From NCBI RefSeq assembly GCF_018205345.1, contig NZ_JADRHM010000001.1, positions 1 to 64,000 on the forward strand: a stretch of DNA of 64,000 nucleotides, written 5' to 3'. How positions within the stretch are numbered: position 1 is the first letter of the stretch; every line of letters begins with the position of its first letter. Origin of the DNA: Fusobacterium sp. DD2. GTDB taxonomy: Bacteria; Fusobacteriota; Fusobacteriia; Fusobacteriales; Fusobacteriaceae. Position numbers and translations under genes: made by a program. Below, in pieces: positions 1-64,000 of the stretch. A model generated the notes under the pieces. That model did no database searches, was not told the origin of the DNA, and saw nothing but the letters and a program-made list of their open reading frames with translations.

Positions 1-51
1 AGTATAAATATTCATAAAAATTAAATGATTAAAAATTAAACAGGAGGTAAA

Positions 52-729
52 ATGTTAAGCATTTATGATAAAACCGGAAAATATAAAATAACACTTAATT
101 ATACAAAAGAAGAATTTAAAACCAGTTGGTATCTCGATTGGACAGAGGGAGATTTAATATCAGAAACAAAATTAACTAACCCCATAATCGACGGTGGTAT
201 GATCAGAGAAATGACTAGGGAAGAAATGGTACAAAACGATATTGAAGTTTCATTGGTAGATGGAGAATACATAGAAAATAAGAAGATAAAAACTGTTGAG
301 AAGCCAAACAACAAACCATACTGGAATTGGAATGGGAAAGAGTGGATTTTCGATGGACAGAAGGGAAAAGAGAATTATTATAAACAGATAGATGATATTA
401 AAGCCCAGAGACTTGCATATGGATTTGATTATCAAGGTCATCGCCAAAGGTGTAGAGATAAAGATGTAGCTTTCATGGTAGCTACTATCACTGCACTTCA
501 AGCTGCACTAACTCTAAAAAAATCAAAAGAAATAACTTGGTATTTTGAGGATAACTTTGGAGTGAAAATGAAATTAGAAGATATGGCTACATTACTACTT
601 TATGGTACTTCATTTATACAATCAATTTATGACACAGAGAATTTCTTTAAAACAGGGGAAGTTAAAGAAATATCTAGTGAAATATTTGAAGCTAAAAGAA
701 GAGATGTACATAAAAAATTAGTTGGCTAA
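52..729 (+). CDS. Phage tail-fibre-associated protein, DUF4376-like
   Basis: This is a 225-aa prophage protein with no signal peptide or membrane segment. The C-terminal half (about residues 110-205) has the pattern of the DUF4376 family found on phage tail-fibre and tail-assembly proteins: an AYGFDYQGHR-like segment, a long helical stretch, then a conserved Trp before an N-G-V segment. The N-terminal 100 residues are Trp/Tyr-rich and unassigned. A strong Shine-Dalgarno (AGGAGG, 42-47) precedes the ATG. It lies directly upstream of the endolysin and holin genes, the usual place for the last tail gene of a phage late operon. The assignment to tail rests on context and a by-eye family match; the exact structural role is unknown. 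Confidence 0.6.
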   Translation: MLSIYDKTGKYKITLNYTKEEFKTSWYLDWTEGDLISETKLTNPIIDGGMIREMTREEMVQNDIEVSLVDGEYIENKKIKTVEKPNNKPYWNWNGKEWIFDGQKGKENYYKQIDDIKAQRLAYGFDYQGHRQRCRDKDVAFMVATITALQAALTLKKSKEITWYFEDNFGVKMKLEDMATLLLYGTSFIQSIYDTENFFKTGEVKEISSEIFEAKRRDVHKKLVG

Positions 730-851
730 GACTAATTAAAAGTTACAAAAGAATGTTATTTATAACTTTTAAGATAAAACTTGTGATTAAAAAAGCAAAA
801 ATGTTATTAAATCAATAGATAGTGTTATTGAAATGATTTAAGGAGGAGTAC

Positions 852-1274
852 ATGGCTGAATTTAATAAAAAAAGCAAAAGTAATTTAATTGGATTACACC
901 CACAACTAGTAGCCTTTGCAGAAGAATTATTATCAGTTTCACCATATTATTTTATCATAACAGCAGGAGTTAGAACAGCTGAGGAACAGAACAAATTATA
1001 TCAACAAGGAAGAACCATTCCAGGTAAAAAGGTAACTAATTGTGATGGATATAAATATAAGTCTAATCATCAAGTAAAAAATGATGGATTAGGATATGCT
1101 TTTGATATTGCAATTGTACTAGGAAATAAACTTAATTGGGATCCAGCTAAATATATAGAGTTAGTGAAATCAGCAAGAGGGCTATTAGCTAAATTCAATA
1201 TAGAATGGGGTGGAGACTGGAAAAATTTTAAAGATTATCCACATTTTCAACTTAAGGAGGGAAAGAATGAGTAA
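852..1274 (+). CDS. Phage endolysin, M15 family peptidoglycan peptidase
   Basis: A 140-aa single-domain zinc peptidase of the M15C type (CwlK/Ply-like L-alanyl-D-glutamate endopeptidase or D-Ala-D-Ala carboxypeptidase). The family signature is visible: an AGVRTAEEQNKLY-like segment near residue 40, then SNH...GYAFDI near residues 72-85, supplying the first zinc His and Asp, and a terminal YPHFQL supplying the second zinc His. There is no cell-wall-binding domain and no signal peptide, so release should depend on the holins encoded just downstream. RBS AGGAGG precedes the ATG by a few bases. The stop overlaps the next start (ATG 1267), which implies translational coupling within a lysis cassette. 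Confidence 0.85.
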   Translation: MAEFNKKSKSNLIGLHPQLVAFAEELLSVSPYYFIITAGVRTAEEQNKLYQQGRTIPGKKVTNCDGYKYKSNHQVKNDGLGYAFDIAIVLGNKLNWDPAKYIELVKSARGLLAKFNIEWGGDWKNFKDYPHFQLKEGKNE

Positions 1275-1788
1275 TAAAATATTTTATATTGGAACAGGTA
1301 TTTTGGTATTAGTTGTAGTTGCATTAGTAATATTAAAATTTGTATTTAAAAAACAAGGTAAGATTTCTAAAGAGGAAAAAGTTACAGCATTATTAAATAG
1401 ACTTGCTTATTATGCAGTATGTATTGCAGAAACAATATATAAGGACGGAAATGGGCAAAAAAAATTAGATGCTGCCACAAAAATAATAAGAAGTAAAATA
1501 CCATTAAGTTTGTCAGATTTGATACCTGATGAAATGATACATGAATATATTGAAAAAGCCTTAGATACATTGCAAGTTGTTTTTAAAAGTAAGAAGAATG
1601 ATGAAATCAATATGCTTGATAAAATAATAGATGTAGCATCTAAATCTCAAGATACAAAAGCTACTTTAGAATTAGTAAAAAATATGAGAGATAGCAAAGG
1701 ATACGTAGAAGGATATGCTGAAGGTCGTACAAACTTTCACGGAAAGACTGAAGGAGTTATAGGAGTTAAAGCTGGAATGAAATTATAA
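1267..1788 (+). CDS. Phage holin-like protein, LLH type
   Basis: A 173-aa protein with one N-terminal transmembrane helix (about residues 5-27) and a long helical cytoplasmic part. The pattern of Ala/Glu-rich helices followed by a predicted C-terminal helix (IHEYIEKAL) resembles the phage LL-H holin family (Holin_LLH), though this protein is longer and ends in a Gly-rich tail with repeated GY-EG-type units (residues about 145-165). ATG 1267 was chosen because AAGGAGG sits 6 bases upstream; an upstream in-frame ATG at 1210 lies inside the endolysin gene and lacks an RBS. It overlaps the endolysin stop by 8 bases. The holin role is inferred from family resemblance and the lysis-cassette position. 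Confidence 0.6.
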   Translation: MSNKIFYIGTGILVLVVVALVILKFVFKKQGKISKEEKVTALLNRLAYYAVCIAETIYKDGNGQKKLDAATKIIRSKIPLSLSDLIPDEMIHEYIEKALDTLQVVFKSKKNDEINMLDKIIDVASKSQDTKATLELVKNMRDSKGYVEGYAEGRTNFHGKTEGVIGVKAGMKL

Positions 1789-1799
1789 AGGAGGCAACT

Positions 1800-2255
1800 G
1801 TGGATGAGCTTAATCAAATAATTGAAATTGCAAAAGAAGTAAGCAAAGCAGTGTTTAATATAGTAAACTTAATCCTTGGTGGACTATTATCTATTGTTTT
1901 TTGTATTACAGGTGGACAGGATGAACTCGTAGCTACCCTTGCAATAGTTATGCTCACAGATTATATATCTGGGATAATAAAGAGCATCATAACAGAGAAA
2001 ACAAATTCTCGGATTGGTATTAAGGGAGCATTAAAAAAAGTTATGATGATATTAGTTTTAACTGCAGTTTGGAAGGCAGACCAAGTATTAAAAGGACCAA
2101 TTCAATTCAAAAATATAATAACATGTATTTTTATAGGGAATGAAGTGATAAGTATTATAGAGAATGCAATAATAGCAGGTATTCCTATTCCAGATTGTTT
2201 TAGAAAACAACTTGAAAAAAGATTTGAGCAGATTAGGAATGACAAACAAAAATAG
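1800..2255 (+). CDS. Phage holin family protein (toxin secretion/phage lysis holin)
   Basis: A 151-aa membrane protein with three or four hydrophobic helices. The central block VATLAIVMLTDYISGI, followed by a short basic loop and a GIKGALKKVMM segment, is the signature of the phage_holin_4 / toxin-secretion holin family (BhlA/TcdE-like). Holins of this family oligomerise in the inner membrane and release the endolysin. The start is GTG at 1800, supported by AAAGGAGG at 1787-1794; the nearby ATG at 1804 is out of frame. It is the second holin-type gene in the cassette, so one of the two may be the antiholin or accessory. An intrinsic terminator follows. Confidence 0.8.
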   Translation: MDELNQIIEIAKEVSKAVFNIVNLILGGLLSIVFCITGGQDELVATLAIVMLTDYISGIIKSIITEKTNSRIGIKGALKKVMMILVLTAVWKADQVLKGPIQFKNIITCIFIGNEVISIIENAIIAGIPIPDCFRKQLEKRFEQIRNDKQK

Positions 2256-2271
2256 TACCAAATATAGATAA

Positions 2272-2299
2272 GGGAGTCTCAAATGAGGCTCCTCTTATT
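2272..2299 (+). terminator. Terminator after the phage lysis cassette
   Basis: The hairpin GGAGTCTC / GAGGCTCC (one G-T pair) has an AAAT loop and is followed by a T-rich run. It sits 17 bases after the holin stop and ends the rightward phage transcript. The next 130 bases (2300-2427) hold no gene I can support. They should contain the prophage right boundary if the lysis genes are its end, but no attachment-site repeat can be shown from one end alone. Confidence 0.6.
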
Positions 2300-2427
2300 A
2301 TTTAATACTAATAAACCATTGATAGATATACGTTTTATACATATTAATGTAAATGTAGTATTAGGTACTATCAACTCAAGCTGACGGTAGAACAATCTAT
2401 AAAAAATAATAAATAATATAAAAAACA

Positions 2428-2624
2428 GGGCTGTTGCAAATTTCTAAAAATATAATTCTCTAAGCTATCAATAGTTTCTATTTATATTGCTTACAGAAAG
2501 AAAATTTGAAACTCACTTCGTTCAGACATTCAAATTTTCAGTATTCTGTTTCGCTTCATAAATTACGCAACTATTTCTAATGCCGAGAATTTTATTTTTA
2601 ATCATTTTAGAAATGCAACAGCCC
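2428..2624. repeat. 197-bp palindromic intergenic repeat, copy 1
   Basis: A long imperfect fold-back element. The ends are GGGCTGTTGC and GCAACAGCCC, flanked outside by A-rich and T-rich tracts on both sides, so it could end transcription in either direction. Nested inside are further inverted pairs: AATTCTC/GAGAATT, GAAAATTTGAA/TTCAAATTTTC and ACAGAAA/TTCTGT. It lies between the converging holin and 96-aa genes. A second copy of nearly the same length, about 90% identical by eye, occurs at 11409-11604; shorter relatives lie at 42122-42183 and 47363-47389. No ORF lies inside. The ends recall some insertion-sequence termini, so a MITE origin is possible. Confidence 0.8.
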
Positions 2625-2631
2625 TTATTTT

Positions 2632-2922
2632 TTACTTAAATAGACCAGAGGCTTTATTTTTTAGGAATTCTTTAGTTGCAGTATCAACCATATCCTTCCA
2701 GCTTGAAAATTTAGTAAATTGTTGAATCTTATCATTTAAAAGGTCAAGATTCTTTTCAATCTCATCTACACCAGAGATGTTACATTTTTTTAGAAGTTCC
2801 TCAAGAGTAGCAACATTTGTATACTTACTCATAAAGTCACCAGTAAAAAGTTTGTCAAAAGGTATTTTTTCATCTTTTCCAAGAGCATTTAAGGCAGCTC
2901 CGCCTAATTTCATAAAATCCAT
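2632..2922 (-). CDS. Small hypothetical protein (96 aa)
   Basis: I do not recognise a family. The protein is 96 aa, mixed charge and predicted mostly helical, with a slightly hydrophobic start (MDFMKLGGAALNALG) that is too short for a signal peptide. It has a single Cys (CNISG, near residue 48) and a basic C-terminus. A clear RBS (GGAGGAAAG) precedes the ATG, and base composition matches its neighbours, so it is probably a real gene. It is transcribed leftward away from the alarmone synthetase terminator and toward the 197-bp palindromic repeat. It might be a prophage-edge gene or a chromosomal orphan; the sequence does not decide. Confidence 0.6.
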   Translation of the reverse strand: MDFMKLGGAALNALGKDEKIPFDKLFTGDFMSKYTNVATLEELLKKCNISGVDEIEKNLDLLNDKIQQFTKFSSWKDMVDTATKEFLKNKASGLFK

Positions 2923-2987
2923 ATCTTTCCTCCTATTTGCTTTTTATTAAATTATAACGTGTTTTATCTAATATAGCAACCTGAAAA

Positions 2988-3027
2988 TAAAAAACTGCAC
3001 CATTAGAAGTTCTATGCATGATGCAGT
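2988..3027 (-). terminator. Terminator after the alarmone synthetase operon
   Basis: On the minus strand ACTGCATCAT pairs with ATGGTGCAGT around an 11-13-base loop and is followed by TTTTTTA. It sits about 10 bases past the synthetase stop and closes the three-gene leftward operon. Confidence 0.6.
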
Positions 3028-3036
3028 AAATTATTC

Positions 3037-3816
3037 CTATTTGAATTTAGTGTCCAATTCTCTTGTTTCACCATTTTCATCTGGTTTTAAAGTGAATTCA
3101 GATTTCATTTTCTTAATAAATGTTCCCATTTCATCAGCGCTTCCAACTATTCTGTTAAAAATAGCAAGATACTCAGTAATAATAGGGTTATTCATATCAT
3201 AAGGATATCTCATAAGATGGTCAATCTCACTCCAAGCCTCTTCGAAAACTGTACGTACCTGAATCTCTACAAGAATCTCATCTTTTTTAGTTACAGGAAC
3301 TCCAATAAGGTAGTGAACAGATCTGTAACCGTGGTCTCTTACAATTATCTCACAATTCATATCTGCAATACTCTCTTGAAGTTGAAGTACGTTATAGTCT
3401 CCACGTCTTATATTTATTTGAGGAGTCTCTCTTATTTCCCAAAGTCCTAATATTTCGTGATGAATGTTTTTCCAGTCATCTTTAAAAAGATGAAGAACTC
3501 TAATTCCTATAAGGTCTGTAACAATCTCTTTATATGTATCAACAGATATTCCTCTATCAAGATATTTTCTACCTTTTCTTATTATTTTTTCAATCAGATG
3601 CTTAGGTTTTTTTACTCTTCTTCTCACTGAGTGAGCACTTGATAAATCAATAAGTTTTGAAACAATATATTCAGCTTCTTTTTCTAATTGAGGGACAATA
3701 CTGACATAGTCAGCATATATCTTTTCAAGTTCTTCCCATTCAAGTCCTGTTGCATCAAAATATTCTTCATCAATAGAAAATTCTTTAAAAAACTCATCTT
3801 TATCGAGTAATTTCAA
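3037..3816 (-). CDS. Small alarmone synthetase, RelA/SpoT synthetase domain only
   Basis: A 259-aa protein with the (p)ppGpp synthetase fold and no HD hydrolase, TGS or ACT domain. Visible motifs: a basic KKPKHLIEKI segment (residues 69-78) that binds the pyrophosphate donor, DLIGIR (101-106), GYRSVHY (163-169), EIQVRT (184-189) and EEAWSEIDH (192-200). All residues expected for an active synthetase appear present. The start is TTG at 3816 with GAGGTGG about 8 bases upstream. It is the last gene of a leftward set with an acidic protein and a SIR2-like protein. It could make (p)ppGpp/(p)ppApp or, like toxSAS enzymes, pyrophosphorylate tRNA; the sequence alone does not separate these. Confidence 0.85.
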   Translation of the reverse strand: MKLLDKDEFFKEFSIDEEYFDATGLEWEELEKIYADYVSIVPQLEKEAEYIVSKLIDLSSAHSVRRRVKKPKHLIEKIIRKGRKYLDRGISVDTYKEIVTDLIGIRVLHLFKDDWKNIHHEILGLWEIRETPQINIRRGDYNVLQLQESIADMNCEIIVRDHGYRSVHYLIGVPVTKKDEILVEIQVRTVFEEAWSEIDHLMRYPYDMNNPIITEYLAIFNRIVGSADEMGTFIKKMKSEFTLKPDENGETRELDTKFK

Positions 3817-3836
3817 TATTCTTCCACCTCTTAATA

Positions 3837-5096
3837 CTATTTTTCTATTTTTTCAAGTGTTATAGTAACTGTCTTTTTATAGCAAGTTATTCTATTCTTA
3901 ACATGTGATAGTTCCATCTCAGTAATTGGTTCTTTAATTTTTATAGTTTCTTTTAAGTCAAAATTAATACCACGAATATCCAGTTTATGAATATTTGTAA
4001 AGGTAATAAAATCACCTGCTTTAATATCCATTGTGTTATCTATTCCAAAATTAATCCATGTATCAATCTCTTTTTTCCCATGGACAAATTGGTCAAGAAG
4101 ATAAAGTGTATAGAATGAGATAGGTGTTTCAGAAAAATTCTTACTTCTGTTTAACTTGTATCTCTTACTTATCTTTTCGTATATAGAGACAGCATTTTCA
4201 ACTATTGTAAACTTACGGTACTGAAACAAATTCTCAAATGAGATCTCAGCTTTTAAATCATTGATTTCAAAAGAGATTACCTCACCTGAGAAAATCTTCT
4301 TAAATGTTTTAGCAACACTAGAAAGTCTACTGTTCTTTAGTTTACTGAATATTTCATATTTAAAATAGTCACCCTCTTTTTTAAGAGTGTCTTTATCAAA
4401 GAGACCAACACTTAAAGCAAGCTTGAATTCTCTTGTTTTTAATTCAACCATTTTAAATTTCGGATAACTATGTATTTTTACTCCTACATTATATAGTGTA
4501 AAATCTCCAATATTTACATTTGTATTAGCAAGGTTAACTGTTTCATCAATGCTAAGATGAGAAGACACATTGCTCTCCTCTATTGGAAATGTATTTAATT
4601 TTAAAGAGGTAAATTGTATCTGTAAACCTGTTTCAATTCCTGGAGCTAAAGGCAATTCAATAGTTTTAGGTAATGAATGGAAATTAGAAGGAACCTTTTC
4701 ATCAATAAATTCTGTTTCACTGATGATTTCCATTCTTGTTTTTTCAGCCTCACGTTCAGGTATTTCTTCATTAGATATTCTAGAAGAACTACATTCCTCT
4801 GTAACCTCTTCTTCTGTTGTTACCTCTTCTTCAATTGTAACATCTGTATCCTGTTCATCTTTTATCTCTTCATCTGTTTCCTGTTTAGGTTCTTCTACTA
4901 CCTCTTTTACTGCTTCTTCTGTTATATTGTCATTGGTTTGAGGAATATCTTCTTTTGTCTCCTCTTCAAGGACAACCTGTTTTTCTTCTTCAATTTGCTC
5001 TTTTATTTCATCTTCGTCATACTGAAGTGTCAGAGGGTATGAAAAACCTCTTATTTCGGTAGTATCACCATCAGCTGTATCACCAGATACTACCAT
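3837..5096 (-). CDS. Unknown protein with Glu-rich N-terminal region
   Basis: A 419-aa protein I cannot assign. Residues about 25-120 are extremely acidic and low-complexity (runs of Glu with Thr, Val and Ile), probably disordered. Residues about 140-419 form a folded part rich in beta-strand patterns (TFPIEESNV, INIGDFTLYNVGVKI-type segments) with a basic central stretch, and the gene ends 20 bases before the alarmone synthetase start. Its ATG overlaps the last codons of the SIR2-like gene (ATGGTAG), which implies translational coupling. There is no signal peptide or transmembrane helix. An adaptor, inhibitor or sensor between its two partners is conceivable but is inference only. The opposite-strand reading frames across the acidic stretch are artefacts of its GAA/GAG repeats. 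Confidence 0.7.
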   Translation of the reverse strand: MVVSGDTADGDTTEIRGFSYPLTLQYDEDEIKEQIEEEKQVVLEEETKEDIPQTNDNITEEAVKEVVEEPKQETDEEIKDEQDTDVTIEEEVTTEEEVTEECSSSRISNEEIPEREAEKTRMEIISETEFIDEKVPSNFHSLPKTIELPLAPGIETGLQIQFTSLKLNTFPIEESNVSSHLSIDETVNLANTNVNIGDFTLYNVGVKIHSYPKFKMVELKTREFKLALSVGLFDKDTLKKEGDYFKYEIFSKLKNSRLSSVAKTFKKIFSGEVISFEINDLKAEISFENLFQYRKFTIVENAVSIYEKISKRYKLNRSKNFSETPISFYTLYLLDQFVHGKKEIDTWINFGIDNTMDIKAGDFITFTNIHKLDIRGINFDLKETIKIKEPITEMELSHVKNRITCYKKTVTITLEKIEK

Positions 5097-5905
5097 ACGA
5101 ACTTTTTTTCTGCTAATTCACCCTCAATTCTTGAAGATTTCTCTCTGAAAAAATCTATAAATTCAGTTGTGTCTGCAGAAATAAGTTTCACATCGTATTT
5201 TCCTATAAATTCAGCACTTTTACTGCTGATTATAGAACTATAACTTACAATGTAAATAGGTTCATGTTCTTTTAAAGGTTTTAGGATAAAATCAAGAATA
5301 TCAATTAAGTCAGAATCTTCAAGATTAACTCCTAAAAACAGCGTAGGATAATTTTTGAATTCCTCTCTAATACTATTGAAAAATTCTTTGTAAAATCCTA
5401 AAACTTTAAGCTTTCTTATATCCTGGCTAGATATAAAAATGTTATTCATCGACGTTATATCCCCAAAGATCTTGTAATATTTAATCTGATCGGAAGTTGG
5501 AATAGATTTTTCCAACGGTGTAATTCTAGCTAGCATACTAGAGAAATTTGTATCTAAAACAGTGTCAAAATTTATAGAAAAAATATTTTGAAAGTAACCA
5601 GAAGTCAAAATATCTTTATATATATCAAGGCTAGTATTGAATCTGTGACCATAATTTTCTCTAATCTGTCTTATCAAATTGACTTTAGTATCAATAACTG
5701 CATCAAGATAAGCTTGAACAATATCAGCAAGAGAATTCATATCTTGAACGTAACTTTTAGCTGGTTGTTTAATTTCAGATAAGATGGCTTCAGTTATATC
5801 ATTTCTAGTAGGATATCCAGAAATTTTGTTTAAAAAATCACCAACAAATAGGTTGAATTTTTGCTCTTTGTCAAACTTATCAAAAAAACTTTTCATTTCT
5901 TTCAC
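5090..5905 (-). CDS. Degenerate SIR2-like protein
   Basis: A 271-aa protein with the outline of the SIR2_2 fold. It has an N-terminal FVGDFLNKISGYPTR block (residues 20-34) in place of GAGxSxxSGxP, then INFDTVLDTN (111-120) matching the NAD-binding TxNxDxLxE motif with N112 and D114 kept. KIFGD (145-149) follows, where active sirtuins and SIR2 NADases have KIHGD, and LFLGVNLEDSDLIDIL (189-204) matches the typical SIR2_2 FLGYSxxDxxI segment. The catalytic His position is Phe147, so NAD cleavage is doubtful and a binding or sensing role is likelier. The start is GTG 5905, with GGAGG only 3 bases away, or ATG 5896. It is the first gene of the leftward operon and is divergent from cardiolipin synthase. 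Confidence 0.65.
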   Translation of the reverse strand: MKEMKSFFDKFDKEQKFNLFVGDFLNKISGYPTRNDITEAILSEIKQPAKSYVQDMNSLADIVQAYLDAVIDTKVNLIRQIRENYGHRFNTSLDIYKDILTSGYFQNIFSINFDTVLDTNFSSMLARITPLEKSIPTSDQIKYYKIFGDITSMNNIFISSQDIRKLKVLGFYKEFFNSIREEFKNYPTLFLGVNLEDSDLIDILDFILKPLKEHEPIYIVSYSSIISSKSAEFIGKYDVKLISADTTEFIDFFREKSSRIEGELAEKKFVW

Positions 5906-6038
5906 CTGCCTCCAATTCTATTTTATAAGTTCGTTCAATAATAGTATAACTTAAATTTAGCAAATAAACAACAAAAAAAGCTAAAAAGTAAAGATTTTTA
6001 TAAAAAAAAGTGTTACAATAAACTTAAGAGGTGAGACG

Positions 6039-7481
6039 ATGGGATTTATTATTTCTTTATTCAGGGATTATATAGTATTTATAAACATTATATTTCTTTT
6101 GATTATTATATTATTGGAACGTAAACGTCCAGTGTTTACACTTTTCTGGATAACATTACTGGTACTGGCCCCATATTTGGGATTTATTCTCTACTTATTT
6201 TTTGGACTCAGCTTCAGGAAAAAGAGAGTTGTAAATGAGTATTATAAATGGAAGTTTTTATATGATCAGGATATTATTAAAGATCATAAATTTAAAGATG
6301 TTATAAAATGGGAGCACACTATTACATATTTGCAGGTTGCATGTAAAAATAAACTTACCAATATGAACAGTACAGATATATTTATTGAAGGTAATGAATT
6401 CTTTAACTCAATGAAACAGGATCTTGAAAATGCCAAAGAATCAATATTGATGGAATATTTTATTTTCAGGTATGACAATCTTGGAAAGAGCATAGTGGAT
6501 ATTCTTGAGAGAAAGGCAAAAGAGGGAGTAAAGATTAGAATAATAGTAGATGGTGCAGGTGGATATAGCAGAAAGATGTTGAGACGTCTTCGTAACTGTG
6601 GTGCTGAAACAGGAGTTTTTTTTCCATCACATTTTCCACTGTTTAAAATTGCAAATCTAAGAGCGAATTATAGAGACCATAGAAAACTTTGTCTGATAGA
6701 TAGTAAATTAGGGTATATTAGCGGATTTAATATAGCTGATGAATATATTGGAAAAGGAAGACTTGGTAACTGGCGTGATACAGGGCTTAGAATATTAGGT
6801 GAAGCAGTTATAGAGCTTCAAAAAGAGTTTTTCTTTTCATGGAGTATTGTTAAAAAGCAAAATATTACAGTTAATAAAGAGTATAAATATTATGACGATG
6901 TATTGCAGGATCTGAAAGATAAGGGACGTATAAGTGAACACATTCAGGTAGTAAGCAGTGGTCCAAACTATCAGTTTAGAACTATAAGAGATAATGCACT
7001 TAAGATGATAATGCAGGCAAAAGAGTATATCTATATTCAAACACCTTATTTTGTACCAGATGATACAGTATTAGATGCACTTAAAATGGCGGCTCTTTCT
7101 GGAGTACAGATAAAGATAATGATACCAGATAAGCCAGATCATATGTTTATATATTGGATTAATCAATACTTTGTAGGAGAACTTTTAGATTTAGGAGCAG
7201 AGGTTTATAAATATAACAATGGATTTATACACAGTAAATTAATCATTGTTGATGATGAGATAATCACAACTGGTACTGCTAATTTTGACTGCAGAAGTTT
7301 TTATCAGAACTTTGAAATTAATGTAAATATATATGAAAAAGAGATTGCAGTTAAATTTAGAAATATATTTTTAAAGGATATAGAAAATAGTGATAGACTT
7401 CTTAGAAGTGAGTACAGCAAGAGAAGTTTATATATAAAATGTAAGGAATCAATATGTAGACTTTTATCTCCAATTATGTAA
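6039..7481 (+). CDS. cls: Cardiolipin synthase
   Basis: A 480-aa bacterial cardiolipin synthase (ClsA type), an inner-membrane phospholipase-D superfamily enzyme that condenses two phosphatidylglycerols. Two N-terminal transmembrane helices (about residues 5-25 and 33-55) are followed by two PLD domains with intact HKD motifs: H214-x-K216-x4-D221 within NYRDHRKLCLID, and H398-x-K400-x4-D405 within FIHSKLIIVDD. Length is normal for the family. GAGGTG precedes the ATG. The preceding 133 bases are a divergent promoter region with a TACAAT-like -10 near 6015. It is followed after 21 bases by a PHP-domain gene, probably in the same transcript. Confidence 0.93.
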   Translation: MGFIISLFRDYIVFINIIFLLIIILLERKRPVFTLFWITLLVLAPYLGFILYLFFGLSFRKKRVVNEYYKWKFLYDQDIIKDHKFKDVIKWEHTITYLQVACKNKLTNMNSTDIFIEGNEFFNSMKQDLENAKESILMEYFIFRYDNLGKSIVDILERKAKEGVKIRIIVDGAGGYSRKMLRRLRNCGAETGVFFPSHFPLFKIANLRANYRDHRKLCLIDSKLGYISGFNIADEYIGKGRLGNWRDTGLRILGEAVIELQKEFFFSWSIVKKQNITVNKEYKYYDDVLQDLKDKGRISEHIQVVSSGPNYQFRTIRDNALKMIMQAKEYIYIQTPYFVPDDTVLDALKMAALSGVQIKIMIPDKPDHMFIYWINQYFVGELLDLGAEVYKYNNGFIHSKLIIVDDEIITTGTANFDCRSFYQNFEINVNIYEKEIAVKFRNIFLKDIENSDRLLRSEYSKRSLYIKCKESICRLLSPIM

Positions 7482-7502
7482 ATAGAAGGGAGAAAATAAA
7501 TT

Positions 7503-8258
7503 ATGGTAGAATTTCAGAAACTCTCTAATTTCTTTTTTGAATTTATAGAGAGTGATATTAAGTTTATTGGGGACTTTTATTATGACCTTCATATTCATAC
7601 TACTGCGTCAGACAGCTTTATAAAGCCTGAATTCTTAGAAGGATTTGTAAGGGATAAGAGATATCTTATTGCAGTAACCGATCACAATGAGATACGTGGT
7701 GCTGTCAGAGTCAATGAATTAGGTGTAAATAATGTTCCTGGTTTGGAATTAGGATGTGAAGATGGTTTTGAGATGCTTGTGTATTTTAAGAAAATGCAGG
7801 ATCTTGAAGATTTTTATAGAAGAGAGGTTGAACCTTATAAGAATATAAAGAGAATGGCTAAGACTCACAGAGATATCTATGAGTATCTAGAAGCCTTAGA
7901 GGAGTATAACTGCCATAAATCTATTCCACATATATGTGGTTTAGTACAGAAGAACTTTATTAAGAATAAACCATATATTCATGATATTTTAGAGAGAACA
8001 GATTCTGTAGAAACACACAATCATGCACTTTCAGAAGTAAGGAATATGGTAGCTACAAAACTTAGAGAGGATTATGATAAAACTGCAACCTTTGGAAGTG
8101 ATGCACATATTTTAAGAGATCTCCTTTCATATTACAGATATTCAAATTTAGAACTTAAAAAAGGGGAAAAGGTTATAGACTATCTGTATAAATTAGGTAG
8201 TTTAAGCGGGATTGGACAAAAACATATTATGCATATGCTCAAAAAACATGAGGAGTAA
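7503..8258 (+). CDS. PHP-domain phosphoesterase-like protein
   Basis: A 251-aa protein with the PHP metal-binding motifs: DLHIHTTASDS near residue 28 (HxH), VTDHNEIRG near residue 57, and a late FGSDAHI near residue 198. PHP proteins hydrolyse phosphoester bonds using two or three metal ions. This one lacks a polymerase or HisJ-specific context, so the substrate is unknown. It follows cls by 21 bases and probably shares its promoter; a link to phospholipid metabolism is only positional. It is soluble, without signal peptide. Mis-assigned specificity is the main doubt; the fold call is firm. Confidence 0.8.
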   Translation: MVEFQKLSNFFFEFIESDIKFIGDFYYDLHIHTTASDSFIKPEFLEGFVRDKRYLIAVTDHNEIRGAVRVNELGVNNVPGLELGCEDGFEMLVYFKKMQDLEDFYRREVEPYKNIKRMAKTHRDIYEYLEALEEYNCHKSIPHICGLVQKNFIKNKPYIHDILERTDSVETHNHALSEVRNMVATKLREDYDKTATFGSDAHILRDLLSYYRYSNLELKKGEKVIDYLYKLGSLSGIGQKHIMHMLKKHEE

Positions 8259-8305
8259 AAAAAGTACTTTTAAAATTTTAGAATATGTTGTATAATGTTC
8301 AAAGT

Positions 8306-8382
8306 GATCCCGTAGCTCAATTGGATAGAGCAATTCCCTCCTAAGGAATAGGCTGTGTGTTCAAACCACATCGGGATCGCCA
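8306..8382 (+). tRNA. tRNA-Arg (anticodon CCT)
   Basis: A 77-nt cloverleaf with encoded CCA. The acceptor stem is GATCCCG/CGGGATC with discriminator G, the D-arm is GCTC..GAGC, the anticodon stem ATTCC/GGAAT carries the loop CTCCTAA (anticodon CCT, decoding AGG), and the T-arm is GTGTG/CACAT. A TATAAT box lies at 8291-8296, about 10 bases upstream. The 3' end is only 9 bases from the RBS of the following lipoprotein gene. Confidence 0.97.
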
Positions 8383-8401
8383 TTTTTTTATGGAGGCAAT
8401 T

Positions 8402-8698
8402 ATGAAATCTAAATGGATGTTATTTTTGTTTTTGCTACTGATGATAGGATGTACATCATCTTATAATAGAGGCTCTGTTTCAAGAAGGTATGCTAAACTT
8501 GATAGAAAACTTGATCAGCTTATGGATGATGAGATTGATGAAGATAAAAGATCAGAACTTGAACAGGAGTTTAGAGAGTTTTCAAATGGGATGATGAGAT
8601 ATAAAATTGAAAATCATGAAGAGGATACAGGTTATCTAAATGAGTATATAAAAAAAGCTGGAATAAGGCTTGAATATTTGAAGGATTTAAAGGATTAA
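8402..8698 (+). CDS. Small lipoprotein of unknown function
   Basis: A 98-aa protein with a short basic N-terminus, a hydrophobic core and the lipobox MIGC (Cys about residue 17), so it should be lipidated and anchored in the envelope. The mature part is highly charged and helical (Arg/Lys/Asp/Glu-rich); no family is recognised. ATG 8402 has GGAGG at 8392-8396. A longer in-frame start at 8357 falls within the tRNA-Arg and is rejected. No promoter fits in the 19 bases between the tRNA and the start codon, so it is probably co-transcribed with the tRNA and released by tRNA 3' processing. A terminator follows immediately. Confidence 0.75.
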   Translation: MKSKWMLFLFLLLMIGCTSSYNRGSVSRRYAKLDRKLDQLMDDEIDEDKRSELEQEFREFSNGMMRYKIENHEEDTGYLNEYIKKAGIRLEYLKDLKD

Positions 8699-8701
8699 GA
8701 T

Positions 8702-8731
8702 AAAAAAGACATTTTTTAATGTCTTTTTTTT
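8702..8731 (+). terminator. Intrinsic terminator
   Basis: AAAAAAGACATT pairs with AATGTCTTTTTTT, a strong hairpin with a U-tract, right after the lipoprotein stop. The remaining about 190 bases to the Crp-like gene hold only AT-rich sequence and its promoter region. Confidence 0.85.
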
Positions 8732-8921
8732 ATTTAATGTGATTTAATAAAATGAAATTGGGCCTATATATTATTAAAAAAATTATATATTCCACTTAAA
8801 TACAGTTTAATTTATTCGTGATTTGAAAAATAAATACTAAAAAAATACAAAAACTATTTTAAAAATGAAGCGAATGTGGTAGAATTGTATTGTAACAAAA
8901 ACATCATCACGGGGGGATTTC

Positions 8922-9485
8922 ATGAAAGAGGTTAGGATTAAGGCAAAAGATTCAATGATTTTAGAAAATAAATTTTACGTAATAAAAAAAGGTAAAATTT
9001 TAGTGGAAAATATTTTTCCAAATGGAAAAGTGATTGCAAATGAGCATTGGCTTAGGGCAGGTGAGTTTGTTGGAGACCTGTTAAGTTATTATCACATGAA
9101 GAAGATTGAGGTTCCAGATATAGAGTTGGAGATAAAAGCATTAGAAGACACAGTTTTGCAAGAGGTTGACTTTGATATTGAGGATATTAAAAATAATAAA
9201 TTTATGGATAAACTTTTGTTAAGCCTGATGAAGATACATATATTTCAACTTTTGTACCACTTTTATGACACTAAGGGATATATACTTACTTTGCTGAAAT
9301 TATACTCTGATAGTAATAATGTTATCTCAAAGGATGAGTTTAATGTGGAACATTTTAATATAAGTAAAAGCCAATACTATAATGTTTTTTCTAAATTAAA
9401 AGATAAAGGGTATGTAAAAGAGGAAAAGAAAAAGATTTTTCTCAATGTAGATAAGGCAGATGAGTATTTAGAAGGTTTTTATTAG
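8922..9485 (+). CDS. Crp/Fnr-family transcriptional regulator (divergent)
   Basis: A 187-aa protein with the Crp layout. It has an N-terminal beta-roll region (residues 1-85, with the spacing of the cyclic-nucleotide-binding fold around LRAGEFVGDLLSYY), a central dimerisation helix (about 90-115), and a C-terminal winged helix (about 120-187, with FNISKSQYYNVFSKLKDKG as the recognition part). The effector-binding Arg/Ser/Thr of true CRP is not evident, and there is no FNR-type Cys cluster, so the ligand is unknown. The RBS is an unusual GGGGGG run about 8 bases before the ATG. It is monocistronic; the carbonic anhydrase downstream has its own promoter. Confidence 0.7.
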   Translation: MKEVRIKAKDSMILENKFYVIKKGKILVENIFPNGKVIANEHWLRAGEFVGDLLSYYHMKKIEVPDIELEIKALEDTVLQEVDFDIEDIKNNKFMDKLLLSLMKIHIFQLLYHFYDTKGYILTLLKLYSDSNNVISKDEFNVEHFNISKSQYYNVFSKLKDKGYVKEEKKKIFLNVDKADEYLEGFY

Positions 9486-9512
9486 ATAGAATTTTATAGC
9501 TGATTATTTTCA

Positions 9513-9541
9513 TTGACACTCCTCAATATTTAGTTTAAAAT
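9513..9541 (+). promoter_or_regulatory. sigma70 promoter with overlapping palindrome, carbonic anhydrase
   Basis: TTGACA (9513-9518), a 17-base spacer and TAAAAT (9536-9541). Expected transcription start is near 9548, which places the upstream ATG 9548 at the mRNA 5' end and favours ATG 9578. An imperfect inverted repeat, CTCCTCAATATTTAGT (about 9519-9534) and ACTAATATATTGGGGAG (about 9551-9567), brackets the -10 and could be an operator or could fold over the RBS. Confidence 0.7.
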
Positions 9542-9577
9542 ACTTAGATGACTAATATATTGGGGAGGTCTTTTTTT

Positions 9578-10150
9578 ATGGAAAAAAACAATCTAAATGA
9601 GATATTGGATTTTAATCGTAAGTTTGTAGAGAGTAAAGAGTATGAAAAGTATAATACAACAAAGTATCCTGATAAGAAAATTGCAATTGTTTCCTGTATG
9701 GATACAAGGCTTACAGAGTTATTGCCAAAAGCTTTAAATCTTAAAAATGGAGATGCTAAGATTATAAAAAATGCTGGTGGAGCAGTAGTTCATCCATTTG
9801 GAAGTGCTATGAGAAGTCTTTTAATATGTATCTATGAGTTTGATGTAAAAGAGATATTTATAATTGGACACTATGACTGTGGAGTAAGTAATATAAATAC
9901 TGAGACTATAATTGAAAAGATGGAAAAAAGAGGAATAGAGAGCAATACTTTACATATAATCTCTAATTCAGGAATTGAAGTAAAAGACTGGCTGCATGGT
10001 TTTGACTGTGTAGAGCACTCTGTGATAGACAGTGTAAATAAAGTTAAAAATCATCCATTGGTACCAAAAGATGTAGTGGTTCATGGACTTATAATGGATC
10101 CAAAGACAGGAAAAGTAGATGTTGTTGTCAATGGATTTGAACACAGATAG
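9578..10150 (+). CDS. Beta-carbonic anhydrase
   Basis: A 190-aa beta-class carbonic anhydrase, interconverting CO2 and bicarbonate. Zinc ligands and the catalytic dyad are visible: SCMDTRL with C40, D42 and R44, and GHYDCG with H98 and C101. Length is typical of compact bacterial beta-CAs. ATG 9578 has GGGGAGG at 9562-9568; the alternative ATG 9548 coincides with the predicted transcription start and is rejected. A DUF368 gene follows after 15 bases and an RlpA gene follows that, so the three probably form one operon. The enzyme would supply bicarbonate for carboxylations in an anaerobe that lives with high CO2. Confidence 0.9.
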   Translation: MEKNNLNEILDFNRKFVESKEYEKYNTTKYPDKKIAIVSCMDTRLTELLPKALNLKNGDAKIIKNAGGAVVHPFGSAMRSLLICIYEFDVKEIFIIGHYDCGVSNINTETIIEKMEKRGIESNTLHIISNSGIEVKDWLHGFDCVEHSVIDSVNKVKNHPLVPKDVVVHGLIMDPKTGKVDVVVNGFEHR

Positions 10151-10165
10151 GAATACGGAGGAAAA

Positions 10166-10969
10166 ATGATACTATTATTTATAAAGGGAATAATCATAGG
10201 AATAGCTAATATAATACCAGGTGTTTCTGGAGGAACTCTTGCAGTGGTATTAGGAGTATATGACAAGCTTACAGAGGCAATAGGGAATTTTCCTGTTGTT
10301 CCTTTAAAGAAAAAAATTGAATATGGAAAATTTTTAGCTAACATTGGGATAGGAGCTGGAGTTGGGATAGTTTTATTTGCGAAACTTATAGAATTTTCAG
10401 TTACAAATTATCCTAAATTGACAGCTGGAATATTTACACTTCTTATTGTGCCATCAATACCATATATTATAAAAAATGAGGATAAAAAAAATGGAAAAAA
10501 TATAACATTTTTTACAATTGGAGCTTTAGCAGCACTTGTATTTGTACTTGCTGACTACTTCTACGGAGGTAAGACAGAGCCAGGAGAGCTTGCTAATGTA
10601 ATCACTTTTGGATACATGATAAAGCTTTTCATATGTGGTGGAATTGCAGCAGGGGCTATGATAATCCCTGGAATATCTGGCTCTATGCTACTTTTAATGC
10701 TTGGAGAATACTACAATGTTCTGGGATTTATCAATAGATTTGTTAAGGGTATTGTGCATATTGGAAGTTACTCATCTCTTATGGATGCTGTAAATAATCT
10801 GTATTTAATTCCAATAGCAGCATTTGGTATAGGAATTTTAGTAGGTCTTGTTGTTATTGCTAAGCTTATAAATATGCTTCTTGCAAAATACAGAAGTAGC
10901 ACTCTATTTTTTATAACTGGAATAATTGTAGTGTCAATATTTCAAATATGGATAAATATATTTAAATAG
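10166..10969 (+). CDS. popT: DUF368 membrane protein, PopT-type undecaprenyl phosphate translocase
   Basis: A 267-aa polytopic membrane protein with about eight hydrophobic helices and two inverted-repeat signatures: PGVSGGTLAVVLGVYD near residue 14 and IPGISGSMLLLMLGEY near residue 168. This duplicated PG-SG motif defines DUF368. Members named PopT have been reported to recycle undecaprenyl phosphate across the cytoplasmic membrane alongside DedA-type UptA, as I recall from published genetics in Gram-positives and Vibrio. The family is firm; the lipid substrate is by homology. RBS GGAGG precedes the ATG. It sits between carbonic anhydrase and the wall-active RlpA gene, which fits an envelope role. 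Confidence 0.8.
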   Translation: MILLFIKGIIIGIANIIPGVSGGTLAVVLGVYDKLTEAIGNFPVVPLKKKIEYGKFLANIGIGAGVGIVLFAKLIEFSVTNYPKLTAGIFTLLIVPSIPYIIKNEDKKNGKNITFFTIGALAALVFVLADYFYGGKTEPGELANVITFGYMIKLFICGGIAAGAMIIPGISGSMLLLMLGEYYNVLGFINRFVKGIVHIGSYSSLMDAVNNLYLIPIAAFGIGILVGLVVIAKLINMLLAKYRSSTLFFITGIIVVSIFQIWINIFK

Positions 10970-10978
10970 GGGGATGAG

Positions 10979-11404
10979 ATGAAGAAAGGTTTTTTTCTGA
11001 TCTTTTTATTGCTGATCTGCTCAACTGTTGTTTCAGCCACAGCAAGTTGGTATGGAAAGGGATTTGAAGGAAAAGTATCAGCAAGTGGATATATTTATAC
11101 TTCAAATCAGCTTACATGTGCCTCAAATGATCATCCTTTTGGGACGGTACTCAAGGTTACAAATAAAAAGAACAAGAAATCAGTAGTAGTTGTTGTTTTA
11201 GACAGAGGTAATTTTAAAAAGAAATATGGAAGAAAGATAGATTTGAGCAAGGATGCTTTCTCTAAAATAGCAAAATTGCCAGAAGGGTTGATAAAGGTTG
11301 ATGTTGAGGTATTAAGTAAAAAGAATGCTTTTAAATATAAGCATGGAAAACCACAATTTACCAGAGATGAGTATGAGTATTATATAAATGATATAGAGAT
11401 ATAA
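10979..11404 (+). CDS. rlpA: RlpA-like septal/peptidoglycan protein
   Basis: A 141-aa secreted protein. It has an N-terminal signal peptide (residues 1-21, VSA-TA cleavage region) followed by a double-psi beta-barrel with the RlpA hallmarks ASWYGKGFEGKVSASG, HPFGTVLKVTN and the catalytic-type DRGNF...IDLSKDAF. RlpA proteins bind or cleave denuded glycan strands; this one lacks a SPOR domain and a lipobox. The Asp of DRG is retained, so lytic transglycosylase activity is possible. It lies 9 bases after the DUF368 gene and ends the operon at the second copy of the palindromic repeat. Confidence 0.85.
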   Translation: MKKGFFLIFLLLICSTVVSATASWYGKGFEGKVSASGYIYTSNQLTCASNDHPFGTVLKVTNKKNKKSVVVVVLDRGNFKKKYGRKIDLSKDAFSKIAKLPEGLIKVDVEVLSKKNAFKYKHGKPQFTRDEYEYYINDIEI

Positions 11405-11408
11405 AATA

Positions 11409-11604
11409 AGGTTGTTGCAAATCTGTAAAAATATAATTCTCTAAGCTATCAATAGTTTCTATTTATTTTGTTCACAGAAAGAAAATTTGAAACTCACTTC
11501 GTTCAGACAGTCAAATTTTCAGTATTCTGTTTCACTGCATAAATTACGAAACTATTTCTAATGCCGAGAATTTTATTTTTAAAATTTTAGAAATGCAACA
11601 ACCT
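11409..11604. repeat. 196-bp palindromic intergenic repeat, copy 2
   Basis: This is the second long copy of the element at 2428-2624, with about 20 differences by eye. Its ends are AGGTTGTTGC / GCAACAACCT where copy 1 has GGGCTGTTGC / GCAACAGCCC. Both changed positions are compensated on the other arm, so the stem is conserved rather than the sequence. It fills the whole gap between the converging rlpA and MGMT genes (5 and 4 bases from their stops), which suggests it supplies the terminator for both. Confidence 0.85.
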
Positions 11605-11608
11605 TTTT

Positions 11609-12070
11609 TTAAACAGTTTTCTTTTCTAAATTCAGTAAAAATTCCTTAATTCCAAGGCCACCAGCATACCCAACTAACTTTCCATTTTGCCCAATAACTC
11701 TATGGCATGGAATAATAATTGGAATGGGATTTTTATTATTGGCATTGCCAACTGCTCTGCAAGCCTTTTCATTTCCTATTTTTACTGCAATATCCTTATA
11801 TGAAGCAGTAGTGCCATATGGAATCTCAAGAAGAGCATTCCACACTTTAAGCTGGAAATCTGTTCCATGAGGAATGAATTTCACAGAGAACTCTTTTCTT
11901 TTTCCCTTTAGATATTCCTGAATCTCCTTGGCACACTCTTTTATAAGTGGTGTTTCCTCTTTTTTACCCTCACCTTTTGTCTTACCAAAATCTATTCTAC
12001 AAATATAATCTTCATCCTGAAATATAGTGATATCACCTATTAAAGTTGAATAACTAGAATATAACATCAT
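11609..12070 (-). CDS. ogt: Methylated-DNA-[protein]-cysteine S-methyltransferase
   Basis: A 153-aa O6-alkylguanine DNA alkyltransferase. It has the DNA-binding winged helix (IPYGTTASYKDIAVKIG, residues 83-99), the conserved RAVGNANNKNP (105-115) and the active-site IIPCHRVIG with Cys122, which takes the alkyl group irreversibly. The N-terminal domain is short and Ada-type DNA or metal domains are absent, so it is a stand-alone Ogt/MGMT. Its start overlaps the end of the OmpA-like gene by 17 bases, with no strong RBS of its own, indicating coupling. An alternative start is Met2 at 12067. Confidence 0.93.
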   Translation of the reverse strand: MMLYSSYSTLIGDITIFQDEDYICRIDFGKTKGEGKKEETPLIKECAKEIQEYLKGKRKEFSVKFIPHGTDFQLKVWNALLEIPYGTTASYKDIAVKIGNEKACRAVGNANNKNPIPIIIPCHRVIGQNGKLVGYAGGLGIKEFLLNLEKKTV

Positions 12071-12614
12071 TTCTTGAAATTATAAACTCTACTCTTCTGT
12101 TTTGAGCTCTTCCAGCAGCAGTTTCATTAGATGCTACAGGACTTTGTTTACCATATCCTTCAATAGATATATTGCTTCTGTCTACACCTCTATTTGCAAG
12201 ATAATTTTTAATAGAATATGCTCTTCTCATAGAAAGTCCAAGGTTATACTGATCTGTTCCTATATAATCTGTATGTCCGTTAATTTTGATTTTAATATCT
12301 TTATTCTCTTCAAGAGCTTTAGCAAGAGTATTTAAACTTCCCTTAACTCCTTCTTTAACCTGTGTCTTGTCAAAGTCAAATAGAATTGCTTCAGGCATTG
12401 AAAGAACTAAATTGTTTCCCTCTTTTTTAATTGTTACACCAGCCTGATTGAAAACTATAATCTCTTCAAGAGGTTTTTTCTTTGAATTGATATCAGTTAG
12501 AACGTATGAAGCATCACCTTCCTCTATGTCAATTTCTCTGATGTTTTTGTCAGTTGATGCACAACCACCTAGTAAAAATGTTGTAATACCTAAAATAAGA
12601 AGCAGTTTTTTCAT
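12054..12614 (-). CDS. OmpA/Pal-like peptidoglycan-associated lipoprotein
   Basis: A 186-aa lipoprotein with signal sequence MKKLLLILGITTFLLGG and lipobox LGGC. After a variable stretch (about residues 20-75) comes an OmpA_C domain with INGHTDYIGTDQYNLGLS, the RRAYSIKNYL helix and a terminal GRAQNRRVEF. This is the peptidoglycan-binding pattern, including the Asp and Arg that hold diaminopimelate or, in fusobacteria, lanthionine. It should tether the outer membrane to the wall. ATG 12614 has AGGAGGATTT upstream; a longer frame start at 12695 reaches into the L,D-transpeptidase gene and is rejected. No tol genes are adjacent. Confidence 0.88.
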   Translation of the reverse strand: MKKLLLILGITTFLLGGCASTDKNIREIDIEEGDASYVLTDINSKKKPLEEIIVFNQAGVTIKKEGNNLVLSMPEAILFDFDKTQVKEGVKGSLNTLAKALEENKDIKIKINGHTDYIGTDQYNLGLSMRRAYSIKNYLANRGVDRSNISIEGYGKQSPVASNETAAGRAQNRRVEFIISRNDVIF

Positions 12615-12648
12615 GTAAATAAATCCTCCTTTAAAATCTATAATAAAT

Positions 12649-13821
12649 TTAATTGAATATAACAAACATAACATTGTCTTGAGCTCTTTGCTCATTTTGT
12701 TTTTTATTTGGAGTCTTAATCATCCAGTCAAATAGGAATTTTGCATGCTCTTCAGTAGTACGTATACATTTTCTTGTACCTGTAAATGTTCCTAAAGTTG
12801 TCTCTTTCTGTTTCATAAAGAACTCTTTATTGATCTCTTCATCATAGTTGATAGGAGTACCGTGAAGATATCCACCACCAGAGAATCTGATAGCATATCT
12901 TGCATACCCTTGTTTATCTCCACCCTCTCCGTTATATGGCATTACATATTTAGCCATTGGAGCTATATAGAATCCTTTTGGTGTTTCAAAACCTAATTGG
13001 CTTTCAATACCAGTTTTACTATATACATAAGAGATAACTTCCCATCTTCCATTATTTTTTTCAAATACAATCATATTTTGGTTTGCAACGTCAATTGCAA
13101 CTACCTTTGTAAAATTATCTTTTACTTTTGGATTTGTTGATATAGAAGAGTTAGAGATAATAAGCTCCTCTTTTATACTTGCAACTTTTACTTTAGAAGT
13201 AGTTTTTCCTTTTTCAATTATTGCTAGAATTGATCTGTCTGGAATATAGATCTCTTCATTAGTATCTACTGCTTTACCAATTATACTTTGGTCAAGTGAT
13301 GTTCCATATTTATCCTTCTGTCTTTTGAAGTTTTGGTTATTAGGATTTGGAACATAAGAGTTTGTACTTGCAATCTCTCTTCCTAAAGCTTCCTGTGTTT
13401 TAATAAAGTTTTGAAGTTCATCAATTTTATCTAAAGCCTTTTGGAATCTGAAGATTCTCTTTCTAACAAGGTTTCCAGATATATATCCCTCTGTACCTTT
13501 TGCATCTCTTACATGATACCATATATTACCGTAATCATATATTTTTTCCAGAGCGATTAATTTTGTGTTATAATAATACTTAGAGACAATCTTACCTTTT
13601 GTAGATGGTAAATCTCTTAAATTAGCAACTCTTGATCTGACAAATACATAATCCAAAACTTTTGGATGTCCACCTGCGTATTTTTCATTGATGATAATAT
13701 TGTCAGGTATCTTGTTGTCATATACAGCAATTGTTGACCAGTCATTTTGACCATTGAAGGCAAAAAGACTTACACTTGATAAAATAAACATTTTGATTAA
13801 AATAAATTTTAAGTATCTCAT
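12649..13821 (-). CDS. SH3-L,D-transpeptidase (YkuD-like)
   Basis: A 390-aa exported wall enzyme. The signal peptide is residues 1-21, a bacterial SH3 domain covers about 58-120 (VANLRDLPSTKGKIVS and WYHVRDAKGTEGYISG), then comes a linker, then a catalytic YkuD domain (about 235-390). Its conserved His is in YLHGTP (H320) and the nucleophile is in TGTRKCIRTT (C352). The usual S-x-GC-[IV]-R is here T-R-K-C-I-R, with the Gly before Cys replaced by Lys. It would form 3-3 cross-links or attach proteins to peptidoglycan. ATG 13821 has GGTGGGA upstream. It is the first gene of the leftward envelope group ahead of the OmpA-like lipoprotein. Confidence 0.8.
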   Translation of the reverse strand: MRYLKFILIKMFILSSVSLFAFNGQNDWSTIAVYDNKIPDNIIINEKYAGGHPKVLDYVFVRSRVANLRDLPSTKGKIVSKYYYNTKLIALEKIYDYGNIWYHVRDAKGTEGYISGNLVRKRIFRFQKALDKIDELQNFIKTQEALGREIASTNSYVPNPNNQNFKRQKDKYGTSLDQSIIGKAVDTNEEIYIPDRSILAIIEKGKTTSKVKVASIKEELIISNSSISTNPKVKDNFTKVVAIDVANQNMIVFEKNNGRWEVISYVYSKTGIESQLGFETPKGFYIAPMAKYVMPYNGEGGDKQGYARYAIRFSGGGYLHGTPINYDEEINKEFFMKQKETTLGTFTGTRKCIRTTEEHAKFLFDWMIKTPNKKQNEQRAQDNVMFVIFN

Positions 13822-13973
13822 AATCCCACCTATACAATTAGTTTTTCCTTAATTTGATTATACTAATTGTAACATTAAAAGGTGTACTATTCAAGAAAAA
13901 TAAATTGAGAAAATAAAAGGAATTATTAAGTGAAAGTAGAATAAAACTACGTTACACTTGAAAGGGGGAAAAG

Positions 13974-14486
13974 ATGAAAGAAGAAAATGTTGATGCTTAT
14001 TCTGAAGTGAGTAAATCCATTGGAAAAATAGCAATTTTTGGAGCTTTATCCCAAGATGAGCTAAAAGAAATAATCTCTTCCATGACACTGAAAAAATATG
14101 AAAAAGGTGATGTGATATTTAAACAGGGAGGGTCACCTGAGTACATAAATATAGTTGAAGAGGGATCAGTGAAACTTGTGAGAGATGAAGATGGGAAGGA
14201 ACAGTTAGTTCACGTATGTATGGAAGGGGAATCATTTGGAGAAACAGCTCTTTTAGGCATACTTCCCTATGCAATAAGTGCTGTTGCTGAAACTGAGGTT
14301 TTTGTATTGCAGATGTCAAAGTTTGCATTTCATGATCTTTCTAAAGAAAATCCTAAACTTTTCTCAAAATTTTTGCTGAATATTACAAGAGAGATATGCA
14401 GGCATAACTATGTCTGTGAGAAAAGTCTGGCAAAAGAGATAGAAGAAAAAAATAATTGCTTAACAAAATTGAAAAATAATGTATAA
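13974..14486 (+). CDS. Cyclic-nucleotide-binding-domain protein without HTH
   Basis: A 170-aa protein made of one cNMP-binding beta-roll (about residues 18-135). Hallmarks are GDVIFKQGG, the EGSVKLVR strand and GESFGETALLG, which matches the phosphate-binding cassette, though the Arg that grips the cyclic phosphate is replaced in LGILPYAIS-type sequence. The C-terminal 35 residues are a charged helix and no winged helix follows, so it is not a normal Crp repressor or activator. It could be a sensor subunit or a truncated regulator. A GGGGGAAAAG RBS precedes the ATG. The double rubredoxin gene follows 33 bases later. Confidence 0.75.
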   Translation: MKEENVDAYSEVSKSIGKIAIFGALSQDELKEIISSMTLKKYEKGDVIFKQGGSPEYINIVEEGSVKLVRDEDGKEQLVHVCMEGESFGETALLGILPYAISAVAETEVFVLQMSKFAFHDLSKENPKLFSKFLLNITREICRHNYVCEKSLAKEIEEKNNCLTKLKNNV

Positions 14487-14519
14487 TAGATGTAGAAATT
14501 AACTTGTTGGAGGTTTAAG

Positions 14520-14861
14520 ATGAAAAAATATGTTTGTGAAGTATGTGGATACGTATATGACCCAGCAGTAGGAGACCCAGAACATGGAATAGCTGCAGGA
14601 ACACCTTTTGAACAACTTCCTGAGGATTGGACTTGCCCACCTTGTGGAATAACTAAAGATCACTTTTCACCTTTAAAAGAGCATGATACTGCTACTAAAG
14701 GACTTTATGTTTGCGAAGTATGCGGATATGTTTATGATCCAGCAGTAGGAGATCCAGAACATGGAATAGCAAAGGGAACTGCATTTGCAGAGTTACCAGA
14801 AGACTGGACTTGCCCTCCATGTGGAGCAACAAAAGAACATTTTTCAAAAATGAAATTCTAA
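14520..14861 (+). CDS. Tandem double rubredoxin
   Basis: A 113-aa protein composed of two complete rubredoxin domains joined by a 12-residue linker. Iron ligands are C6, C9, C39, C42 in the first and C65, C68, C98, C101 in the second (motifs [10 protein letters not shown] and CPPCG). The two halves are about 85% identical, so the duplication looks recent or is kept alike by gene conversion. Most rubredoxins are about 53 aa with one iron. The protein should shuttle electrons for oxygen or peroxide detoxification (rubrerythrin, flavodiiron) in this anaerobe; no partner gene is adjacent. RBS GGAGG lies at the normal distance. Confidence 0.93.
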
Positions 14862-14865
14862 TAAA

Positions 14866-14893
14866 AAATCGGACTTTTCAGTCCGACTTTTTT
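14866..14893. terminator. Bidirectional terminator
   Basis: TCGGACT / AGTCCGA with a TTTC loop, preceded by AAAAAA and followed by TTTTTT. It lies between the converging double-rubredoxin and dipeptidase genes and overlaps the dipeptidase stop. Confidence 0.85.
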
Positions 14894-15854
14894 ATTTTAA
14901 GATAGTTTCAATAATTCTCATAAAGTTTTCGTAAGCTATTTTTCTAATCTCTTTCTCTTTGTAACCTCTTTTACGAAGTTCCTCTATTACATTTTGAGCC
15001 TTTGATGCATTTTCAAGACCCAATGGATTAGAATCCAGATCTTGTCTATCTTTATGTAGATATTCACAGAAATCAAAACCTAAAGCTACATGGTTAATTC
15101 CAGCAAGGGAAACCATATAATCAATATGATTTACATAGTTTTCCATATTTTTCTTATTTTCATCTTCTGATATAAAATTTCTAAATGCGTTTATACCGAT
15201 TAAACCATCTCTTTGAGCTATTGCTTTGATTTGGGCATCTGTCAGGTTACGTGGATGGTTGCAAAGTGTTTTAGCATTGGAATGAGATGCTATAAAAGGT
15301 TTTGTAGCTATATCATAGATGTCCCAGAATGTTTTTTCATTGGTATGAGAGCAATCTACAATCATACCAAGCTCTTCAAGTTTTCCTATAGCCTTTTTAC
15401 CAATCTCTGTCAGACCTCTTTTTTCATCACCTTTTACTCCAGTAGCAAGGGCATTTTCTTCATTCCATGTTAAAGAAGCGTGTCTAAATCCCATAGAATA
15501 AAACATATCAAGCCAGTCAAGATCAGTACCTATAGCTCTTAATCCTTCAACTCCCATTAGAACATTAACTTTTTCCTCTACAAGACCTCTATTAAAATCT
15601 CCACGTTTCTTTATAATATTAAAAAGGTCTGGGTTGTTTTGAATTTCATGTGCTGTAGCTGCAAGCATCTGTATCATCTGCTTTTCATCATCAAGGTCAT
15701 CTTTATGCTCTAAATATGCAATAAAGATTCCCCCCATGATTTTACCAGCCTTAAATCTTTCTAAATGACAATTTTTAAAGATATTATCCATTCCAGTTTG
15801 TCTTTTCTGTGCAACATCATACCAAATATCAGCATGTCCATCAAATATTCTCAT
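14892..15854 (-). CDS. Membrane dipeptidase-type M19 peptidase
   Basis: A 320-aa zinc dipeptidase of the renal-dipeptidase family (M19). Visible are FDGHADIW (residues 4-11, HxD metal ligands), the bridging Glu in MGVEGL near residue 101, MIVDCSHTNEKTFWD with its zinc His, and ASHSNAK with the second His. It lacks a signal peptide and is therefore a cytoplasmic dipeptidase, probably active on L,D- or D-amino-acid dipeptides. RBS GGAGGTC. It lies 20 bases downstream of a 94-aa unknown gene and probably shares its transcript. Confidence 0.88.
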   Translation of the reverse strand: MRIFDGHADIWYDVAQKRQTGMDNIFKNCHLERFKAGKIMGGIFIAYLEHKDDLDDEKQMIQMLAATAHEIQNNPDLFNIIKKRGDFNRGLVEEKVNVLMGVEGLRAIGTDLDWLDMFYSMGFRHASLTWNEENALATGVKGDEKRGLTEIGKKAIGKLEELGMIVDCSHTNEKTFWDIYDIATKPFIASHSNAKTLCNHPRNLTDAQIKAIAQRDGLIGINAFRNFISEDENKKNMENYVNHIDYMVSLAGINHVALGFDFCEYLHKDRQDLDSNPLGLENASKAQNVIEELRKRGYKEKEIRKIAYENFMRIIETILK

Positions 15855-15874
15855 CTCAAAGACCTCCGTTGTAA

Positions 15875-16159
15875 TTAAAAGAATCTGATTTCTGCAGTGG
15901 CCTCATACCATGGTCCCTGTTCATCTTCACCAAGTGTTACGATAAATTCAACCTGTACATCTTCCAATGTGAAACCTACTGAGTTTAGTTCCTCATCCTG
16001 GAAGAATGATATTTTTTTAAATTTTGTATTTTCAATTCTTTCAGCAATATCCTCACGTGTTTCTGCAAGTTCTACTAAATCCTCTTCAATAGAGAATCCT
16101 CTCTTTTCAAATTCCTCAGAAATAGTATGAAGTTTTTTTCTTAATTTTTCAGATAACAT
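15875..16159 (-). CDS. Conserved-looking hypothetical protein (94 aa)
   Basis: An acidic 94-aa protein. It has an N-terminal helix (LSEKLRKKLHTISEEFEKRG), an Asp/Glu-rich middle and a C-terminal beta-strand pair ending in EATAEIRFF. There is no signal peptide, membrane helix or Cys. The family is not recognised. AGGAGGA precedes the ATG, and the gene is flanked closely by the dipeptidase and a possible 46-codon gene in the same direction. The C-terminal strand pattern suggests a small alpha-beta fold. Confidence 0.65.
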   Translation of the reverse strand: MLSEKLRKKLHTISEEFEKRGFSIEEDLVELAETREDIAERIENTKFKKISFFQDEELNSVGFTLEDVQVEFIVTLGEDEQGPWYEATAEIRFF

Positions 16160-16177
16160 TTATCCTCCTAAGTTTTA

Positions 16178-16318
16178 TTATTTAAAAATAGATATTAATT
16201 TTTTGTAACTTTTAATAATAGAAAGTAAAAACTTAATTTTTTTTATTTCAAATGGAATTTTTTTAAGTGATTTTTCCATTTGTAATTCAATCTCTTTTTC
16301 AGTAGGTATCTTTTTCAA
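16178..16318 (-). CDS. Possible small basic protein, TTG start (46 aa)
   Basis: A short reading frame upstream of, and in line with, the 94-aa gene. It has a TTG start at 16318 with AAAGGAG five bases before it, 46 codons and a TAA at 16178. The product would be very basic (about 14 Lys), starting MKKIPTEKEIELQ and ending in an Ile/Leu/Lys amphipathic segment. The gap to the next RBS is about 10 bases, the spacing of an operon. It has no recognised family. Low complexity and AT-richness make a chance frame possible; the good RBS and spacing argue for a gene. Confidence 0.4.
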   Translation of the reverse strand: MKKIPTEKEIELQMEKSLKKIPFEIKKIKFLLSIIKSYKKLISIFK

Positions 16319-16440
16319 AGTTTTCTCCTTTCATCTCTTTATTTATTATTATATAAAAATTGAGGATTTAAAACAACTGTTTTTTATATGAGATAAAAAT
16401 TACTAAGGAAAAGTAAATATGATTAAATTTAAAATTTAAG

Positions 16441-16549
16441 TTGAAAAAGATAAAAATGTCGCTATAATATATATAGTTGGGACACTTGGAAAAGTTTAAA
16501 TTTATGGATATTAAAACTTCTTTAAAAGGGTTTGATAATATGTTATAAT
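16441..16549 (+). promoter_or_regulatory. Tandem promoter candidates for the zinc-ribbon gene
   Basis: Two sigma70-like boxes lie in the 282-base gap (16319-16600): TTGAAA (16441-16446) with TATAAT (16463-16468), spacer 16; and TTTAAA (16521-16526) with TATAAT (16544-16549), spacer 17. The rest of the gap is AT-rich with nothing else I can support. Confidence 0.45.
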
Positions 16550-16600
16550 TTAAGGAAAGTTATTCATAACAAGGTTTTACAGAATGTTTAAGGAGTAAAA

Positions 16601-16960
16601 ATGTTTTTTATAGGAATTCTAGGGATAGGGAATAGAAGTAAAAAAATAGGTGATATAAAGTTCAAATGTACAGGGTGTCTAAATGACAAATTTTCCCTTA
16701 TGGAGCTGTATAGAAGCTTTGATATATTTTTTATTCCTGTATTCAAGTTCAAAAAAGAATATTTGATTGTGTGTAATAAGTGCAGAAGTATGTACAAATT
16801 AAAAAAAGAATCTATTGACAGGGTACTGAAAACACAAAGTGCTGAGTATGAAGATGTAGAGAGAATAGTATTTGAAACACACATATGTCCAAATTGTGGA
16901 GCAAATATTGTTGGTGATTATTCTTTTTGTCCCCATTGTGGTAAATCTTTAAAAAATTAA
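16601..16960 (+). CDS. Zinc-ribbon protein
   Basis: A 119-aa protein with two zinc-binding elements. The N-terminal half has KCTGC (C25, C28) paired with CNKC (about residues 58-61), like the zinc ribbon of DUF-type conserved proteins. The C-terminal part is a zinc-ribbon pair, CPNCGANI...FCPHCGKSL (about residues 92-116). There is no enzymatic domain. The function is unknown; such proteins are often regulatory or interaction modules. AAGGAG RBS. It sits before a LysE-type exporter and mnmA, probably in one transcript. Confidence 0.75.
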   Translation: MFFIGILGIGNRSKKIGDIKFKCTGCLNDKFSLMELYRSFDIFFIPVFKFKKEYLIVCNKCRSMYKLKKESIDRVLKTQSAEYEDVERIVFETHICPNCGANIVGDYSFCPHCGKSLKN

Positions 16961-16985
16961 AAGCTGTTGTGTGGAGGTATTTAAC

Positions 16986-17606
16986 TTGGATTTAACAATT
17001 TTTAAAGGAATTATAACAGGACTATTATTGTCCATACCTTTTGGGCCAGTAGGAATCTACTGTATGGAAAAAACATTACTGGAAGGTCAGAAAAAAGGTT
17101 ATATATCAGCGTTAGGAATGATTACAGTGGATGTAATCTACGGTCTCACTGCACTGCTTTTTATATCGCAGGTAGAGGACACTATTAAAAAATATGAGTT
17201 ATACCTACAAATTTTAATTGGAATATTTTTGATTTTTGTTGGATGGAAAAAATTCAGTACACAGGAAAAAATACGTTCTATTGAATGTACACCAGCAGGT
17301 ATGATAAAAGATTACTTTACAACTTTTTTTATTGCACTTGCAAATATTTCAAGTATTTTTACGATAGTGGTAATTTTTACAACATTGAAGGTATACGGAG
17401 GTAACCATTATAGAGTTGCAGCTATGGCAGCTTCAGGAATATTTTTAGGAGGAGCAACAGAGTGGTTTATAACTACATTTATACTATCTCACTTTACTAA
17501 GGTGTTAGATGAGGATAAACTTCTTAAAATATCTAGAATATCAGGGGTTTTGATATTTTTATTTGGAATATTTATTGCTGGAAATTCACTTTTAAAAATA
17601 TTATAA
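16986..17606 (+). CDS. LysE/RhtB-family amino-acid exporter
   Basis: A 206-aa membrane protein with about six helices. The diagnostic N-terminal LLSIPFGPVGIYCMEK segment and the following ALGMITVDVIYGL match the LysE/RhtB family of amino-acid efflux permeases; the substrate is not determinable. The start is placed at TTG 16986, 8 bases after GGAGG (16973-16977). The upstream GTG at 16971 overlaps that RBS and is unlikely. It is located 25 bases after the zinc-ribbon gene and 18 bases before mnmA. Confidence 0.78.
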   Translation: MDLTIFKGIITGLLLSIPFGPVGIYCMEKTLLEGQKKGYISALGMITVDVIYGLTALLFISQVEDTIKKYELYLQILIGIFLIFVGWKKFSTQEKIRSIECTPAGMIKDYFTTFFIALANISSIFTIVVIFTTLKVYGGNHYRVAAMAASGIFLGGATEWFITTFILSHFTKVLDEDKLLKISRISGVLIFLFGIFIAGNSLLKIL

Positions 17607-17624
17607 AACTATGGGAAGGTAAGT

Positions 17625-18701
17625 ATGGAAAATAAGGAATTTGATAAGTATTTGACTTATGACGAGAAAAACAAAAATATAAAAATTGCCGTTGCAATGA
17701 GCGGAGGAGTTGACAGTTCAACAGTTGCTTATATACTAAAAAAACAGGGATATGATATTTTTGGTGTAACAATGAGAACTTGTGGACTTGAGGACCAGGA
17801 TGCAGATAAAGTATGTAAAGATTTAGGGATCAAACACTATATTTTAGATGCAACAAAAGAGTTTAAAGAGAAAGTAATGGATTACTTTTTAGATGAATAT
17901 ATGCATGGAAGAACTCCAAATCCTTGTATGGTATGTAATAAACATATTAAATTTGGGGCACTTCTTGATTTTGCCCGTGAAAAAGGTGCTGATTTTATGG
18001 CAACTGGTCACTATGCACAGATAAAAGATGGAGCACTTGTAATGGGTGACGATCAGAATAAAGATCAGGTATATTTCCTGTCACAGATAAAAAAAGAAAA
18101 TGTTAAATATATAATGTTTCCAATAGGAAAACTTGAAAAACCAAAAGTAAGAGAGTTGGCTCAAATGCTTGGTGTAAGAGTTTATGCAAAGAAAGATTCT
18201 CAGGAGATCTGCTTTGTAGAAGATGGAAAATTAAAAGAGTATTTAACAGAAAAGAGCAATGGAAAGGCTCAAAGGCCAGGTAATATAGTTACAACTACTG
18301 GTAAGGTCTTAGGAAAACATAAAGGGCTTCCATTTTATACAATTGGACAGAGAAAAGGGATAGGAGTATCTCTTGCAAAGCCTATATATGTTGTAAAATT
18401 AGATCAGAAGACAAACAGTATTGTAGTTGGAGATAATGAACTTCTATTTAAAAAATCTCTACTTGCAAATAAGATCAATCTTCTTACTCTAGATAAGTTA
18501 GAAGAATTAGATGGAATGGAATGTTGGGCAAAAACAAGATCTAAGGATAAACTTCATAGATGTAAACTTGAAGTTGTAAATGGAGAAAATATCAAAGTTA
18601 ACTTTTTAAATGACCCAGTAAGAGCAATTACTCCAGGTCAAGGAGTAGTTTTTTATGATGATGGTCATGCTGTAATAGCAAGTGGATTTATTGTTGAATA
18701 G
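17625..18701 (+). CDS. mnmA: tRNA-specific 2-thiouridylase MnmA
   Basis: A 358-aa enzyme that adds sulfur to U34 of tRNA-Lys, -Glu and -Gln. It has an ATP pyrophosphatase loop SGGVDSS (residues 26-32), catalytic cysteines C101 in NPCMVCNKHIKFG and C196 in SQEICFV, and the GQRKGIG motif of the central domain, with the C-terminal beta-barrel intact. A 20-residue N-terminal extension precedes the PP-loop and is a little longer than in E. coli. A GGGAAGG RBS lies 6 bases upstream. It is the last gene before a strong terminator, in line with the LysE exporter gene. Confidence 0.95.
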   Translation: MENKEFDKYLTYDEKNKNIKIAVAMSGGVDSSTVAYILKKQGYDIFGVTMRTCGLEDQDADKVCKDLGIKHYILDATKEFKEKVMDYFLDEYMHGRTPNPCMVCNKHIKFGALLDFAREKGADFMATGHYAQIKDGALVMGDDQNKDQVYFLSQIKKENVKYIMFPIGKLEKPKVRELAQMLGVRVYAKKDSQEICFVEDGKLKEYLTEKSNGKAQRPGNIVTTTGKVLGKHKGLPFYTIGQRKGIGVSLAKPIYVVKLDQKTNSIVVGDNELLFKKSLLANKINLLTLDKLEELDGMECWAKTRSKDKLHRCKLEVVNGENIKVNFLNDPVRAITPGQGVVFYDDGHAVIASGFIVE

Positions 18702-18715
18702 TTAGATTATTAAAT

Positions 18716-18751
18716 ACCCCCTGAGTCTTAAATAAGGTCAGGGGGCTTTTT
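18716..18751. terminator. Terminator after mnmA
   Basis: CCCCCTGA pairs with TCAGGGGG around a 13-base loop, followed by CTTTTTTT. It is the most GC-rich hairpin in the window and lies between the converging mnmA and pepP genes. Confidence 0.85.
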
Positions 18752-18758
18752 TTATATA

Positions 18759-20144
18759 TTATCTTTTCATTGCTTTTTCAATCTCTTCTGGATATTTAGG
18801 CATTTTTTCTCCTAGACGACGGGCACCATTTTCAGTTATAAGAAAATCTCCCTCATATCTCATTCCACCAAAGTCACAGTATTTTTCAATCTCTTCATAA
18901 TTTAAAAATTCCTCAAATTTACCAGCTTTTTTCCATCTTTTGATAAGCTCAGGAATAAAGTAGATTCCAGGTTCAACTGTGAAGATATATCCAGGTTTTA
19001 ACTTTCTTGCAAGTCTTAAGGCACTTAGACCAAATTGAGGATCTCTTGGGAAATCTTCATAGCCTACATAATCCTCTCCAAGTCCTTCCATATCGTGAAC
19101 ATCAAGTCCTAACATATGTCCAAGTCCATGTGGCATAAATATAGCATGTGCTCCAGCTTTTACAGCTTCATGAGCATCTCCCTTCATAAGGCCACGTTTT
19201 ATCATCTCCTGAGCCATAACTTCAGATACTTTAAGATGAACATCTTTATAGTTGATTCCAGGTCTTATCATATTTTCTGCAGTTTCAAACATCTTAATTA
19301 AAATTGAATATATATCTTTTTGTCTTTCACTAAATTTACCACTTACAGGAAATGCAGTTGTCATATCTCCACAGTATCCAGTTTCACTTCTTGCACCACA
19401 GTCTAAAATAATCAAATCTCCCTCTTCTAGAGTATTACCATGAAAATGGTTGTGAAGAGTCTGACCATTTTTAGTAAATATTGTAAAGAAAGATGTAGAG
19501 GCATTATGCTTTGCAGCAACTGCTTCTAAAGCAGCTACAACTTCATATTCCTTCATTCCAGGCTTAGTTGTTCTCATAGCTTCAAGGTGCATCTCACGTG
19601 TTATGTTTACAGCTTTTTCTATCTCATCTATTTCAAGTTGCGATTTTGTATTTCTCTGTTCAACTACTGCTTTTATAAGTTTTTCTGAAACATGTTGTGA
19701 AAAATTAAATGGATTTAATCCAAAGGCTTCACTTAATTGCAAAATAACATCACTTCTATATTGAGGAAGGAATCTAACAGTTCTTTCATTTTTAAGAAGT
19801 TCCTGAGCATATTTTTTAAACTCAGAGATCTCAACAAAATTATCAACACCAGAATCATGGGCAAACTCTTTTAAAAGCTTCTGTTCTCCCATCCATACAA
19901 TATCATCAAGTGTGTAATCAGTACCAAAGATATACTCCCTGTTTTTACATATATCTATAACTCCAATAAGATTTGGAATATCTATTCCAAAGTAGTAAAG
20001 AAAAGTAGAATCCTGCTCAAAGTTATAGTCATTTCCACGATAGTTTCTTGGAGATTCAGGATTACCAGGAAGAATTATAACACCTTTTCCAACTAGTTCT
20101 TTTAACTTTTCTCTTCTTTCAACGTATACTTTTTTATCAAACAT
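18759..20144 (-). CDS. pepP: Xaa-Pro aminopeptidase (M24B)
   Basis: A 461-aa creatinase-fold metallopeptidase that removes the N-terminal residue from X-Pro peptides. It has an N-terminal AMP_N domain (FLYYFGIDIPN, residues 48-58) and a catalytic pita-bread domain with metal ligands visible in ILDCGARSETGYCGDMTTAFP, MPHGLGHMLGLDVHD, VEPGIYFIP and RYEGDFLIT. Length is normal. GGGAGG-type RBS (reverse complement of cctccc). It is monocistronic and divergent from a PHP-type histidinol phosphatase; the 182-base gap holds both promoters. Confidence 0.93.
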   Translation of the reverse strand: MFDKKVYVERREKLKELVGKGVIILPGNPESPRNYRGNDYNFEQDSTFLYYFGIDIPNLIGVIDICKNREYIFGTDYTLDDIVWMGEQKLLKEFAHDSGVDNFVEISEFKKYAQELLKNERTVRFLPQYRSDVILQLSEAFGLNPFNFSQHVSEKLIKAVVEQRNTKSQLEIDEIEKAVNITREMHLEAMRTTKPGMKEYEVVAALEAVAAKHNASTSFFTIFTKNGQTLHNHFHGNTLEEGDLIILDCGARSETGYCGDMTTAFPVSGKFSERQKDIYSILIKMFETAENMIRPGINYKDVHLKVSEVMAQEMIKRGLMKGDAHEAVKAGAHAIFMPHGLGHMLGLDVHDMEGLGEDYVGYEDFPRDPQFGLSALRLARKLKPGYIFTVEPGIYFIPELIKRWKKAGKFEEFLNYEEIEKYCDFGGMRYEGDFLITENGARRLGEKMPKYPEEIEKAMKR

Positions 20145-20326
20145 AGCAACCTCCCAAATATTTTATATTGTCTTATACATATTCAATTTTATACTACATA
20201 GGATAATTATTCAATATCTTTTATTTTTATAAACTTTTTTATAGAAGATAGATTAAAAAATTGTATCTTTTAAAAAAAATATGCTACAATTGAGTTAAAG
20301 AATAAATGAGATAAAGAGGTGCAGAG

Positions 20327-21133
20327 ATGCTAATAAATGATTATCACGTTCATAGTGAATTTTCAGGAGACTCTCAGGAAAGTTTAGATAAGATTTTCAA
20401 AAGAGCCATAGATTTAGGAATGAAGGATATAGCTATTACAGATCACTTAGAGTATGATATAGTGGGAATGACAGATAGATGGAAACTTGACCTGGATAGA
20501 TATACAAAAACAATCCTTGAATATAAAGAGAAGTATAAAGATCAGATTGATGTAAAATTAGGAGTAGAGGTGGGAATTCAGCCTCACACAAGGGAACATC
20601 TGGAAAATGAGGTAAAGAAGTACCCATTTGACTTTGTTATAAATTCAACTCATGCATTGGATAGACATGATATTGCAATGGGAGAGTTGCAAAAGCATAT
20701 GAATAAAGAGCAGTTACAGAGACATTACTTTGAAACTGTATTAAAAAATGTACAAAGTTATAATGAGTTCAATGTATATGGACACATTGATTTTATAACA
20801 AGATATGGTGGAGAGAAGTATCGTGGATTAAATTATAAAGAAAATCTGGATCTGATTGATGAGATACTTAAAACTTTGATAAATAAGCATAAAGGTATTG
20901 AGATAAATACCTCTGGTTTCAGATACAAAGAGGATAGATTTTATCCTTGCACAGATTTGGTTAAGAGATATTTTGAATTAGGTGGAGAGATTATTACAAT
21001 AGGGTCAGATGCACATATAAATGAGTATATTGGAATGGATTTTGATGTGGCTTATGACTTTTTAAAAAGCATTGGAGTTAACTATATTTGCAGTTTTGAA
21101 AAGATGCAACCAGTGTTTAAAAAAATCAAATAA
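20327..21133 (+). CDS. Histidinol-phosphatase-type PHP protein (HisJ/HisK family)
   Basis: A 268-aa PHP-family phosphoesterase. Metal-binding motifs are DYHVHSEFSGDS (residues 4-15), AITDHLEYD near residue 40, a central STHALDR with NVYGHIDFITRYG, and a late GSDAH near residue 225. The order and length match histidinol-phosphate phosphatase of the Bacillus HisJ type. No his genes are adjacent, so it may act on another phosphomonoester. GAGGTG precedes the ATG. Confidence 0.78.
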   Translation: MLINDYHVHSEFSGDSQESLDKIFKRAIDLGMKDIAITDHLEYDIVGMTDRWKLDLDRYTKTILEYKEKYKDQIDVKLGVEVGIQPHTREHLENEVKKYPFDFVINSTHALDRHDIAMGELQKHMNKEQLQRHYFETVLKNVQSYNEFNVYGHIDFITRYGGEKYRGLNYKENLDLIDEILKTLINKHKGIEINTSGFRYKEDRFYPCTDLVKRYFELGGEIITIGSDAHINEYIGMDFDVAYDFLKSIGVNYICSFEKMQPVFKKIK

Positions 21134-21208
21134 TAAAAAGTCAATTAAATATTGTCAATGGAATGGAAATATGCTACAATACCTCTACTGATTTTTTAAG
21201 GAGGCAAT

Positions 21209-21583
21209 ATGAAAAAGATTATATTATTATTTTTATCAATTTTTATCTTTGGATGTACGTCAAATATATCTAAAAACACAGTTGCCAATAATCAGCTGAT
21301 AAATGCTAAAGAGTATCATCTGGATGGCTCTGATATAACTATAACTTTTGACGGAGATAGAGTCTATGGTTTTTCAGGAGTAAATAGATATTTTGGTACC
21401 TATGAACAAAAAGGTGACAATCTTAAAATAAATGGTCTTGCTTCTACATTGATGATGGGAGACCCAAAAGTGATGGAGATAGAGTCTAGTTATCTTAATG
21501 ATTTATCAAAAGTTGACAAGATTAAGATCCAAAATGGAAGATTGATTTTAACAGGTAAAGATATTATTTTAAACTTTCAATAA
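21209..21583 (+). CDS. META-domain (HslJ-like) lipoprotein
   Basis: A 124-aa lipoprotein: signal peptide with lipobox IFGC (Cys 16), then a single META domain with the family signatures YGFSGVNRYFGTYEQKG, LASTLMMGDPKVMEIES and a terminal LTGKDIILNF. META domains occur in HslJ and envelope stress or resistance lipoproteins; no catalytic function is known. AAGGAGG RBS and its own promoter region (TACAAT near 21175). A terminator (21607) follows. Confidence 0.82.
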   Translation: MKKIILLFLSIFIFGCTSNISKNTVANNQLINAKEYHLDGSDITITFDGDRVYGFSGVNRYFGTYEQKGDNLKINGLASTLMMGDPKVMEIESSYLNDLSKVDKIKIQNGRLILTGKDIILNFQ

Positions 21584-21606
21584 TCTTGTGTAGATTTTTG
21601 TAGAAG

Positions 21607-21635
21607 AACTGGCTCAATGAGTCAGTTTTTATTTT
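21607..21635 (+). terminator. Terminator after META lipoprotein
   Basis: AACTGGCTC / GAGTCAGTT with an AAT loop, then TTTTTATTTTA. The next gene starts 18 bases on, so read-through is its likely source of transcripts unless a promoter overlaps. Confidence 0.65.
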
Positions 21636-21652
21636 AGAGTTTGGAGGGGGAT

Positions 21653-22966
21653 ATGACTAAATCAATGAGTTTAGGAAAGGACTCAGTTGGGAGACTTTTC
21701 TTTGCTTTTTCAGTTCCAGCAGTAACTGGAATGTTGGTTACAGCATTTTATGCAATAGTTGACGGAATATTTATAGGGCGTGGAGTAGGTGCAGATGGAC
21801 TTGCAGCAATTAATATAGGTTATCCTATAATTAACTTTTCAGCTGCAGTGAGCCTGATGATAGGAATAGGTGGATCTACACTTATATCATTGCATCCTAA
21901 GAATAAGAAGATACAGAATAGATGTTTTTCATATATTATTATATTAAATGTTATTTCCTATCTTGTGATTCTGTTACTTGTACTTTTATTTAATGATAAA
22001 CTTTTCTATATGATGGGTTCAAGTACAGAACTTTTACCAATGGTGAGAGCATATACTTATCCTTGTGCCTTTGGAGTTGGATTTTTAATGCTTGCTAACA
22101 GTTTAAATGCTGTTGTAAGAAATGATAAATCACCGACATATGCTTTTATAGCAATGGTAATAGGAGCACTTACAAATATATTTCTAGACTGGTTATTTAT
22201 TATGGTATTTAAATGGGGTATTTTTGGAGGAGCTATTGCAACTGCTATAGGTCAGTTCTGCTCTATGGTATTTCTTTTAAAATATTTTTTCAGATTTGGT
22301 TCAGGTTTCAAATTTAAGCTTAGTAAGATTAAAAGAAACTATTTAGCTAAGATAGTTACAATTGGTTTTCCATCTTTTATTATGGAGTTTGCTGTAGCTT
22401 TTATAACTATTCTATTTAATAAATCATTTATGAAATATAGTGGAGAGATTGGGGTATCAGCATTTTGTATAGTAGGATATGTAGCTTATATATTTAGAAT
22501 GCTATTTACAGGACTTGGTCAGGGAATTCAGCCAATAGTGAGCTATAACTTTGGTGAAAAGCTTATGGATAGGGTTAAAGATATATATAAACTTGGACAA
22601 AAGGTATCTTTAATACTTACAAGTGGGATACTTTTATGGGTAATTTTTTACAGTAAAAATCTGATAAGACTTTTTAATACAGATCCATCTTTAGTTGCAA
22701 AGGCTTCTGAAGGGATGATACTTTACACAAGTGCAATAATCTTTTTAGGTGCAAACTTTATAGAGATAGCATATCTTCAGGCAAGAGAGGAATCAAGATA
22801 TGCAAATATGCTGTCTATGCTCAGAAGTACTATCTATGTAGCAATAGCTCTATTTGTGTTACCACAGTTTTTAGGAGAAAATGGAGTGTGGCTTGCACTT
22901 CCTATTTCAGATTTTATGACTTATATTACAACTTTAATTTTAAAAAGAAGAAAACTTATAGTATAA
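21653..22966 (+). CDS. MATE-family efflux transporter
   Basis: A 437-aa, 12-helix multidrug and toxin extrusion antiporter. Family patterns are the N-terminal FAFSVPAVTGMLVTAFYAIVDGIFIGRGVG-type segment and the repeat starting at IGFPSFIMEF in the second half, with LGQGIQPIVSYNFGEK after it. It belongs to the Na+- or H+-coupled NorM/DinF-like group. ATG 21653 was chosen because GGAGG at 21643-21647 is 5 bases away; the upstream TTG 21641 overlaps that RBS. A second, unrelated MATE gene is at 55260. Confidence 0.88.
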   Translation: MTKSMSLGKDSVGRLFFAFSVPAVTGMLVTAFYAIVDGIFIGRGVGADGLAAINIGYPIINFSAAVSLMIGIGGSTLISLHPKNKKIQNRCFSYIIILNVISYLVILLLVLLFNDKLFYMMGSSTELLPMVRAYTYPCAFGVGFLMLANSLNAVVRNDKSPTYAFIAMVIGALTNIFLDWLFIMVFKWGIFGGAIATAIGQFCSMVFLLKYFFRFGSGFKFKLSKIKRNYLAKIVTIGFPSFIMEFAVAFITILFNKSFMKYSGEIGVSAFCIVGYVAYIFRMLFTGLGQGIQPIVSYNFGEKLMDRVKDIYKLGQKVSLILTSGILLWVIFYSKNLIRLFNTDPSLVAKASEGMILYTSAIIFLGANFIEIAYLQAREESRYANMLSMLRSTIYVAIALFVLPQFLGENGVWLALPISDFMTYITTLILKRRKLIV

Positions 22967-22997
22967 AAAAAGGATGTCACAGGACATCCTTTTTAAG
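22967..22997. terminator. Bidirectional terminator
   Basis: GGATGTC / GACATCC with an ACAG loop, flanked by AAAAAAA and TTTTTA, between the converging MATE and EIIA genes. Confidence 0.85.
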
Positions 22998-23002
22998 TTA
23001 AA

Positions 23003-23500
23003 TTATTTTTTTAATAAAACTTTCATAATTAGGTCTCCAACTTTAACGTCTTTACCTAATGCAACTACATCTATTTTTTCTACAGCTTCCATGTTGTTGA
23101 TGATAACTGGAGTTCTTGTAGAAGGAACTTTGCTTTTAATGAAGTCTAAATCATATTCAACTAATTTGTCTCCAACTTTTACAGTATCAGAAGTAGCAAC
23201 TCTCTTGAATCCTTCTCCTTTTAATGTAACAGTGTCGATACCAAAGTGAACTATCATTTCTAGTCCATTTGGAGTTTCAAAGCTGACAGCATGGTTAGTT
23301 TCGAATATATCAATCTCTCCATCTACTGGTGCACAAATAACTCCTTCAGTTGGTTCTATTGCACATCCGTCTCCTACCATTTTTTGAGCAAAAGCATCAT
23401 CAGGTACTTCAGAAAGGTCGATAACTTTACCATTTACTGGTGCATAAATTTCAAACCATTCCTCATTATTTTTTTTCTTGAAAAAATCGAATAATCCCAT
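23003..23500 (-). CDS. crr: PTS glucose-type EIIA (EIIA-Glc)
   Basis: A 165-aa phosphocarrier of the sugar phosphotransferase system. The pattern APVNGKVIDLSEVPD, then FETNHAVSF with auxiliary H70 and IVHFGIDTV with phosphorylated H85, is the EIIA-Glc signature. It takes phosphate from HPr and passes it to an EIIB. No EIIBC is adjacent; the matching EIICB without its own IIA domain lies at 43463. It may also serve as a regulatory protein as in enterobacteria. GGAGGGTAAT precedes the ATG. Monocistronic. Confidence 0.93.
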   Translation of the reverse strand: MGLFDFFKKKNNEEWFEIYAPVNGKVIDLSEVPDDAFAQKMVGDGCAIEPTEGVICAPVDGEIDIFETNHAVSFETPNGLEMIVHFGIDTVTLKGEGFKRVATSDTVKVGDKLVEYDLDFIKSKVPSTRTPVIINNMEAVEKIDVVALGKDVKVGDLIMKVLLKK

Positions 23501-23615
23501 ATTACCCTCCCTATTATAATTACTTTAATCTATATAGTTATATTATTCCATATTTTCCGCAATAAATCAATGGTTTTTTGAAGTAAAAAACAGTAAAAAA
23601 AATGTATCAAAACAG

Positions 23616-23644
23616 TTGACAAAAAAATAAATGTGTTCTATAAT
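23616..23644 (+). promoter_or_regulatory. Consensus sigma70 promoter of clpB
   Basis: TTGACA (23616-23621), a 17-base spacer and TATAAT (23639-23644), which is a perfect consensus. The transcript would start near 23651, giving a leader of about 55 bases before the clpB start. Confidence 0.8.
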
Positions 23645-23658
23645 CAAATTATACAAAG

Positions 23659-23684
23659 TAGTAATCATTACAATTTAGTAATGA
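23659..23684 (+). promoter_or_regulatory. GTAAT/ATTAC palindromic element in the clpB leader
   Basis: The perfect palindrome GTAATCATTAC (23661-23671) is followed 6 bases later by another GTAAT (23678-23682). There are thus three half-sites spaced to form two alternative inverted repeats, directly after the predicted transcription start. No CIRCE (TTAGCACTC-N9-GAGTGCTAA) is present in the region. It could be an operator for a heat-shock repressor or a small RNA structure near the RBS. Confidence 0.35.
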
Positions 23685-23705
23685 AATTTAAAAGGAGGTC
23701 TATAT

Positions 23706-26282
23706 ATGAATCAAAACAAGTTTACTGAAAATTCTTTATTGGCTTTACAAGAAGCTCAAGAGCTTACAATGAAGGCTAAACAACAAACTATTAAACCTGA
23801 ATTTTTGGCTTTGGCTCTCCTAAAGAATAACGAAGGACTTATTCCGAGAATTATTGAAAAACTTGACTTAAATCTTAACTTTATTATAAACCAAGTTGAA
23901 AATGAAATTTCGAGATTTCCTAAAGTTGAAGGAAGCAGTTTGGGAGATGTAAGTCTGGATCAGGGTACTCACAGAGTGCTTATTGACGCAGAAAAAATAA
24001 TGGAAAAGATGGGTGACTCTTATTTAAGTGTTGAACATCTATTTTTAGCTTTAATAAGAAATCTACCATTACTTAGAAAATTAGGTATTAATGAAGATAG
24101 TTATATAAAAGTTGTAAAGGAAATAAGAGGTAACCAAAAGGTTGACTCTCAAAATCCTGAGGCTAAATATGAAGTTCTTGAAAAATATGCAAAAGATCTA
24201 GTTGAATTAGCAAGAGAAGGTAAAATCGACCCTATTATAGGAAGAGACAGTGAGATCAGAAGAACAATACAGATTATTTCAAGAAGAACTAAAAACAACC
24301 CTATACTTATAGGTGAACCTGGTGTTGGTAAGACTGCTATTGCAGAGGGACTTGCACAAAGAATATTGAGAGGAGACGTTCCAGAATCATTAAAAGGAAA
24401 GAAAATCTACTCTCTTGACATGGGTGCACTTATAGCTGGAGCAAAATTCAGAGGGGAATTTGAAGAGAGATTAAAAGGTGTATTAAAAGAGGTAGAAGAA
24501 TCTAATGGACAGATAATTCTATTTATTGACGAGATCCATACAATAGTTGGTGCTGGAAAAACTGATGGAGCAATGGATGCTGGAAACATTCTAAAACCAA
24601 TGCTTGCAAGAGGAGAGGTAAGAGTAATAGGTGCTACTACAATAGATGAGTATAGAAAATATATTGAGAAGGACCCAGCTCTTGAAAGAAGATTCCAGAT
24701 TGTACTTGTAAATGAACCAACAGTTGAAGATACAATCTCTATATTAAGAGGACTTAAAGAGAGATTTGAGATGTACCATGGTGTAAGAATTACAGACGGT
24801 TCAATAGTTGCTGCAGCAACATTAAGTAATAGATATATCTCTGATAGACATCTTCCAGATAAGGCTATTGACCTTATTGACGAAGCTGCTGCTATGATTA
24901 GAACAGAGATAGATTCAATGCCAGCAGAACTTGACGAACTTACAAGAAAGAGTATGCAACTTGAGATAGAAAGAGAAGCTTTAAAGAAGGAAACTGATGA
25001 GGCTTCTAAAGAGAGACTTGATGTTCTTGAAAAAGAACTTGCTGAAGTTAACTCTAAAAAAGCTTTACTTAAATCTCAATGGGAACTTGAAAAGAAAGAT
25101 ATTTCAAAAGTTAAATCTATAAAAGAAGAGATAGAAAAAGTTAAACTTGAAATGGAACAGGCAGAAAGAAACTATGACCTGACTAAACTTTCAGAGTTGA
25201 AATATGGAAAATTAGGAACTTTAGAAAAACAACTGAAAGAGCAGCAGGATAAGCTTGATGAAGCTTATGGTGGAAGTGGACTTCTAAAACAGGAAGTTAC
25301 ATCAGATGAAATTGCAGATATCGTTTCAAAATGGACAGGAATACCTGTAGCAAAACTTGCTGAAACTGAAAAAGAAAAGATATTACATTTGGAACAATCA
25401 CTAAAAGAGAGAGTAAAAGGACAGGATGAAGCAGTAAAAGCAGTTGCTGATACTATGATCAGATCCAGAGCTGGACTTAAAGATGCAAATAGACCTATGG
25501 GTTCATTTATATTCTTAGGACCTACTGGTGTTGGTAAGACATATCTTGCTAAATCACTTGCATACAATCTATTTGACAGTGAAGAGAGTGTAATTAGAAT
25601 CGACATGAGTGAATATATGGATAAGTTTTCAACCACTAGATTAATTGGTGCCCCTCCTGGATATGTAGGATACGAAGAAGGTGGACAATTAACAGAAGCT
25701 GTTAGAACTAAACCTTATTCAGTAGTACTATTTGACGAGATTGAAAAAGCTCACCCAGATGTATTTAATATTCTATTACAGGTTCTAGATGATGGTAGAC
25801 TTACAGATGGACAAGGTAGAGTAGTGGACTTTAAAAACACACTTATTATCATGACATCAAATATAGGTAGCCCATTGATTCTTGAAGATATAAATCTTGG
25901 AGAAAAGACAAAAGAAGCTGTTTTAGATGAATTAAAGGCTAACTTCAGACCTGAGTTCTTAAACAGAGTAGATGAGATCATTGTCTTTAAAGCACTTGAC
26001 CTTGCATCTATTAAAGGTATTGTTAGACTTTCACTTAAAGGTGTTCAAGAAAAACTTGATGATAGACATATCAAACTTAACTTCTCAGAACCAGTTATTG
26101 AGTATCTTGCAAACAGTGCATATGACCCTCAATATGGTGCTAGACCTTTAAGAAGATATATTCAAAAAGAGATAGAAACTACACTTGCTAAATTAATCCT
26201 ATCTAACAAGATTAAGGAAAGAGATAATGTAGATGTAGTTCTTGAAAATGATGAAATCAAATTTGTAGTAAATAATAAATAG
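23706..26282 (+). CDS. clpB: ATP-dependent chaperone ClpB
   Basis: A full-length 858-aa Hsp100 disaggregase: N-terminal Clp repeat domain (1-145), AAA1 with Walker A GEPGVGKT near residue 203, a coiled-coil M-domain (about 405-530), AAA2 with Walker A GPTGVGKT near residue 604, and the D2-small domain. The pore-loop GARPLRR segment near the end is intact. With DnaK it resolves protein aggregates after heat stress. A strong SD (AAAGGAGG, 23691-23698) and the perfect consensus promoter imply high expression. The palindromic leader at 23661 may regulate it. Confidence 0.97.
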
Positions 26283-26295
26283 GCTATAAATTAAA

Positions 26296-26327
26296 ATACC
26301 AGTGGAATATTCCACTGGTATTTTTTT
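26296..26327. terminator. Bidirectional terminator
   Basis: ATACCAGTGGAA / TTCCACTGGTAT around an AT loop, with flanking A- and T-tracts, between the converging clpB and flavin reductase genes. Confidence 0.88.
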
Positions 26328-26340
26328 ATTAAAGATACTA

Positions 26341-28047
26341 TTATTTTACAGTTTTTATAAATTCAGCTGCATTATCTCCAGCTATTTTACCAAATACAGT
26401 TATGTCAGTCATGGCATTTCCACCTATTCTGTTTCCACCATGTACTCCACCTGTTATCTCTCCAGCTGCATAAAGTCCTTTTATTATTTGTCCTTTAGCA
26501 TTTAAAACTTCTGCAGATGTATTGATACGAACTCCACCCATTGTGTGATGTACAGCAGGTGATACTTCAATAGCATAGAAAGGAGCCTGATTTAATTCTT
26601 TAGGAAGAATGTTTTTATTGAATTCAGTATCTTTTCCTTCTTTTACGTATTTATTATATTGAGCTACTGTATTAACAAGATTTTTAGAATCTACACCGAT
26701 TTTCTTTCCTAGCTCTTCTAAAGTGTTAGCTTCTTTTGCAAATCCTTTTTTAACATATCCATCAGCAGCTTTTAATTTTTCTCTTATTCCTTGGTCAAAT
26801 ACTAAGAAAGCACTCTTTCCTTTTTGAGCAAGTTCTGCTTTAGATACAACGTCTCTTGTTTCAAGTTCATTTATAAATCTTTTACCATCTCTATTGATTA
26901 ATACTGCTCCTTCTCCTCTTACTGTTTCAGTAATCATTGCAGTATTGTGGTGAACAACAGTTGGGTGAGTTTGAATTTCAGTCATGTCAACTAAAGCTCC
27001 ACCAGCTTTTTCAACCATTTTTATACCTTCACCAGTTATAGCTGGACTGTTTGTAGAACCAAATCCTTTTAAGTCAGGCTTGTATTGAGTAACCATTTCA
27101 GGGTTAGCTCCAAATCCACCAGTAGCCATAATAACAGCTTTAGCTTTTATAGTATAAACTTGTCCATTGTGTTTTACTTTTACTCCAGTTACTCTATCTC
27201 CATCTTTTAAGATTTCAGTAACATAGCTATCAGTTCTAATATCGATTCCCTCTTTTTCAGCAGTTGCAGCTAATGCATCTACAACAACTGGACCAACAGC
27301 TTTACCACCTGTAGGTCTGTGGATTCTTTTTACACTTTGTCCTCCACTGTAAGAAACCTCTGTTAAGTCAACACCTCTATCAGTAAGCCAAGTGATTATT
27401 TCACCAGAATTTTCTGTAAGAGTTTTTAACAGTTGTGGATTGTTTTTATTTTTTCCACCTTTCATAGTGTCTTTATAGTATAGTTCAGCACTATCTTCAA
27501 TATTTAATTTCTTTTGTAATTTAGAGTTAGCAGCATTGATTCCACCTGTTGCATAGTTAGTGTTTCCACCAAGCATAGACATTTTTTCAAGTAAAATTAC
27601 ATTAGCTCCTTTTTCTTTAGCAGCGATTGCAGAAGTAAGTCCTGCACCTCCACCACCTACTACAACTATATCAGTAGATGTATCTTTTACAGCTTCTACT
27701 TTTTTTTCAGCAGGAGTTTTTGCTTGAAGAGTGATTCCAGCAGCAGCAACTGCAGCTTCTACAGCTTCTTTTATACCTTCAGATGTATAAGTAGCACCTG
27801 AAACATTATCAACATCCACATTTTGTGTAGCAATTATATTATCAATTACTTGATTCATTGCTTTTTTAGTAAATTTTGATTCAGAGTGTTCTAATACGTC
27901 AACCTCTTTAATCTCATTACCTTCATAAGTCATTCTAACCTTTATATCACCTTTATATCCATTACCTACACCTTCAGCAACTGCTCCATAGGCTGTTGAA
28001 GCTAGAAGTGTCATAGCAGATAAAAAACTAATAATTATTCTTTTCAT
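26341..28047 (-). CDS. Secreted flavin reductase, fumarate-reductase-like (FMN-bind + FAD)
   Basis: A 568-aa exported flavoprotein. It has a signal peptide (residues 1-21), an FMN_bind domain (30-105) with SGATYTS (83-89) as the site where ApbE would attach FMN covalently, then a FAD_binding_2/succinate dehydrogenase-type domain (125-568) with VVGGGGAG and the HHTMGGVRIN catalytic segment. The architecture equals urocanate/fumarate/methacrylate reductases that respire an unsaturated acid outside the membrane. The substrate cannot be set from sequence. ATG 28047 has GGAGG upstream; the ORF extends 5 codons further without an RBS. It is likely an anaerobic electron sink. Confidence 0.88.
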   Translation of the reverse strand: MKRIIISFLSAMTLLASTAYGAVAEGVGNGYKGDIKVRMTYEGNEIKEVDVLEHSESKFTKKAMNQVIDNIIATQNVDVDNVSGATYTSEGIKEAVEAAVAAAGITLQAKTPAEKKVEAVKDTSTDIVVVGGGGAGLTSAIAAKEKGANVILLEKMSMLGGNTNYATGGINAANSKLQKKLNIEDSAELYYKDTMKGGKNKNNPQLLKTLTENSGEIITWLTDRGVDLTEVSYSGGQSVKRIHRPTGGKAVGPVVVDALAATAEKEGIDIRTDSYVTEILKDGDRVTGVKVKHNGQVYTIKAKAVIMATGGFGANPEMVTQYKPDLKGFGSTNSPAITGEGIKMVEKAGGALVDMTEIQTHPTVVHHNTAMITETVRGEGAVLINRDGKRFINELETRDVVSKAELAQKGKSAFLVFDQGIREKLKAADGYVKKGFAKEANTLEELGKKIGVDSKNLVNTVAQYNKYVKEGKDTEFNKNILPKELNQAPFYAIEVSPAVHHTMGGVRINTSAEVLNAKGQIIKGLYAAGEITGGVHGGNRIGGNAMTDITVFGKIAGDNAAEFIKTVK

Positions 28048-28225
28048 TAATACCTCCATCAATATAATAAATAATAATATAAACGTATAGCAATTATAAA
28101 GGAAGATTTAAAAATTGTCAATTTATTTATAAAAAATATGTATGATTTTTAAAAGAAACATCTTATTTTGTATTATGTTATTCCATTTCTATCGAGTATT
28201 ATTTAAAATATATTGTAAAAATAAA

Positions 28226-28253
28226 TTGAAATTATACTGATGTAATGTATAAT
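28226..28253 (+). promoter_or_regulatory. Promoter for the DUF1877 cluster
   Basis: TTGAAA (28226-28231), a 16-base spacer and TATAAT (28248-28253), about 115 bases before the DUF1877 start. The 319-base gap (28048-28366) also carries the divergent promoter of the flavin reductase; I see no further gene in it. Confidence 0.55.
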
Positions 28254-28366
28254 AGAAATAAGGGGTAGAAAATATTCAGGATGATGATAGGTTCTCAATT
28301 ACAGAATTTTTATCTTATTTTACTTAGGCTATGAGTAACTAAGGAGTGAAAAGGGGGAAAATTAGT

Positions 28367-28864
28367 ATGGGAATGATAGCAAATTACCAGATAATCGATG
28401 ATGAGGAGCTAAAATTATTGCTTGATATTGAAGATGATGAGGGATGTTTGCAATTTGTTGAGGATTCACAGGAGAATGAGGATTTGCCAATTCTTGATAT
28501 AGGAGAGATGTGGGATGTATTACATTTTATTCTGTGTGGGATAAGTGCAAGCAGTCCAATAGAGGAGTATCCTTTAAGTGAAGCAGTAGTAGGAGAGTAT
28601 GTATTGTGTGAAGAGTATTTTATCTCATATACTACTAAAGAGCGTGTTCATAAGATAGTGAGAGCGTTAGAGGGAGTAGATGTAGATAAGGTCATATCTC
28701 ATTTGGATATAGAAAGCTGCAAAGAAAATAATATCTATCCAGATATTTGGGACAGTGATAGAGATATAATAATAAGTGATTTAAAAGAGATAATGGAAAA
28801 TATGAAAGCCTTCTATAGAATGGCATACCAGAAAAGAAAAAATATCTTAGTTTCAATTTATTAG
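28367..28864 (+). CDS. DUF1877-family protein
   Basis: A 165-aa acidic protein of the YfbM/DUF1877 type. The N-terminal MGMIANYQII, the central WDVLHFILCG and the C-terminal KAFYRMAYQ are the family landmarks. The biochemical role is unknown. DUF1877 genes are frequent next to polymorphic-toxin immunity genes, which matches the neighbours here. Start ATG 28367 has AAGGGGGAAA upstream and gives the usual N-terminus; the GTG at 28346 lacks proper spacing. It is the first of three same-strand genes, 57 bases before the next. Confidence 0.75.
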   Translation: MGMIANYQIIDDEELKLLLDIEDDEGCLQFVEDSQENEDLPILDIGEMWDVLHFILCGISASSPIEEYPLSEAVVGEYVLCEEYFISYTTKERVHKIVRALEGVDVDKVISHLDIESCKENNIYPDIWDSDRDIIISDLKEIMENMKAFYRMAYQKRKNILVSIY

Positions 28865-28921
28865 AGAGTAAAAATCCAGGATATGAGAATAGAAAATTTA
28901 CTTTGAGTTTGGGGGAGCATA

Positions 28922-30358
28922 ATGGCTAAGAGTTTTATAATAAAAATAGAAAAAACAGGTATTGAAAAAAAGAGATTAAAAGAGTTTCTTGCTGATTTTG
29001 AAAACAGATATCAATATCTATATGATGAACCTTTTGGGAGTTTTCATTATAAAGAGATGCTTGAGATACCAGTAGAAGATTGTAATATCAACCTTGGGAT
29101 AAAAGGGCGAACAGTTTTTGGTTTTAGATTTCAATATTCCAAAGAGTATAAGGTATTCAGTGTGAGGATGTTATCACCAAGTACCACTAAAGATTGGGAA
29201 ACAGCATTTGAATTTATAGAGAGCTTTGTCCAAAAGTATAGTGGAGAGATAATTGGTGATAAAGGGGAAAAATACAGTGTAGAAGAGCTAAAAAACTTTG
29301 ATTATAGAGAAAATATAGCAGAGGGACTTTATCATATCAGCGATATGTTTGAAAAATATGATATGGACAAGGTTCATTTAGGAACTATGGATATTTTAAC
29401 TTTGGATAAAAAGACTTTAAGTAAGGTACTTAAATCTCGTGATATGGTAGCATCATTTGATGAGGTTGCAACTGTTAGTAATAAGAATATCCAGTCAAGG
29501 CCAGAACAGAGATTTTATATTACAAATCCAGAGGAAAATGAAAAAGGTGTTTATGGATATTATCTTATTCCATATGGAAAAGAATTTACACTGAAAATCT
29601 CTCCAAATGTAGAACCAAGAAATCATGAATTGATTATAGATTATGGGGAACTTCAGACATGGTTTGTGCAATTTGAAAAGGAAAATCATGAACTCACTCC
29701 ACCTCTTGATTATTATTTTATTGTAAATAATCTACCAAAGGATAAAATTAAGAGTTTTGGGTATGATAATATATATTGTGAAAGTCTCAATAGTCAAGAG
29801 ATAGATGAACTGTTTGGTAAATTTAGTGACAGGATGAGATTTGAATATGAGTACTTTAAAAATGATAAAGATGGTGGAAAATTTTATGATGATTACAGAT
29901 TTCACTATGAAGAGGTATTGAAAAAAGAGCTCAATGTTGGAAGACTTACTACTTTAAATCATCTTGCATATATTTTAAGATTTGCTTTTGAAAAGGGTAT
30001 GATATCAGATTTTTTAGATAACTTCTATGGATTTTTAAGGGATTATCTTGAGATAGATAGCTGTAGAGATTTAAGAGAGGTTATTTTATACAGTATGAAT
30101 GGTAGACTTGGTACAATTCTTTTCAATAACGATGGAAAAGATTTTATAAAACATCTATATGGAGATAAAAAGGTCCCAGGGTTGTTTATGAACTCTGCTA
30201 AACTCTATATAGAGAGTAGATATAATGAAGATAGATACAAAGATGAAAACTATCTATTTACTCCATACAGCGAGGAGTACTATAAAAATATTAAAGTTTT
30301 ATTGGAAAAAGAGTATCAGAAGTGGGAAAAAAATAAATTAAAAAAGTGGGGTATTTAG
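28922..30358 (+). CDS. Unknown protein, N-terminal DUF4299-like region
   Basis: A 478-aa soluble, acidic protein. The first about 110 residues (a GIKGRTVFGFRFQYSKEYKV-type segment, then LSPSTTKDWETAFEFIESF) resemble DUF4299 proteins found in immunity-type clusters. The middle (about 200-300) has beta-rich Tyr/Pro-rich segments, and the C-terminus (about 330-478) is helical. No catalytic motif is visible. RBS GGGGGAG precedes the ATG. It directly abuts the Imm17-like gene (stop TAG at 30358, next ATG at 30359), so the two are translated together. Confidence 0.6.
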   Translation: MAKSFIIKIEKTGIEKKRLKEFLADFENRYQYLYDEPFGSFHYKEMLEIPVEDCNINLGIKGRTVFGFRFQYSKEYKVFSVRMLSPSTTKDWETAFEFIESFVQKYSGEIIGDKGEKYSVEELKNFDYRENIAEGLYHISDMFEKYDMDKVHLGTMDILTLDKKTLSKVLKSRDMVASFDEVATVSNKNIQSRPEQRFYITNPEENEKGVYGYYLIPYGKEFTLKISPNVEPRNHELIIDYGELQTWFVQFEKENHELTPPLDYYFIVNNLPKDKIKSFGYDNIYCESLNSQEIDELFGKFSDRMRFEYEYFKNDKDGGKFYDDYRFHYEEVLKKELNVGRLTTLNHLAYILRFAFEKGMISDFLDNFYGFLRDYLEIDSCRDLREVILYSMNGRLGTILFNNDGKDFIKHLYGDKKVPGLFMNSAKLYIESRYNEDRYKDENYLFTPYSEEYYKNIKVLLEKEYQKWEKNKLKKWGI

Positions 30359-30625
30359 ATGATTGATGATTTTGAGTATTTTTTTAAATTTCACTATCAG
30401 TATCTTCTTATTATAGCAGGATTAGTAGTGATAATTGGAGCTATATTAGATTGGAATTGGATAAGTAATTATGGAAAAGTGGGAAGAAGAAGACTGGTAA
30501 GAAGCATTATCAGAAGCAAATTTGGAGAAGCTGGAGTAAGAAAATATGAAAGAGCAGTTACTGGATTTGCAGGAGCTATGCTAATTGTCTGTGGAATTAT
30601 TCTTCTTGTATGTGTAAAGGAGTAA
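30359..30625 (+). CDS. Imm17-like small membrane protein
   Basis: An 88-aa protein with two transmembrane helices (about residues 15-33 and 65-86). Between them lies the conserved WNW and a basic stretch ending in FGEAGVRKYER, which fits the polymorphic-toxin immunity family Imm17 (two helices, DWNW, G-x-x-G-x-R). The ATG starts right after the stop of the preceding gene. No toxin gene is adjacent. Other short two-helix proteins could mimic this pattern, so the family call is moderate. Confidence 0.55.
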   Translation: MIDDFEYFFKFHYQYLLIIAGLVVIIGAILDWNWISNYGKVGRRRLVRSIIRSKFGEAGVRKYERAVTGFAGAMLIVCGIILLVCVKE

Positions 30626-30687
30626 AAAGTTTATTCTAACTTTGTAAGGAAAACTTAGTTGAAAAAATAAAATAAATAACAGAATAA

Positions 30688-30731
30688 AAGCTGATAGAGT
30701 GGAAAGTAGTTTCAATCCATTTCTATCAGCT
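30688..30731 (+). terminator. Terminator after the DUF1877/Imm17 cluster
   Basis: AGCTGATAGA and TCTATCAGCT form a long stem, extended by TGGA/TCCA, then TTTTTTT. The remaining 150 bases before hcp contain one small GAGGT/ACCTC hairpin at 30742-30758 and nothing else I can support. Confidence 0.8.
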
Positions 30732-30881
30732 TTTTTTAAGGGAGGTTAGAGCTACCTCTTATCTGTATTTTCATAGGGTTTGATATCTGTGTTTATATAA
30801 AGTTGAAGTTAGTACTTTTATCTATTTTATAGATTTATATTTTGTATAAAGTCATTGTGGCTTTTAGATATTTTTGTAGAA

Positions 30882-32558
30882 TTACATAAGGTCAAATTTT
30901 TTCAAATCTTCATCAACAGTTGTGATACCAGCAATTCCAAAGTTTTCAACAAGAATTTTTGCAACATTTGGAGATAGGAATGCAGGTAGTGTTGGTCCTA
31001 AATGGATATTTTTAACTCCAAGATATAGAAGAGCAAGTAATACAATTACAGCTTTCTGCTCATACCATGCAATGTTATATGTAATTGGAAGTTCATTTAT
31101 ATCTGCTAAATTAAATACCTCTTTAAGTTTTAATGCAATTACAGCAAGTGAGTATGAGTCATTACATTGTCCAGCATCTAAAACTCTAGGGATACCATTG
31201 ATATCTCCTAAATTTAGCTTGTTATATTTGTATTTAGCACAACCAGCTGTTAGGATTACAGTATCTTTAGGAAGTTTTTGAGCAAATTCTGTATAGTATT
31301 CTCTGTTTTTCATTCTTCCATCGCAACCAGCCATAACTATAAATCTTCTAATAGAACCGTTCTTTACATTTTCAACAACTTTATCAGCAAGAGCTAAAAC
31401 CTGATTATGAGCAAATCCACCAATAATTTCTCCTTTTTCAATTTCAACTGGAGATGCACATTTTTTAGCTATTTCAATTACTTCTGAAAAATCTTTTGTT
31501 CCATCAGAATTTATTTTTATTTTCTTCCATCCTGGGAATCCTGCAGCATTTGTTGTAAATACTCTATCTTTGTATGAGGCATTTGGAGCAGGTGGAACTA
31601 TACAGTTAGTTGTAAACACAATTGGTCCGTTGAATTTTTCAAATTCCTCTTTTTGTTTCCACCATGCATTTCCATAGTTTCCAAAGAAATGAGGGTATTT
31701 TTTAAGTTCAGGATAGTAGTGTCCAGGAAGCATTTCAGAGTGAGTATAGATATCTACTCCGCTATCTTTACTTTGCTCTAAAAGTTGTTTTAAATCATTT
31801 AGGTCATGACCACTTATAAGTATTCCAGGTCTTGTTCCTACTCCGATATTTACTTTAGTGATTTCTGGATTACCAAAAGCTTCAGTGTTAGCTTTATCTA
31901 AAAGAGCCATTGTTTCCACTCCATATTTTCCACACTCTAAAGTAAGAGCAACAAGTTGGTCAGCATTTAAAGTGTCATCTATTGTAGCAATAAGAGCTTT
32001 TTCAATAAATGATACTATATTTTGGTCAAACTTTCCAAGATTTAGAGCATGTTCAGCATAAGCAGCCATACCTTTCAATCCATAAGTTAAAAGTTCTCTT
32101 AAAGATTTGATATCTTCATTTTCAGTTCTGGCTATTCCTACATTTTTATTTCTTGAATAAGCTATGATTTCTTCATCTGAATCAGATAGATATTCAGTTA
32201 TCTCACCAAATCTTTTAAGTGCTGTTTTTTCATCTTGAGTTAGTTTTACTTTTAAATCTTCTCTTAATTTCATTCCTCTTTTTATCTCTGTAAGTATTGC
32301 AACGTCGTCGAAGTTGGCATTAGTTATAGTTATAAAAAGTGAGTTTAAAATATATCTATTTATCTCTTTAGTTATTATTTTATTTTCTTTATCTCTGTTT
32401 CTTAATATAGAAGTTACACAAGCTAGTCCTTTTACAGTATATATAAGCATATCCTGAAGATTTGCTGTTTGAGGCTTTTTACCACATACCCCCATCATAC
32501 TGCATCCTTTTCCCATAGCTGTTTCCTGACATTGGTAACAAAACATTTGATTACACAT
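30882..32558 (-). CDS. hcp: Hybrid cluster protein (hydroxylamine reductase)
   Basis: A 558-aa Hcp. The N-terminal ligands of the [4Fe-4S] cluster are C7, C10, C19 and C25 (C-x2-C-x8-C-x5-C, the type of strict anaerobes). C-terminal hybrid-cluster ligands sit in [28 protein letters not shown] and [10 protein letters not shown] segments. Hcp reduces hydroxylamine or NO and protects against nitrosative stress. No hcr reductase is adjacent. RBS GGAGG. A short inverted repeat (CTATATG...CATATAG-like, about 32590-32605) sits in the upstream promoter region and might bind a Crp/NsrR-type regulator. Confidence 0.95.
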
Positions 32559-32615
32559 TTTAATTCCTCCTTGATTTCTTTTTTCCTTATAGGAATATCA
32601 TATAGGAGAAAATAA

Positions 32616-32639
32616 AAAAAAGCGGTAACATATGTTACC
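32616..32639 (-). terminator. Terminator after the C26 amidotransferase
   Basis: On the minus strand GGTAACAT / ATGTTACC forms a perfect palindrome followed by GCTTTTTTTT. It separates the C26 gene from hcp. Confidence 0.8.
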
Positions 32640-32649
32640 ACTTAAAAAA

Positions 32650-33369
32650 TTATTTAGCTGCTCTATCAATTAAAACTTTAAATATTTTTATGAATTCAGG
32701 ATATCTTCTTCCTAGACCCTCAGGATGCCATTGTATTCCAAGTATGAACTGTTCATTTAAATCATTGTATTCAACAGCTTCTATTATTCCATCTTCAGAA
32801 AGAGCAGACACTTTTAAATTTTTTCCCAGCTCTTTTAAAGCCTGATGATGGAATGAGTTTACATATATTTTTTCCTTGTTGAAAAGTGAGCTTAATATAG
32901 TTTCAGGTTTTATATTTACACTGTGGTATAGCTCATCTTTAGCAGTTACATCTGGATGGTGTCCTTTGACATTTTTAATTTGAGAATCTATATCCTGATA
33001 AAGGTTTCCACCTAAAGCAACATTGATTATCTGAACTCCTCTGCATATACCTAAGATAGGTTTATGATTTTCAGTAGCAGCTTTAAACAGTGCAAATTCA
33101 AATTCATCACGAATTGAATCTACTCCACCTAATTTGATAACTGGTTCTTCATCAAAATATCTAGGAGCAATATCCTCTCCACCACTAAATATCAATCCAT
33201 CAACTATATCCATATAATCCTTTGCATTTTCAGGTTCAGATAATGGTATAAATAGAGGTATTCCCCCTGCTGCTATAACACAATCTGCATATTCATAACT
33301 TACAGAATTATATACTCCTCTTGTTTTTCTCTCTTTAAAAACAGTAATTCCAATTACAGGTTTTTTCAT
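32650..33369 (-). CDS. Gamma-glutamyl-GABA hydrolase family protein (class I GATase, C26)
   Basis: A 239-aa class I glutamine amidotransferase-fold hydrolase (peptidase C26, PuuD type). The nucleophile Cys is in ILGICRGVQIIN near residue 112, and the catalytic His-Glu are in QWHPEGLG near residue 219. The N-terminal PVIGITVFKERKT and IPLFIPLSEPENA fit the family. It would hydrolyse gamma-glutamyl amide bonds; the substrate is unproven. GGGGGAAG precedes the ATG. It is monocistronic, with a terminator before hcp. Confidence 0.88.
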   Translation of the reverse strand: MKKPVIGITVFKERKTRGVYNSVSYEYADCVIAAGGIPLFIPLSEPENAKDYMDIVDGLIFSGGEDIAPRYFDEEPVIKLGGVDSIRDEFEFALFKAATENHKPILGICRGVQIINVALGGNLYQDIDSQIKNVKGHHPDVTAKDELYHSVNIKPETILSSLFNKEKIYVNSFHHQALKELGKNLKVSALSEDGIIEAVEYNDLNEQFILGIQWHPEGLGRRYPEFIKIFKVLIDRAAK

Positions 33370-33708
33370 AATACTTCCCCCTTTTAATGTATTGGTAATA
33401 TTATATAATTATTTGAGATAAATTACCAGTAAATATAGGAAAATAGAGGATAATTTTATTAGGAAAAAAGAGAAAAAAATGTTATACAAGTAGATAAAAA
33501 ATGATATAATACAAAAAAGCTAAATTTTTTTAAAATTAATGTACTGATTTAGAAAAAAAGAAAAGTTGTGATAGAAATTTAGTAAAAAATGGTTGAAATC
33601 TTTTCAAAGTTATGATACCATTTCAGATATCAGAACTATGGAATACAAAATATCATTAAGAAAGTTGGACTGTTGGTATTTATTGTATTGACTTTTATTT
33701 AAAAATAT

Positions 33709-33776
33709 ACTCATATATACCTGTAATAAGGTCAGGAGTTTCTACGGGTTGCCATTGTAACAAGCCGCTATGAGTT
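33709..33776 (+). promoter_or_regulatory. Guanine-type purine riboswitch, atypical variant
   Basis: P1 is ACTCATA/TATGAGT with the usual ATATA inner segment. P2 is CCTG/CAGG with loop AATAAGG (GG kept), J2/3 is AGTTTCTAC exactly as in the classical family, and P3 GGGTTG/CAAGCC has one G-G mismatch and a loop beginning CC, so the GG-CC loop-loop contact can form. J3/1 is C before TATG, as in guanine binders. Compared with B. subtilis xpt, one C after TCTAC is missing and A73 is absent or replaced by G. It lies ahead of a xanthine permease. Position 33370-33708 upstream is AT-rich leader with a TATAAT at 33505 and no gene. Confidence 0.78.
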
Positions 33777-33782
33777 GAATAT

Positions 33783-33826
33783 AAAATATAATCTTAAGCT
33801 GTATTCAGTTTAGGGCTTTTTATTTT
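33783..33826 (+). terminator. Riboswitch expression platform (candidate terminator)
   Basis: TAAGCTG / CAGTTTA (loop TATT) is followed by GGGC and TTTTTATTTT. An alternative pair, TGAATA (33775-33780) with TATTC (33802-33806), would open it. TATATATGAG at 33834-33843 is the exact complement of the P1 5' strand (CTCATATATA), a second candidate for alternative pairing before the permease start. Confidence 0.5.
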
Positions 33827-33874
33827 CACTCCTATATATGAGATAAAATATTAAAAAACTTTAGGAGGACGGAA

Positions 33875-35197
33875 ATGAGAAACAAATCAGCTTATCACTT
33901 AGATGGGATACCACCTTTAAAGGAGGCTATACCATTAGGATTACAGCACGTACTTGCAATGTTTGTAAGTAATATCACACCTTTAATCATTGTATCAGGA
34001 GCACTTAATCTGCCTGCTGATACTAAGACTTTTCTAATTCAATGTACTATGCTGGTAGCAGGATTAAACACTATGTTACAGGCATATACTCTAGGACCTG
34101 TCGGAGCGAGATTACCTATCGTTGTTGGAACAAGTTTTGCCTTTGTTCCTGTCGCACTTTCAATTGGAACTCAATATGGATATGAAGCAATATTAGGTGC
34201 TGCCTTAGTTGGTGGTATTTTTGAAGCATTCATAGGACTTATTATAAAAAGAATAAGAAGATATTTCCCACCTGTAGTAACTGGTGTTATTGTGCTATCA
34301 ATTGGTTTATCACTTCTTCCAGTTGGAGTTAAAAACTTTGCTGGTGGAGTTGGAGCTGCAGATTTTGGTTCTTTCTCAAATCTATTTTTAGGAATGATTG
34401 TTTTAATCACAATAATTTTCTTTAAACAGTTTACTAAGGGAATCACAAGTACTGGTTCAATATTTATTGGAACAATAGTTGGATTTATAGTAGCTATATT
34501 TATGGGAAAAGTTGATTTGTCAGCTGTTTATAATGCAGGATATATAAACATCCCTAGACCATTCACTTATGGATTTACATTCCATTTAGATGCTTGTATG
34601 GCTATGATTATGATGTTTATTGTATCAGCAGTTGAGACAGTTGGAGATATGTCAGGTGTAACAATGGGTGGAGCTAACAGAGAGTTAACTGATAAGGAAC
34701 TGTCTGGAGGAATCCTTGCAGATGGTGTTGGAAGCTGTTTAGCTAGTTGTTTCTCAATTTTACCAACAACTTCATTTAGCCAAAATACAGGACTTGTGGC
34801 AATGACTGGAGTAATGAGCAGATTTGTTGTTGCAGTTGGAGCTGCTTTTCTGGTATTAGGAGCCTTCATACCAAAAATCGGTGCTTTACTTGCAATAGTA
34901 CCTGCAAGTGTAATTGGTGGAAGTTTGGTAATGGTATTTGCAATGATAAGTATTTCTGGAATCAATCTGATAACTAAAGAACCTTTAAGAGGAAGAAATG
35001 CACTTATTCTTTCAGTATCTTTAGGACTTGGTTATGGACTTGGAAGTGTACCAAATGCACTTGTTAATTTCCCAGAAAGCATAAGATTAATATTTGGAGG
35101 TTCAGGTATTGTTGTATCAGGTTCTATAGCAGTAATACTTAATATGATACTTCCAATGGATGAAGAAGAAAAAAAGTGCGTTAGTGTAAAAGGATAA
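33875..35197 (+). CDS. pbuX: Xanthine/uracil permease (NCS2)
   Basis: A 440-aa, 12-14-helix nucleobase transporter. N-terminal GLQHVLAMFVSNITPLI, the QAYTLGPVGARLPIVVGTSF segment and the later SAVETVGDMSGV are the NCS2 signature; the Gln and the conserved ETVGD match xanthine or uric-acid specific members. It follows the purine riboswitch and heads the operon with the molybdenum hydroxylase, so xanthine is the most probable substrate. AGGAGG-type RBS before ATG 33875. Confidence 0.9.
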   Translation: MRNKSAYHLDGIPPLKEAIPLGLQHVLAMFVSNITPLIIVSGALNLPADTKTFLIQCTMLVAGLNTMLQAYTLGPVGARLPIVVGTSFAFVPVALSIGTQYGYEAILGAALVGGIFEAFIGLIIKRIRRYFPPVVTGVIVLSIGLSLLPVGVKNFAGGVGAADFGSFSNLFLGMIVLITIIFFKQFTKGITSTGSIFIGTIVGFIVAIFMGKVDLSAVYNAGYINIPRPFTYGFTFHLDACMAMIMMFIVSAVETVGDMSGVTMGGANRELTDKELSGGILADGVGSCLASCFSILPTTSFSQNTGLVAMTGVMSRFVVAVGAAFLVLGAFIPKIGALLAIVPASVIGGSLVMVFAMISISGINLITKEPLRGRNALILSVSLGLGYGLGSVPNALVNFPESIRLIFGGSGIVVSGSIAVILNMILPMDEEEKKCVSVKG

Positions 35198-35225
35198 AAT
35201 CTTTTAAAGATACAGGAGGTTGGCT

Positions 35226-36020
35226 TTGTTTAGTTTTAAGAATTATATAGCACCATCTACAATGGAAGAAGCTTATAATGAACTGTTAAAAAATAAAAAG
35301 AATATAATATTAGGAGGAACATCTTACCTTAGAATGGGTAATGTTTCTTTTAATACAGCAATCGACCTTTCAAATCTTTCTCTTTCTTATATTAAGGAAG
35401 AGAAAGATTTTGTTCGTATTGGTGCAATGACAAATTTCAGAGAGTTAGAGACAAATGAGATAACTAAAAAGTTATATTCAGGGATACTATCTCAATGTGT
35501 AAGACATATTTTAGGAGTTCAGTTTAGAAGAAATGTAACAGTTGGTGCAACAGTATTTTCAAAATATGGGTTTTCAGACCTTATTCCAACACTATTATCA
35601 ATGGATACAACAGTAGTGCTTTATAATGGTGGAGAGATTCCTTTAGAGGACTATTTAAATGAAAAAGGACTGAGAAGAGATATACTTGTAGAATTAAAAA
35701 TAAGAAATCTAAATGGTAAGGGAAGTTTTCAAAGTATAAGAAAGAGTAAGACAGATTATGCTATTACAAACTGCTGTGTTACTAAAGATGAAAATGGAAT
35801 AAGAGTGGCAATAGGAGTAAGACCTGGAAAGGCAACTCTGGCACTTAAAACTATGGAGATATTAAACCAGGCTCCACAATTAAATGATGAGATAATAGAT
35901 GAGGCTTGCAATCATATTACAGATGATGTTACTTATGGTGGTAATATGAGAGGAAGTAAAGAGTATAGAGAAGCAGTATCAAAGGTACTGGTAAATAGAG
36001 CAATCAAGGAGGTATTATAA
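35226..36020 (+). CDS. xdhB: FAD subunit of xanthine dehydrogenase-type molybdenum hydroxylase
   Basis: A 264-aa FAD-binding subunit (CoxM/XdhB family). NIILGGTSYLRMG near residue 27 and the second FAD motif around VTVGATVFSKYGFSD are present, plus a C-terminal CO-dehydrogenase flavoprotein domain. It passes electrons from the 2Fe-2S subunit to NAD or another acceptor. The start is TTG 35226, 6 bases after AGGAGG (35214-35219); the TTG at 35220 abuts the RBS. The next gene's ATG overlaps its stop by one base (TAATG). Confidence 0.85.
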   Translation: MFSFKNYIAPSTMEEAYNELLKNKKNIILGGTSYLRMGNVSFNTAIDLSNLSLSYIKEEKDFVRIGAMTNFRELETNEITKKLYSGILSQCVRHILGVQFRRNVTVGATVFSKYGFSDLIPTLLSMDTTVVLYNGGEIPLEDYLNEKGLRRDILVELKIRNLNGKGSFQSIRKSKTDYAITNCCVTKDENGIRVAIGVRPGKATLALKTMEILNQAPQLNDEIIDEACNHITDDVTYGGNMRGSKEYREAVSKVLVNRAIKEVL

Positions 36021-36490
36021 TGCTTTTGACATTAAATGTAAATGGGAGAGTTAGAGAAACTATAATCTCTCCAGATGAGTATCTTCTTGATGTACTTAGA
36101 AAATTGGGATATCTCAGTGTAAAAAGAGGTTGTGATACAGGTTCTTGTGGACTTTGCACAGTTTTAGTAGAGGATAAGCCTGTACTTTCATGTAGTACAC
36201 TTGCTGTTAGAGCACAGAGTAAGAAAATCACAACAATAGAGGGGTGTCAGGAAGAGGCAAAGAGATTTGCTGAATTTATGGCAGCAGAAGGAGCTGAACA
36301 GTGTGGATTTTGTGCACCAGGATTTACTCTTACAGTTCTTGCTATGATGAAAGAGTATGAAAACCCAAGTGATGAGGAGATTTTACATTATTTAAATGGA
36401 AATCTTTGCAGATGCAGTGGGTATGTTTCTCAGCTAAGAGGAATAAAAAAATATATGGAGGCTGTGAAGAAAGATGAAGATTGTAAATAA
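36020..36490 (+). CDS. xdhC: 2Fe-2S subunit of xanthine dehydrogenase-type hydroxylase
   Basis: A 156-aa iron-sulfur subunit with two clusters. The plant-ferredoxin-type site is GCDTGSCGLCTVLVEDKPVLSC (residues about 38-59, four Cys) and the second site is QCGFCAPGF with NLCRCSGY. All eight ligand cysteines are visible. It relays electrons from the molybdopterin subunit to the FAD subunit. The start and stop overlaps with both neighbours (1 and 17 bases) show one translationally coupled unit. Confidence 0.93.
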   Translation: MLLTLNVNGRVRETIISPDEYLLDVLRKLGYLSVKRGCDTGSCGLCTVLVEDKPVLSCSTLAVRAQSKKITTIEGCQEEAKRFAEFMAAEGAEQCGFCAPGFTLTVLAMMKEYENPSDEEILHYLNGNLCRCSGYVSQLRGIKKYMEAVKKDEDCK

Positions 36491-38720
36491 AGAGATTAAA
36501 AAAGTTGACAGCATAGGTCTTATTACTGGAAAACCTTTTTATACTGATGATCTTGTTGCTAATCAGGAATTTCTTATTGTAAAACTTCTAAGATCTCCAC
36601 ATGCCTATGCAAGAATAAAAACTATCAATACCTCTATTGCAGAAAAAGTACCTGGAGTAGAGGCAATTTATACATATAAAGATGTGCCACAAACTATGTT
36701 TACACTGGCTGGGCAATCTTATCCAGAACCATCTCCATATGATAGAAAGATCTTAGATGAGTATGTGAGATATGTTGGAGACCCTGTAGCAATAGTTGCT
36801 GCAGTAGATGAAAAAACTGCTGAAAAGGCAATGAAACTTATTAAAGTTGAATATGAAGTATTAGAAGCAGTTGTTGACTATGAAAAAGCTTTAGATTCAA
36901 ATGTTATAATTCATAAAGAGAAAGCTCAGACAAATTATGATATTGGATATGACAATAAAAGGAACCTTTCATCTTCATATTTAGAGGTAAAGGGAGATGT
37001 AGATGAGGGATTTAAAAATAGTGATGTAATTATTGAAAATACATACTATACACAGCCTCAGATTCATGCAATGATGGAAACTTACAGAACTGCATGCTAT
37101 TTTGACGTGTATGGAAGATTAAATGTTATCTCTTCAACACAGATACCATTCCATGTAAGACGTCATTTAGCAAGAGCACTTGAGTATCCAAGCAGCAAAA
37201 TAAGAGTGGTAAAACCAAAATTAGGTGGTGGATTTGGAGGAAAACAGACATCTGTTTGTGAAATCTATCCAGCTTTTGTTACATTAAAAACTGGTAAACC
37301 ATCTAAAATAGTCTATACAAGAAAAGAGACTCAGGCATGTTCAAATACACGTCATGCTATGAGATTAAAAGTAAAAATAGGTTCAGACAGAGAGGGAAAT
37401 ATAAAGGCCATAGATATAGATGTACTATCTAATACAGGTGCTTATGGAGAACATGCTCCAACAGTTACAGCACTTGTTGTATATAAAACATTCCCGCTAT
37501 ATGCAAAGGTACCAATGAGATGTAAGGCCAATATCGTATATTCAAATACAACAGTTGGAGCAGCATTTAGAGGATACGGAGCTACACAGGGAACATTTGC
37601 TGTAGAATCAGCTGTAAATGAACTTGCACATAAATTAGGAATTGACCCAACAGAGATAAGAATGAAAAATCTCGTAGACCAGTCTAGCACTGTAAGTGGA
37701 GATATAAAAAGATGTATCCAGATTGGTAAAGAAAAATTTGGTTGGGATACAAGAAAAAATATAGACCTTGGAAATGGTAAAGTGAGAGCTAAAGGTATGG
37801 CTGTTACAATGCAGGGATCTGGTATAGCTGGATTGGATACTGGTTCTGCAACTATTAAGTTCCATGACAGTGGAGATTTTTCACTTCTTTTAGGAGTAAC
37901 AGATATGGGACAGGGTTGTGATACAGTTCATACTCAGATAGCAGCAGAGATTTTAGATGTACCAATGGATAAGATAATAGTTCATACTGCTGATACAGAT
38001 ATATCTCCATATGATCCAGGTGCTTATGCATCAAGTGGAACATATGTAACAGGTAATGCAGTAATAATTGCAGCTAAAAAGATGAAAGATGAGATTATAA
38101 AAATGGCTGCACAACTTATGAAGAAGCCAGTTGAAGAGATTGAGTACTTTGGAGAGTATGTAGAAGATAAAGATGGAAACAGATTGACTTTAAGAGATAT
38201 TGGAGAGAGAGCAGTATCTTTTGAGGCTAAAAATCAGATTACTACTACTGGAACTTGGGGAGGAGAAACATCACCACCTCCATTTATTGCAAGTTTTGTA
38301 GAGGTAGAAGTGGACAAATTAACTGGGGAAACTAAGGTAATTGATTTCCTATCAGTTGTAGACTGTGGTCTTCCAATTAACCCGGCTCTTGCAAGAGTTC
38401 AGGTAGAAGGTGGAATAGCTCAGGGTATAGGTCTTGCACTTACTGAAGAGATAACTTTTGATGAGAGAGGAAAGATGTTGCAGGATTCTCTTATGCAATA
38501 TAAGATTCCATCAAGAGAGGATATTGGAACAAATATTGATGTAGTTTTCAGTTATTCAAATGAGCCAACAGGACCATTTGGAGCAAAATCAATTGGAGAG
38601 GTTGTTATAAATACTGCATCTCCAGCTATTGCAGATGCTATATATAATGCTGCAAATGTAAGAATGAGAAGTCTTCCAATGACAAGTGAAAAAATATTTA
38701 GAAAAATGTATTTAAAATAA
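36474..38720 (+). CDS. xdhA: Molybdopterin subunit of xanthine dehydrogenase-type hydroxylase
   Basis: A 748-aa catalytic subunit. It carries the aldehyde oxidase/xanthine dehydrogenase a/b hammerhead (1-120) and molybdopterin-binding region with GGGFGGKQTS, RGYGATQGTF and the late IGEVVINTASPAI, whose Glu corresponds to the catalytic base of XDH (GEPP in most homologues; here GEVV). The linked xanthine permease, guanine-type riboswitch and Xpt make xanthine or a related purine the likely substrate, but nicotinate- or purine-specific relatives have the same layout. No in-frame TGA is seen; a selenium-dependent form would use labile Se and cannot be excluded. ATG 36474. Confidence 0.88.
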   Translation: MKIVNKEIKKVDSIGLITGKPFYTDDLVANQEFLIVKLLRSPHAYARIKTINTSIAEKVPGVEAIYTYKDVPQTMFTLAGQSYPEPSPYDRKILDEYVRYVGDPVAIVAAVDEKTAEKAMKLIKVEYEVLEAVVDYEKALDSNVIIHKEKAQTNYDIGYDNKRNLSSSYLEVKGDVDEGFKNSDVIIENTYYTQPQIHAMMETYRTACYFDVYGRLNVISSTQIPFHVRRHLARALEYPSSKIRVVKPKLGGGFGGKQTSVCEIYPAFVTLKTGKPSKIVYTRKETQACSNTRHAMRLKVKIGSDREGNIKAIDIDVLSNTGAYGEHAPTVTALVVYKTFPLYAKVPMRCKANIVYSNTTVGAAFRGYGATQGTFAVESAVNELAHKLGIDPTEIRMKNLVDQSSTVSGDIKRCIQIGKEKFGWDTRKNIDLGNGKVRAKGMAVTMQGSGIAGLDTGSATIKFHDSGDFSLLLGVTDMGQGCDTVHTQIAAEILDVPMDKIIVHTADTDISPYDPGAYASSGTYVTGNAVIIAAKKMKDEIIKMAAQLMKKPVEEIEYFGEYVEDKDGNRLTLRDIGERAVSFEAKNQITTTGTWGGETSPPPFIASFVEVEVDKLTGETKVIDFLSVVDCGLPINPALARVQVEGGIAQGIGLALTEEITFDERGKMLQDSLMQYKIPSREDIGTNIDVVFSYSNEPTGPFGAKSIGEVVINTASPAIADAIYNAANVRMRSLPMTSEKIFRKMYLK

Positions 38721-38787
38721 GTGGATTTTATGATATAATATATAAATATCATTGAATCATTTTGTTAAACATGGAGGCTTAATTTTA

Positions 38788-39354
38788 ATGAAGTTATTAA
38801 AAGACTACATATTAAATAATGGTAAGAGTATAAATTCAAAAGTTTTAAAAGTAGATAGCTTTTTGAATCATCAGATAGATCCAAATCTTATGATGGAAAT
38901 TGGTAAAGAGTTCAAGAAAAGATTTGAAGGAGAAAAAATCAACAAAATCTTAACAATTGAAGCTTCAGGAATAGCTATAGGACTTGCAGTTGCTTATGCA
39001 CTAAATGTACCTTTAGTATTCGCAAAGAAAAAAGTACCATCTACAATGGACGATTTTTATACTACTAAAGTAGTTTCTTTCACTAAGAAGAAAGAGTATA
39101 CAATTTGTATTGGAAAAGAATTTTTAGGACCAGAAGACAGAATCCTTATAGTTGATGATTTCTTAGCTATGGGAAATGCAGTTATGGGACTAAAAAAAAT
39201 AGTAGAAACAGCTGGAGGAACTGTAGTAGGAGCAGGAATTGCTATTACTAAAGGATTCCAAAAAGGTGAAGAGATTTTAAAAGAAAATGGATTAAGAGTT
39301 GAATCTCTTGCAATTGTTGATTCTCTAGAAAATGGAGAAATCCATTTCAGATAA
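38788..39354 (+). CDS. xpt: Xanthine phosphoribosyltransferase
   Basis: A 188-aa type I phosphoribosyltransferase. It has the N-terminal LLKDYILNNGKSI, TIEASGIAIGLAVAYAL, VVSFTKKK loop and PRPP motif ILIVDDFLAMGNA of Xpt. It turns xanthine plus PRPP into XMP. ATG 38788 has GGAGG at 38772-38776; the frame is open to 38752, but that would read through a TATAAT-containing promoter zone and no RBS fits. It completes the purine module: import, oxidation or salvage. It probably has its own minor promoter (TATAAT near 38735). Confidence 0.93.
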   Translation: MKLLKDYILNNGKSINSKVLKVDSFLNHQIDPNLMMEIGKEFKKRFEGEKINKILTIEASGIAIGLAVAYALNVPLVFAKKKVPSTMDDFYTTKVVSFTKKKEYTICIGKEFLGPEDRILIVDDFLAMGNAVMGLKKIVETAGGTVVGAGIAITKGFQKGEEILKENGLRVESLAIVDSLENGEIHFR

Positions 39355-39359
39355 AATAA

Positions 39360-39388
39360 TTGACATTTAAAAAAAATTATTGTATGAT
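39360..39388 (+). promoter_or_regulatory. Promoter of the His-leader / ABC importer operon
   Basis: TTGACA (39360-39365), a 17-base spacer and TATGAT (39383-39388). Start of transcription is expected near 39395, about 24 bases before the leader ORF and 266 bases before the first transporter gene. Confidence 0.8.
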
Positions 39389-39418
39389 ATAAACACAATA
39401 TTTAAAGAGGAGATAATT

Positions 39419-39481
39419 ATGGAACAGTTTTTAGATTTATCAATTAACAAGAAAACAATTCATCATCACCATCATAGGTAA
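39419..39481 (+). CDS. Histidine-rich leader peptide (attenuator)
   Basis: A 20-codon ORF with a clear RBS (GAGGAG, 39407-39412, 6-base spacer). It encodes MEQFLDLSINKKTI followed by five consecutive His codons (CAT CAT CAC CAT CAT, 39461-39475), then AGG and stop TAA. A run of five His codons 24-48 bases before competing hairpins and a terminator is the arrangement of ribosome-mediated attenuators such as the enterobacterial his leader. Shortage of charged tRNA-His would stall the ribosome here and change the folding of the RNA downstream. The downstream genes are an amino-acid ABC importer, so histidine uptake is the predicted target. The ORF is too short for routine gene calling. Confidence 0.8.
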   Translation: MEQFLDLSINKKTIHHHHHR

Positions 39482-39561
39482 AAGAGTTTGTTGTTATGAT
39501 ATTTATCATAGATGCAGACTCTTGTTCTAGTGCACAAATTAAGAGTCGTGTCTATGATGGT
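39468..39561 (+). promoter_or_regulatory. Competing hairpins of the histidine attenuator
   Basis: ATCATAGATGCAGACTCTT (39505-39523) pairs with AAGAGTCGTGTCTATGAT (39541-39558), a long stem with a one-base bulge and wobble pairs. The segment ACCATCATAG (39468-39477), which includes His codons, is an exact complement of CTATGATGGT (39552-39561). These two pairings exclude each other, so ribosome position on the His codons can choose between them. ATGATA/TATCAT (39496-39509) is a third small hairpin. GATGG (39556-39560) can also pair with CCATC in the terminator stem. Confidence 0.65.
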
Positions 39562-39588
39562 AAATCAAAAAAGTTTCATAAATTTGTA

Positions 39589-39620
39589 AGCCATCTGGAT
39601 AAAAACAGATGGCTTTTTTT
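39589..39620 (+). terminator. Attenuator terminator
   Basis: AGCCATCTG / CAGATGGCT, a perfect 9-bp stem with an 8-base loop, followed by a seven-T run. It lies 41 bases before the substrate-binding-protein start with no gene ending in between, which marks it as a conditional leader terminator rather than the end of xpt transcription. Confidence 0.85.
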
Positions 39621-39660
39621 ATTCTTAAAATAGTGATAAAATAAAAAAGGAGAGAGAAAA

Positions 39661-40425
39661 ATGAAAAAGATTTTAGTATTCATCACAATGTTATTTGGAA
39701 TTCTAGTAACTTCAGCTTTTGGAGCAGATAACTCATTAAAAGATGTACAGGATAAAGGATATTTCATAGTTGGACTTGATGCTACATTTGCACCTATGGG
39801 ATATAGAGATGAAAATGGGGAACTTGTTGGATTTGACATTGATCTTGCTAAAGAGGTAGCTAAGAGAATGGGTGTTGAAGCAAGATTCAAACCATGTGAA
39901 TGGGATGGAATAGTATTTGATCTTAGAAGTAAAAATATAGATATGGTATGGAATGGTATGACAGTAACTCCAGCAAGAGCAAAACAGGTACTATTTTCAG
40001 AACCTTACCTTGCAAATAACCAAATAATCTTTACAAGAAAAGATGAAGGAACTTATAGCATAAAAGATTTAGCTGGTAAAGTTGTAGGAGTTCAACTTGG
40101 AAGTTCTGGAGCATTAGCAGTGGATAAAAGTGCTATTAGAAAAGAGATTAAGGATGTTAAAAAATATGCTACAAATGTTGAAGCACTTATGGACCTTGAA
40201 GCTGGTAGACTTGATGCAGTAGTAATGGATGAAGTATCAGGAAAATACTACAACAAAAAGAAATCAACTTTAAACTACTCTGTAGAACAACTTGCTAATG
40301 AAGAGTTTGCAGTAGCACTTAGAAAAAATGATAAAGCTTTAACAGATGAGATTAATAAACAGCTAAATGCAATGAAAGCTGATGGAACATTTGACACTTT
40401 AAAAAATAAATGGCTAGGCAAATAA
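39661..40425 (+). CDS. Amino-acid ABC transporter substrate-binding protein (predicted histidine)
   Basis: A 254-aa periplasmic binding protein (SBP family 3). It has a signal peptide (residues 1-21, SAFGA), then GLDATFAPMGYRDENGELVGFDIDLAKEVAKRMG-type lobe-1 landmarks and DMVWNGMTVTPARAKQVLFSEPY. Polar-amino-acid binders such as HisJ and ArgT share these. Specificity cannot be read from sequence; the His-codon leader upstream points to histidine. It is the first structural gene of the importer, with GGAGAG before its ATG. Confidence 0.88.
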   Translation: MKKILVFITMLFGILVTSAFGADNSLKDVQDKGYFIVGLDATFAPMGYRDENGELVGFDIDLAKEVAKRMGVEARFKPCEWDGIVFDLRSKNIDMVWNGMTVTPARAKQVLFSEPYLANNQIIFTRKDEGTYSIKDLAGKVVGVQLGSSGALAVDKSAIRKEIKDVKKYATNVEALMDLEAGRLDAVVMDEVSGKYYNKKKSTLNYSVEQLANEEFAVALRKNDKALTDEINKQLNAMKADGTFDTLKNKWLGK

Positions 40426-40453
40426 TAACTTATAATAAAAAAAGGAGATAAAA

Positions 40454-41080
40454 ATGGAAGAAAATATTTTATTTATATTACAGGGATTAGGACTTACAAT
40501 AAAGCTATATATAGCTACTATGATTTTTTCTCTTCCCCTTGGAGTTTTATTATCACTAGGAAGAATATCAAAAAATAGTATATTAAACAATGCTATTCAG
40601 GTGTATACATGGATATTTAGAGGAACTCCTCTTTTACTGCAACTATTCTTTGTATACTATGGATTACCTGTAATTGGGATTACTTTATCTCCTTTTACTG
40701 CAGCATCTTTAACTTTTATAGTAAACTATACAGCTTATTTCTGTGAGATTTTTAGAGGAAGTATCCTTGGAATAGATGATGGGCAGTATGAGGCAGCTAA
40801 GGTTTTAGGAATGAATTATCCACAAACAATGATAAGAATAATAATTCCACAAGCACTTATTACAGCATTGCCACCTCTTACTAATGAAGCAATATCTTTA
40901 ATCAAAGATACTTCTTTAATATCAGCAATAGGAATGGCAGAAATATTAAGAAACTCAAGAGAAATAGTAACTAGAGACTTTTCTATCACTCCATTTATAA
41001 TCTGTGCAGTGATATATCTAATTATTTCAACTGTGGTAGTTCTTATTTGTAAAAAATTAGAGAAAAAGGTGATGATATAA
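40454..41080 (+). CDS. Amino-acid ABC transporter permease
   Basis: A 208-aa inner-membrane permease (HisM/GlnP type). About five helices, with the EAA loop around EAAKVLGMNYPQTMIRIIIPQAL (residues about 114-136) and the following ALPPLTNEAISLIKDTSL segment. A single permease gene suggests a homodimer. Its stop overlaps the ATPase start by one base (TAATG). AAAGGAG RBS. Confidence 0.92.
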   Translation: MEENILFILQGLGLTIKLYIATMIFSLPLGVLLSLGRISKNSILNNAIQVYTWIFRGTPLLLQLFFVYYGLPVIGITLSPFTAASLTFIVNYTAYFCEIFRGSILGIDDGQYEAAKVLGMNYPQTMIRIIIPQALITALPPLTNEAISLIKDTSLISAIGMAEILRNSREIVTRDFSITPFIICAVIYLIISTVVVLICKKLEKKVMI

Positions 41081-41748
41081 TGATAATCAAAATTTCAGAT
41101 GTGTATAAAAAATACAATGGTACAGATAATATTTTAAATGGAGTAAATCTTACAATAAACAAAGGAGAAGTAGTATCAATTATAGGAGCTTCTGGTGGTG
41201 GAAAATCAACACTTCTAAGATGCATAATTGGACTTGAAGAGATAGATGGTGGAAGTATTGATACACCTGAATTGAAAAAAATGGGAATGGTATTTCAATC
41301 ATTTAATCTTTTCCCTCATATGACTGCTATTCAAAATATTATGGAATCACTTGTTGTGGTAGATAAGATGAAAAAGGAAGATGCCAGAAAGATTGGGATG
41401 AAGCTTTTAGATAGAGTTGGACTTGCAGATAGAGCAGATTTCTATCCAAAGGCACTGTCAGGTGGACAAAAACAGAGAGTTGCTATAGCCAGAGCAATGG
41501 CAAGAAACCCTGAAGTTATGCTATTTGATGAACCTACATCAGCACTTGACCCAGAGATGGTAAAAGAGGTTCAAAATGTAATTCAGCATCTGAAAGACAA
41601 CAGTGATATGACTATGGTAATAGTAAGCCACGAACTTGATTTTGTAAATAAGATATCTGATAGAATTGTGGTAATGGAAAACGGCAATGTTAAAGAGATT
41701 ATTGATAACAGAGCAAAAAAGAGTGAAGAAAGTGTAAAAAATAATTGA
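41080..41748 (+). CDS. Amino-acid ABC transporter ATP-binding protein
   Basis: A 222-aa ATPase. Walker A is GASGGGKST (36-44), the Q-loop VFQSFNLFPH, signature LSGGQKQRVAIARA, and Walker B LFDEPTSALDP. It is about 20 aa shorter than usual (240-250 aa), because the variable region between Walker A and the Q-loop is short (EEIDGGSIDTPELKKMG). All catalytic motifs are intact. It energises the upstream permease and binding protein. It terminates within the promoter of the next gene. Confidence 0.93.
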   Translation: MIIKISDVYKKYNGTDNILNGVNLTINKGEVVSIIGASGGGKSTLLRCIIGLEEIDGGSIDTPELKKMGMVFQSFNLFPHMTAIQNIMESLVVVDKMKKEDARKIGMKLLDRVGLADRADFYPKALSGGQKQRVAIARAMARNPEVMLFDEPTSALDPEMVKEVQNVIQHLKDNSDMTMVIVSHELDFVNKISDRIVVMENGNVKEIIDNRAKKSEESVKNN

Positions 41749-41773
41749 CAAAGTAGAGTGAAATAGGTATAAT
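41745..41773 (+). promoter_or_regulatory. Promoter of the 104-aa lipoprotein
   Basis: TTGACA (41745-41750), a 17-base spacer and TATAAT (41768-41773), a perfect consensus. The -35 overlaps the stop of the upstream ATPase gene. Confidence 0.75.
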
Positions 41774-41802
41774 TTATCAACAAAATTAACAAAGGAGATT
41801 TA

Positions 41803-42117
41803 ATGAAAAAAATAGTATTTTTTATTATCACAGTTTTTATGTTGATAGGTTGTACTAATACTAATAACAATACTAATAATAGAGATAGTCAATATTCAAC
41901 TGGGGCATTGATTTTAGACTCAATAATAGCTACAGCTCTGTATAATAATCACGGAGTATCAGTAGGAGAGAGCAAAGTAAAAACAAAGAGTAGTAGTAAT
42001 ATGGATAAAAACACATCTACTACAGTATTAGATGACGGAAGTGTAAGTACGCACACTGTTACTAAAACAACAACAAAGAGTAAGAGCAAAGGAATATCTT
42101 ACGGAATAGGATTCTAG
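41803..42117 (+). CDS. Low-complexity lipoprotein (104 aa)
   Basis: A 104-aa lipoprotein with lipobox LIGC (Cys about residue 17), then an Asn/Thr-rich linker, an amphipathic middle (TGALILDSIIATALYNN) and a Ser/Thr/Lys-rich tail. It is not of a known family, and is likely a surface or inner-leaflet structural lipoprotein. It has its own perfect promoter (41745-41773). Its 3' side is the short form of the palindromic repeat, which converges with the transposase-like gene. Confidence 0.7.
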   Translation: MKKIVFFIITVFMLIGCTNTNNNTNNRDSQYSTGALILDSIIATALYNNHGVSVGESKVKTKSSSNMDKNTSTTVLDDGSVSTHTVTKTTTKSKSKGISYGIGF

Positions 42118-42121
42118 AAAA

Positions 42122-42183
42122 GTGGCTGCTGCATTTCTAATATGGAAAATTATATTTTTATAATTTTAGAGATGCAACAGCCT
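42122..42183. repeat. Short form of the palindromic repeat (about 62 bp)
   Basis: The ends TGGCTGCTGCATTTCTAA and TTTAGAGATGCAACAGCC are homologous to the ends of the 196-197-bp copies (2428 and 11409), and two mismatches are T-G wobbles. The middle is nearly all deleted. It again lies in a convergent junction (lipoprotein and transposase-like gene) with A/T tracts outside, so it should act as a terminator in both directions. Confidence 0.75.
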
Positions 42184-42185
42184 TT

Positions 42186-43292
42186 TTATTTTAATAGGTA
42201 TGCTGGAAAAAGGTACCTGTCTTTATGAAAAATATAGATAATTCTATCATCTATAACAGGATATTTTATAGTGACACTCTGACCATTCATACCTGAAAAA
42301 TATTCATTTGTATATTGAAGATTTCTAAGTCTTACCTTAGAATCATTAATTTTTCTAGTAGCACTTTGAAGAAGTATATCAAGTTTTCTTAAGAACTTAC
42401 TGTTTTCAAGAAGTTTAATATTTGGAGAAAAGGCATAGTCTTTCTCCTGAATATAGAGATAGCTGCTTAAAAAACCTGACAATTCATCTATAGAGATATT
42501 CTTATTATTTTCATCATAAAAAGATTGAATATCAGCTTTTATAAACTCAACAAATTTAGCAATTTCACTATTTTCAGTGTAGTGTTCATAGATTCTTATT
42601 CCAGTCTCCTGATATATCTCTTTTAAAAGCTGTTTATTGCTTATCTCCTGTGATGCTACTAAAATATCCTCAGGGAAGAGTTTTTTTCCTGTGAGAATAG
42701 CTGTTTTAATAAGAGTCTCTCTTATAAAGTTTAAGATAACATTGAGACTTGCAACATCACTGTTTATCATGAAATGTATAGGTTTTAATGATGCAACATC
42801 TAAAATTATAAGAAGTTGTGGAATAATATCTTTTTTATCCTCTCTGTTTGCAAATATATAGAGAGGAATATCCAATAGAATATAGCATTGGTGTTCTTTT
42901 TTAATCTTATCTAAATACATAATAGTATCCTTATTAAAAAAGGCATCTATATTATTAACAATTCTATAAAATGTTGCATAGCTTATTGATAGATCTTTAG
43001 TAATTTTTTTCTTATAGTGTCTGTATAGTTTGGTGATATTTGTTTCAGTAGTTTCTGAGCAAAGCTTTTCTATCTTTTTCAGGTGGGTATCATCTACATT
43101 ACGGAAAGAATCCTTATCTTCACGAGTTTTTTTCTCAAGTCCTAACATCCCATTCTTTTTATATGCCTGAACCCATCTTTTAAGAGTTGCATAGGAGATA
43201 TTTTGCTCCTTTTCAATCTCTTTAAGCTTTTTTTCTTTTTTCAAAAAAGGCTCAATTATTTTGAAACGATAAATTTCAATTTCTTTATCCAT
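42186..43292 (-). CDS. Transposase-derived HTH protein (Mu/TnsB-like, probably domesticated)
   Basis: A 368-aa protein. N-terminal helix-turn-helix (residues about 15-55: KLKEIEKEQNISYATLKRW) and a second HTH (about 75-115) are followed by a region like an RNase-H transposase core (about 130-270) starting CYILLDIPLYIF and LLIILDVASLKP. The C-terminus (NGQSVTIKYPVIDDRIIYIF) resembles Mu_C. Where the second Asp and its DNG motif belong, the sequence reads LVASQEISN, so the DDE triad seems incomplete. No terminal repeats or target duplication are visible. It lies divergent from the PTS gene and may regulate it. RBS AAGGAG with a 13-base spacer. Confidence 0.55.
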   Translation of the reverse strand: MDKEIEIYRFKIIEPFLKKEKKLKEIEKEQNISYATLKRWVQAYKKNGMLGLEKKTREDKDSFRNVDDTHLKKIEKLCSETTETNITKLYRHYKKKITKDLSISYATFYRIVNNIDAFFNKDTIMYLDKIKKEHQCYILLDIPLYIFANREDKKDIIPQLLIILDVASLKPIHFMINSDVASLNVILNFIRETLIKTAILTGKKLFPEDILVASQEISNKQLLKEIYQETGIRIYEHYTENSEIAKFVEFIKADIQSFYDENNKNISIDELSGFLSSYLYIQEKDYAFSPNIKLLENSKFLRKLDILLQSATRKINDSKVRLRNLQYTNEYFSGMNGQSVTIKYPVIDDRIIYIFHKDRYLFPAYLLK

Positions 43293-43390
43293 AAAAGTTA
43301 TAAACTCCTTAATTATCTGAATTTACTATAATAAAATAATACAATATTAATAAAAAAAAAGCAAATTTAATTTAAAAAAGGCTCAATTAT
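43243..43390. repeat. Pair of 17-bp direct repeats around the transposase-like gene start
   Basis: AAAAAAGGCTCAATTAT occurs at 43243-43259 (inside the 5' end of the HTH gene) and at 43374-43390 (13 bases before the -35 of the PTS promoter), 131 bases apart. The copies are identical. They bracket the start of the gene and the intergenic promoter, a suitable place for an autoregulatory operator. Confidence 0.5.
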
Positions 43391-43402
43391 AATAAAAAAA
43401 TA

Positions 43403-43431
43403 TTGACTTTTTTTAGAAGTTAATGTATAGT
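43403..43431 (+). promoter_or_regulatory. Promoter of the PTS EIICB gene
   Basis: TTGACT (43403-43408), a 17-base spacer and TATAGT (43426-43431). Transcription would begin near 43438, about 25 bases before the start codon. Confidence 0.7.
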
Positions 43432-43462
43432 TAGTATGTAATATTAATAAATGGAGGGTATT

Positions 43463-44956
43463 ATGAAAGTATTTGCAGAAGTTCAGAAAATTGGTAAAGC
43501 TTTAATGACTCCAGTTGCTATTCTTCCAGCAGCAGGATTATTTCTAGCTTTTGGGAATAAGTTACACTTTCAATTGATGGAGCAGGCAGGACAGGTAATA
43601 TTTACAAATCTTCCTTTACTGTTCGCAATAGGAGCGGCAATTGGACTAGTTGGTGGAGATGGTATAGCAGGTTTAGCTGCAGTAGTAGCACTACTTATCA
43701 TGAACACAACAATGGGTATAGTTTCAGATGCAGCTGCTGGTGTAGCTAGTGGAAATCTTGCATTCACAACTGTTTTAGGTATTCCTACATTACAGACTGG
43801 GGTATTTGGGGGTCTGTTAGCAGGGATAATCGCAGCTATATGTTATAAAAAGTTCTACAAGACAGAACTACCAGCATTTTTAGGTTTCTTTGCTGGAAAA
43901 AGACTTGTTCCAATTGTAACTGCAGTAGCAGCATTCTTAATTGGACTTGCAATGCCAACAATATGGCAACCAATCCAAATCGGACTTGGAAAATTATCAT
44001 TCTTAGCAAATGAAGTTAATACAAATATATCTACATTTGTATTTGGAGTTATAGAAAGATCATTGATTCCATTTGGACTTCATCATATCTTCTATGCACC
44101 ATTCTGGTATCAGTTTGGAGAGTATACAACTAAAGCTGGTCAGGTAGTTCAAGGAGACCAGACAATATGGTTTGCAATGTTAAGAGATGGAATTACAAAC
44201 TTCAGTTCAGCTACATATCAGGGAGCAGGGAAATTCCTAACTGGTAAATTTGTATTTATGATGTTTGGACTTCCAGCAGCAGCACTTGCTATGTATCATG
44301 AAGCAAAACCTGAGAGAAAGAAATTAGTAGGTGGTATCCTATTCTCAGCAGCATTAACTTCATTCTTAACAGGAATTACAGAGCCATTGGAATTCTCATT
44401 CCTATTTGTTGCTCCAGTATTATATGGAATTCACTGTTTACTTGCAGGTCTATCATTTATGATAATGAACCTATTAAGTGTAAGAGTGGGACTTACATTT
44501 TCAGGTGGATTAGTTGATTATATAGTATTTGGTGTATTACCAGGAACTAATGGATTCCAGACAAGATGGTATATGGTAATAGTAGTTGGAATCTGTTTTG
44601 CAATTGTATATTACTGTCTTTTCAGATTTGCAATTAGAAAATTCAATCTAAAGACACCTGGAAGAGATGATGCACCAGCTAATACTACTGATGATAAGAA
44701 AGAAGCTGTATCTGGAGATGCTTTAGCAGTGGGTGTGCTAGAAGCATTAGGAGGAAAAGACAACTTATTATCACTAGATTCATGTATTACAAGACTTAGA
44801 GTAGAAGTAAAAGATGCTAAGATTGTAAAAGATGACCAGCTTAAACAACTTGGAGCTTCAGGAGTATTAAAGGTAGGAGCTCATGGAGTACAAGCAATAT
44901 TTGGTTCAAAAGCACAATTTATCTGTAATGATTTGAAGAAAATGACAGGTATTTAA
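43463..44956 (+). CDS. PTS EIICB, glucose/maltose family
   Basis: A 497-aa sugar permease: a 10-helix EIIC domain (about 1-400, glucose family landmarks [30 protein letters not shown] and [10 protein letters not shown]), then a linker and an EIIB domain with phospho-accepting Cys441 in [11 protein letters not shown]. No EIIA domain is fused; the free EIIA-Glc at 23003 is the obvious donor. The sugar (glucose, maltose, GlcNAc or alpha-glucoside) is not determinable. ATG 43463 has GGAGG 8 bases before; the longer frame start at 43451 overlaps it. It is divergent from the transposase-derived protein. Confidence 0.9.
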
Positions 44957-44994
44957 AAATAGTTTAAAATGGGTTATGGGTATTTATATAGAGT

Positions 44995-45034
44995 ATTCTC
45001 TCAAAGTTTTGTAGACTTTGAGAGAATTTTTTTA
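44995..45034 (+). terminator. Terminator after the PTS gene
   Basis: ATTCTCTCAAAG / CTTTGAGAGAAT (12-bp stem), followed by a T-run. Confidence 0.88.
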
Positions 45035-45094
45035 TATAATTAGTACTATATTGTTAGTTATTAATTGAAAGAATAAGATAAAGGAGAAAGATAG

Positions 45095-46144
45095 ATGATA
45101 GCAAATACAACAAAACTTTTACTGGATAAAAATAATCTGTATCACAATATGGATTATCTAAAAGAGAGCAAAGGGAAAAAAATACTTCCTGTAGTTAAAG
45201 CTAATGCCTATGGACATGGAACAGAGGAGATAGTTGGTCTTCTATATGAGTATGGGCAGAGAGAGTTTGCAGTGGCACGTTTTATAGAGGCTGAAAGAAT
45301 ACTTAAGATGGGACTTAAAGATATAAGAATTCTTGTTTTTGAAAGCATAGGAGATTACTCTATGATAATAGATGAGCCTCAGATTGATATATCTGTAAAT
45401 ACTTTAGATGAGTTTAAATCTGCTCTGGAATATGGTATACCAACTGAGAGAATTCAGGTAAAGATAGATTTTGGTTTTGGAAGAAATGGAATATATCTAT
45501 CTGAAGTAGATAAGGTAAAGGAGATTATAGAGAGCAGAGATCTAAAATTTAGAGGCCTATACTCACATCTTTTTGCTGTGGATTATGAAGATGGACTTTA
45601 CTATATAGATAGATTTAATGAAGTGATAGATAAACTAGGTAAAGATAGATTTGAGATGATACATCTGCAAAACAGTACAGCTACTATTACCTATGACTGT
45701 GAAAATGTAACTCACGTAAGAGTGGGAATGGCAGTATATGGGCTTCAGGATGAGGGATATTGTGAAAGAAATCTAAAACAGGTCTTCTCTTTGGAAACTC
45801 AGATAGCTGGAGTAAGAGATTTGGAAAATAGTAAATATATAGCATATTCCCTAAAAAAAGGTGGATATGGAGAAAATGCCAAATATATAGGTAAGATTAA
45901 GGTTGGATATGCAGATGGATTTTTAAAGAGCAATGAGGGAAGCACATGCCTTATTGGAAATAAAGAGTACACTATAGTTCAGGTTACTATGGATAATACC
46001 TTTATAGAGGTGGATTCAAGGGTAAAAGAGGGAGATAGAGTTATACTTTATCACAATGTTACTGAGGTCACTAAACATAATAACATGGCAATATATCAGC
46101 TTCTTACTATTTTGAGTCCCAGAATAGAGAGAGTTATAAAATAG
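45095..46144 (+). CDS. Alanine racemase-family protein, paralogue 1
   Basis: A 349-aa fold-type III PLP enzyme. PLP lysine K35 in PVVKANAYGHG, Arg in KIDFGFGRNG (binds the carboxylate), a VRVGMAVYGL segment, and GYADGFLKSN with catalytic Tyr are all present; TMDN follows near the C-terminus. It should racemise alanine or another amino acid for wall synthesis. Fusobacterial walls contain lanthionine, so a broader substrate is possible. It is about 70% identical by eye to the tandem gene at 46305, yet each has its own RBS, terminator and promoter region. Confidence 0.82.
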   Translation: MIANTTKLLLDKNNLYHNMDYLKESKGKKILPVVKANAYGHGTEEIVGLLYEYGQREFAVARFIEAERILKMGLKDIRILVFESIGDYSMIIDEPQIDISVNTLDEFKSALEYGIPTERIQVKIDFGFGRNGIYLSEVDKVKEIIESRDLKFRGLYSHLFAVDYEDGLYYIDRFNEVIDKLGKDRFEMIHLQNSTATITYDCENVTHVRVGMAVYGLQDEGYCERNLKQVFSLETQIAGVRDLENSKYIAYSLKKGGYGENAKYIGKIKVGYADGFLKSNEGSTCLIGNKEYTIVQVTMDNTFIEVDSRVKEGDRVILYHNVTEVTKHNNMAIYQLLTILSPRIERVIK

Positions 46145-46156
46145 ATTTTTTATAAG

Positions 46157-46202
46157 AGCACGTAGTTATTCTCAATTTGAGAGTTGTTACGTGCTTTTTT
46201 TT
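46157..46202 (+). terminator. Terminator between the two racemase genes
   Basis: AGCACGTA / TACGTGCT with an inner stem CTCAA/TTGAG, then TTTTTTTT. It makes the paralogues separate transcription units. Confidence 0.85.
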
Positions 46203-46304
46203 ATTAGTATTTGATTAGACCTAAATAGGATAGATTAAAAAGCTCTAGTGCGTTATAATGAAATATGGTAGTGTTTGTTATTATTAAACTGAAGGGGTGA
46301 TTTA

Positions 46305-47357
46305 ATGGTAGTAAATGCAACGAAGATAATACTTGATAGAGAGAATCTTTTTCACAATATGGATTTTTTAAAGAGAAGATCTAAAGGGAAAAAGATACTG
46401 CCAATTGTTAAGGCAAATGCCTATGGACATGGTATGGATGAGATAGTAGGACTTTTATATGAGTATGGACAGAGAGAATTTGCAGTGGCCAGGTATTTAG
46501 AGGGAGAGAGAATACGGAAAATGGGCTACGAAGATGTAAGAGTTCTGGTATTTGAGAGCATCGGGAATTTGGATCTTGTTAAAGATAAGCCTCAACTGGA
46601 TATTACAGCAAATACCTTAGATGAGCTAAAAGAGATTCTTGCCTATGGAATATCCCCAGATAGAATTCAGATAAAAATTGACTTAGGTTTTGGAAGAAAT
46701 GGAATATTTGTATCTGAAGTAGATAAATTAAAAGAGATAATAGATAATGAAAAAGGTAAATTCAGAGGGTTATACTCTCATCTGTTTACTGTAGAGTATG
46801 ATGATGGATTTGAATATATTGAGAAATTTAATAAAGTAGTTGAAAAATTAGGAAAAGATAGATTTGAGATGATACATCTGCAAAATACACCAGCAACACT
46901 CTCTTATGGGTGTGACTATGTAACACATGTAAGATCAGGAATGGGTGTATATGGACTTCATAATGATGGATTTTATGAAAGAAACTATAGACAGGTTTTT
47001 TCTTTAGAAACACAGATAGCAGGTGTAAAAGATCTTGAGGACAGTAAATATATAGCATATCGCCTAAGAAAAGATGAGATAGATGATGAGGTAAAATATA
47101 TTGGAAAGATAAAAATAGGGTATGGAGATGGATTTTTAAAGAGCAATGAGGGAAGTACATGCCTTATTGGAAATAAAGAATATAAAATTTTACAGGTTAC
47201 AATGGATAATACTTTTTTAAAAGTAGATTCAAGGGTAAAAGAGGGAGATAAAGTACAATTATACTATAATGTACCTTATTCAACTCAGCACAATGATATG
47301 CCAATCTACCAATTACTATCTATTTTGAGTCCCAGAATAGAGAGAGAGATTAAATAA
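46305..47357 (+). CDS. Alanine racemase-family protein, paralogue 2
   Basis: A 350-aa second copy of the same family in tandem. K36 in PIVKANAYGHG, KIDLGFGRNG, VRSGMGVYGL and GYGDGFLKSN (Tyr conserved; Ala of GYAD replaced by Gly) are kept. Differences are concentrated in surface segments such as RLRKDEIDDEV near residue 245. Its promoter region has TATAAT near 46254 and an RBS GGGGTGA. Either paralogue could be the housekeeping Alr; the other may have diverged in substrate. Confidence 0.82.
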   Translation: MVVNATKIILDRENLFHNMDFLKRRSKGKKILPIVKANAYGHGMDEIVGLLYEYGQREFAVARYLEGERIRKMGYEDVRVLVFESIGNLDLVKDKPQLDITANTLDELKEILAYGISPDRIQIKIDLGFGRNGIFVSEVDKLKEIIDNEKGKFRGLYSHLFTVEYDDGFEYIEKFNKVVEKLGKDRFEMIHLQNTPATLSYGCDYVTHVRSGMGVYGLHNDGFYERNYRQVFSLETQIAGVKDLEDSKYIAYRLRKDEIDDEVKYIGKIKIGYGDGFLKSNEGSTCLIGNKEYKILQVTMDNTFLKVDSRVKEGDKVQLYYNVPYSTQHNDMPIYQLLSILSPRIEREIK

Positions 47358-47358
47358 A

Positions 47359-47397
47359 AAAAGGAGTTGTTGCAATTTGCAACAGCTCCCTTTTTTT
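47359..47397. terminator. Minimal GTTGCAA hairpin, bidirectional terminator
   Basis: GGAGTTGTTGCAA (47363-47375) and TTGCAACAGCTCC (47377-47389) form a near-perfect stem with only a 1-3-base loop. It is flanked by AAAAAAA and TTTTTTT, in the convergent junction of the racemase and transporter genes. The core matches the ends of the 197-bp repeat. Confidence 0.85.
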
Positions 47398-48109
47398 AGT
47401 CTATCTCTTCTATCATATTTTTCTTTTTCAGGTAATGTGCCATATATACAAATGGTGTATCACATACAGCAACTAAGAATTTCATAAGATATGTAGTTAA
47501 AAATATCTCAATTAATACCTCTTTTGGGTAAACTCCGTAAAATGCTATCATTGTAAATATTGCATTGTCTATAATCTGACTTACCATAGTACTTGCATTG
47601 TTTCTTATCCATATATATTTTGGTGCTGTATACTTCTTTTTCCAGAATTCATATGCCCAGATATCATGTGATTGAGACACAAGATATGCTACAAGAGATG
47701 CTATTGCAATTCTTGGCATAAAATCAAACATTCTTTTTACACCGTCAAATAGAATTATTGCCTCTTCCACATTTGTTGGTGTAAAAGATACAGCAATCTG
47801 CATTATAGCAGTCAGTGCAATAAGTGAGAAAAATCCAATATAAACAGCTTTCTGAGCATGTTTTCTACCATAGTTTTCAGCTAATATATCAGTAACTAAA
47901 AATCCACCAGCATAGAGGATATTTCCTAAGGTAGTTCCAAATCCAAATAGGTCAACAAGTAGTACTACCTGGATATTAGCTATTATTGTAGATACTGGAA
48001 TCCATATATATAAACCGATTTTTCCAAATTTCTTATAAGCAAATATTATAAGAGAAAAGTTCACTACCAGCATAAAAAACCATAAAATTTCGTTGTTAAG
48101 TCTTATCAT
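47396..48109 (-). CDS. Queuosine precursor transporter (YhhQ/VUT family)
   Basis: A 237-aa inner-membrane protein with six hydrophobic helices. Family signatures are GGFLVTDILAENYGRKHAQKAV, VAYLVSQSHDIWAYEF and IRNNASTMVSQIIDNAIF (the D-S-x-x-F pattern). YhhQ/VUT members import queuosine precursors such as preQ1 or preQ0, or queuine. Its start overlaps the stop of the upstream radical-SAM gene by four bases (ATGA-type), so the two proteins act together or are at least coupled. Confidence 0.9.
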   Translation of the reverse strand: MIRLNNEILWFFMLVVNFSLIIFAYKKFGKIGLYIWIPVSTIIANIQVVLLVDLFGFGTTLGNILYAGGFLVTDILAENYGRKHAQKAVYIGFFSLIALTAIMQIAVSFTPTNVEEAIILFDGVKRMFDFMPRIAIASLVAYLVSQSHDIWAYEFWKKKYTAPKYIWIRNNASTMVSQIIDNAIFTMIAFYGVYPKEVLIEIFLTTYLMKFLVAVCDTPFVYMAHYLKKKNMIEEID

Positions 48110-48810
48110 TGTTCAAATACTCCTAAATCTTTATTGTCTATTAATAATTCAACTCTGTCATCATTTTGAAGATGAGCATACTCCTTTACAAACCATTTAA
48201 CAAGCTCTTCATCTCTTTTTACAACTGTTCCATTGTCAATAAATATATTTATTGTAATATTTGTAAAATATTTAAGTCCAAGCTCAATATCTTTTGCAAT
48301 CATCTCTTTAGTCTGCCCCTTTGTACATACTAAAAGACATACAGAGTAAAGCTTTTTACCTAAATCTAAAAGGTCTTCTTCAGTTAAAGTGAAGTTTTTA
48401 TTATACCCTTCTTTTCTATATTCATTATCAAAAGTTTCAAGGCCCATTCTAAATCTTACTTCAACACCTGGAAAGAAATCTCTTATCTCCTGTAATCTTT
48501 TATGATATCCATAATATATTTCAAAGAAAAGTACCTTTATATTCTTTTTGGTAACAACCTCTTTTATTTTGTTTAATGTACCAGGTGTAAGCTCAAAGAC
48601 TGACCCTGAATTTATAACTTCTAAAACACCATATTCACCAGTTACCATATCTAAAACTGGAAAATTAGTCTTATCTATCTCTTCTTCATTTATAGAGTTA
48701 TCCTCAATATAGTTACAAAAACTGCACTTACCATATCTGCATGGAAAGCTTTTTAAAAGTACTATTTCACGAGAATGTTTATCTGTTATTTTATTGTATC
48801 TTATTCCCAT
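48106..48810 (-). CDS. Radical-SAM-like protein linked to queuosine salvage (QueL-like?)
   Basis: A 234-aa protein with a cysteine motif CRYGKCSFCNYI: C-x4-C-x2-C rather than the C-x3-C-x2-C of most radical-SAM enzymes. It is followed by a Gly-rich VINSGSVFELT segment and a TIM-barrel-like series. The overlap with a YhhQ-type transporter points to queuosine-precursor salvage; QueL, a radical-SAM lyase that makes a usable precursor from queuine in clostridia and others, is the candidate I recall. ATG 48810 was chosen (GGAG six bases upstream) over TTG 48816, which abuts the RBS. Other radical-SAM functions remain possible. Confidence 0.6.
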   Translation of the reverse strand: MGIRYNKITDKHSREIVLLKSFPCRYGKCSFCNYIEDNSINEEEIDKTNFPVLDMVTGEYGVLEVINSGSVFELTPGTLNKIKEVVTKKNIKVLFFEIYYGYHKRLQEIRDFFPGVEVRFRMGLETFDNEYRKEGYNKNFTLTEEDLLDLGKKLYSVCLLVCTKGQTKEMIAKDIELGLKYFTNITINIFIDNGTVVKRDEELVKWFVKEYAHLQNDDRVELLIDNKDLGVFEQ

Positions 48811-48913
48811 TTTCAACTCCTTTCAAAAATTTTGTGACTTCTTATTTTATCACAAAATTTAATTTATGACAAATAGTAAAATATATATTATAATGTAGGT
48901 AAGGAGGCGAAAG

Positions 48914-49909
48914 ATGAAGTATTTTGACCATAAGATAATAAAGACAGCTCTAGGTACTGCTATTTCAATTTATCTGGCAGATTTACTGGATATTAACTTT
49001 GGAGTAACTGCTGGAATAATCACTATTATCACTATACAAGGGACAAAAAAAGAATCAATAAAAGTAGCTATAGAAAGATTTGTTGCTTCTTTAGTTGGAC
49101 TATGTATAGCAGTATTACTTTTTAATACTATTGGGTTCAGCCCTTTGGTATTTGGAATCTTTGTTCTGATTTTTATGCCTATATGTATTCAATTTAATCT
49201 GTTTCAGGGATTTTTAGCAACTGTTGTACTTGTGACCCATATGCTTGTTATAAAAGATGTATCCCTTGATAGTGTAGCTAATGAGTTTAAGATTCTGCTT
49301 TTAGGTACTGTTGTTGCACTGGTACTAAATATGTATATGCCATATGTAAAAGAGGATATAGTAAAAGTGCAAATGGAAATTGATGAAGGGATGAAAAGAA
49401 TATTTAACTATTTTGGAGAGGTACTAATAACTGGGGCTATATTTATAGATGAAGAGACAGTTTTTAATAAGCTTAAGGGAAATGTAGACCTCTATAGAAA
49501 TCTTGCCTTTAAAGAGTACAATAATGACCTTTTTAACTCTTCTACATATGAACTGGATATGGCAAATATGAAGAGAAGTCAGTATAAGGTATTAGTGAGG
49601 ATGAGAGGGCATTTTTATAGATTCTATATAAGTAGTGAACATGCACATTTAGTAGCTGATTTTGCAAGACATGTTGCAAATACTATTGGAAAAGATGATG
49701 AGCATGAAAATGTATTAAAAGAACTTGTGGCAGTGAGAGAAAAATTTGGAAATATGCCACTTCCACAAAGCCGTGTAGAGTTTGAAAGTAGAGCTATTTT
49801 CTTCCAATTTTTAAATGATATTGAGGAATTTTTAGAAATAAAGAAGGATTTTTTGAAAAAATATGATACAGTAGTATATGGGAAGAAGAAAACAAAGAAA
49901 CAAAAATAA
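48914..49909 (+). CDS. Aromatic-acid exporter (ArAE/DUF939) family protein
   Basis: A 331-aa membrane protein. The N-terminal about 140 residues form six helices with the DUF939 pattern (KTALGTAISIYLADLL, VTAGIITIITIQGT), and a charged cytoplasmic C-terminal domain (150-331) ends in a Lys-rich tail. The family exports aromatic carboxylates such as p-hydroxybenzoate; the substrate is not proven. AAGGAGG RBS. The GntR gene follows after 38 bases. Confidence 0.82.
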   Translation: MKYFDHKIIKTALGTAISIYLADLLDINFGVTAGIITIITIQGTKKESIKVAIERFVASLVGLCIAVLLFNTIGFSPLVFGIFVLIFMPICIQFNLFQGFLATVVLVTHMLVIKDVSLDSVANEFKILLLGTVVALVLNMYMPYVKEDIVKVQMEIDEGMKRIFNYFGEVLITGAIFIDEETVFNKLKGNVDLYRNLAFKEYNNDLFNSSTYELDMANMKRSQYKVLVRMRGHFYRFYISSEHAHLVADFARHVANTIGKDDEHENVLKELVAVREKFGNMPLPQSRVEFESRAIFFQFLNDIEEFLEIKKDFLKKYDTVVYGKKKTKKQK

Positions 49910-49947
49910 AGAAGTAAAAGAAACAAAGGTAACGAAAGGAAATTAGT

Positions 49948-50685
49948 ATGGAAGACTTAAAAGTGTGGATAGAGGGTAAAAAGAAAGTGCCAAAGTGCGT
50001 GGCAATATATGATAAACTCTTTAAAATGATAAATGATGGGCATTTTGATAATGAGGAAAAATTACCTTCAGAACCAATACTTGCTCAGATGATGGGAGTC
50101 AGCAGAATGACTCTTAGACAGGCAATTGCATTATTAAGAGAAGATGGAATAATAAAAAATGTACATGGAAAGGGAAACTTTTTAATTAAAAATTCCAAAG
50201 AGGTAAAAAGAGGACTTGAGGTGTTGCAAAATCCAATACATGCAAGTTTAATAGAGGAGATAGACAGTGTGGATTTGGAATTTAAAATAGTTCCACCATC
50301 TGATTATACAAATAAGGTACTGCATGTAAAACCAGCTGCAGTGATTTTTGTAGATAGATGGTACAAGAAAAATAAAAAGACTTTAGCCTATACTCTTTCA
50401 ATAATCCCAATTGAAACAGTGACAGCTAACAATATAGACCTATCTAAGAAAGAGACTTTATTAAAATTTTTAGAGGAGAGTGTCTATAAAAAACCAAATC
50501 ACTCTCATATAAAGTTCTCTTACTCTCAGGCAGGAAACTTTGTATCATCAAAGTATCCTCTTGTAAATGGAAAGAAAAGCTTTTTATTAGAAGAGGTTAT
50601 CTATGTAAATAAAGATATGCCAATTGTACATAATAAACATTATGTTCCAGTGGAAAACTCTCAGATTACCATAGAAAGGAAATGA
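49948..50685 (+). CDS. GntR-family transcriptional regulator (HTH + UTRA-like)
   Basis: A 245-aa regulator. Winged-helix GntR domain (residues about 12-80: KLPSEPILAQMMGVSRMTLRQAIALLREDGII, then VHGKGNFLI), followed by a C-terminal UTRA-type effector domain (90-245). HutC-subfamily proteins bind small carboxylates, sugars or amino acids. It follows an ArAE exporter gene and could regulate it. RBS AAAGGA. A promoter for tRNA-Thr follows. Confidence 0.85.
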   Translation: MEDLKVWIEGKKKVPKCVAIYDKLFKMINDGHFDNEEKLPSEPILAQMMGVSRMTLRQAIALLREDGIIKNVHGKGNFLIKNSKEVKRGLEVLQNPIHASLIEEIDSVDLEFKIVPPSDYTNKVLHVKPAAVIFVDRWYKKNKKTLAYTLSIIPIETVTANNIDLSKKETLLKFLEESVYKKPNHSHIKFSYSQAGNFVSSKYPLVNGKKSFLLEEVIYVNKDMPIVHNKHYVPVENSQITIERK

Positions 50686-50689
50686 TTGG

Positions 50690-50718
50690 TTGAAATATAC
50701 CATCTTATGTGATATAAT
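50690..50718 (+). promoter_or_regulatory. Promoter of tRNA-Thr
   Basis: TTGAAA (50690-50695), a 17-base spacer and TATAAT (50713-50718), 10 bases before the mature tRNA start. Confidence 0.75.
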
Positions 50719-50727
50719 TCAAGCATT

Positions 50728-50803
50728 GCTCTAGTAGCTCAGATGGCAGAGCGCTTGCATGGTAAGCAAGAGGTAGGTGGTTCAATTCCACTCTGGAGCA
50801 CCA
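50728..50803 (+). tRNA. tRNA-Thr (anticodon GGT)
   Basis: A 76-nt cloverleaf: acceptor GCTCTAG/CTGGAGC with discriminator A and encoded CCA, D-arm GCTC..GAGC, anticodon stem CTTGC/GCAAG with loop ATGGTAA (anticodon GGT), variable AGGTA and T-arm GGTGG/CCACT. Confidence 0.97.
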
Positions 50804-50816
50804 TAAATTGAATTTT

Positions 50817-50847
50817 AAACTCTGAATTTTTTTCAGAGTTTTTTTAT
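50817..50847 (+). terminator. Terminator of the tRNA-Thr unit
   Basis: AAACTCTGAA / TTCAGAGTTT, followed by TTTTTATT. Confidence 0.85.
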
Positions 50848-50851
50848 TATA

Positions 50852-50897
50852 AAAAAGCTACCAGAACCTGTAAATATTACAGAGTCTGGTAGCTTTT
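50852..50897 (-). terminator. Terminator of the alsT unit
   Basis: On the minus strand AAAAGCTACCAGA / TCTGGTAGCTTTT with an inner stem CTGTAAT/ATTACAG, followed by TTTTTATAAT. It lies about 47 bases beyond the alsT stop. Confidence 0.85.
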
Positions 50898-50943
50898 GTT
50901 TTTATTGATTTGGGTGTTTTTTACTATATTAGATTAGAGAGTT

Positions 50944-52305
50944 TTAGATTGCACAAAGATTTGAATATCCTTCATACTCTTTCATAGAAGTTCTAGCATA
51001 TTTTCCAAGAGCTAGTACAGCTATAAGGTTTGGAAGTACCATCATACCATTGAACATATCTGCAAGTTGCCACACAAGTTCGATTTTAAGTAGAGATCCA
51101 ATAACAATCATAACCATAACTAAAACTCTGTAGACATTTATTGATGTGTTACTGTTAAATAGATATCTGATATTTGCCTCTCCAAAGAAATACCATCCAA
51201 TGATAGTAGAAAATGCAAAGAAGAAAAGGCAGATAGCTATAAATCCATATCCAATGCTTCCAAGTGTAGATGAGAAAGCATTTTGAGTAATCATTATTCC
51301 TGCACCTTCATTTAATGAGATTCCTGAACTTAGGATAACCAGTGCAGTACCTGTAAGTACAACAAATGTATCAATAAATACTGTGATAACAGCAACTATA
51401 CCTTGTTGTCCAGGGTGAGCAACTTTTGCAACAGCATGAGCATGAGGTGTAGAACCCATTCCAGCTTCGTTAGAGAAAAGTCCTCTTGCAACTCCATATC
51501 TTATTGCCTGTTTAACACTTACACCCATTACTCCACCAAATGCAGCTTTAGAACTGAAAGCTGAAGCAAATATAGACGCAAAAGCATGTCCAACTTGAGG
51601 AAGATTTAAAACTATTATAAGTACACAAGCTCCTATGTATAATCCTGCCATAACAGGAACTATCTTTTCTGTTACAGATGCAATTCTTTTAATTCCACCA
51701 AAGAATACAAGTCCAGAAAGTATAGCTATAATTACTCCAACAATTAGAGGAGATACTCCAAAGGCGTTATTAAAAGCTGTAGAAATTGAGTTTGCTTGAA
51801 CTGCATTTCCCATAAGTCCCAAAGCTGATATACATGCAATTGAGAAGAAACATGCTAAAAATTTAGCTATTTTTTTATTTTTTATTGCTTTTTCAATGTA
51901 GTATGCTGGTCCTCCAGTAACTTGACCATTTACTCTACGTTTGAATACCTGTCCAAGTATAGCTTCAACATAAACTGTAGACATTCCAAAGAAAGCACTT
52001 ACCCACATCCAGAATATTGCTCCAGGTCCTCCAGATGCAATAGCAGTAGCTGCTCCAGCAAGGTTTCCTGTTCCTACTTGTGCTGCAATAGCTGTAGCAA
52101 GAGCCTGAAATGAAGACATACCATTTTTATCAGCAGCTTTTCCATTTAAATTTATTGAACCAGTAACCAGTTTTATCCCTTCGAAAAATTTTCTTATCTG
52201 TATAAAATTAAGCTTGAAAGTGAAGTAAATCCCTGTTCCTAAAAGAAGTACTATAAGAAAATTCCCCCATAAAAAATCGTTAATTGTTGTTACTAACTGT
52301 TCCAT
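50944..52305 (-). CDS. alsT: Sodium:alanine/glycine symporter (AGCS family)
   Basis: A 453-aa, 10-11-helix Na+-coupled symporter. GTGNLAGAATAIASGGPGAIFWMW near residue 80, GGPAYYIEKAI near 130 and the FSNEAGMGSTPHAHAVA segment near 275 are AGCS signatures. A glycine riboswitch upstream suggests glycine (or alanine) as substrate and control by its level. Glycine binding would be predicted to lower expression, as for import genes. The RBS GGGAGGAAT is strong. Confidence 0.93.
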   Translation of the reverse strand: MEQLVTTINDFLWGNFLIVLLLGTGIYFTFKLNFIQIRKFFEGIKLVTGSINLNGKAADKNGMSSFQALATAIAAQVGTGNLAGAATAIASGGPGAIFWMWVSAFFGMSTVYVEAILGQVFKRRVNGQVTGGPAYYIEKAIKNKKIAKFLACFFSIACISALGLMGNAVQANSISTAFNNAFGVSPLIVGVIIAILSGLVFFGGIKRIASVTEKIVPVMAGLYIGACVLIIVLNLPQVGHAFASIFASAFSSKAAFGGVMGVSVKQAIRYGVARGLFSNEAGMGSTPHAHAVAKVAHPGQQGIVAVITVFIDTFVVLTGTALVILSSGISLNEGAGIMITQNAFSSTLGSIGYGFIAICLFFFAFSTIIGWYFFGEANIRYLFNSNTSINVYRVLVMVMIVIGSLLKIELVWQLADMFNGMMVLPNLIAVLALGKYARTSMKEYEGYSNLCAI

Positions 52306-52342
52306 TATAATTCCTCCCTGTGTAAATAAAAAATGAATAAAA

Positions 52343-52369
52343 AAAGAAGGTACAAAAAATACCTTCTGG
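52343..52369 (-). terminator. Glycine riboswitch expression-platform terminator
   Basis: On the minus strand AGAAGGTA / TACCTTCT with a TTTTTTG loop, then TTTTTTTATTC. It lies between the riboswitch and alsT, so it can switch transcription off or on. Confidence 0.8.
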
Positions 52370-52425
52370 AATTATTAAAAAAGAATTATACACTAAAAAT
52401 TAATATGAAAATTTGCTGCATAATT

Positions 52426-52572
52426 CCTCTGTCCTTTTACCTGAGAGTTTAGTCCAATTGCTTGGGTTTGCTCCTTCGGTGCTCTAAGAGTCTCTCCAGA
52501 GGCTCGTCCAATATAGGTCTTTTTACCTGAAAGATTCACTTCGTCGGTGGCATTTCTGCTCTCTCCCTATAT
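52426..52572 (-). promoter_or_regulatory. Tandem glycine riboswitch
   Basis: Two gcvT aptamers are visible on the minus strand. Aptamer 1 (52572-52511) is closed by ATATAGG/CCTATAT and contains GGGAGAGAGC, GCCACCGA and TTTCAGGTAAAAAGAC. Aptamer 2 (52502-52426) is closed by CCTCTGG/CCAGAGG-like ends and contains GGAGAGAC, GCACCGAAGGAGC and CTCTCAGGTAAAAGGACAG. The linker is only about 8 bases. Fusobacterial glycine riboswitches are well known in this layout. Promoter sequence lies within 52573-52685, which otherwise holds no gene. Confidence 0.95.
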
Positions 52573-52685
52573 CTTCATCCGAATTTTATTCAATTTTTAT
52601 ATTTTTTAATTGATTTGATAAATGTAATGATAGACCATTTTATTTCATTTGTCAATAGCTTTTTCTAAATTTTGTATAATTATAC

Positions 52686-53597
52686 TTAATTTTTGTTGAT
52701 ATTACTTCTCAAAGCAAGAAGACAACCTCCCAATACTCCTAGACCTCCAACAATTTGTAAAGGTAAAACATTTTCTTTCAAAAGAAGGTATCCAATAATT
52801 GCAGTAGCTGGTGGAATTAAAAATTTAAGTACACTTAACACAACTACTCCCTGTTTTTGAATGATATAGAAAGTTAAAACCATTCCAACAAAGTTTGCAT
52901 ACATTCCTGTACCTGAAACCATTGCAATTTTACTAAATGGTGCATTTAATATCTCACTTATATGACCAGTTACAATTGAAAGTATCAGATAAAATGCTCC
53001 AGTAATAAGTGAAGTAGTACTGCTTATTACTGCAGAGTGAACCTCTCTTGTAGTTCCTTTTACAACTAATGCCTGAATAGCCTGTACTACAACTGTACCA
53101 GCAAGAAGCAGGATTCCAAGTAGAAATTCAGAGCTGTGGTTGCTGTGATGGCTTCCACTGAAGATAAATATAAGTGAACCTATGATTGCTAAAATAGACC
53201 CAGCTATAAAAGTAAAATGTTTAACTTTTTCTCTCTCATCTGTATAGAATATTGCAGCCATAAGTATTGAAAAAGGCATACTTAAAAGTCCAAATATACT
53301 TCCAGCTAAAGCTGAAGTACGGCTCATACCTGCTACGAAGCAGTACATATTAGCAGCTGTACAACCTGCCAAAATAAACAATCTAGGTATGATGTTTTTA
53401 TTTGATATAAGAATAGGGAATTGGTCCCTGAATCTTATAAGACTCATAAGTAAGAAAAGTGTTCCCCCTGATAAAAACATTATTGCGTTAATATTTACAG
53501 GATTAAAAACTGAACTTATAAAACGAATTAAAGGATATCCACATCCCATAAATAGTACGAAAAAAAGTGATGAAAGTTGATTTTTTGTGTTTCTCAT
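52686..53597 (-). CDS. DMT-family (EamA) transporter
   Basis: A 303-aa membrane protein with 10 helices in two EamA halves (about 10-140 and 155-295). The late LKFLIPPATAIIGYLLLKENVLPLQIVGGLGVLGG motif is typical. The family moves amino acids, nucleotides or drugs; no substrate can be assigned. RBS GGAGGAACA before ATG 53597. It is monocistronic. Confidence 0.85.
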   Translation of the reverse strand: MRNTKNQLSSLFFVLFMGCGYPLIRFISSVFNPVNINAIMFLSGGTLFLLMSLIRFRDQFPILISNKNIIPRLFILAGCTAANMYCFVAGMSRTSALAGSIFGLLSMPFSILMAAIFYTDEREKVKHFTFIAGSILAIIGSLIFIFSGSHHSNHSSEFLLGILLLAGTVVVQAIQALVVKGTTREVHSAVISSTTSLITGAFYLILSIVTGHISEILNAPFSKIAMVSGTGMYANFVGMVLTFYIIQKQGVVVLSVLKFLIPPATAIIGYLLLKENVLPLQIVGGLGVLGGCLLALRSNINKN

Positions 53598-53898
53598 TGT
53601 TCCTCCAATTTTAAAATTTTTATCTATAAAAGTAGTTTAGACTATTTGTAGATTTAAGTCAATAAAAATTAATCTTTGAAAAAACTCTTTCACTGGTGAT
53701 TTTACCTTGTTAAAAGCTAGGCAAAGTAGACAAAAGTGTGCTATAATTAAAGGAGTATAAACAAGTTAGAAAAGTCGCTTTTTATAAGGAAATTAAGATA
53801 GATTTGGTGGGAAGAAAAAAACAGTTTCTACAAATAATTAAAACTTCTTTTTATAAGGGATTTTACAAAATTTACAAGATAAAACAAGGAGAATTATT
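53598..53898. other. 301-bp intergenic region with two promoters
   Basis: This is the divergent gap between the EamA and CNNM genes. A TATAAT-like box (CTATAATTAA, about 53740) lies on the plus strand. CTTTTTATAAGG occurs twice (about 53776 and 53846), an almost exact 12-base direct repeat that could be an operator. No RNA gene or ORF can be supported. Confidence 0.3.
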
Positions 53899-55230
53899 AT
53901 GAGTTTGATACTAAAAATATTTTGTATTGTGATTTTAATTGGCATCAGTATGTTTCTGTCAATAAGTGAGATATCTCTCGCTTCTGCAAGAAATATAAAA
54001 CTTCAGATTTTAGAGGATGAGGGGAATAAAAATGCCACTAAGGTAATGAAGATTCAGGAAAATTCAGGAAACTTTTTTACAGCTGTTCAGATAGGAATCA
54101 ACGCTGTTTCAATCTTAGGTGGTATTATTGGAAATAATATTGTTGGGCCGTATGTAGTGGATTTTATAGATGCTTTTATTCCAACTTTAGGGACAAAAGC
54201 TGTATTTATTGGTAATTTGACATCATTTATTCTGATTACTGCACTATTTATTCAATTTGCAGATTTGATACCTAAAAGGGTAGCTATGATTGCACCTGAA
54301 AAAATAGCTGTAACAGTGGTGGTACCAATGATGATACTTATTAAAGCAGCTAAACCTTTGATATTTATATTCAATGGAATTGCAAATCTTATCTTTAAAA
54401 TGTTTAATATCCCTCTTACAAGGGAGGAGAGCATAACCTATGACGATATATTTGCAATGGTTGATGCTGGAGCTGAGGCTGGAGTGGTTCAGAAAAAAGA
54501 ACACTCTTTAATTGAAAATATTTTTGAGCTTGAGTCAAGATGGGTTTCCTCCATTATGACCACTAGAGACAATATTGTATATCTGACTGTATCAGAGGGA
54601 GAGGAAAGTATCAGAAAGAAAATAGCTGAAGAGCCACATTCTAAGTTTTTGGTGTGTGAAAATGATATTGACTCAATCCTTGGATATGTGAGTTCGAAAA
54701 ATATCCTTCCTCGTATAGTTAAAGGTGAATTAAATAGCCTTGCAGATATAAAGGATATCTATAATAGAAATCTTTTAGTTATCCCTAATACTCTTACTCT
54801 TTCTGAGGCTTTAGACAGATTTAATGAGGTTAGAGATGACTTTGCAATAGTTCTAAATGAATATGGTCTCGTAGTGGGGCTTGTGACCTTAAATGACGTT
54901 ATTAATACTCTGATGGGAGATATAGTATACCAGGAGCAGGAAGAGCAGATAATATCACGTGGAGAGGGCTCTTGGCTTATTGATGGTTCTACTCCTATTG
55001 AAGATGTTAAAAAGGTTTTAGATGATATTGAAAAGTTCCCTGAAGAGGATACTTATGAGACAATTGCAGGTTTTATGATGTATATGCTTAAGACAATACC
55101 TAAAAAAGCTGCAAAAGTTGAATTTGAAAATTATAGTTTTGAAGTTGTAGATGTTGATAGATTCAAGATTGACCAGCTGTTAGTTACAAAGAAAAATAAA
55201 GTAAACAATACAGAGGTTCATCAAGGTTAA
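53899..55230 (+). CDS. CNNM/CorC-HlyC family protein (CBS-pair membrane protein)
   Basis: A 443-aa protein. It has an N-terminal DUF21/CNNM membrane domain (1-190, starting with a signal-anchor and ISEISLASARNIKLQ), a CBS pair (about 210-330, MTTRDNIVYL, VLNEYGLVVGLVTLNDV) and a C-terminal CorC_HlyC/transporter-associated domain (about 350-430, GSWLIDGSTPIEDVKK). Members handle Mg2+ or act as efflux/resistance proteins. The MATE gene follows after 29 bases. AAGGAG RBS. Confidence 0.88.
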   Translation: MSLILKIFCIVILIGISMFLSISEISLASARNIKLQILEDEGNKNATKVMKIQENSGNFFTAVQIGINAVSILGGIIGNNIVGPYVVDFIDAFIPTLGTKAVFIGNLTSFILITALFIQFADLIPKRVAMIAPEKIAVTVVVPMMILIKAAKPLIFIFNGIANLIFKMFNIPLTREESITYDDIFAMVDAGAEAGVVQKKEHSLIENIFELESRWVSSIMTTRDNIVYLTVSEGEESIRKKIAEEPHSKFLVCENDIDSILGYVSSKNILPRIVKGELNSLADIKDIYNRNLLVIPNTLTLSEALDRFNEVRDDFAIVLNEYGLVVGLVTLNDVINTLMGDIVYQEQEEQIISRGEGSWLIDGSTPIEDVKKVLDDIEKFPEEDTYETIAGFMMYMLKTIPKKAAKVEFENYSFEVVDVDRFKIDQLLVTKKNKVNNTEVHQG

Positions 55231-55259
55231 AATAAAATAATATTAATGGTGGTGGATAT

Positions 55260-56609
55260 ATGAATTTGAAGAGGGTGTGGAGGAGGAACAAGGTTGTTTT
55301 TGCAGCAATAATGACTATAGCATTACCTGCAATAGCAGATTTATTTGCTCAAACTTTACTGGGATTTTTTGATATGCTAATGGTAAGTAGATTAGGTCCT
55401 GTGGCCATAAGTTCCGTGGGGATTGGTAATGCTCCTATGAATGCAGTGATGCCGATATTCTTTGCAGTAAGTATTGGTACTACAGCACTTGTGAGTAGGG
55501 CATTTGGTTCCAATAACAGGGAAGAGGGACAGCTTGCAATGTCACAGTCACTATTGCTTGCAATACCTATTTCCATTGTGATAACACTGCTTTTATTTAT
55601 TTTTAACAATCAGATATTGGGCTTGGTTGGAAGAGCTGATGATATGAACCTGCAGCTTACAAAGGATTATTATAACAGTGTATTATTAGGAATGCCATTT
55701 CTATGTTTTAATGTTATATTCTTTGCTGCATACAGGTCAGTTTCAAAAGCTAATATTCCAATGGTGGCAAATATAGCAAATGTATTTATAAATATATTTT
55801 TAAACTATATTATGATTTTTACATTTGGATGGGGTGTATTTGGAGCAGGACTTGCTACAACTGTATCTCGTGGAATTGTAACACTGTTTTTTGTATATAT
55901 AACACTTTTTACAGACAGATTCTGGGTCTCTATACCTGTCAGTGCACTTAAGATAAGAGATAAAAAAATGGCCAGAAGAATATTGAAAGTAGGTATACCA
56001 GCTGCAGTTGAACAGGGTGTATTCAGAATAGGTATGCTCATATTTGAAATGATGGTTATCTCTTTAGGCACAATGGCTTATACAGCACATAAAATTGCAC
56101 TTACAGCAGAAGCATTCTCCTATAATATGGGATTTGGATTTGCTGTTGCTGGTACTGCATTAGTAGGTCAGCAGCTAGGTAGAGGCTCTGCAAAGGATGC
56201 TTACCGTGATGGTGTTGCTACTACAAATCTTGCAATAGCACTTATGTCAATATTTGGTCTTCTCTTCTTTATAATTCCTGGTACAATTACCAAGATGTTT
56301 ACCAAGGAAGCTGAGATACTTTATATGGCAACAATTGCTTTAAGACTTGTATCAATATGTCAGCCATTCCAGGCAGTATCAATGGTATTAAGTGGATGTT
56401 TAAGAGGTGCTGGAGATACAAGAGCAGTACTGTGGATTACAATAATAGGAATGTACCTTATAAGAATACCAATAACTTACTTTTTCCTATATAAGCTGCA
56501 TACAGGACTTGCTGGAGCATGGATTGTTATGACTATTGACCTGGCATTTAGAAGTATAGCATGTTATGTAGTATTCAAAAAAGGAAAATGGAGTTATGTA
56601 ACAGTATAG
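55260..56609 (+). CDS. MATE-family efflux transporter (NorM/VmrA-like)
   Basis: A 449-aa, 12-helix antiporter. N-terminal ALPAIADLFAQTLLGFFDMLMVSRLGP, GQQLGRGSAKDAYRDG in the second half and CLRGAGDTR near the end fit the prokaryotic NorM-like branch, different from the DinF-like paralogue at 21653. Follows the CNNM gene and precedes the nuclease genes with a 9-base gap, so one transcript may span 53899-62320. The RBS is weak and G/T-rich (GGTGGTGG). Confidence 0.9.
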   Translation: MNLKRVWRRNKVVFAAIMTIALPAIADLFAQTLLGFFDMLMVSRLGPVAISSVGIGNAPMNAVMPIFFAVSIGTTALVSRAFGSNNREEGQLAMSQSLLLAIPISIVITLLLFIFNNQILGLVGRADDMNLQLTKDYYNSVLLGMPFLCFNVIFFAAYRSVSKANIPMVANIANVFINIFLNYIMIFTFGWGVFGAGLATTVSRGIVTLFFVYITLFTDRFWVSIPVSALKIRDKKMARRILKVGIPAAVEQGVFRIGMLIFEMMVISLGTMAYTAHKIALTAEAFSYNMGFGFAVAGTALVGQQLGRGSAKDAYRDGVATTNLAIALMSIFGLLFFIIPGTITKMFTKEAEILYMATIALRLVSICQPFQAVSMVLSGCLRGAGDTRAVLWITIIGMYLIRIPITYFFLYKLHTGLAGAWIVMTIDLAFRSIACYVVFKKGKWSYVTV

Positions 56610-56618
56610 GAGGATATT

Positions 56619-59249
56619 TTGGGAGTTAGTTTTAGTTATATTAGGTATGATGAAAAATTTTATAAATTATTTGAAGATAACAAGTATTTTTCTTCAGATA
56701 AAATACTTTTTGTTTTTGTAGATAACCGTATGAAAGAGATTTTCACAAGAAAAGTGGCAGGGAAGCTGTTTTCTAAAAACCCAGTTCTTGTGACTTTTGA
56801 TGAATTAAAAGAGAGAATATTTCTATCTGACAAGATAGTTTTAAAAGAGGCTAAGAGAATCTTAGCCTTTTTCAAATCCATTCCAGAAGATGTGAGAAAA
56901 GAGCTGGAGATAACATCTTATTTTGACATTATTGATTTTGCAAATAACTTTTTTGCATATTATAGAGAGCTCAATCTAAGTTGTAACACATCAATTAAAG
57001 AGCCTCATAAGTGGCAGGAGAGATATCTTGAATATTTCCATAAGATAAAAATCTCTTTTGATGAAATGTGTAAAAGATACAACTATATTCCAAGTGACTG
57101 GCTGGAAAGTATGGAGCATTTTAACAAGGAATGGATTAAGAATTTTGAAACAGTGATATTTATTGATATAGTAGAATTTCCAAAGTTATATAGGGATATA
57201 ATCTATGAACTTGGAGAAAAGAGTATGGATATAAGTCTGGTACTTCAGATGAAAAAAGAGGATTTTGATGAGAAAAATCTGAAATTAAAAAAAGTATCAG
57301 TGCCAGAGATAGATGGAGATAAAAAGAAAATAGATGTATATATCTTTAAAAATGAGCTTCAGGAGGCAATTTCACTTATTGAGATGAGAGATGCTCAAAA
57401 TGGAAATATATACTCACCAGCAGTTGAAAAAAATATATTTTACAGGGTATTTCCAAATGATTTTGCACCGTCAAAAAGACCTGTTATGGATGATACAAAG
57501 CTCTTTAAGTTTTTAAATATTCAGCTTCAGATGCTTATGGGAAAAGAGGAAAAACTTGGAAAGACCTATCTTTTAAATGACCTGCTAAAGGCTTTTGAAA
57601 GCAAGATATTTAAGGATTATTATGAGATAACAAATGAGGAGTTCATAATAATTAATAACCTTCAAAAAGATGGATTTAAATATATTTCAAGGGAGATAGT
57701 AAATAGATTTCCTGAGAACAGTTTTCCATGGGTTTTGACATCTAAAATTGAAAACATATTATATGACCTGGATGAGATCAGCACAATTAAAGATGTGGAA
57801 ACACTATATCTCTATTTTAAAGAGGTTTTAAACCTGGAAAAATTCCTGGAGGAAGAGTTTGATAACAAGGATATCCTGGAGAAATTTTTAGAGATATTTG
57901 GAATTATTAAAGCTAATGAAAAGATGGCAATATACTCTGGAAATGAGGAGATTTTTGGTAAGAAGGCTGGAGAGGGGCTATATAGACTTCTGATTCAGTA
58001 TATGAAGGATCTGGTTATCAAATCAAATATAAAATATGATAAGGAGATAACACTTATTAAACCTCTGGACTTTATAAAGTATGTGGATATAAAAGAGGAC
58101 ATGGTTAACTATTTTATTGATATAACTGATGATAATCTGCCTAAGGGATTAAAAGATACACTTATATTTACTGAAGCTCAAAAAAAAGAGATGGGAATAG
58201 TAAGTGGAGAAGAAAAAAGGGATATTGAAAAATATAGATTTTACCAGTCTGTTAACTATGGAGAGAAAACAGTTATATTTACTCAAAAAGATGAAGATGG
58301 AGGAGTTGGAATATCTCCATTTTTAGAAGAGATAATAAATAAAAATAGTTTAGAGATAAAAGAGATACCTGTATCTATAGAAAAAAGTGAAAAGATAATT
58401 GCAACTCTATTTTCAGGTGAAGGGATAGCTCAGAAGATTTCAGAAGATGAGATATTTAAAAAAGAGATAAGAGATTTTGATGAGGGAAAAATAAGAATAG
58501 GAGCATATGATTTGAACATTATGAGAGAGTGTCAGTTAAAATTCTATTTTTCCAAGATGCATGAACTTGACTATGTAGTGAAAGCTGAGGATAAGGATCT
58601 GGATCCCAGAATACTTGGAATAATTGTTCATAAGGTATTGGAGAGAATAGTACAGGGAATGTGGAAAAATGTCCTTGGAACTGGGAAGATAGAGGTAAGT
58701 TTAAATGATATTGTGGCACTTTTAAAAGAGGAGTTTAAATTCTCAAGAGAAAAGATTCAGGTGCATATGGACAACTATATTTATCAGATACTTATACCAA
58801 TACTTGCTGAAAATATATCTAAATTCTTTAAAATGCTTAATAAAAAGTATGAAAATTCAAAAATTACAAGATTTCAAAGTGAAAGAGGAAGATATGAAGA
58901 GGATCCATATTACTCAGGACATATAGATATATACCTTACAGGAAGGGCAGACCTTATTATTGAGACACCTCTAGGTAACAGTATTATAGACTATAAGACA
59001 GGAAATAGCAGTAATGGACAGTTAGATTACTACAGTATCATCCTTTATGGAGATGAAAATTCAACAGATAAGGCATTTTTCAATGTGTGGTCAGGAGAGT
59101 ATAAAAAAATAACAAAACCTGAACTGACAAAGAGTGAGATGGAAGAGGTATTGGAGCAATTTAGCGATATAGATTACTATCTTCCTGCTGAAAAGAAAAG
59201 TACATGCAGTAGTTGTGAATATGCCAAAATATGTAGGAGAGAGAGATAA
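56619..59249 (+). CDS. addB: AddB-like PD-(D/E)XK nuclease subunit
   Basis: An 876-aa subunit of a recombination helicase-nuclease. The N-terminal two-thirds have no readable P-loop, unlike Bacillus AddB. The C-terminus (about 620-876) is a RecB-type nuclease: VHKVLERIV, GRADLIIETPLGNSIIDYKTG with catalytic Asp/Lys, and the four Cys of an iron-sulfur cluster (MRECQLKFYF near residue 632 and CSSCEYAKIC at the end). The start is TTG 56619 with TAGGAGG upstream. It overlaps the AddA start by one base. It processes DNA double-strand ends for RecA. Confidence 0.85.
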   Translation: MGVSFSYIRYDEKFYKLFEDNKYFSSDKILFVFVDNRMKEIFTRKVAGKLFSKNPVLVTFDELKERIFLSDKIVLKEAKRILAFFKSIPEDVRKELEITSYFDIIDFANNFFAYYRELNLSCNTSIKEPHKWQERYLEYFHKIKISFDEMCKRYNYIPSDWLESMEHFNKEWIKNFETVIFIDIVEFPKLYRDIIYELGEKSMDISLVLQMKKEDFDEKNLKLKKVSVPEIDGDKKKIDVYIFKNELQEAISLIEMRDAQNGNIYSPAVEKNIFYRVFPNDFAPSKRPVMDDTKLFKFLNIQLQMLMGKEEKLGKTYLLNDLLKAFESKIFKDYYEITNEEFIIINNLQKDGFKYISREIVNRFPENSFPWVLTSKIENILYDLDEISTIKDVETLYLYFKEVLNLEKFLEEEFDNKDILEKFLEIFGIIKANEKMAIYSGNEEIFGKKAGEGLYRLLIQYMKDLVIKSNIKYDKEITLIKPLDFIKYVDIKEDMVNYFIDITDDNLPKGLKDTLIFTEAQKKEMGIVSGEEKRDIEKYRFYQSVNYGEKTVIFTQKDEDGGVGISPFLEEIINKNSLEIKEIPVSIEKSEKIIATLFSGEGIAQKISEDEIFKKEIRDFDEGKIRIGAYDLNIMRECQLKFYFSKMHELDYVVKAEDKDLDPRILGIIVHKVLERIVQGMWKNVLGTGKIEVSLNDIVALLKEEFKFSREKIQVHMDNYIYQILIPILAENISKFFKMLNKKYENSKITRFQSERGRYEEDPYYSGHIDIYLTGRADLIIETPLGNSIIDYKTGNSSNGQLDYYSIILYGDENSTDKAFFNVWSGEYKKITKPELTKSEMEEVLEQFSDIDYYLPAEKKSTCSSCEYAKICRRER

Positions 59250-62200
59250 TGGGTAAGAAACTTATTTTAAAAGCCAGTGCTGGTACTGGAAAGACATATA
59301 GACTATCTCTTGAATATATAGGAGCACTTTTAAGAGGGATAGATTACAGAGAGATTCTTGTAATGACTTTTACTAAAAAAGCTACAAGTGAGATAAAGGA
59401 GAGAATAGTAAGTTTTCTATATGGAATATGCAATGACCGTGATATTCATAATGAGATAGAGACTAACCTTAAAAATATATATGGAAATGATTTTGTACTT
59501 GATGATAAAAAGATTAGGAAAATCTATCAGGAGATTTCAGAAAATCGGGACAATCTTAAAATATATACAATAGATGCCTTTACAAATATGCTTTTTAGAA
59601 ATGCAATAGCTCCATACCTAAAACTTTATAAATATGAGATTATAGATGATGAGGAAAACCGTGATATTCTTCTTAAGACGTTTCAGAGATTATTTGAAAG
59701 TCAGGATTCCTTTGAAGTTTTTAGAGAGTTTTTAGAGGATAACAGTGAAAAGGATATGGGAAGATACATAACCCTTATTTCAAATGTTCTAAGTGAGAGA
59801 TGGAAATTTATAGTTATTGGAGAGAAATATCTAAATAGGGAGAAAAGTTTTGCATATGGAGATATAGATGGTTATGTAGATGATTTCTATGACCTTATGT
59901 GTGAAATAGCAGAACTTAAAGAAAAAGAGCCAAATGAGATATTTAAAACAGCTTTTCAGGAGTTCTGTGAAGTTGATAATAAGAGTGAATATATCTATGA
60001 AAATTATGAACTTTTCCTAAAAAATGATCCATGGCATGGGAATAAGATAAGGTCTACTAAAGCATTGAATATAGAGGATATAAAAGAGAAGATGATGAAT
60101 AAGTATTCAGAGCTTAAGTCAAATCTTGCTAAAAAGATGTTTAATGAGAAGATAGTTCCCTATGAGAAAAAACTTCTTAAAGCTATTACTACTATTTATT
60201 CTATCTATGATGAGATAAAGATGAGAGAAAAGAGATTTACCCACACAGATATAAGTAACTATACCTTTAAGTATCTAAGAGACAGGGAGCTTGGCTTTGT
60301 AGGTGAAGATGGAAATCTTACAGATGACTTCTTCGATGTTATAGATGGAAAGATAACCTCTATTTTTATAGATGAGTTTCAGGATACAAGTATTCTTCAG
60401 TGGAAGATTCTTAAAAACATAATTGATAAAAGTGAAGATATAATCTGTGTTGGAGATGAAAAACAGAGTATCTATGGTTGGAGAGGTGGAGAAAAAAGAT
60501 TATTTGAAAACCTTGAAATGATTATAGATGGAAAAAAAGAGGTACTTGATACCTGCTATAGAAGTAGAGAAAATATCATTAAATATGTAAACAAAGCTTT
60601 TACAGGAATTGCCAATTCATCAGCTGAAGAGTATATTCACAACAGACCCTGGGAGTATGAGCCTGTAAACTATATAGAAAAAGATGAAAAAGGGTATGTT
60701 GAAGTTGCAGTTGGAGATGAAGAAAATGAGGCTCTGGATATCTTAATTGATAAGATAGTTGAAAATTTCAATGGAAACTATAAAGGTGTAGGGATAATTG
60801 CAAGAACAGGAAAGACTCTGAAACTTATAGGAGATAAGCTGGGAGAAAGGGAGATATCTTACACACTGGAATCTAAAACCAATATATTTGATACAGAAAG
60901 TGTAAGACCTATATACTCTCTTATTCGTTGGTTCGCTAAAGGGGATTATTTAGCATTTCTTGAGTTTATCCGTTCTGATATCGTAGTAGGGTCAGCAAAT
61001 CTCTTAAAAGAACTGATAGTAAGGCGGGAAGAGGTAGAAAAGTGGATTGCAGATGAAAAAGGTGCCAACATAGGAATAGAGGCAAAAGTTTTGGGTATTG
61101 TAAAAGAGTTATATCATATGTATATAATGGAAAATGGAGAGACTGGATGTCTTGCATATGAGATGATAAAAAAACTGGGAGTACTTGAAACTTTTAATAA
61201 AAAAGAGGACCAGAATGATATATTCACTTTCTATAAGCTTATTAGAGAGTACAGATATTTCAGTGATTTTTTAGCTGAAGTTGAAGAAAATCCAAATGAT
61301 AAAAAGTTTAAAAAAGAGAGCAGTAAAAGTGAGGGAATCTCACTTCTTACAATTCACAAATCCAAGGGGCTGGAATTTGATACAGTGTTTTACTATATTG
61401 TTAAAAATAGAAAGCCAGGAGGAAGTGGTGGAATAAAAACCTACTTTAAAATAGATGAGAAATTTGAAAACACAGTGGATTTCTTAATTACACATGGAAA
61501 GTTTAATTCAATTTTAGACAATATAGATGAGGTTACATATCTTGATGAAGAGAGAGAAAAAGAGAGCCTTGAAGAGATTAATAACCTCTATGTAGCACTT
61601 ACAAGACCTAAGAAAAATCTCTTTGTAATTATAGAAAATCAGGATACAGTTGAAAAAGAAAAACTCCTAACTCTGATTATCCCTGAGCCAGTTGGAGAGA
61701 TTATTAAAAATGATGAAGAGCTGGAAAAAGAAGAGGAGATAAGGGAAGATTTAGCAATAGACCTTTGTGGTAGCAGGAAAGAGTATAAGATAAGTGTTGA
61801 GGAAAACTATGATGAGGGAAGAGAGAAAATAAGAAACCATGACCTTCTATTAGAGTATAGAAGGGTTAAGGGAAATATTATTCACTTTTTCCTGGAAAAT
61901 CTTGATAAATGGGATGAAAAAAATATTGAGATGGCTAAACTACTTACTTATTCAAGATTTGTATCCACAGTTGGAAAAAAAGAGTTAGATGAAATTTTTT
62001 CTAAAAAAAATCTTGAGAAGTTAAATACCAAGTGCAGTGAGCTATTTAGCAGTGAGTGGGACTATGTATATAGAGAATACACCGTATATTATAAAAATGA
62101 GGTAGATGAACTTGAGATATTAAGACTTGATAGACTTATGCTGAAAAGACCTGCCAATGGAAATCCAGGTATAGTTTTTATAGCAGATTATAAAACTGGT

Positions 62201-62320
62201 GGATATGGAGAAGAGCAGATAAAAAAATATGAAAAAGCTATTGTACAATATTTAACTAATAATAAAATAAATGTTAATGATTATAAAATTATATCTAAAT
62301 ATATAGAACTGAGCATCTAA
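59249..62320 (+). CDS. addA: AddA-like UvrD/RecB helicase-nuclease
   Basis: A 1023-aa SF1 helicase plus nuclease. Walker A ASAGTGKT (residues 9-16), motif Ia MTFTKKAT, Walker B DEFQDTS, motif III GDEKQSIYGWRG, motif IV CYRSREN, motif V LTIHKSKGLEFDTVF and motif VI YVALTRPKKNL are complete. The C-terminus has GNIIHFFLENL and DRLM...FIADYKTGG, the PD-(D/E)XK core. With the AddB-like partner it makes an AddAB-type complex that resects broken ends to a Chi-like site. No recC/recD is adjacent. Confidence 0.93.
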   Translation: MGKKLILKASAGTGKTYRLSLEYIGALLRGIDYREILVMTFTKKATSEIKERIVSFLYGICNDRDIHNEIETNLKNIYGNDFVLDDKKIRKIYQEISENRDNLKIYTIDAFTNMLFRNAIAPYLKLYKYEIIDDEENRDILLKTFQRLFESQDSFEVFREFLEDNSEKDMGRYITLISNVLSERWKFIVIGEKYLNREKSFAYGDIDGYVDDFYDLMCEIAELKEKEPNEIFKTAFQEFCEVDNKSEYIYENYELFLKNDPWHGNKIRSTKALNIEDIKEKMMNKYSELKSNLAKKMFNEKIVPYEKKLLKAITTIYSIYDEIKMREKRFTHTDISNYTFKYLRDRELGFVGEDGNLTDDFFDVIDGKITSIFIDEFQDTSILQWKILKNIIDKSEDIICVGDEKQSIYGWRGGEKRLFENLEMIIDGKKEVLDTCYRSRENIIKYVNKAFTGIANSSAEEYIHNRPWEYEPVNYIEKDEKGYVEVAVGDEENEALDILIDKIVENFNGNYKGVGIIARTGKTLKLIGDKLGEREISYTLESKTNIFDTESVRPIYSLIRWFAKGDYLAFLEFIRSDIVVGSANLLKELIVRREEVEKWIADEKGANIGIEAKVLGIVKELYHMYIMENGETGCLAYEMIKKLGVLETFNKKEDQNDIFTFYKLIREYRYFSDFLAEVEENPNDKKFKKESSKSEGISLLTIHKSKGLEFDTVFYYIVKNRKPGGSGGIKTYFKIDEKFENTVDFLITHGKFNSILDNIDEVTYLDEEREKESLEEINNLYVALTRPKKNLFVIIENQDTVEKEKLLTLIIPEPVGEIIKNDEELEKEEEIREDLAIDLCGSRKEYKISVEENYDEGREKIRNHDLLLEYRRVKGNIIHFFLENLDKWDEKNIEMAKLLTYSRFVSTVGKKELDEIFSKKNLEKLNTKCSELFSSEWDYVYREYTVYYKNEVDELEILRLDRLMLKRPANGNPGIVFIADYKTGGYGEEQIKKYEKAIVQYLTNNKINVNDYKIISKYIELSI

Positions 62321-62497
62321 TCAAGGTTACATATATTATTTTCATATAATAAATATATATGAAATATATGATTAATAATTTTAGTATTGTAAATTTCTAT
62401 CGTACAAGTTATTTAAAAAAAGTACATTTTGTGGTATGATGGTATTGTATATAAATATTGACTTTTCAATAATAACTTTAAGGAAAGGTGGTTTTCA

Positions 62498-63340
62498 ATG
62501 AAAGAACTAGATTTAAGAAAAGTTACTGATGAAGTAGAAAGAATGTGTATAGAAGGAAACTATTTTATCGGTCAAGACGTTTTAAACAAAATTAAAGAGG
62601 CATACGAAAAAGAAGAGTCTGAAGTAGGTAAAAACATACTTGGACAAATCATCGAAAACGATGGAATTGCTGCAAAAGAAGAAGTTCCTATGTGTCAAGA
62701 CACTGGAATCGTAGTAGTATTCTTAGAAGTTGGAACAGATGTTAAAATCAACGGAGATATCTACGAAGCAATCAACGAAGGAGTAAGAAGAGGTTACGAA
62801 AAAGGATACTTAAGAAAATCTGTAGTTAGACACCCTTTAGATAGAGTAAACACTAAAGATAATACACCTGCTATTATCCACACTAAATTAGTACCAAATT
62901 CAGATAAAGTTAAAATAGTTGTAGCTCCAAAAGGTGGAGGTTCTGAAAACATGAGTGCTTTAAGAATGTTAAAACCTTCAGATGGAGTAGAAGGAGTTAA
63001 GAAACTAGTTGTTGAAACTATAAAAAATGCTGGTGGAAACCCTTGCCCTCCAATTATTGTAGGAGTTGGAATAGGTGGAAACTTCGAAAAAGCTGCATTA
63101 TTAGCTAAAGAAGCAGTTTTAAGACCAATCAACGATACAAGTGCTGACCCAATATTAGCAGACCTTGAAAAAGAATTATTAGGATTAATCAACAAAACTG
63201 GTGTAGGTCCATTAGGACTTGGTGGAAGAACTACTGCACTTGCTGTTAAGGTAAATACTTACCCTTGTCACATAGCTGCTTTACCAGTTGCAATTAACAT
63301 CAACTGTCACGCTGCTAGACATAAAGAAGTAGAATTATAA
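62498..63340 (+). CDS. Class I fumarate hydratase, alpha subunit
   Basis: A 280-aa [4Fe-4S] hydro-lyase alpha subunit (TtdA/FumA N-terminal type). PMCQDTGI near residue 66 carries the first cluster Cys, [13 protein letters not shown] and the late cluster cysteines in NPCPPIIVG and [18 protein letters not shown] are present. It acts with the beta subunit on fumarate/malate. The two-subunit class I form is usual in anaerobes. The strong RBS and codon choice with AAC/TAC/TTC, unlike neighbours, mark high expression. Confidence 0.93.
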
Positions 63341-63367
63341 TAATAATTTAACCTTAGGAGGAATGAC

Positions 63368-63925
63368 ATGGAATATCATATTACTACACCTTTAAAAGAT
63401 GAAGATATAAAAAAATTAAAAGCTGGAGATTCAGTTAAAATAACTGGAGTTATATATACAGCAAGAGATGCGGCTCACGCAAGACTTGTAAAATTATTAG
63501 AAGAAGGAAAAGATCTACCAATCGACGTAAAAGGACAAGTAATCTTCTACGTTGGGCCTACACCTGCTAAACCAGGAAGACCTATAGGTAGTGCTGGACC
63601 TACTACAAGTTATAGAATGGATGCTTATGCACCAGCTCTATTAAAAGTAGGATTAAAAGGAATGATTGGTAAAGGATCAAGATCTAAAGAAGTTAAAGAT
63701 GCTATCTTATCTGAAAAAGCAGTTTACTTCGCAGCTGTTGGTGGAACTGCAGCATTAATTGCTAAATCTATCAAAAAAGCAGAATTAATTACATATGAAG
63801 ATTTAGGAGCAGAAGCACTTAGAAGACTTGAAGTTGAAGACTTCCCAGCAATCGTTATAAACGATATTTACGGTGGAGACCTTTATGAAGAAGGTCAAGC
63901 AAAATGGAACGAATTAGATAAATAG
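63368..63925 (+). CDS. Class I fumarate hydratase, beta subunit
   Basis: A 185-aa beta subunit (TtdB type) supplying substrate-binding residues. LKAGDSVKITGVIYTARDAAHARL near residue 18, YVGPTPAKPGRPIGSAGPTTSYRMD and GMIGKGSRS are the family motifs. It lies 27 bases after the alpha subunit with AGGAGG ahead, and shares its optimised codon use. TtdB (tartrate dehydratase) is an alternative reading; no tartrate genes are near. Confidence 0.93.
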   Translation: MEYHITTPLKDEDIKKLKAGDSVKITGVIYTARDAAHARLVKLLEEGKDLPIDVKGQVIFYVGPTPAKPGRPIGSAGPTTSYRMDAYAPALLKVGLKGMIGKGSRSKEVKDAILSEKAVYFAAVGGTAALIAKSIKKAELITYEDLGAEALRRLEVEDFPAIVINDIYGGDLYEEGQAKWNELDK

Positions 63926-63955
63926 TTTTCATTTTAGATAAATAATCTATAATAA

Positions 63956-63985
63956 AAAGAGTGAGGGATGTCCTTCACTCTTTCT
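63956..63985 (+). terminator. Terminator after the fumarase operon
   Basis: AAAGAGTGAGGGA / TCCTTCACTCTTT (one mismatch), followed by CTTTG. Confidence 0.75.
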
Positions 63986-64000
63986 TTGTTTGGTTGAAAT

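Follow-up and report, generated by a model that had tools for sequence, protein, structure and literature searches.

We propose that the DNA preceding an ABC amino-acid importer operon of Fusobacterium sp. DD2 encodes a ribosome-mediated transcription attenuator of the his/trp type, the scaffold of which is recoded elsewhere, and we place the probability of this reading at about 0.9. The leader lies within a window of 64,000 nucleotides (contig NZ_JADRHM010000001.1, positions 1 to 64,000), the whole stretch of DNA that was analysed and to which coordinates refer unless stated. Its anatomy, its conservation, the covariation of its stems and the match between leader codons and downstream genes all support this assignment. 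Furthermore, versions of this RNA switch with codons for at least eight further amino acids appear to recur across the phylum, and the switch appears to explain the trpB motif that has been proposed elsewhere as a riboswitch. Attenuation of this type has precedents; what appears to be new is the scaffold, together with its extension to many amino acids and the reassignment of the trpB motif.

Anatomy and conservation of the leader

Three marks of an attenuator are found together at this locus (Table 1), namely a short ORF preceded by a Shine-Dalgarno (SD) sequence and holding a run of cognate codons, an antiterminator (itself weakly covarying) among mutually exclusive stems that ribosome position would select, and an intrinsic terminator ahead of the structural genes. 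The initial annotation had described the consensus promoter, a 20-codon ORF with a good ribosome binding site and the run CAT CAT CAC CAT CAT, and the genes for a binding protein, a permease and an ATPase downstream, all of which we recover. It had also recognised the terminator, the stem of which it gave as a perfect 9 bp and which proves to be 10 bp (39588-39597/39606-39615), followed by TTTTT. Of its two mutually exclusive hairpins, the pairing of segments A and D stands as described (39468-39477/39552-39561, 10 bp) and that of C and D lies close to the register proposed there (39505-39523/39541-39558).

Table 1. Features of the leader and of the importer operon in the window
Feature	Position	Strand	Basis or remark
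Sigma-70 promoter, TTGACA-17 nt-TATGAT	39360-39388	+	11/12 consensus positions
Promoter hexamers TTGACA and TATGAT	39360-39365 and 39383-39388	+	Sequence reading
SD sequence GAGGAG of leader ORF	39407-39412	+	Sequence reading
Leader peptide ORF, 20 codons, MEQFLDLSINKKTIHHHHHR then stop	39419-39481	+	ATG 39419, TAA 39479-39481; orthologues in 12/12 genus genomes
Five consecutive His codons CAT CAT CAC CAT CAT, proposed stall site	39461-39475	+	Kept in 12/12; overlaps segment A
Segment A	39468-39477	+	Able to pair with D
Segment B, AAGAGTTTGT, directly 3' of stop codon	39482-39491	+	Partner C; cross-class covariation
Segment C	39503-39524	+	Pairs with B (via 39514-39523) or D; folding and covariation
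Segment D	39540-39561	+	Partners C (attenuated), E (antiterminator, via 39549-39561) and A (no ribosome); folding and covariation
Segment E, terminator 5' arm and loop start	39588-39601	+	Pairs with D (via 39590-39601) as antiterminator, or with F; folding and swap test
Segment F, terminator 3' arm (39606-39615), and T tract (39616-39620)	39606-39620	+	E:F covariation
Substrate-binding protein, polar amino-acid ABC importer, predicted histidine	39661-40425	+	Profile matches; below every equivalog cut-off
ABC importer permease	40454-41080	+	TIGR01726 above its cut-off
ABC importer ATPase	41080-41748	+	Profile match

A chance origin of this pattern is rejected. An SD-preceded short ORF with at least four consecutive His codons occurs once in the window and with a mean of 0.0 in 200 shuffles, and the sole terminator-like site in 401 bases is the terminator of this leader (mean of 0.0 in shuffles). 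A search with the leader DNA recovered it in all 12 genomes of the genus examined, always before the same binding-protein gene. In each of the 12 an SD-like purine stretch precedes an ORF of 17-20 codons that ends in HHHHH, then R or G, then the stop, and all five His codons are retained with CAT and CAC exchanged between lineages and His constant. As the initial annotation had expected of related genomes, both the His codons and the terminator are kept (12/12), and stems B:C, C:D and E:F covary as described below. Other genera of the family also retain the leader, in which the His codons number about 3 to 6 and sometimes share the run with Tyr or Gln.

Elsewhere in the window lie a purine riboswitch (33691-33790, plus strand) and a tandem glycine riboswitch (52426-52578, minus strand).

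Alternative stems and the proposed switch

In our model, when charged tRNA-His is plentiful the ribosome would pass the five His codons and reach the stop codon, where it would cover segment B. Segment C would then pair with D, the folding with a ribosome at the stop codon giving 39503-39515/39548-39560 and 39517-39524/39540-39547, and E would be left free for F, ending transcription before the importer genes. Under a shortage of His-tRNA the ribosome would stall on the His codons, leaving B available to C; in the folding with the A site on the first His codon, this stem is 39482-39491/39514-39523, extended by 39494-39500/39505-39511. Once B:C has formed, D would pair with E before F exists (39549-39554/39596-39601 and 39556-39561/39590-39595 in the folding of the window), and RNA polymerase would continue into the importer genes. 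In an RNA without a ribosome, folding indicates that A:D and B:C are able to coexist once the transcript reaches D; E would stay free for the terminator, and termination is therefore predicted. Finally, with other codon runs the scaffold would control other amino-acid genes in Fusobacteriota and Firmicutes. Ribosome stalling, the response to histidine and the substrate of the importer are what we infer in this model from sequence. Folding also gives an answer as to which conformer would be the antiterminator, a point that the initial annotation had left unnamed in a reading, ribosome-dependent attenuation, that is otherwise supported: the predicted antiterminator is D:E, 39549-39561 with 39590-39601.

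These foldings are limited to RNA that the ribosome has yet to reach, at a time when the 3' arm of the terminator is still to be transcribed, and exclude pairing across the ribosome. In 73/78 related attenuators the stalled state sequesters segment E more strongly, a shift greater than that of shuffled spacers, with p values that are indicative only as the sequences are related; L183, which has no clear regulatory codon, was excluded from the tests. The 73/78 result depends on excluding pairing across the stalled ribosome, as folding that allowed it gave no excess over shuffles; that setup is physically unrealistic and was replaced by folding ahead of the ribosome. Equilibrium folding of the whole leader was uninformative, the terminator forming in nearly all sequences and ribosome states. 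As the complete terminator nearly always wins at equilibrium, the switch must be kinetic, like classical attenuators.

Inside the His class alone the stems are too conserved to be informative, except for the E:F terminator, and covariation was therefore assessed in an alignment of 25 sequences spanning the amino-acid classes, the p values of which overstate independence because the sequences are related. In B:C, 6/8 pairs change on both sides, a value reached by 1/500 shuffles, and the number of cells with two-sided changes and the covariation score were each reached by 0/500. Two-sided changes occur in 9/15 pairs of C:D and in 8/10 pairs of E:F, each reached by 0/500 shuffles. The first register tried for C:D was taken from the window and was unfit for other rows because of a local length difference in the D of the window. 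Segment C thus shares two covarying stems, with B, C and D changing in concert: in column 55 of the alignment (segment C) about half of the sequences have U and the rest C, and columns 8 (B) and 82 (D) switch between A and G to match. For D:E, 79.5% of cells are kept versus at most 41% when the segments are slid by 1 to 3 columns, and its covariation is weak, the observed number of paired cells being reached by 35/500 shuffles. When segments are swapped between classes, B:C and D:E are both weaker than with their native partners. For A:D, 89.9% of cells are paired.

Recoded leaders in Fusobacteriota and the trpB motif

The Rfam model of the trpB motif (RF04312) matches the window full-length at 39505-39624 with 39.2 bits, below its gathering score of 59, and finds matches at E 1e-3 or better in 38/98 Fusobacteriota genomes, 0/98 being over the cut-off; 11 of the 12 genus genomes match at that level. 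Upstream of these matches stand His leaders before HisZ, Tyr runs before TyrS, Pro-containing leaders before PutP, Trp leaders before TrpX and mixed aromatic leaders before DAHP synthase, the His leaders before HisZ being present in genomes with His synthesis. Among all RF04312 matches, four (L081, L083, L085 and L185) have no fitting leader and were judged false.

A second model, R1, runs from segment B to the T tract with the leader ORF left out, includes two clostridial sequences in its training set, and matches 59/98 Fusobacteriota genomes. At 60 further R1 matches the leaders were chosen by SD, length and position only, blind to their residues. Among 39 loci with a gene that points to a single amino acid or pathway, the most enriched leader residue agrees with the gene in 35, and the four misses are PutP leaders, which do contain Pro. 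Taking one locus per gene family, the mean match is 8.64 of 9 (permutation p = 0.0001, in which independence is overstated as the sequences are related). Classes absent from the training set are found all the same, namely Asn (AsnA), Thr (ThrS, Asd) and Met (MetG, MetN). An NCBIfam check of the gene names, made for ten representatives, placed MetN, PutP and HisZ below their equivalog cut-offs, and these three are named by best match. Before MetY and homoserine dehydrogenase stand four Met-rich leaders whose SDs are weak; they were read by eye and left unscored. The genome of the window itself holds a second attenuator of the same design, with the leader peptide MKTLIFGITAQFNNNNNMSRFGL before asparagine synthetase AsnA (L216; G000:C2:17863-17965, minus strand); another R1 match in this genome, at G000:C5 (L217), has no leader and was judged false. 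A peptide attenuator in Fusobacteriota, which the initial annotation took to be unusual on a transporter operon, is not so in light of the R1 and codon counts; rather, such attenuators form a widespread system of the phylum that is apparently undescribed so far.

Some members depart from the single-leader, single-residue pattern. At L087 two tandem Tyr-run leaders (YYYYY and YYYYYYY), with a terminator each, precede an AGCS-type sodium:amino-acid symporter. The leaders of L265 and L270, LTITTTIIIM and LISTTTTIIMI, carry Thr/Ile runs before aspartate-semialdehyde dehydrogenase and resemble the enterobacterial thr leader. In three clostridial members (L182, L183 and L184) a single leader is followed by two terminators in succession.

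The trpB motif, of which more than 900 members are reported from Firmicutes and Fusobacteria, entered the literature as a strong riboswitch candidate, and the section that describes it states that a classic attenuator cannot be ruled out and makes no mention of a leader ORF (PMC11109978). In the Firmicutes order of genome G360, RF04312 matches 74/199 genomes at E 1e-5, 41 of them over the cut-off, and in the phylum of G109 it matches 0/392. Each of the 30 trpB-motif loci that were read in the former order has a leader that follows an SD and places Trp codons close to its end, usually as WQSWRR or WQNWRR before the stop, and the leader ends 9-21 nt before the motif. Downstream of most of the 30 lie TrpX-type ABC genes (TrpXYZ) or trpB; at L187, L190 and L208 neither falls inside the stretch read. 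Clostridial members have Phe or Tyr leaders before NSS-family symporters.

We tentatively propose, at slightly under even odds, that a single ancestral scaffold has been recoded (His, Trp, Tyr, Phe, Pro, Thr, Asn, Met and aromatic mixes) and has spread through Fusobacteriota and Firmicutes as a codon-programmable counterpart of the T-box, the trpB riboswitch candidate being one branch of it. The sequence of the hairpin may act beyond pairing in such a scaffold, for example in pausing RNA polymerase so that the ribosome catches up. Convergence of the Fusobacteriota elements and the Firmicutes trpB motif on one architecture, rather than common ancestry, is a serious possibility, if a somewhat doubtful one, and it draws on the 39.2 bits of the window against a gathering score of 59 and on the fact that no Fusobacteriota match passes the RF04312 cut-off. 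Against convergence, a core like CATAGATAC...GTATCTATG is common to both sets, and R1 recovers the over-cut-off trpB motif of G360 at E 5.7e-9 while matching only 3/399 Firmicutes genomes at E 1e-5, all three with fitting leaders, though with two clostridial sequences in its training set. Even with those two sequences, the R1 search of Firmicutes is a specificity control and a link between both sets.

Importer substrate, rival classes and known systems

The importer of the window is predicted to carry histidine, from the codons of its leader and from a missing biosynthetic gene. HisD (histidinol dehydrogenase, PF00815) was found in 0/12 genomes of the genus and is present in 37/98 Fusobacteriota genomes; we therefore predict that the genus is auxotrophic for histidine and relies on its import. 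An attenuator that senses histidine could also control an importer that mainly moves another, or several, cationic or polar amino acids. The binding protein indeed scores best with Lys/Arg/Orn and cystine models, and, as it falls under all equivalog cut-offs, its ligand is not set by family. We nevertheless consider a different main substrate unlikely, given that the His-run leader stays with the same importer across genera, that the genus is without HisD and that sibling leaders match the amino acid of their genes.

Several observations concern the surroundings and relatives of this operon. In one genus genome (L043; G001:C1:1201881-1202498, minus strand) an in-frame TAA interrupts the binding-protein gene. 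In another genus an importer paralogue (L031-L034) has a promoter and a terminator and no leader ORF, and a short conserved TTTAGTAGACTAAAGTAA precedes the terminator, some 150-200 bases ahead of the gene for the binding protein. A 368-aa ORF that lies immediately beyond the importer operon of the window (42186-43292, minus strand) resembles a helix-turn-helix transposase or integrase.

Far less probable is that the conserved hairpin is a riboswitch aptamer directly recognising an amino acid or a metabolite related to one, the proposal made for the trpB motif, with the ORF incidental or secondary. The C:D hairpin is conserved in sequence beyond pairing, and the trpB motif section rates the motif a strong candidate while leaving room for an attenuator (PMC11109978), but the hairpin remains similar from locus to locus and it is the codon run that varies with the downstream gene (His, Trp, Tyr, Thr, Asn, Met, Pro), C pairs with B as well, B sits just 3' of the leader stop, and the Firmicutes trpB-motif loci read have Trp-codon leaders in 30/30 cases. 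A T-box or other tRNA-binding leader is very improbable: T-boxes are present but sparse in Fusobacteriota (21/98 genomes, 2 over the cut-off), and RF00230 fails to match the window with E values as high as 10 allowed, or its genome at E 0.01. At gathering score no Rfam model matches the attenuator locus, and the covariance model of the His leader (RF00514) has no match there.

Fusobacteriota include important members of the human mouth and gut. The attenuator reading would give them an apparently undescribed system of amino-acid gene control, allow leader codons (His, Pro, Met, Trp and others) to reveal what a transporter carries, and provide a concrete alternative to an orphan riboswitch candidate of which over 900 members are published. 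If confirmed in Firmicutes, it would require that ribosomes stay close to RNA polymerase on such leaders, which bears on transcription-translation coupling there.

The hisL leader of enterobacteria follows a six-segment logic, A to F. The window leader shares with it (RF00514) this logic as well as the His-codon run in a short ORF, the alternative stems and the intrinsic terminator, and differs in that its segment A pairs with D and in that it controls an importer in a predicted His auxotroph, whereas hisL controls a biosynthesis operon. Proteobacteria and some Firmicutes have described His-leader attenuators on their his biosynthesis operons (PMC9413887), and bacilli have them on hisZ and a hisS paralogue (PMC2965389); in the open-access library searched we found no description of a His-leader attenuator or of such a system for Fusobacteriota. 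The leaders of the Firmicutes his operon and of bacilli hisZ/hisS likewise place His runs in a short ORF before attenuator and terminator hairpins, but belong to another phylum and to biosynthesis or tRNA-ligase genes. The trpB motif (SRC-39-1, RF04312) spans the same C:D hairpin and terminator; as described in its section the published element starts at the hairpin, with the leader ORF unmentioned (PMC11109978), and its loci carry Trp codons where the window leader carries His codons. Finally, as in the T-box (RF00230), one scaffold serves many amino acids via changed codons, but the window leader would sense through translation of its leader ORF, whereas the T-box does so through tRNA binding.
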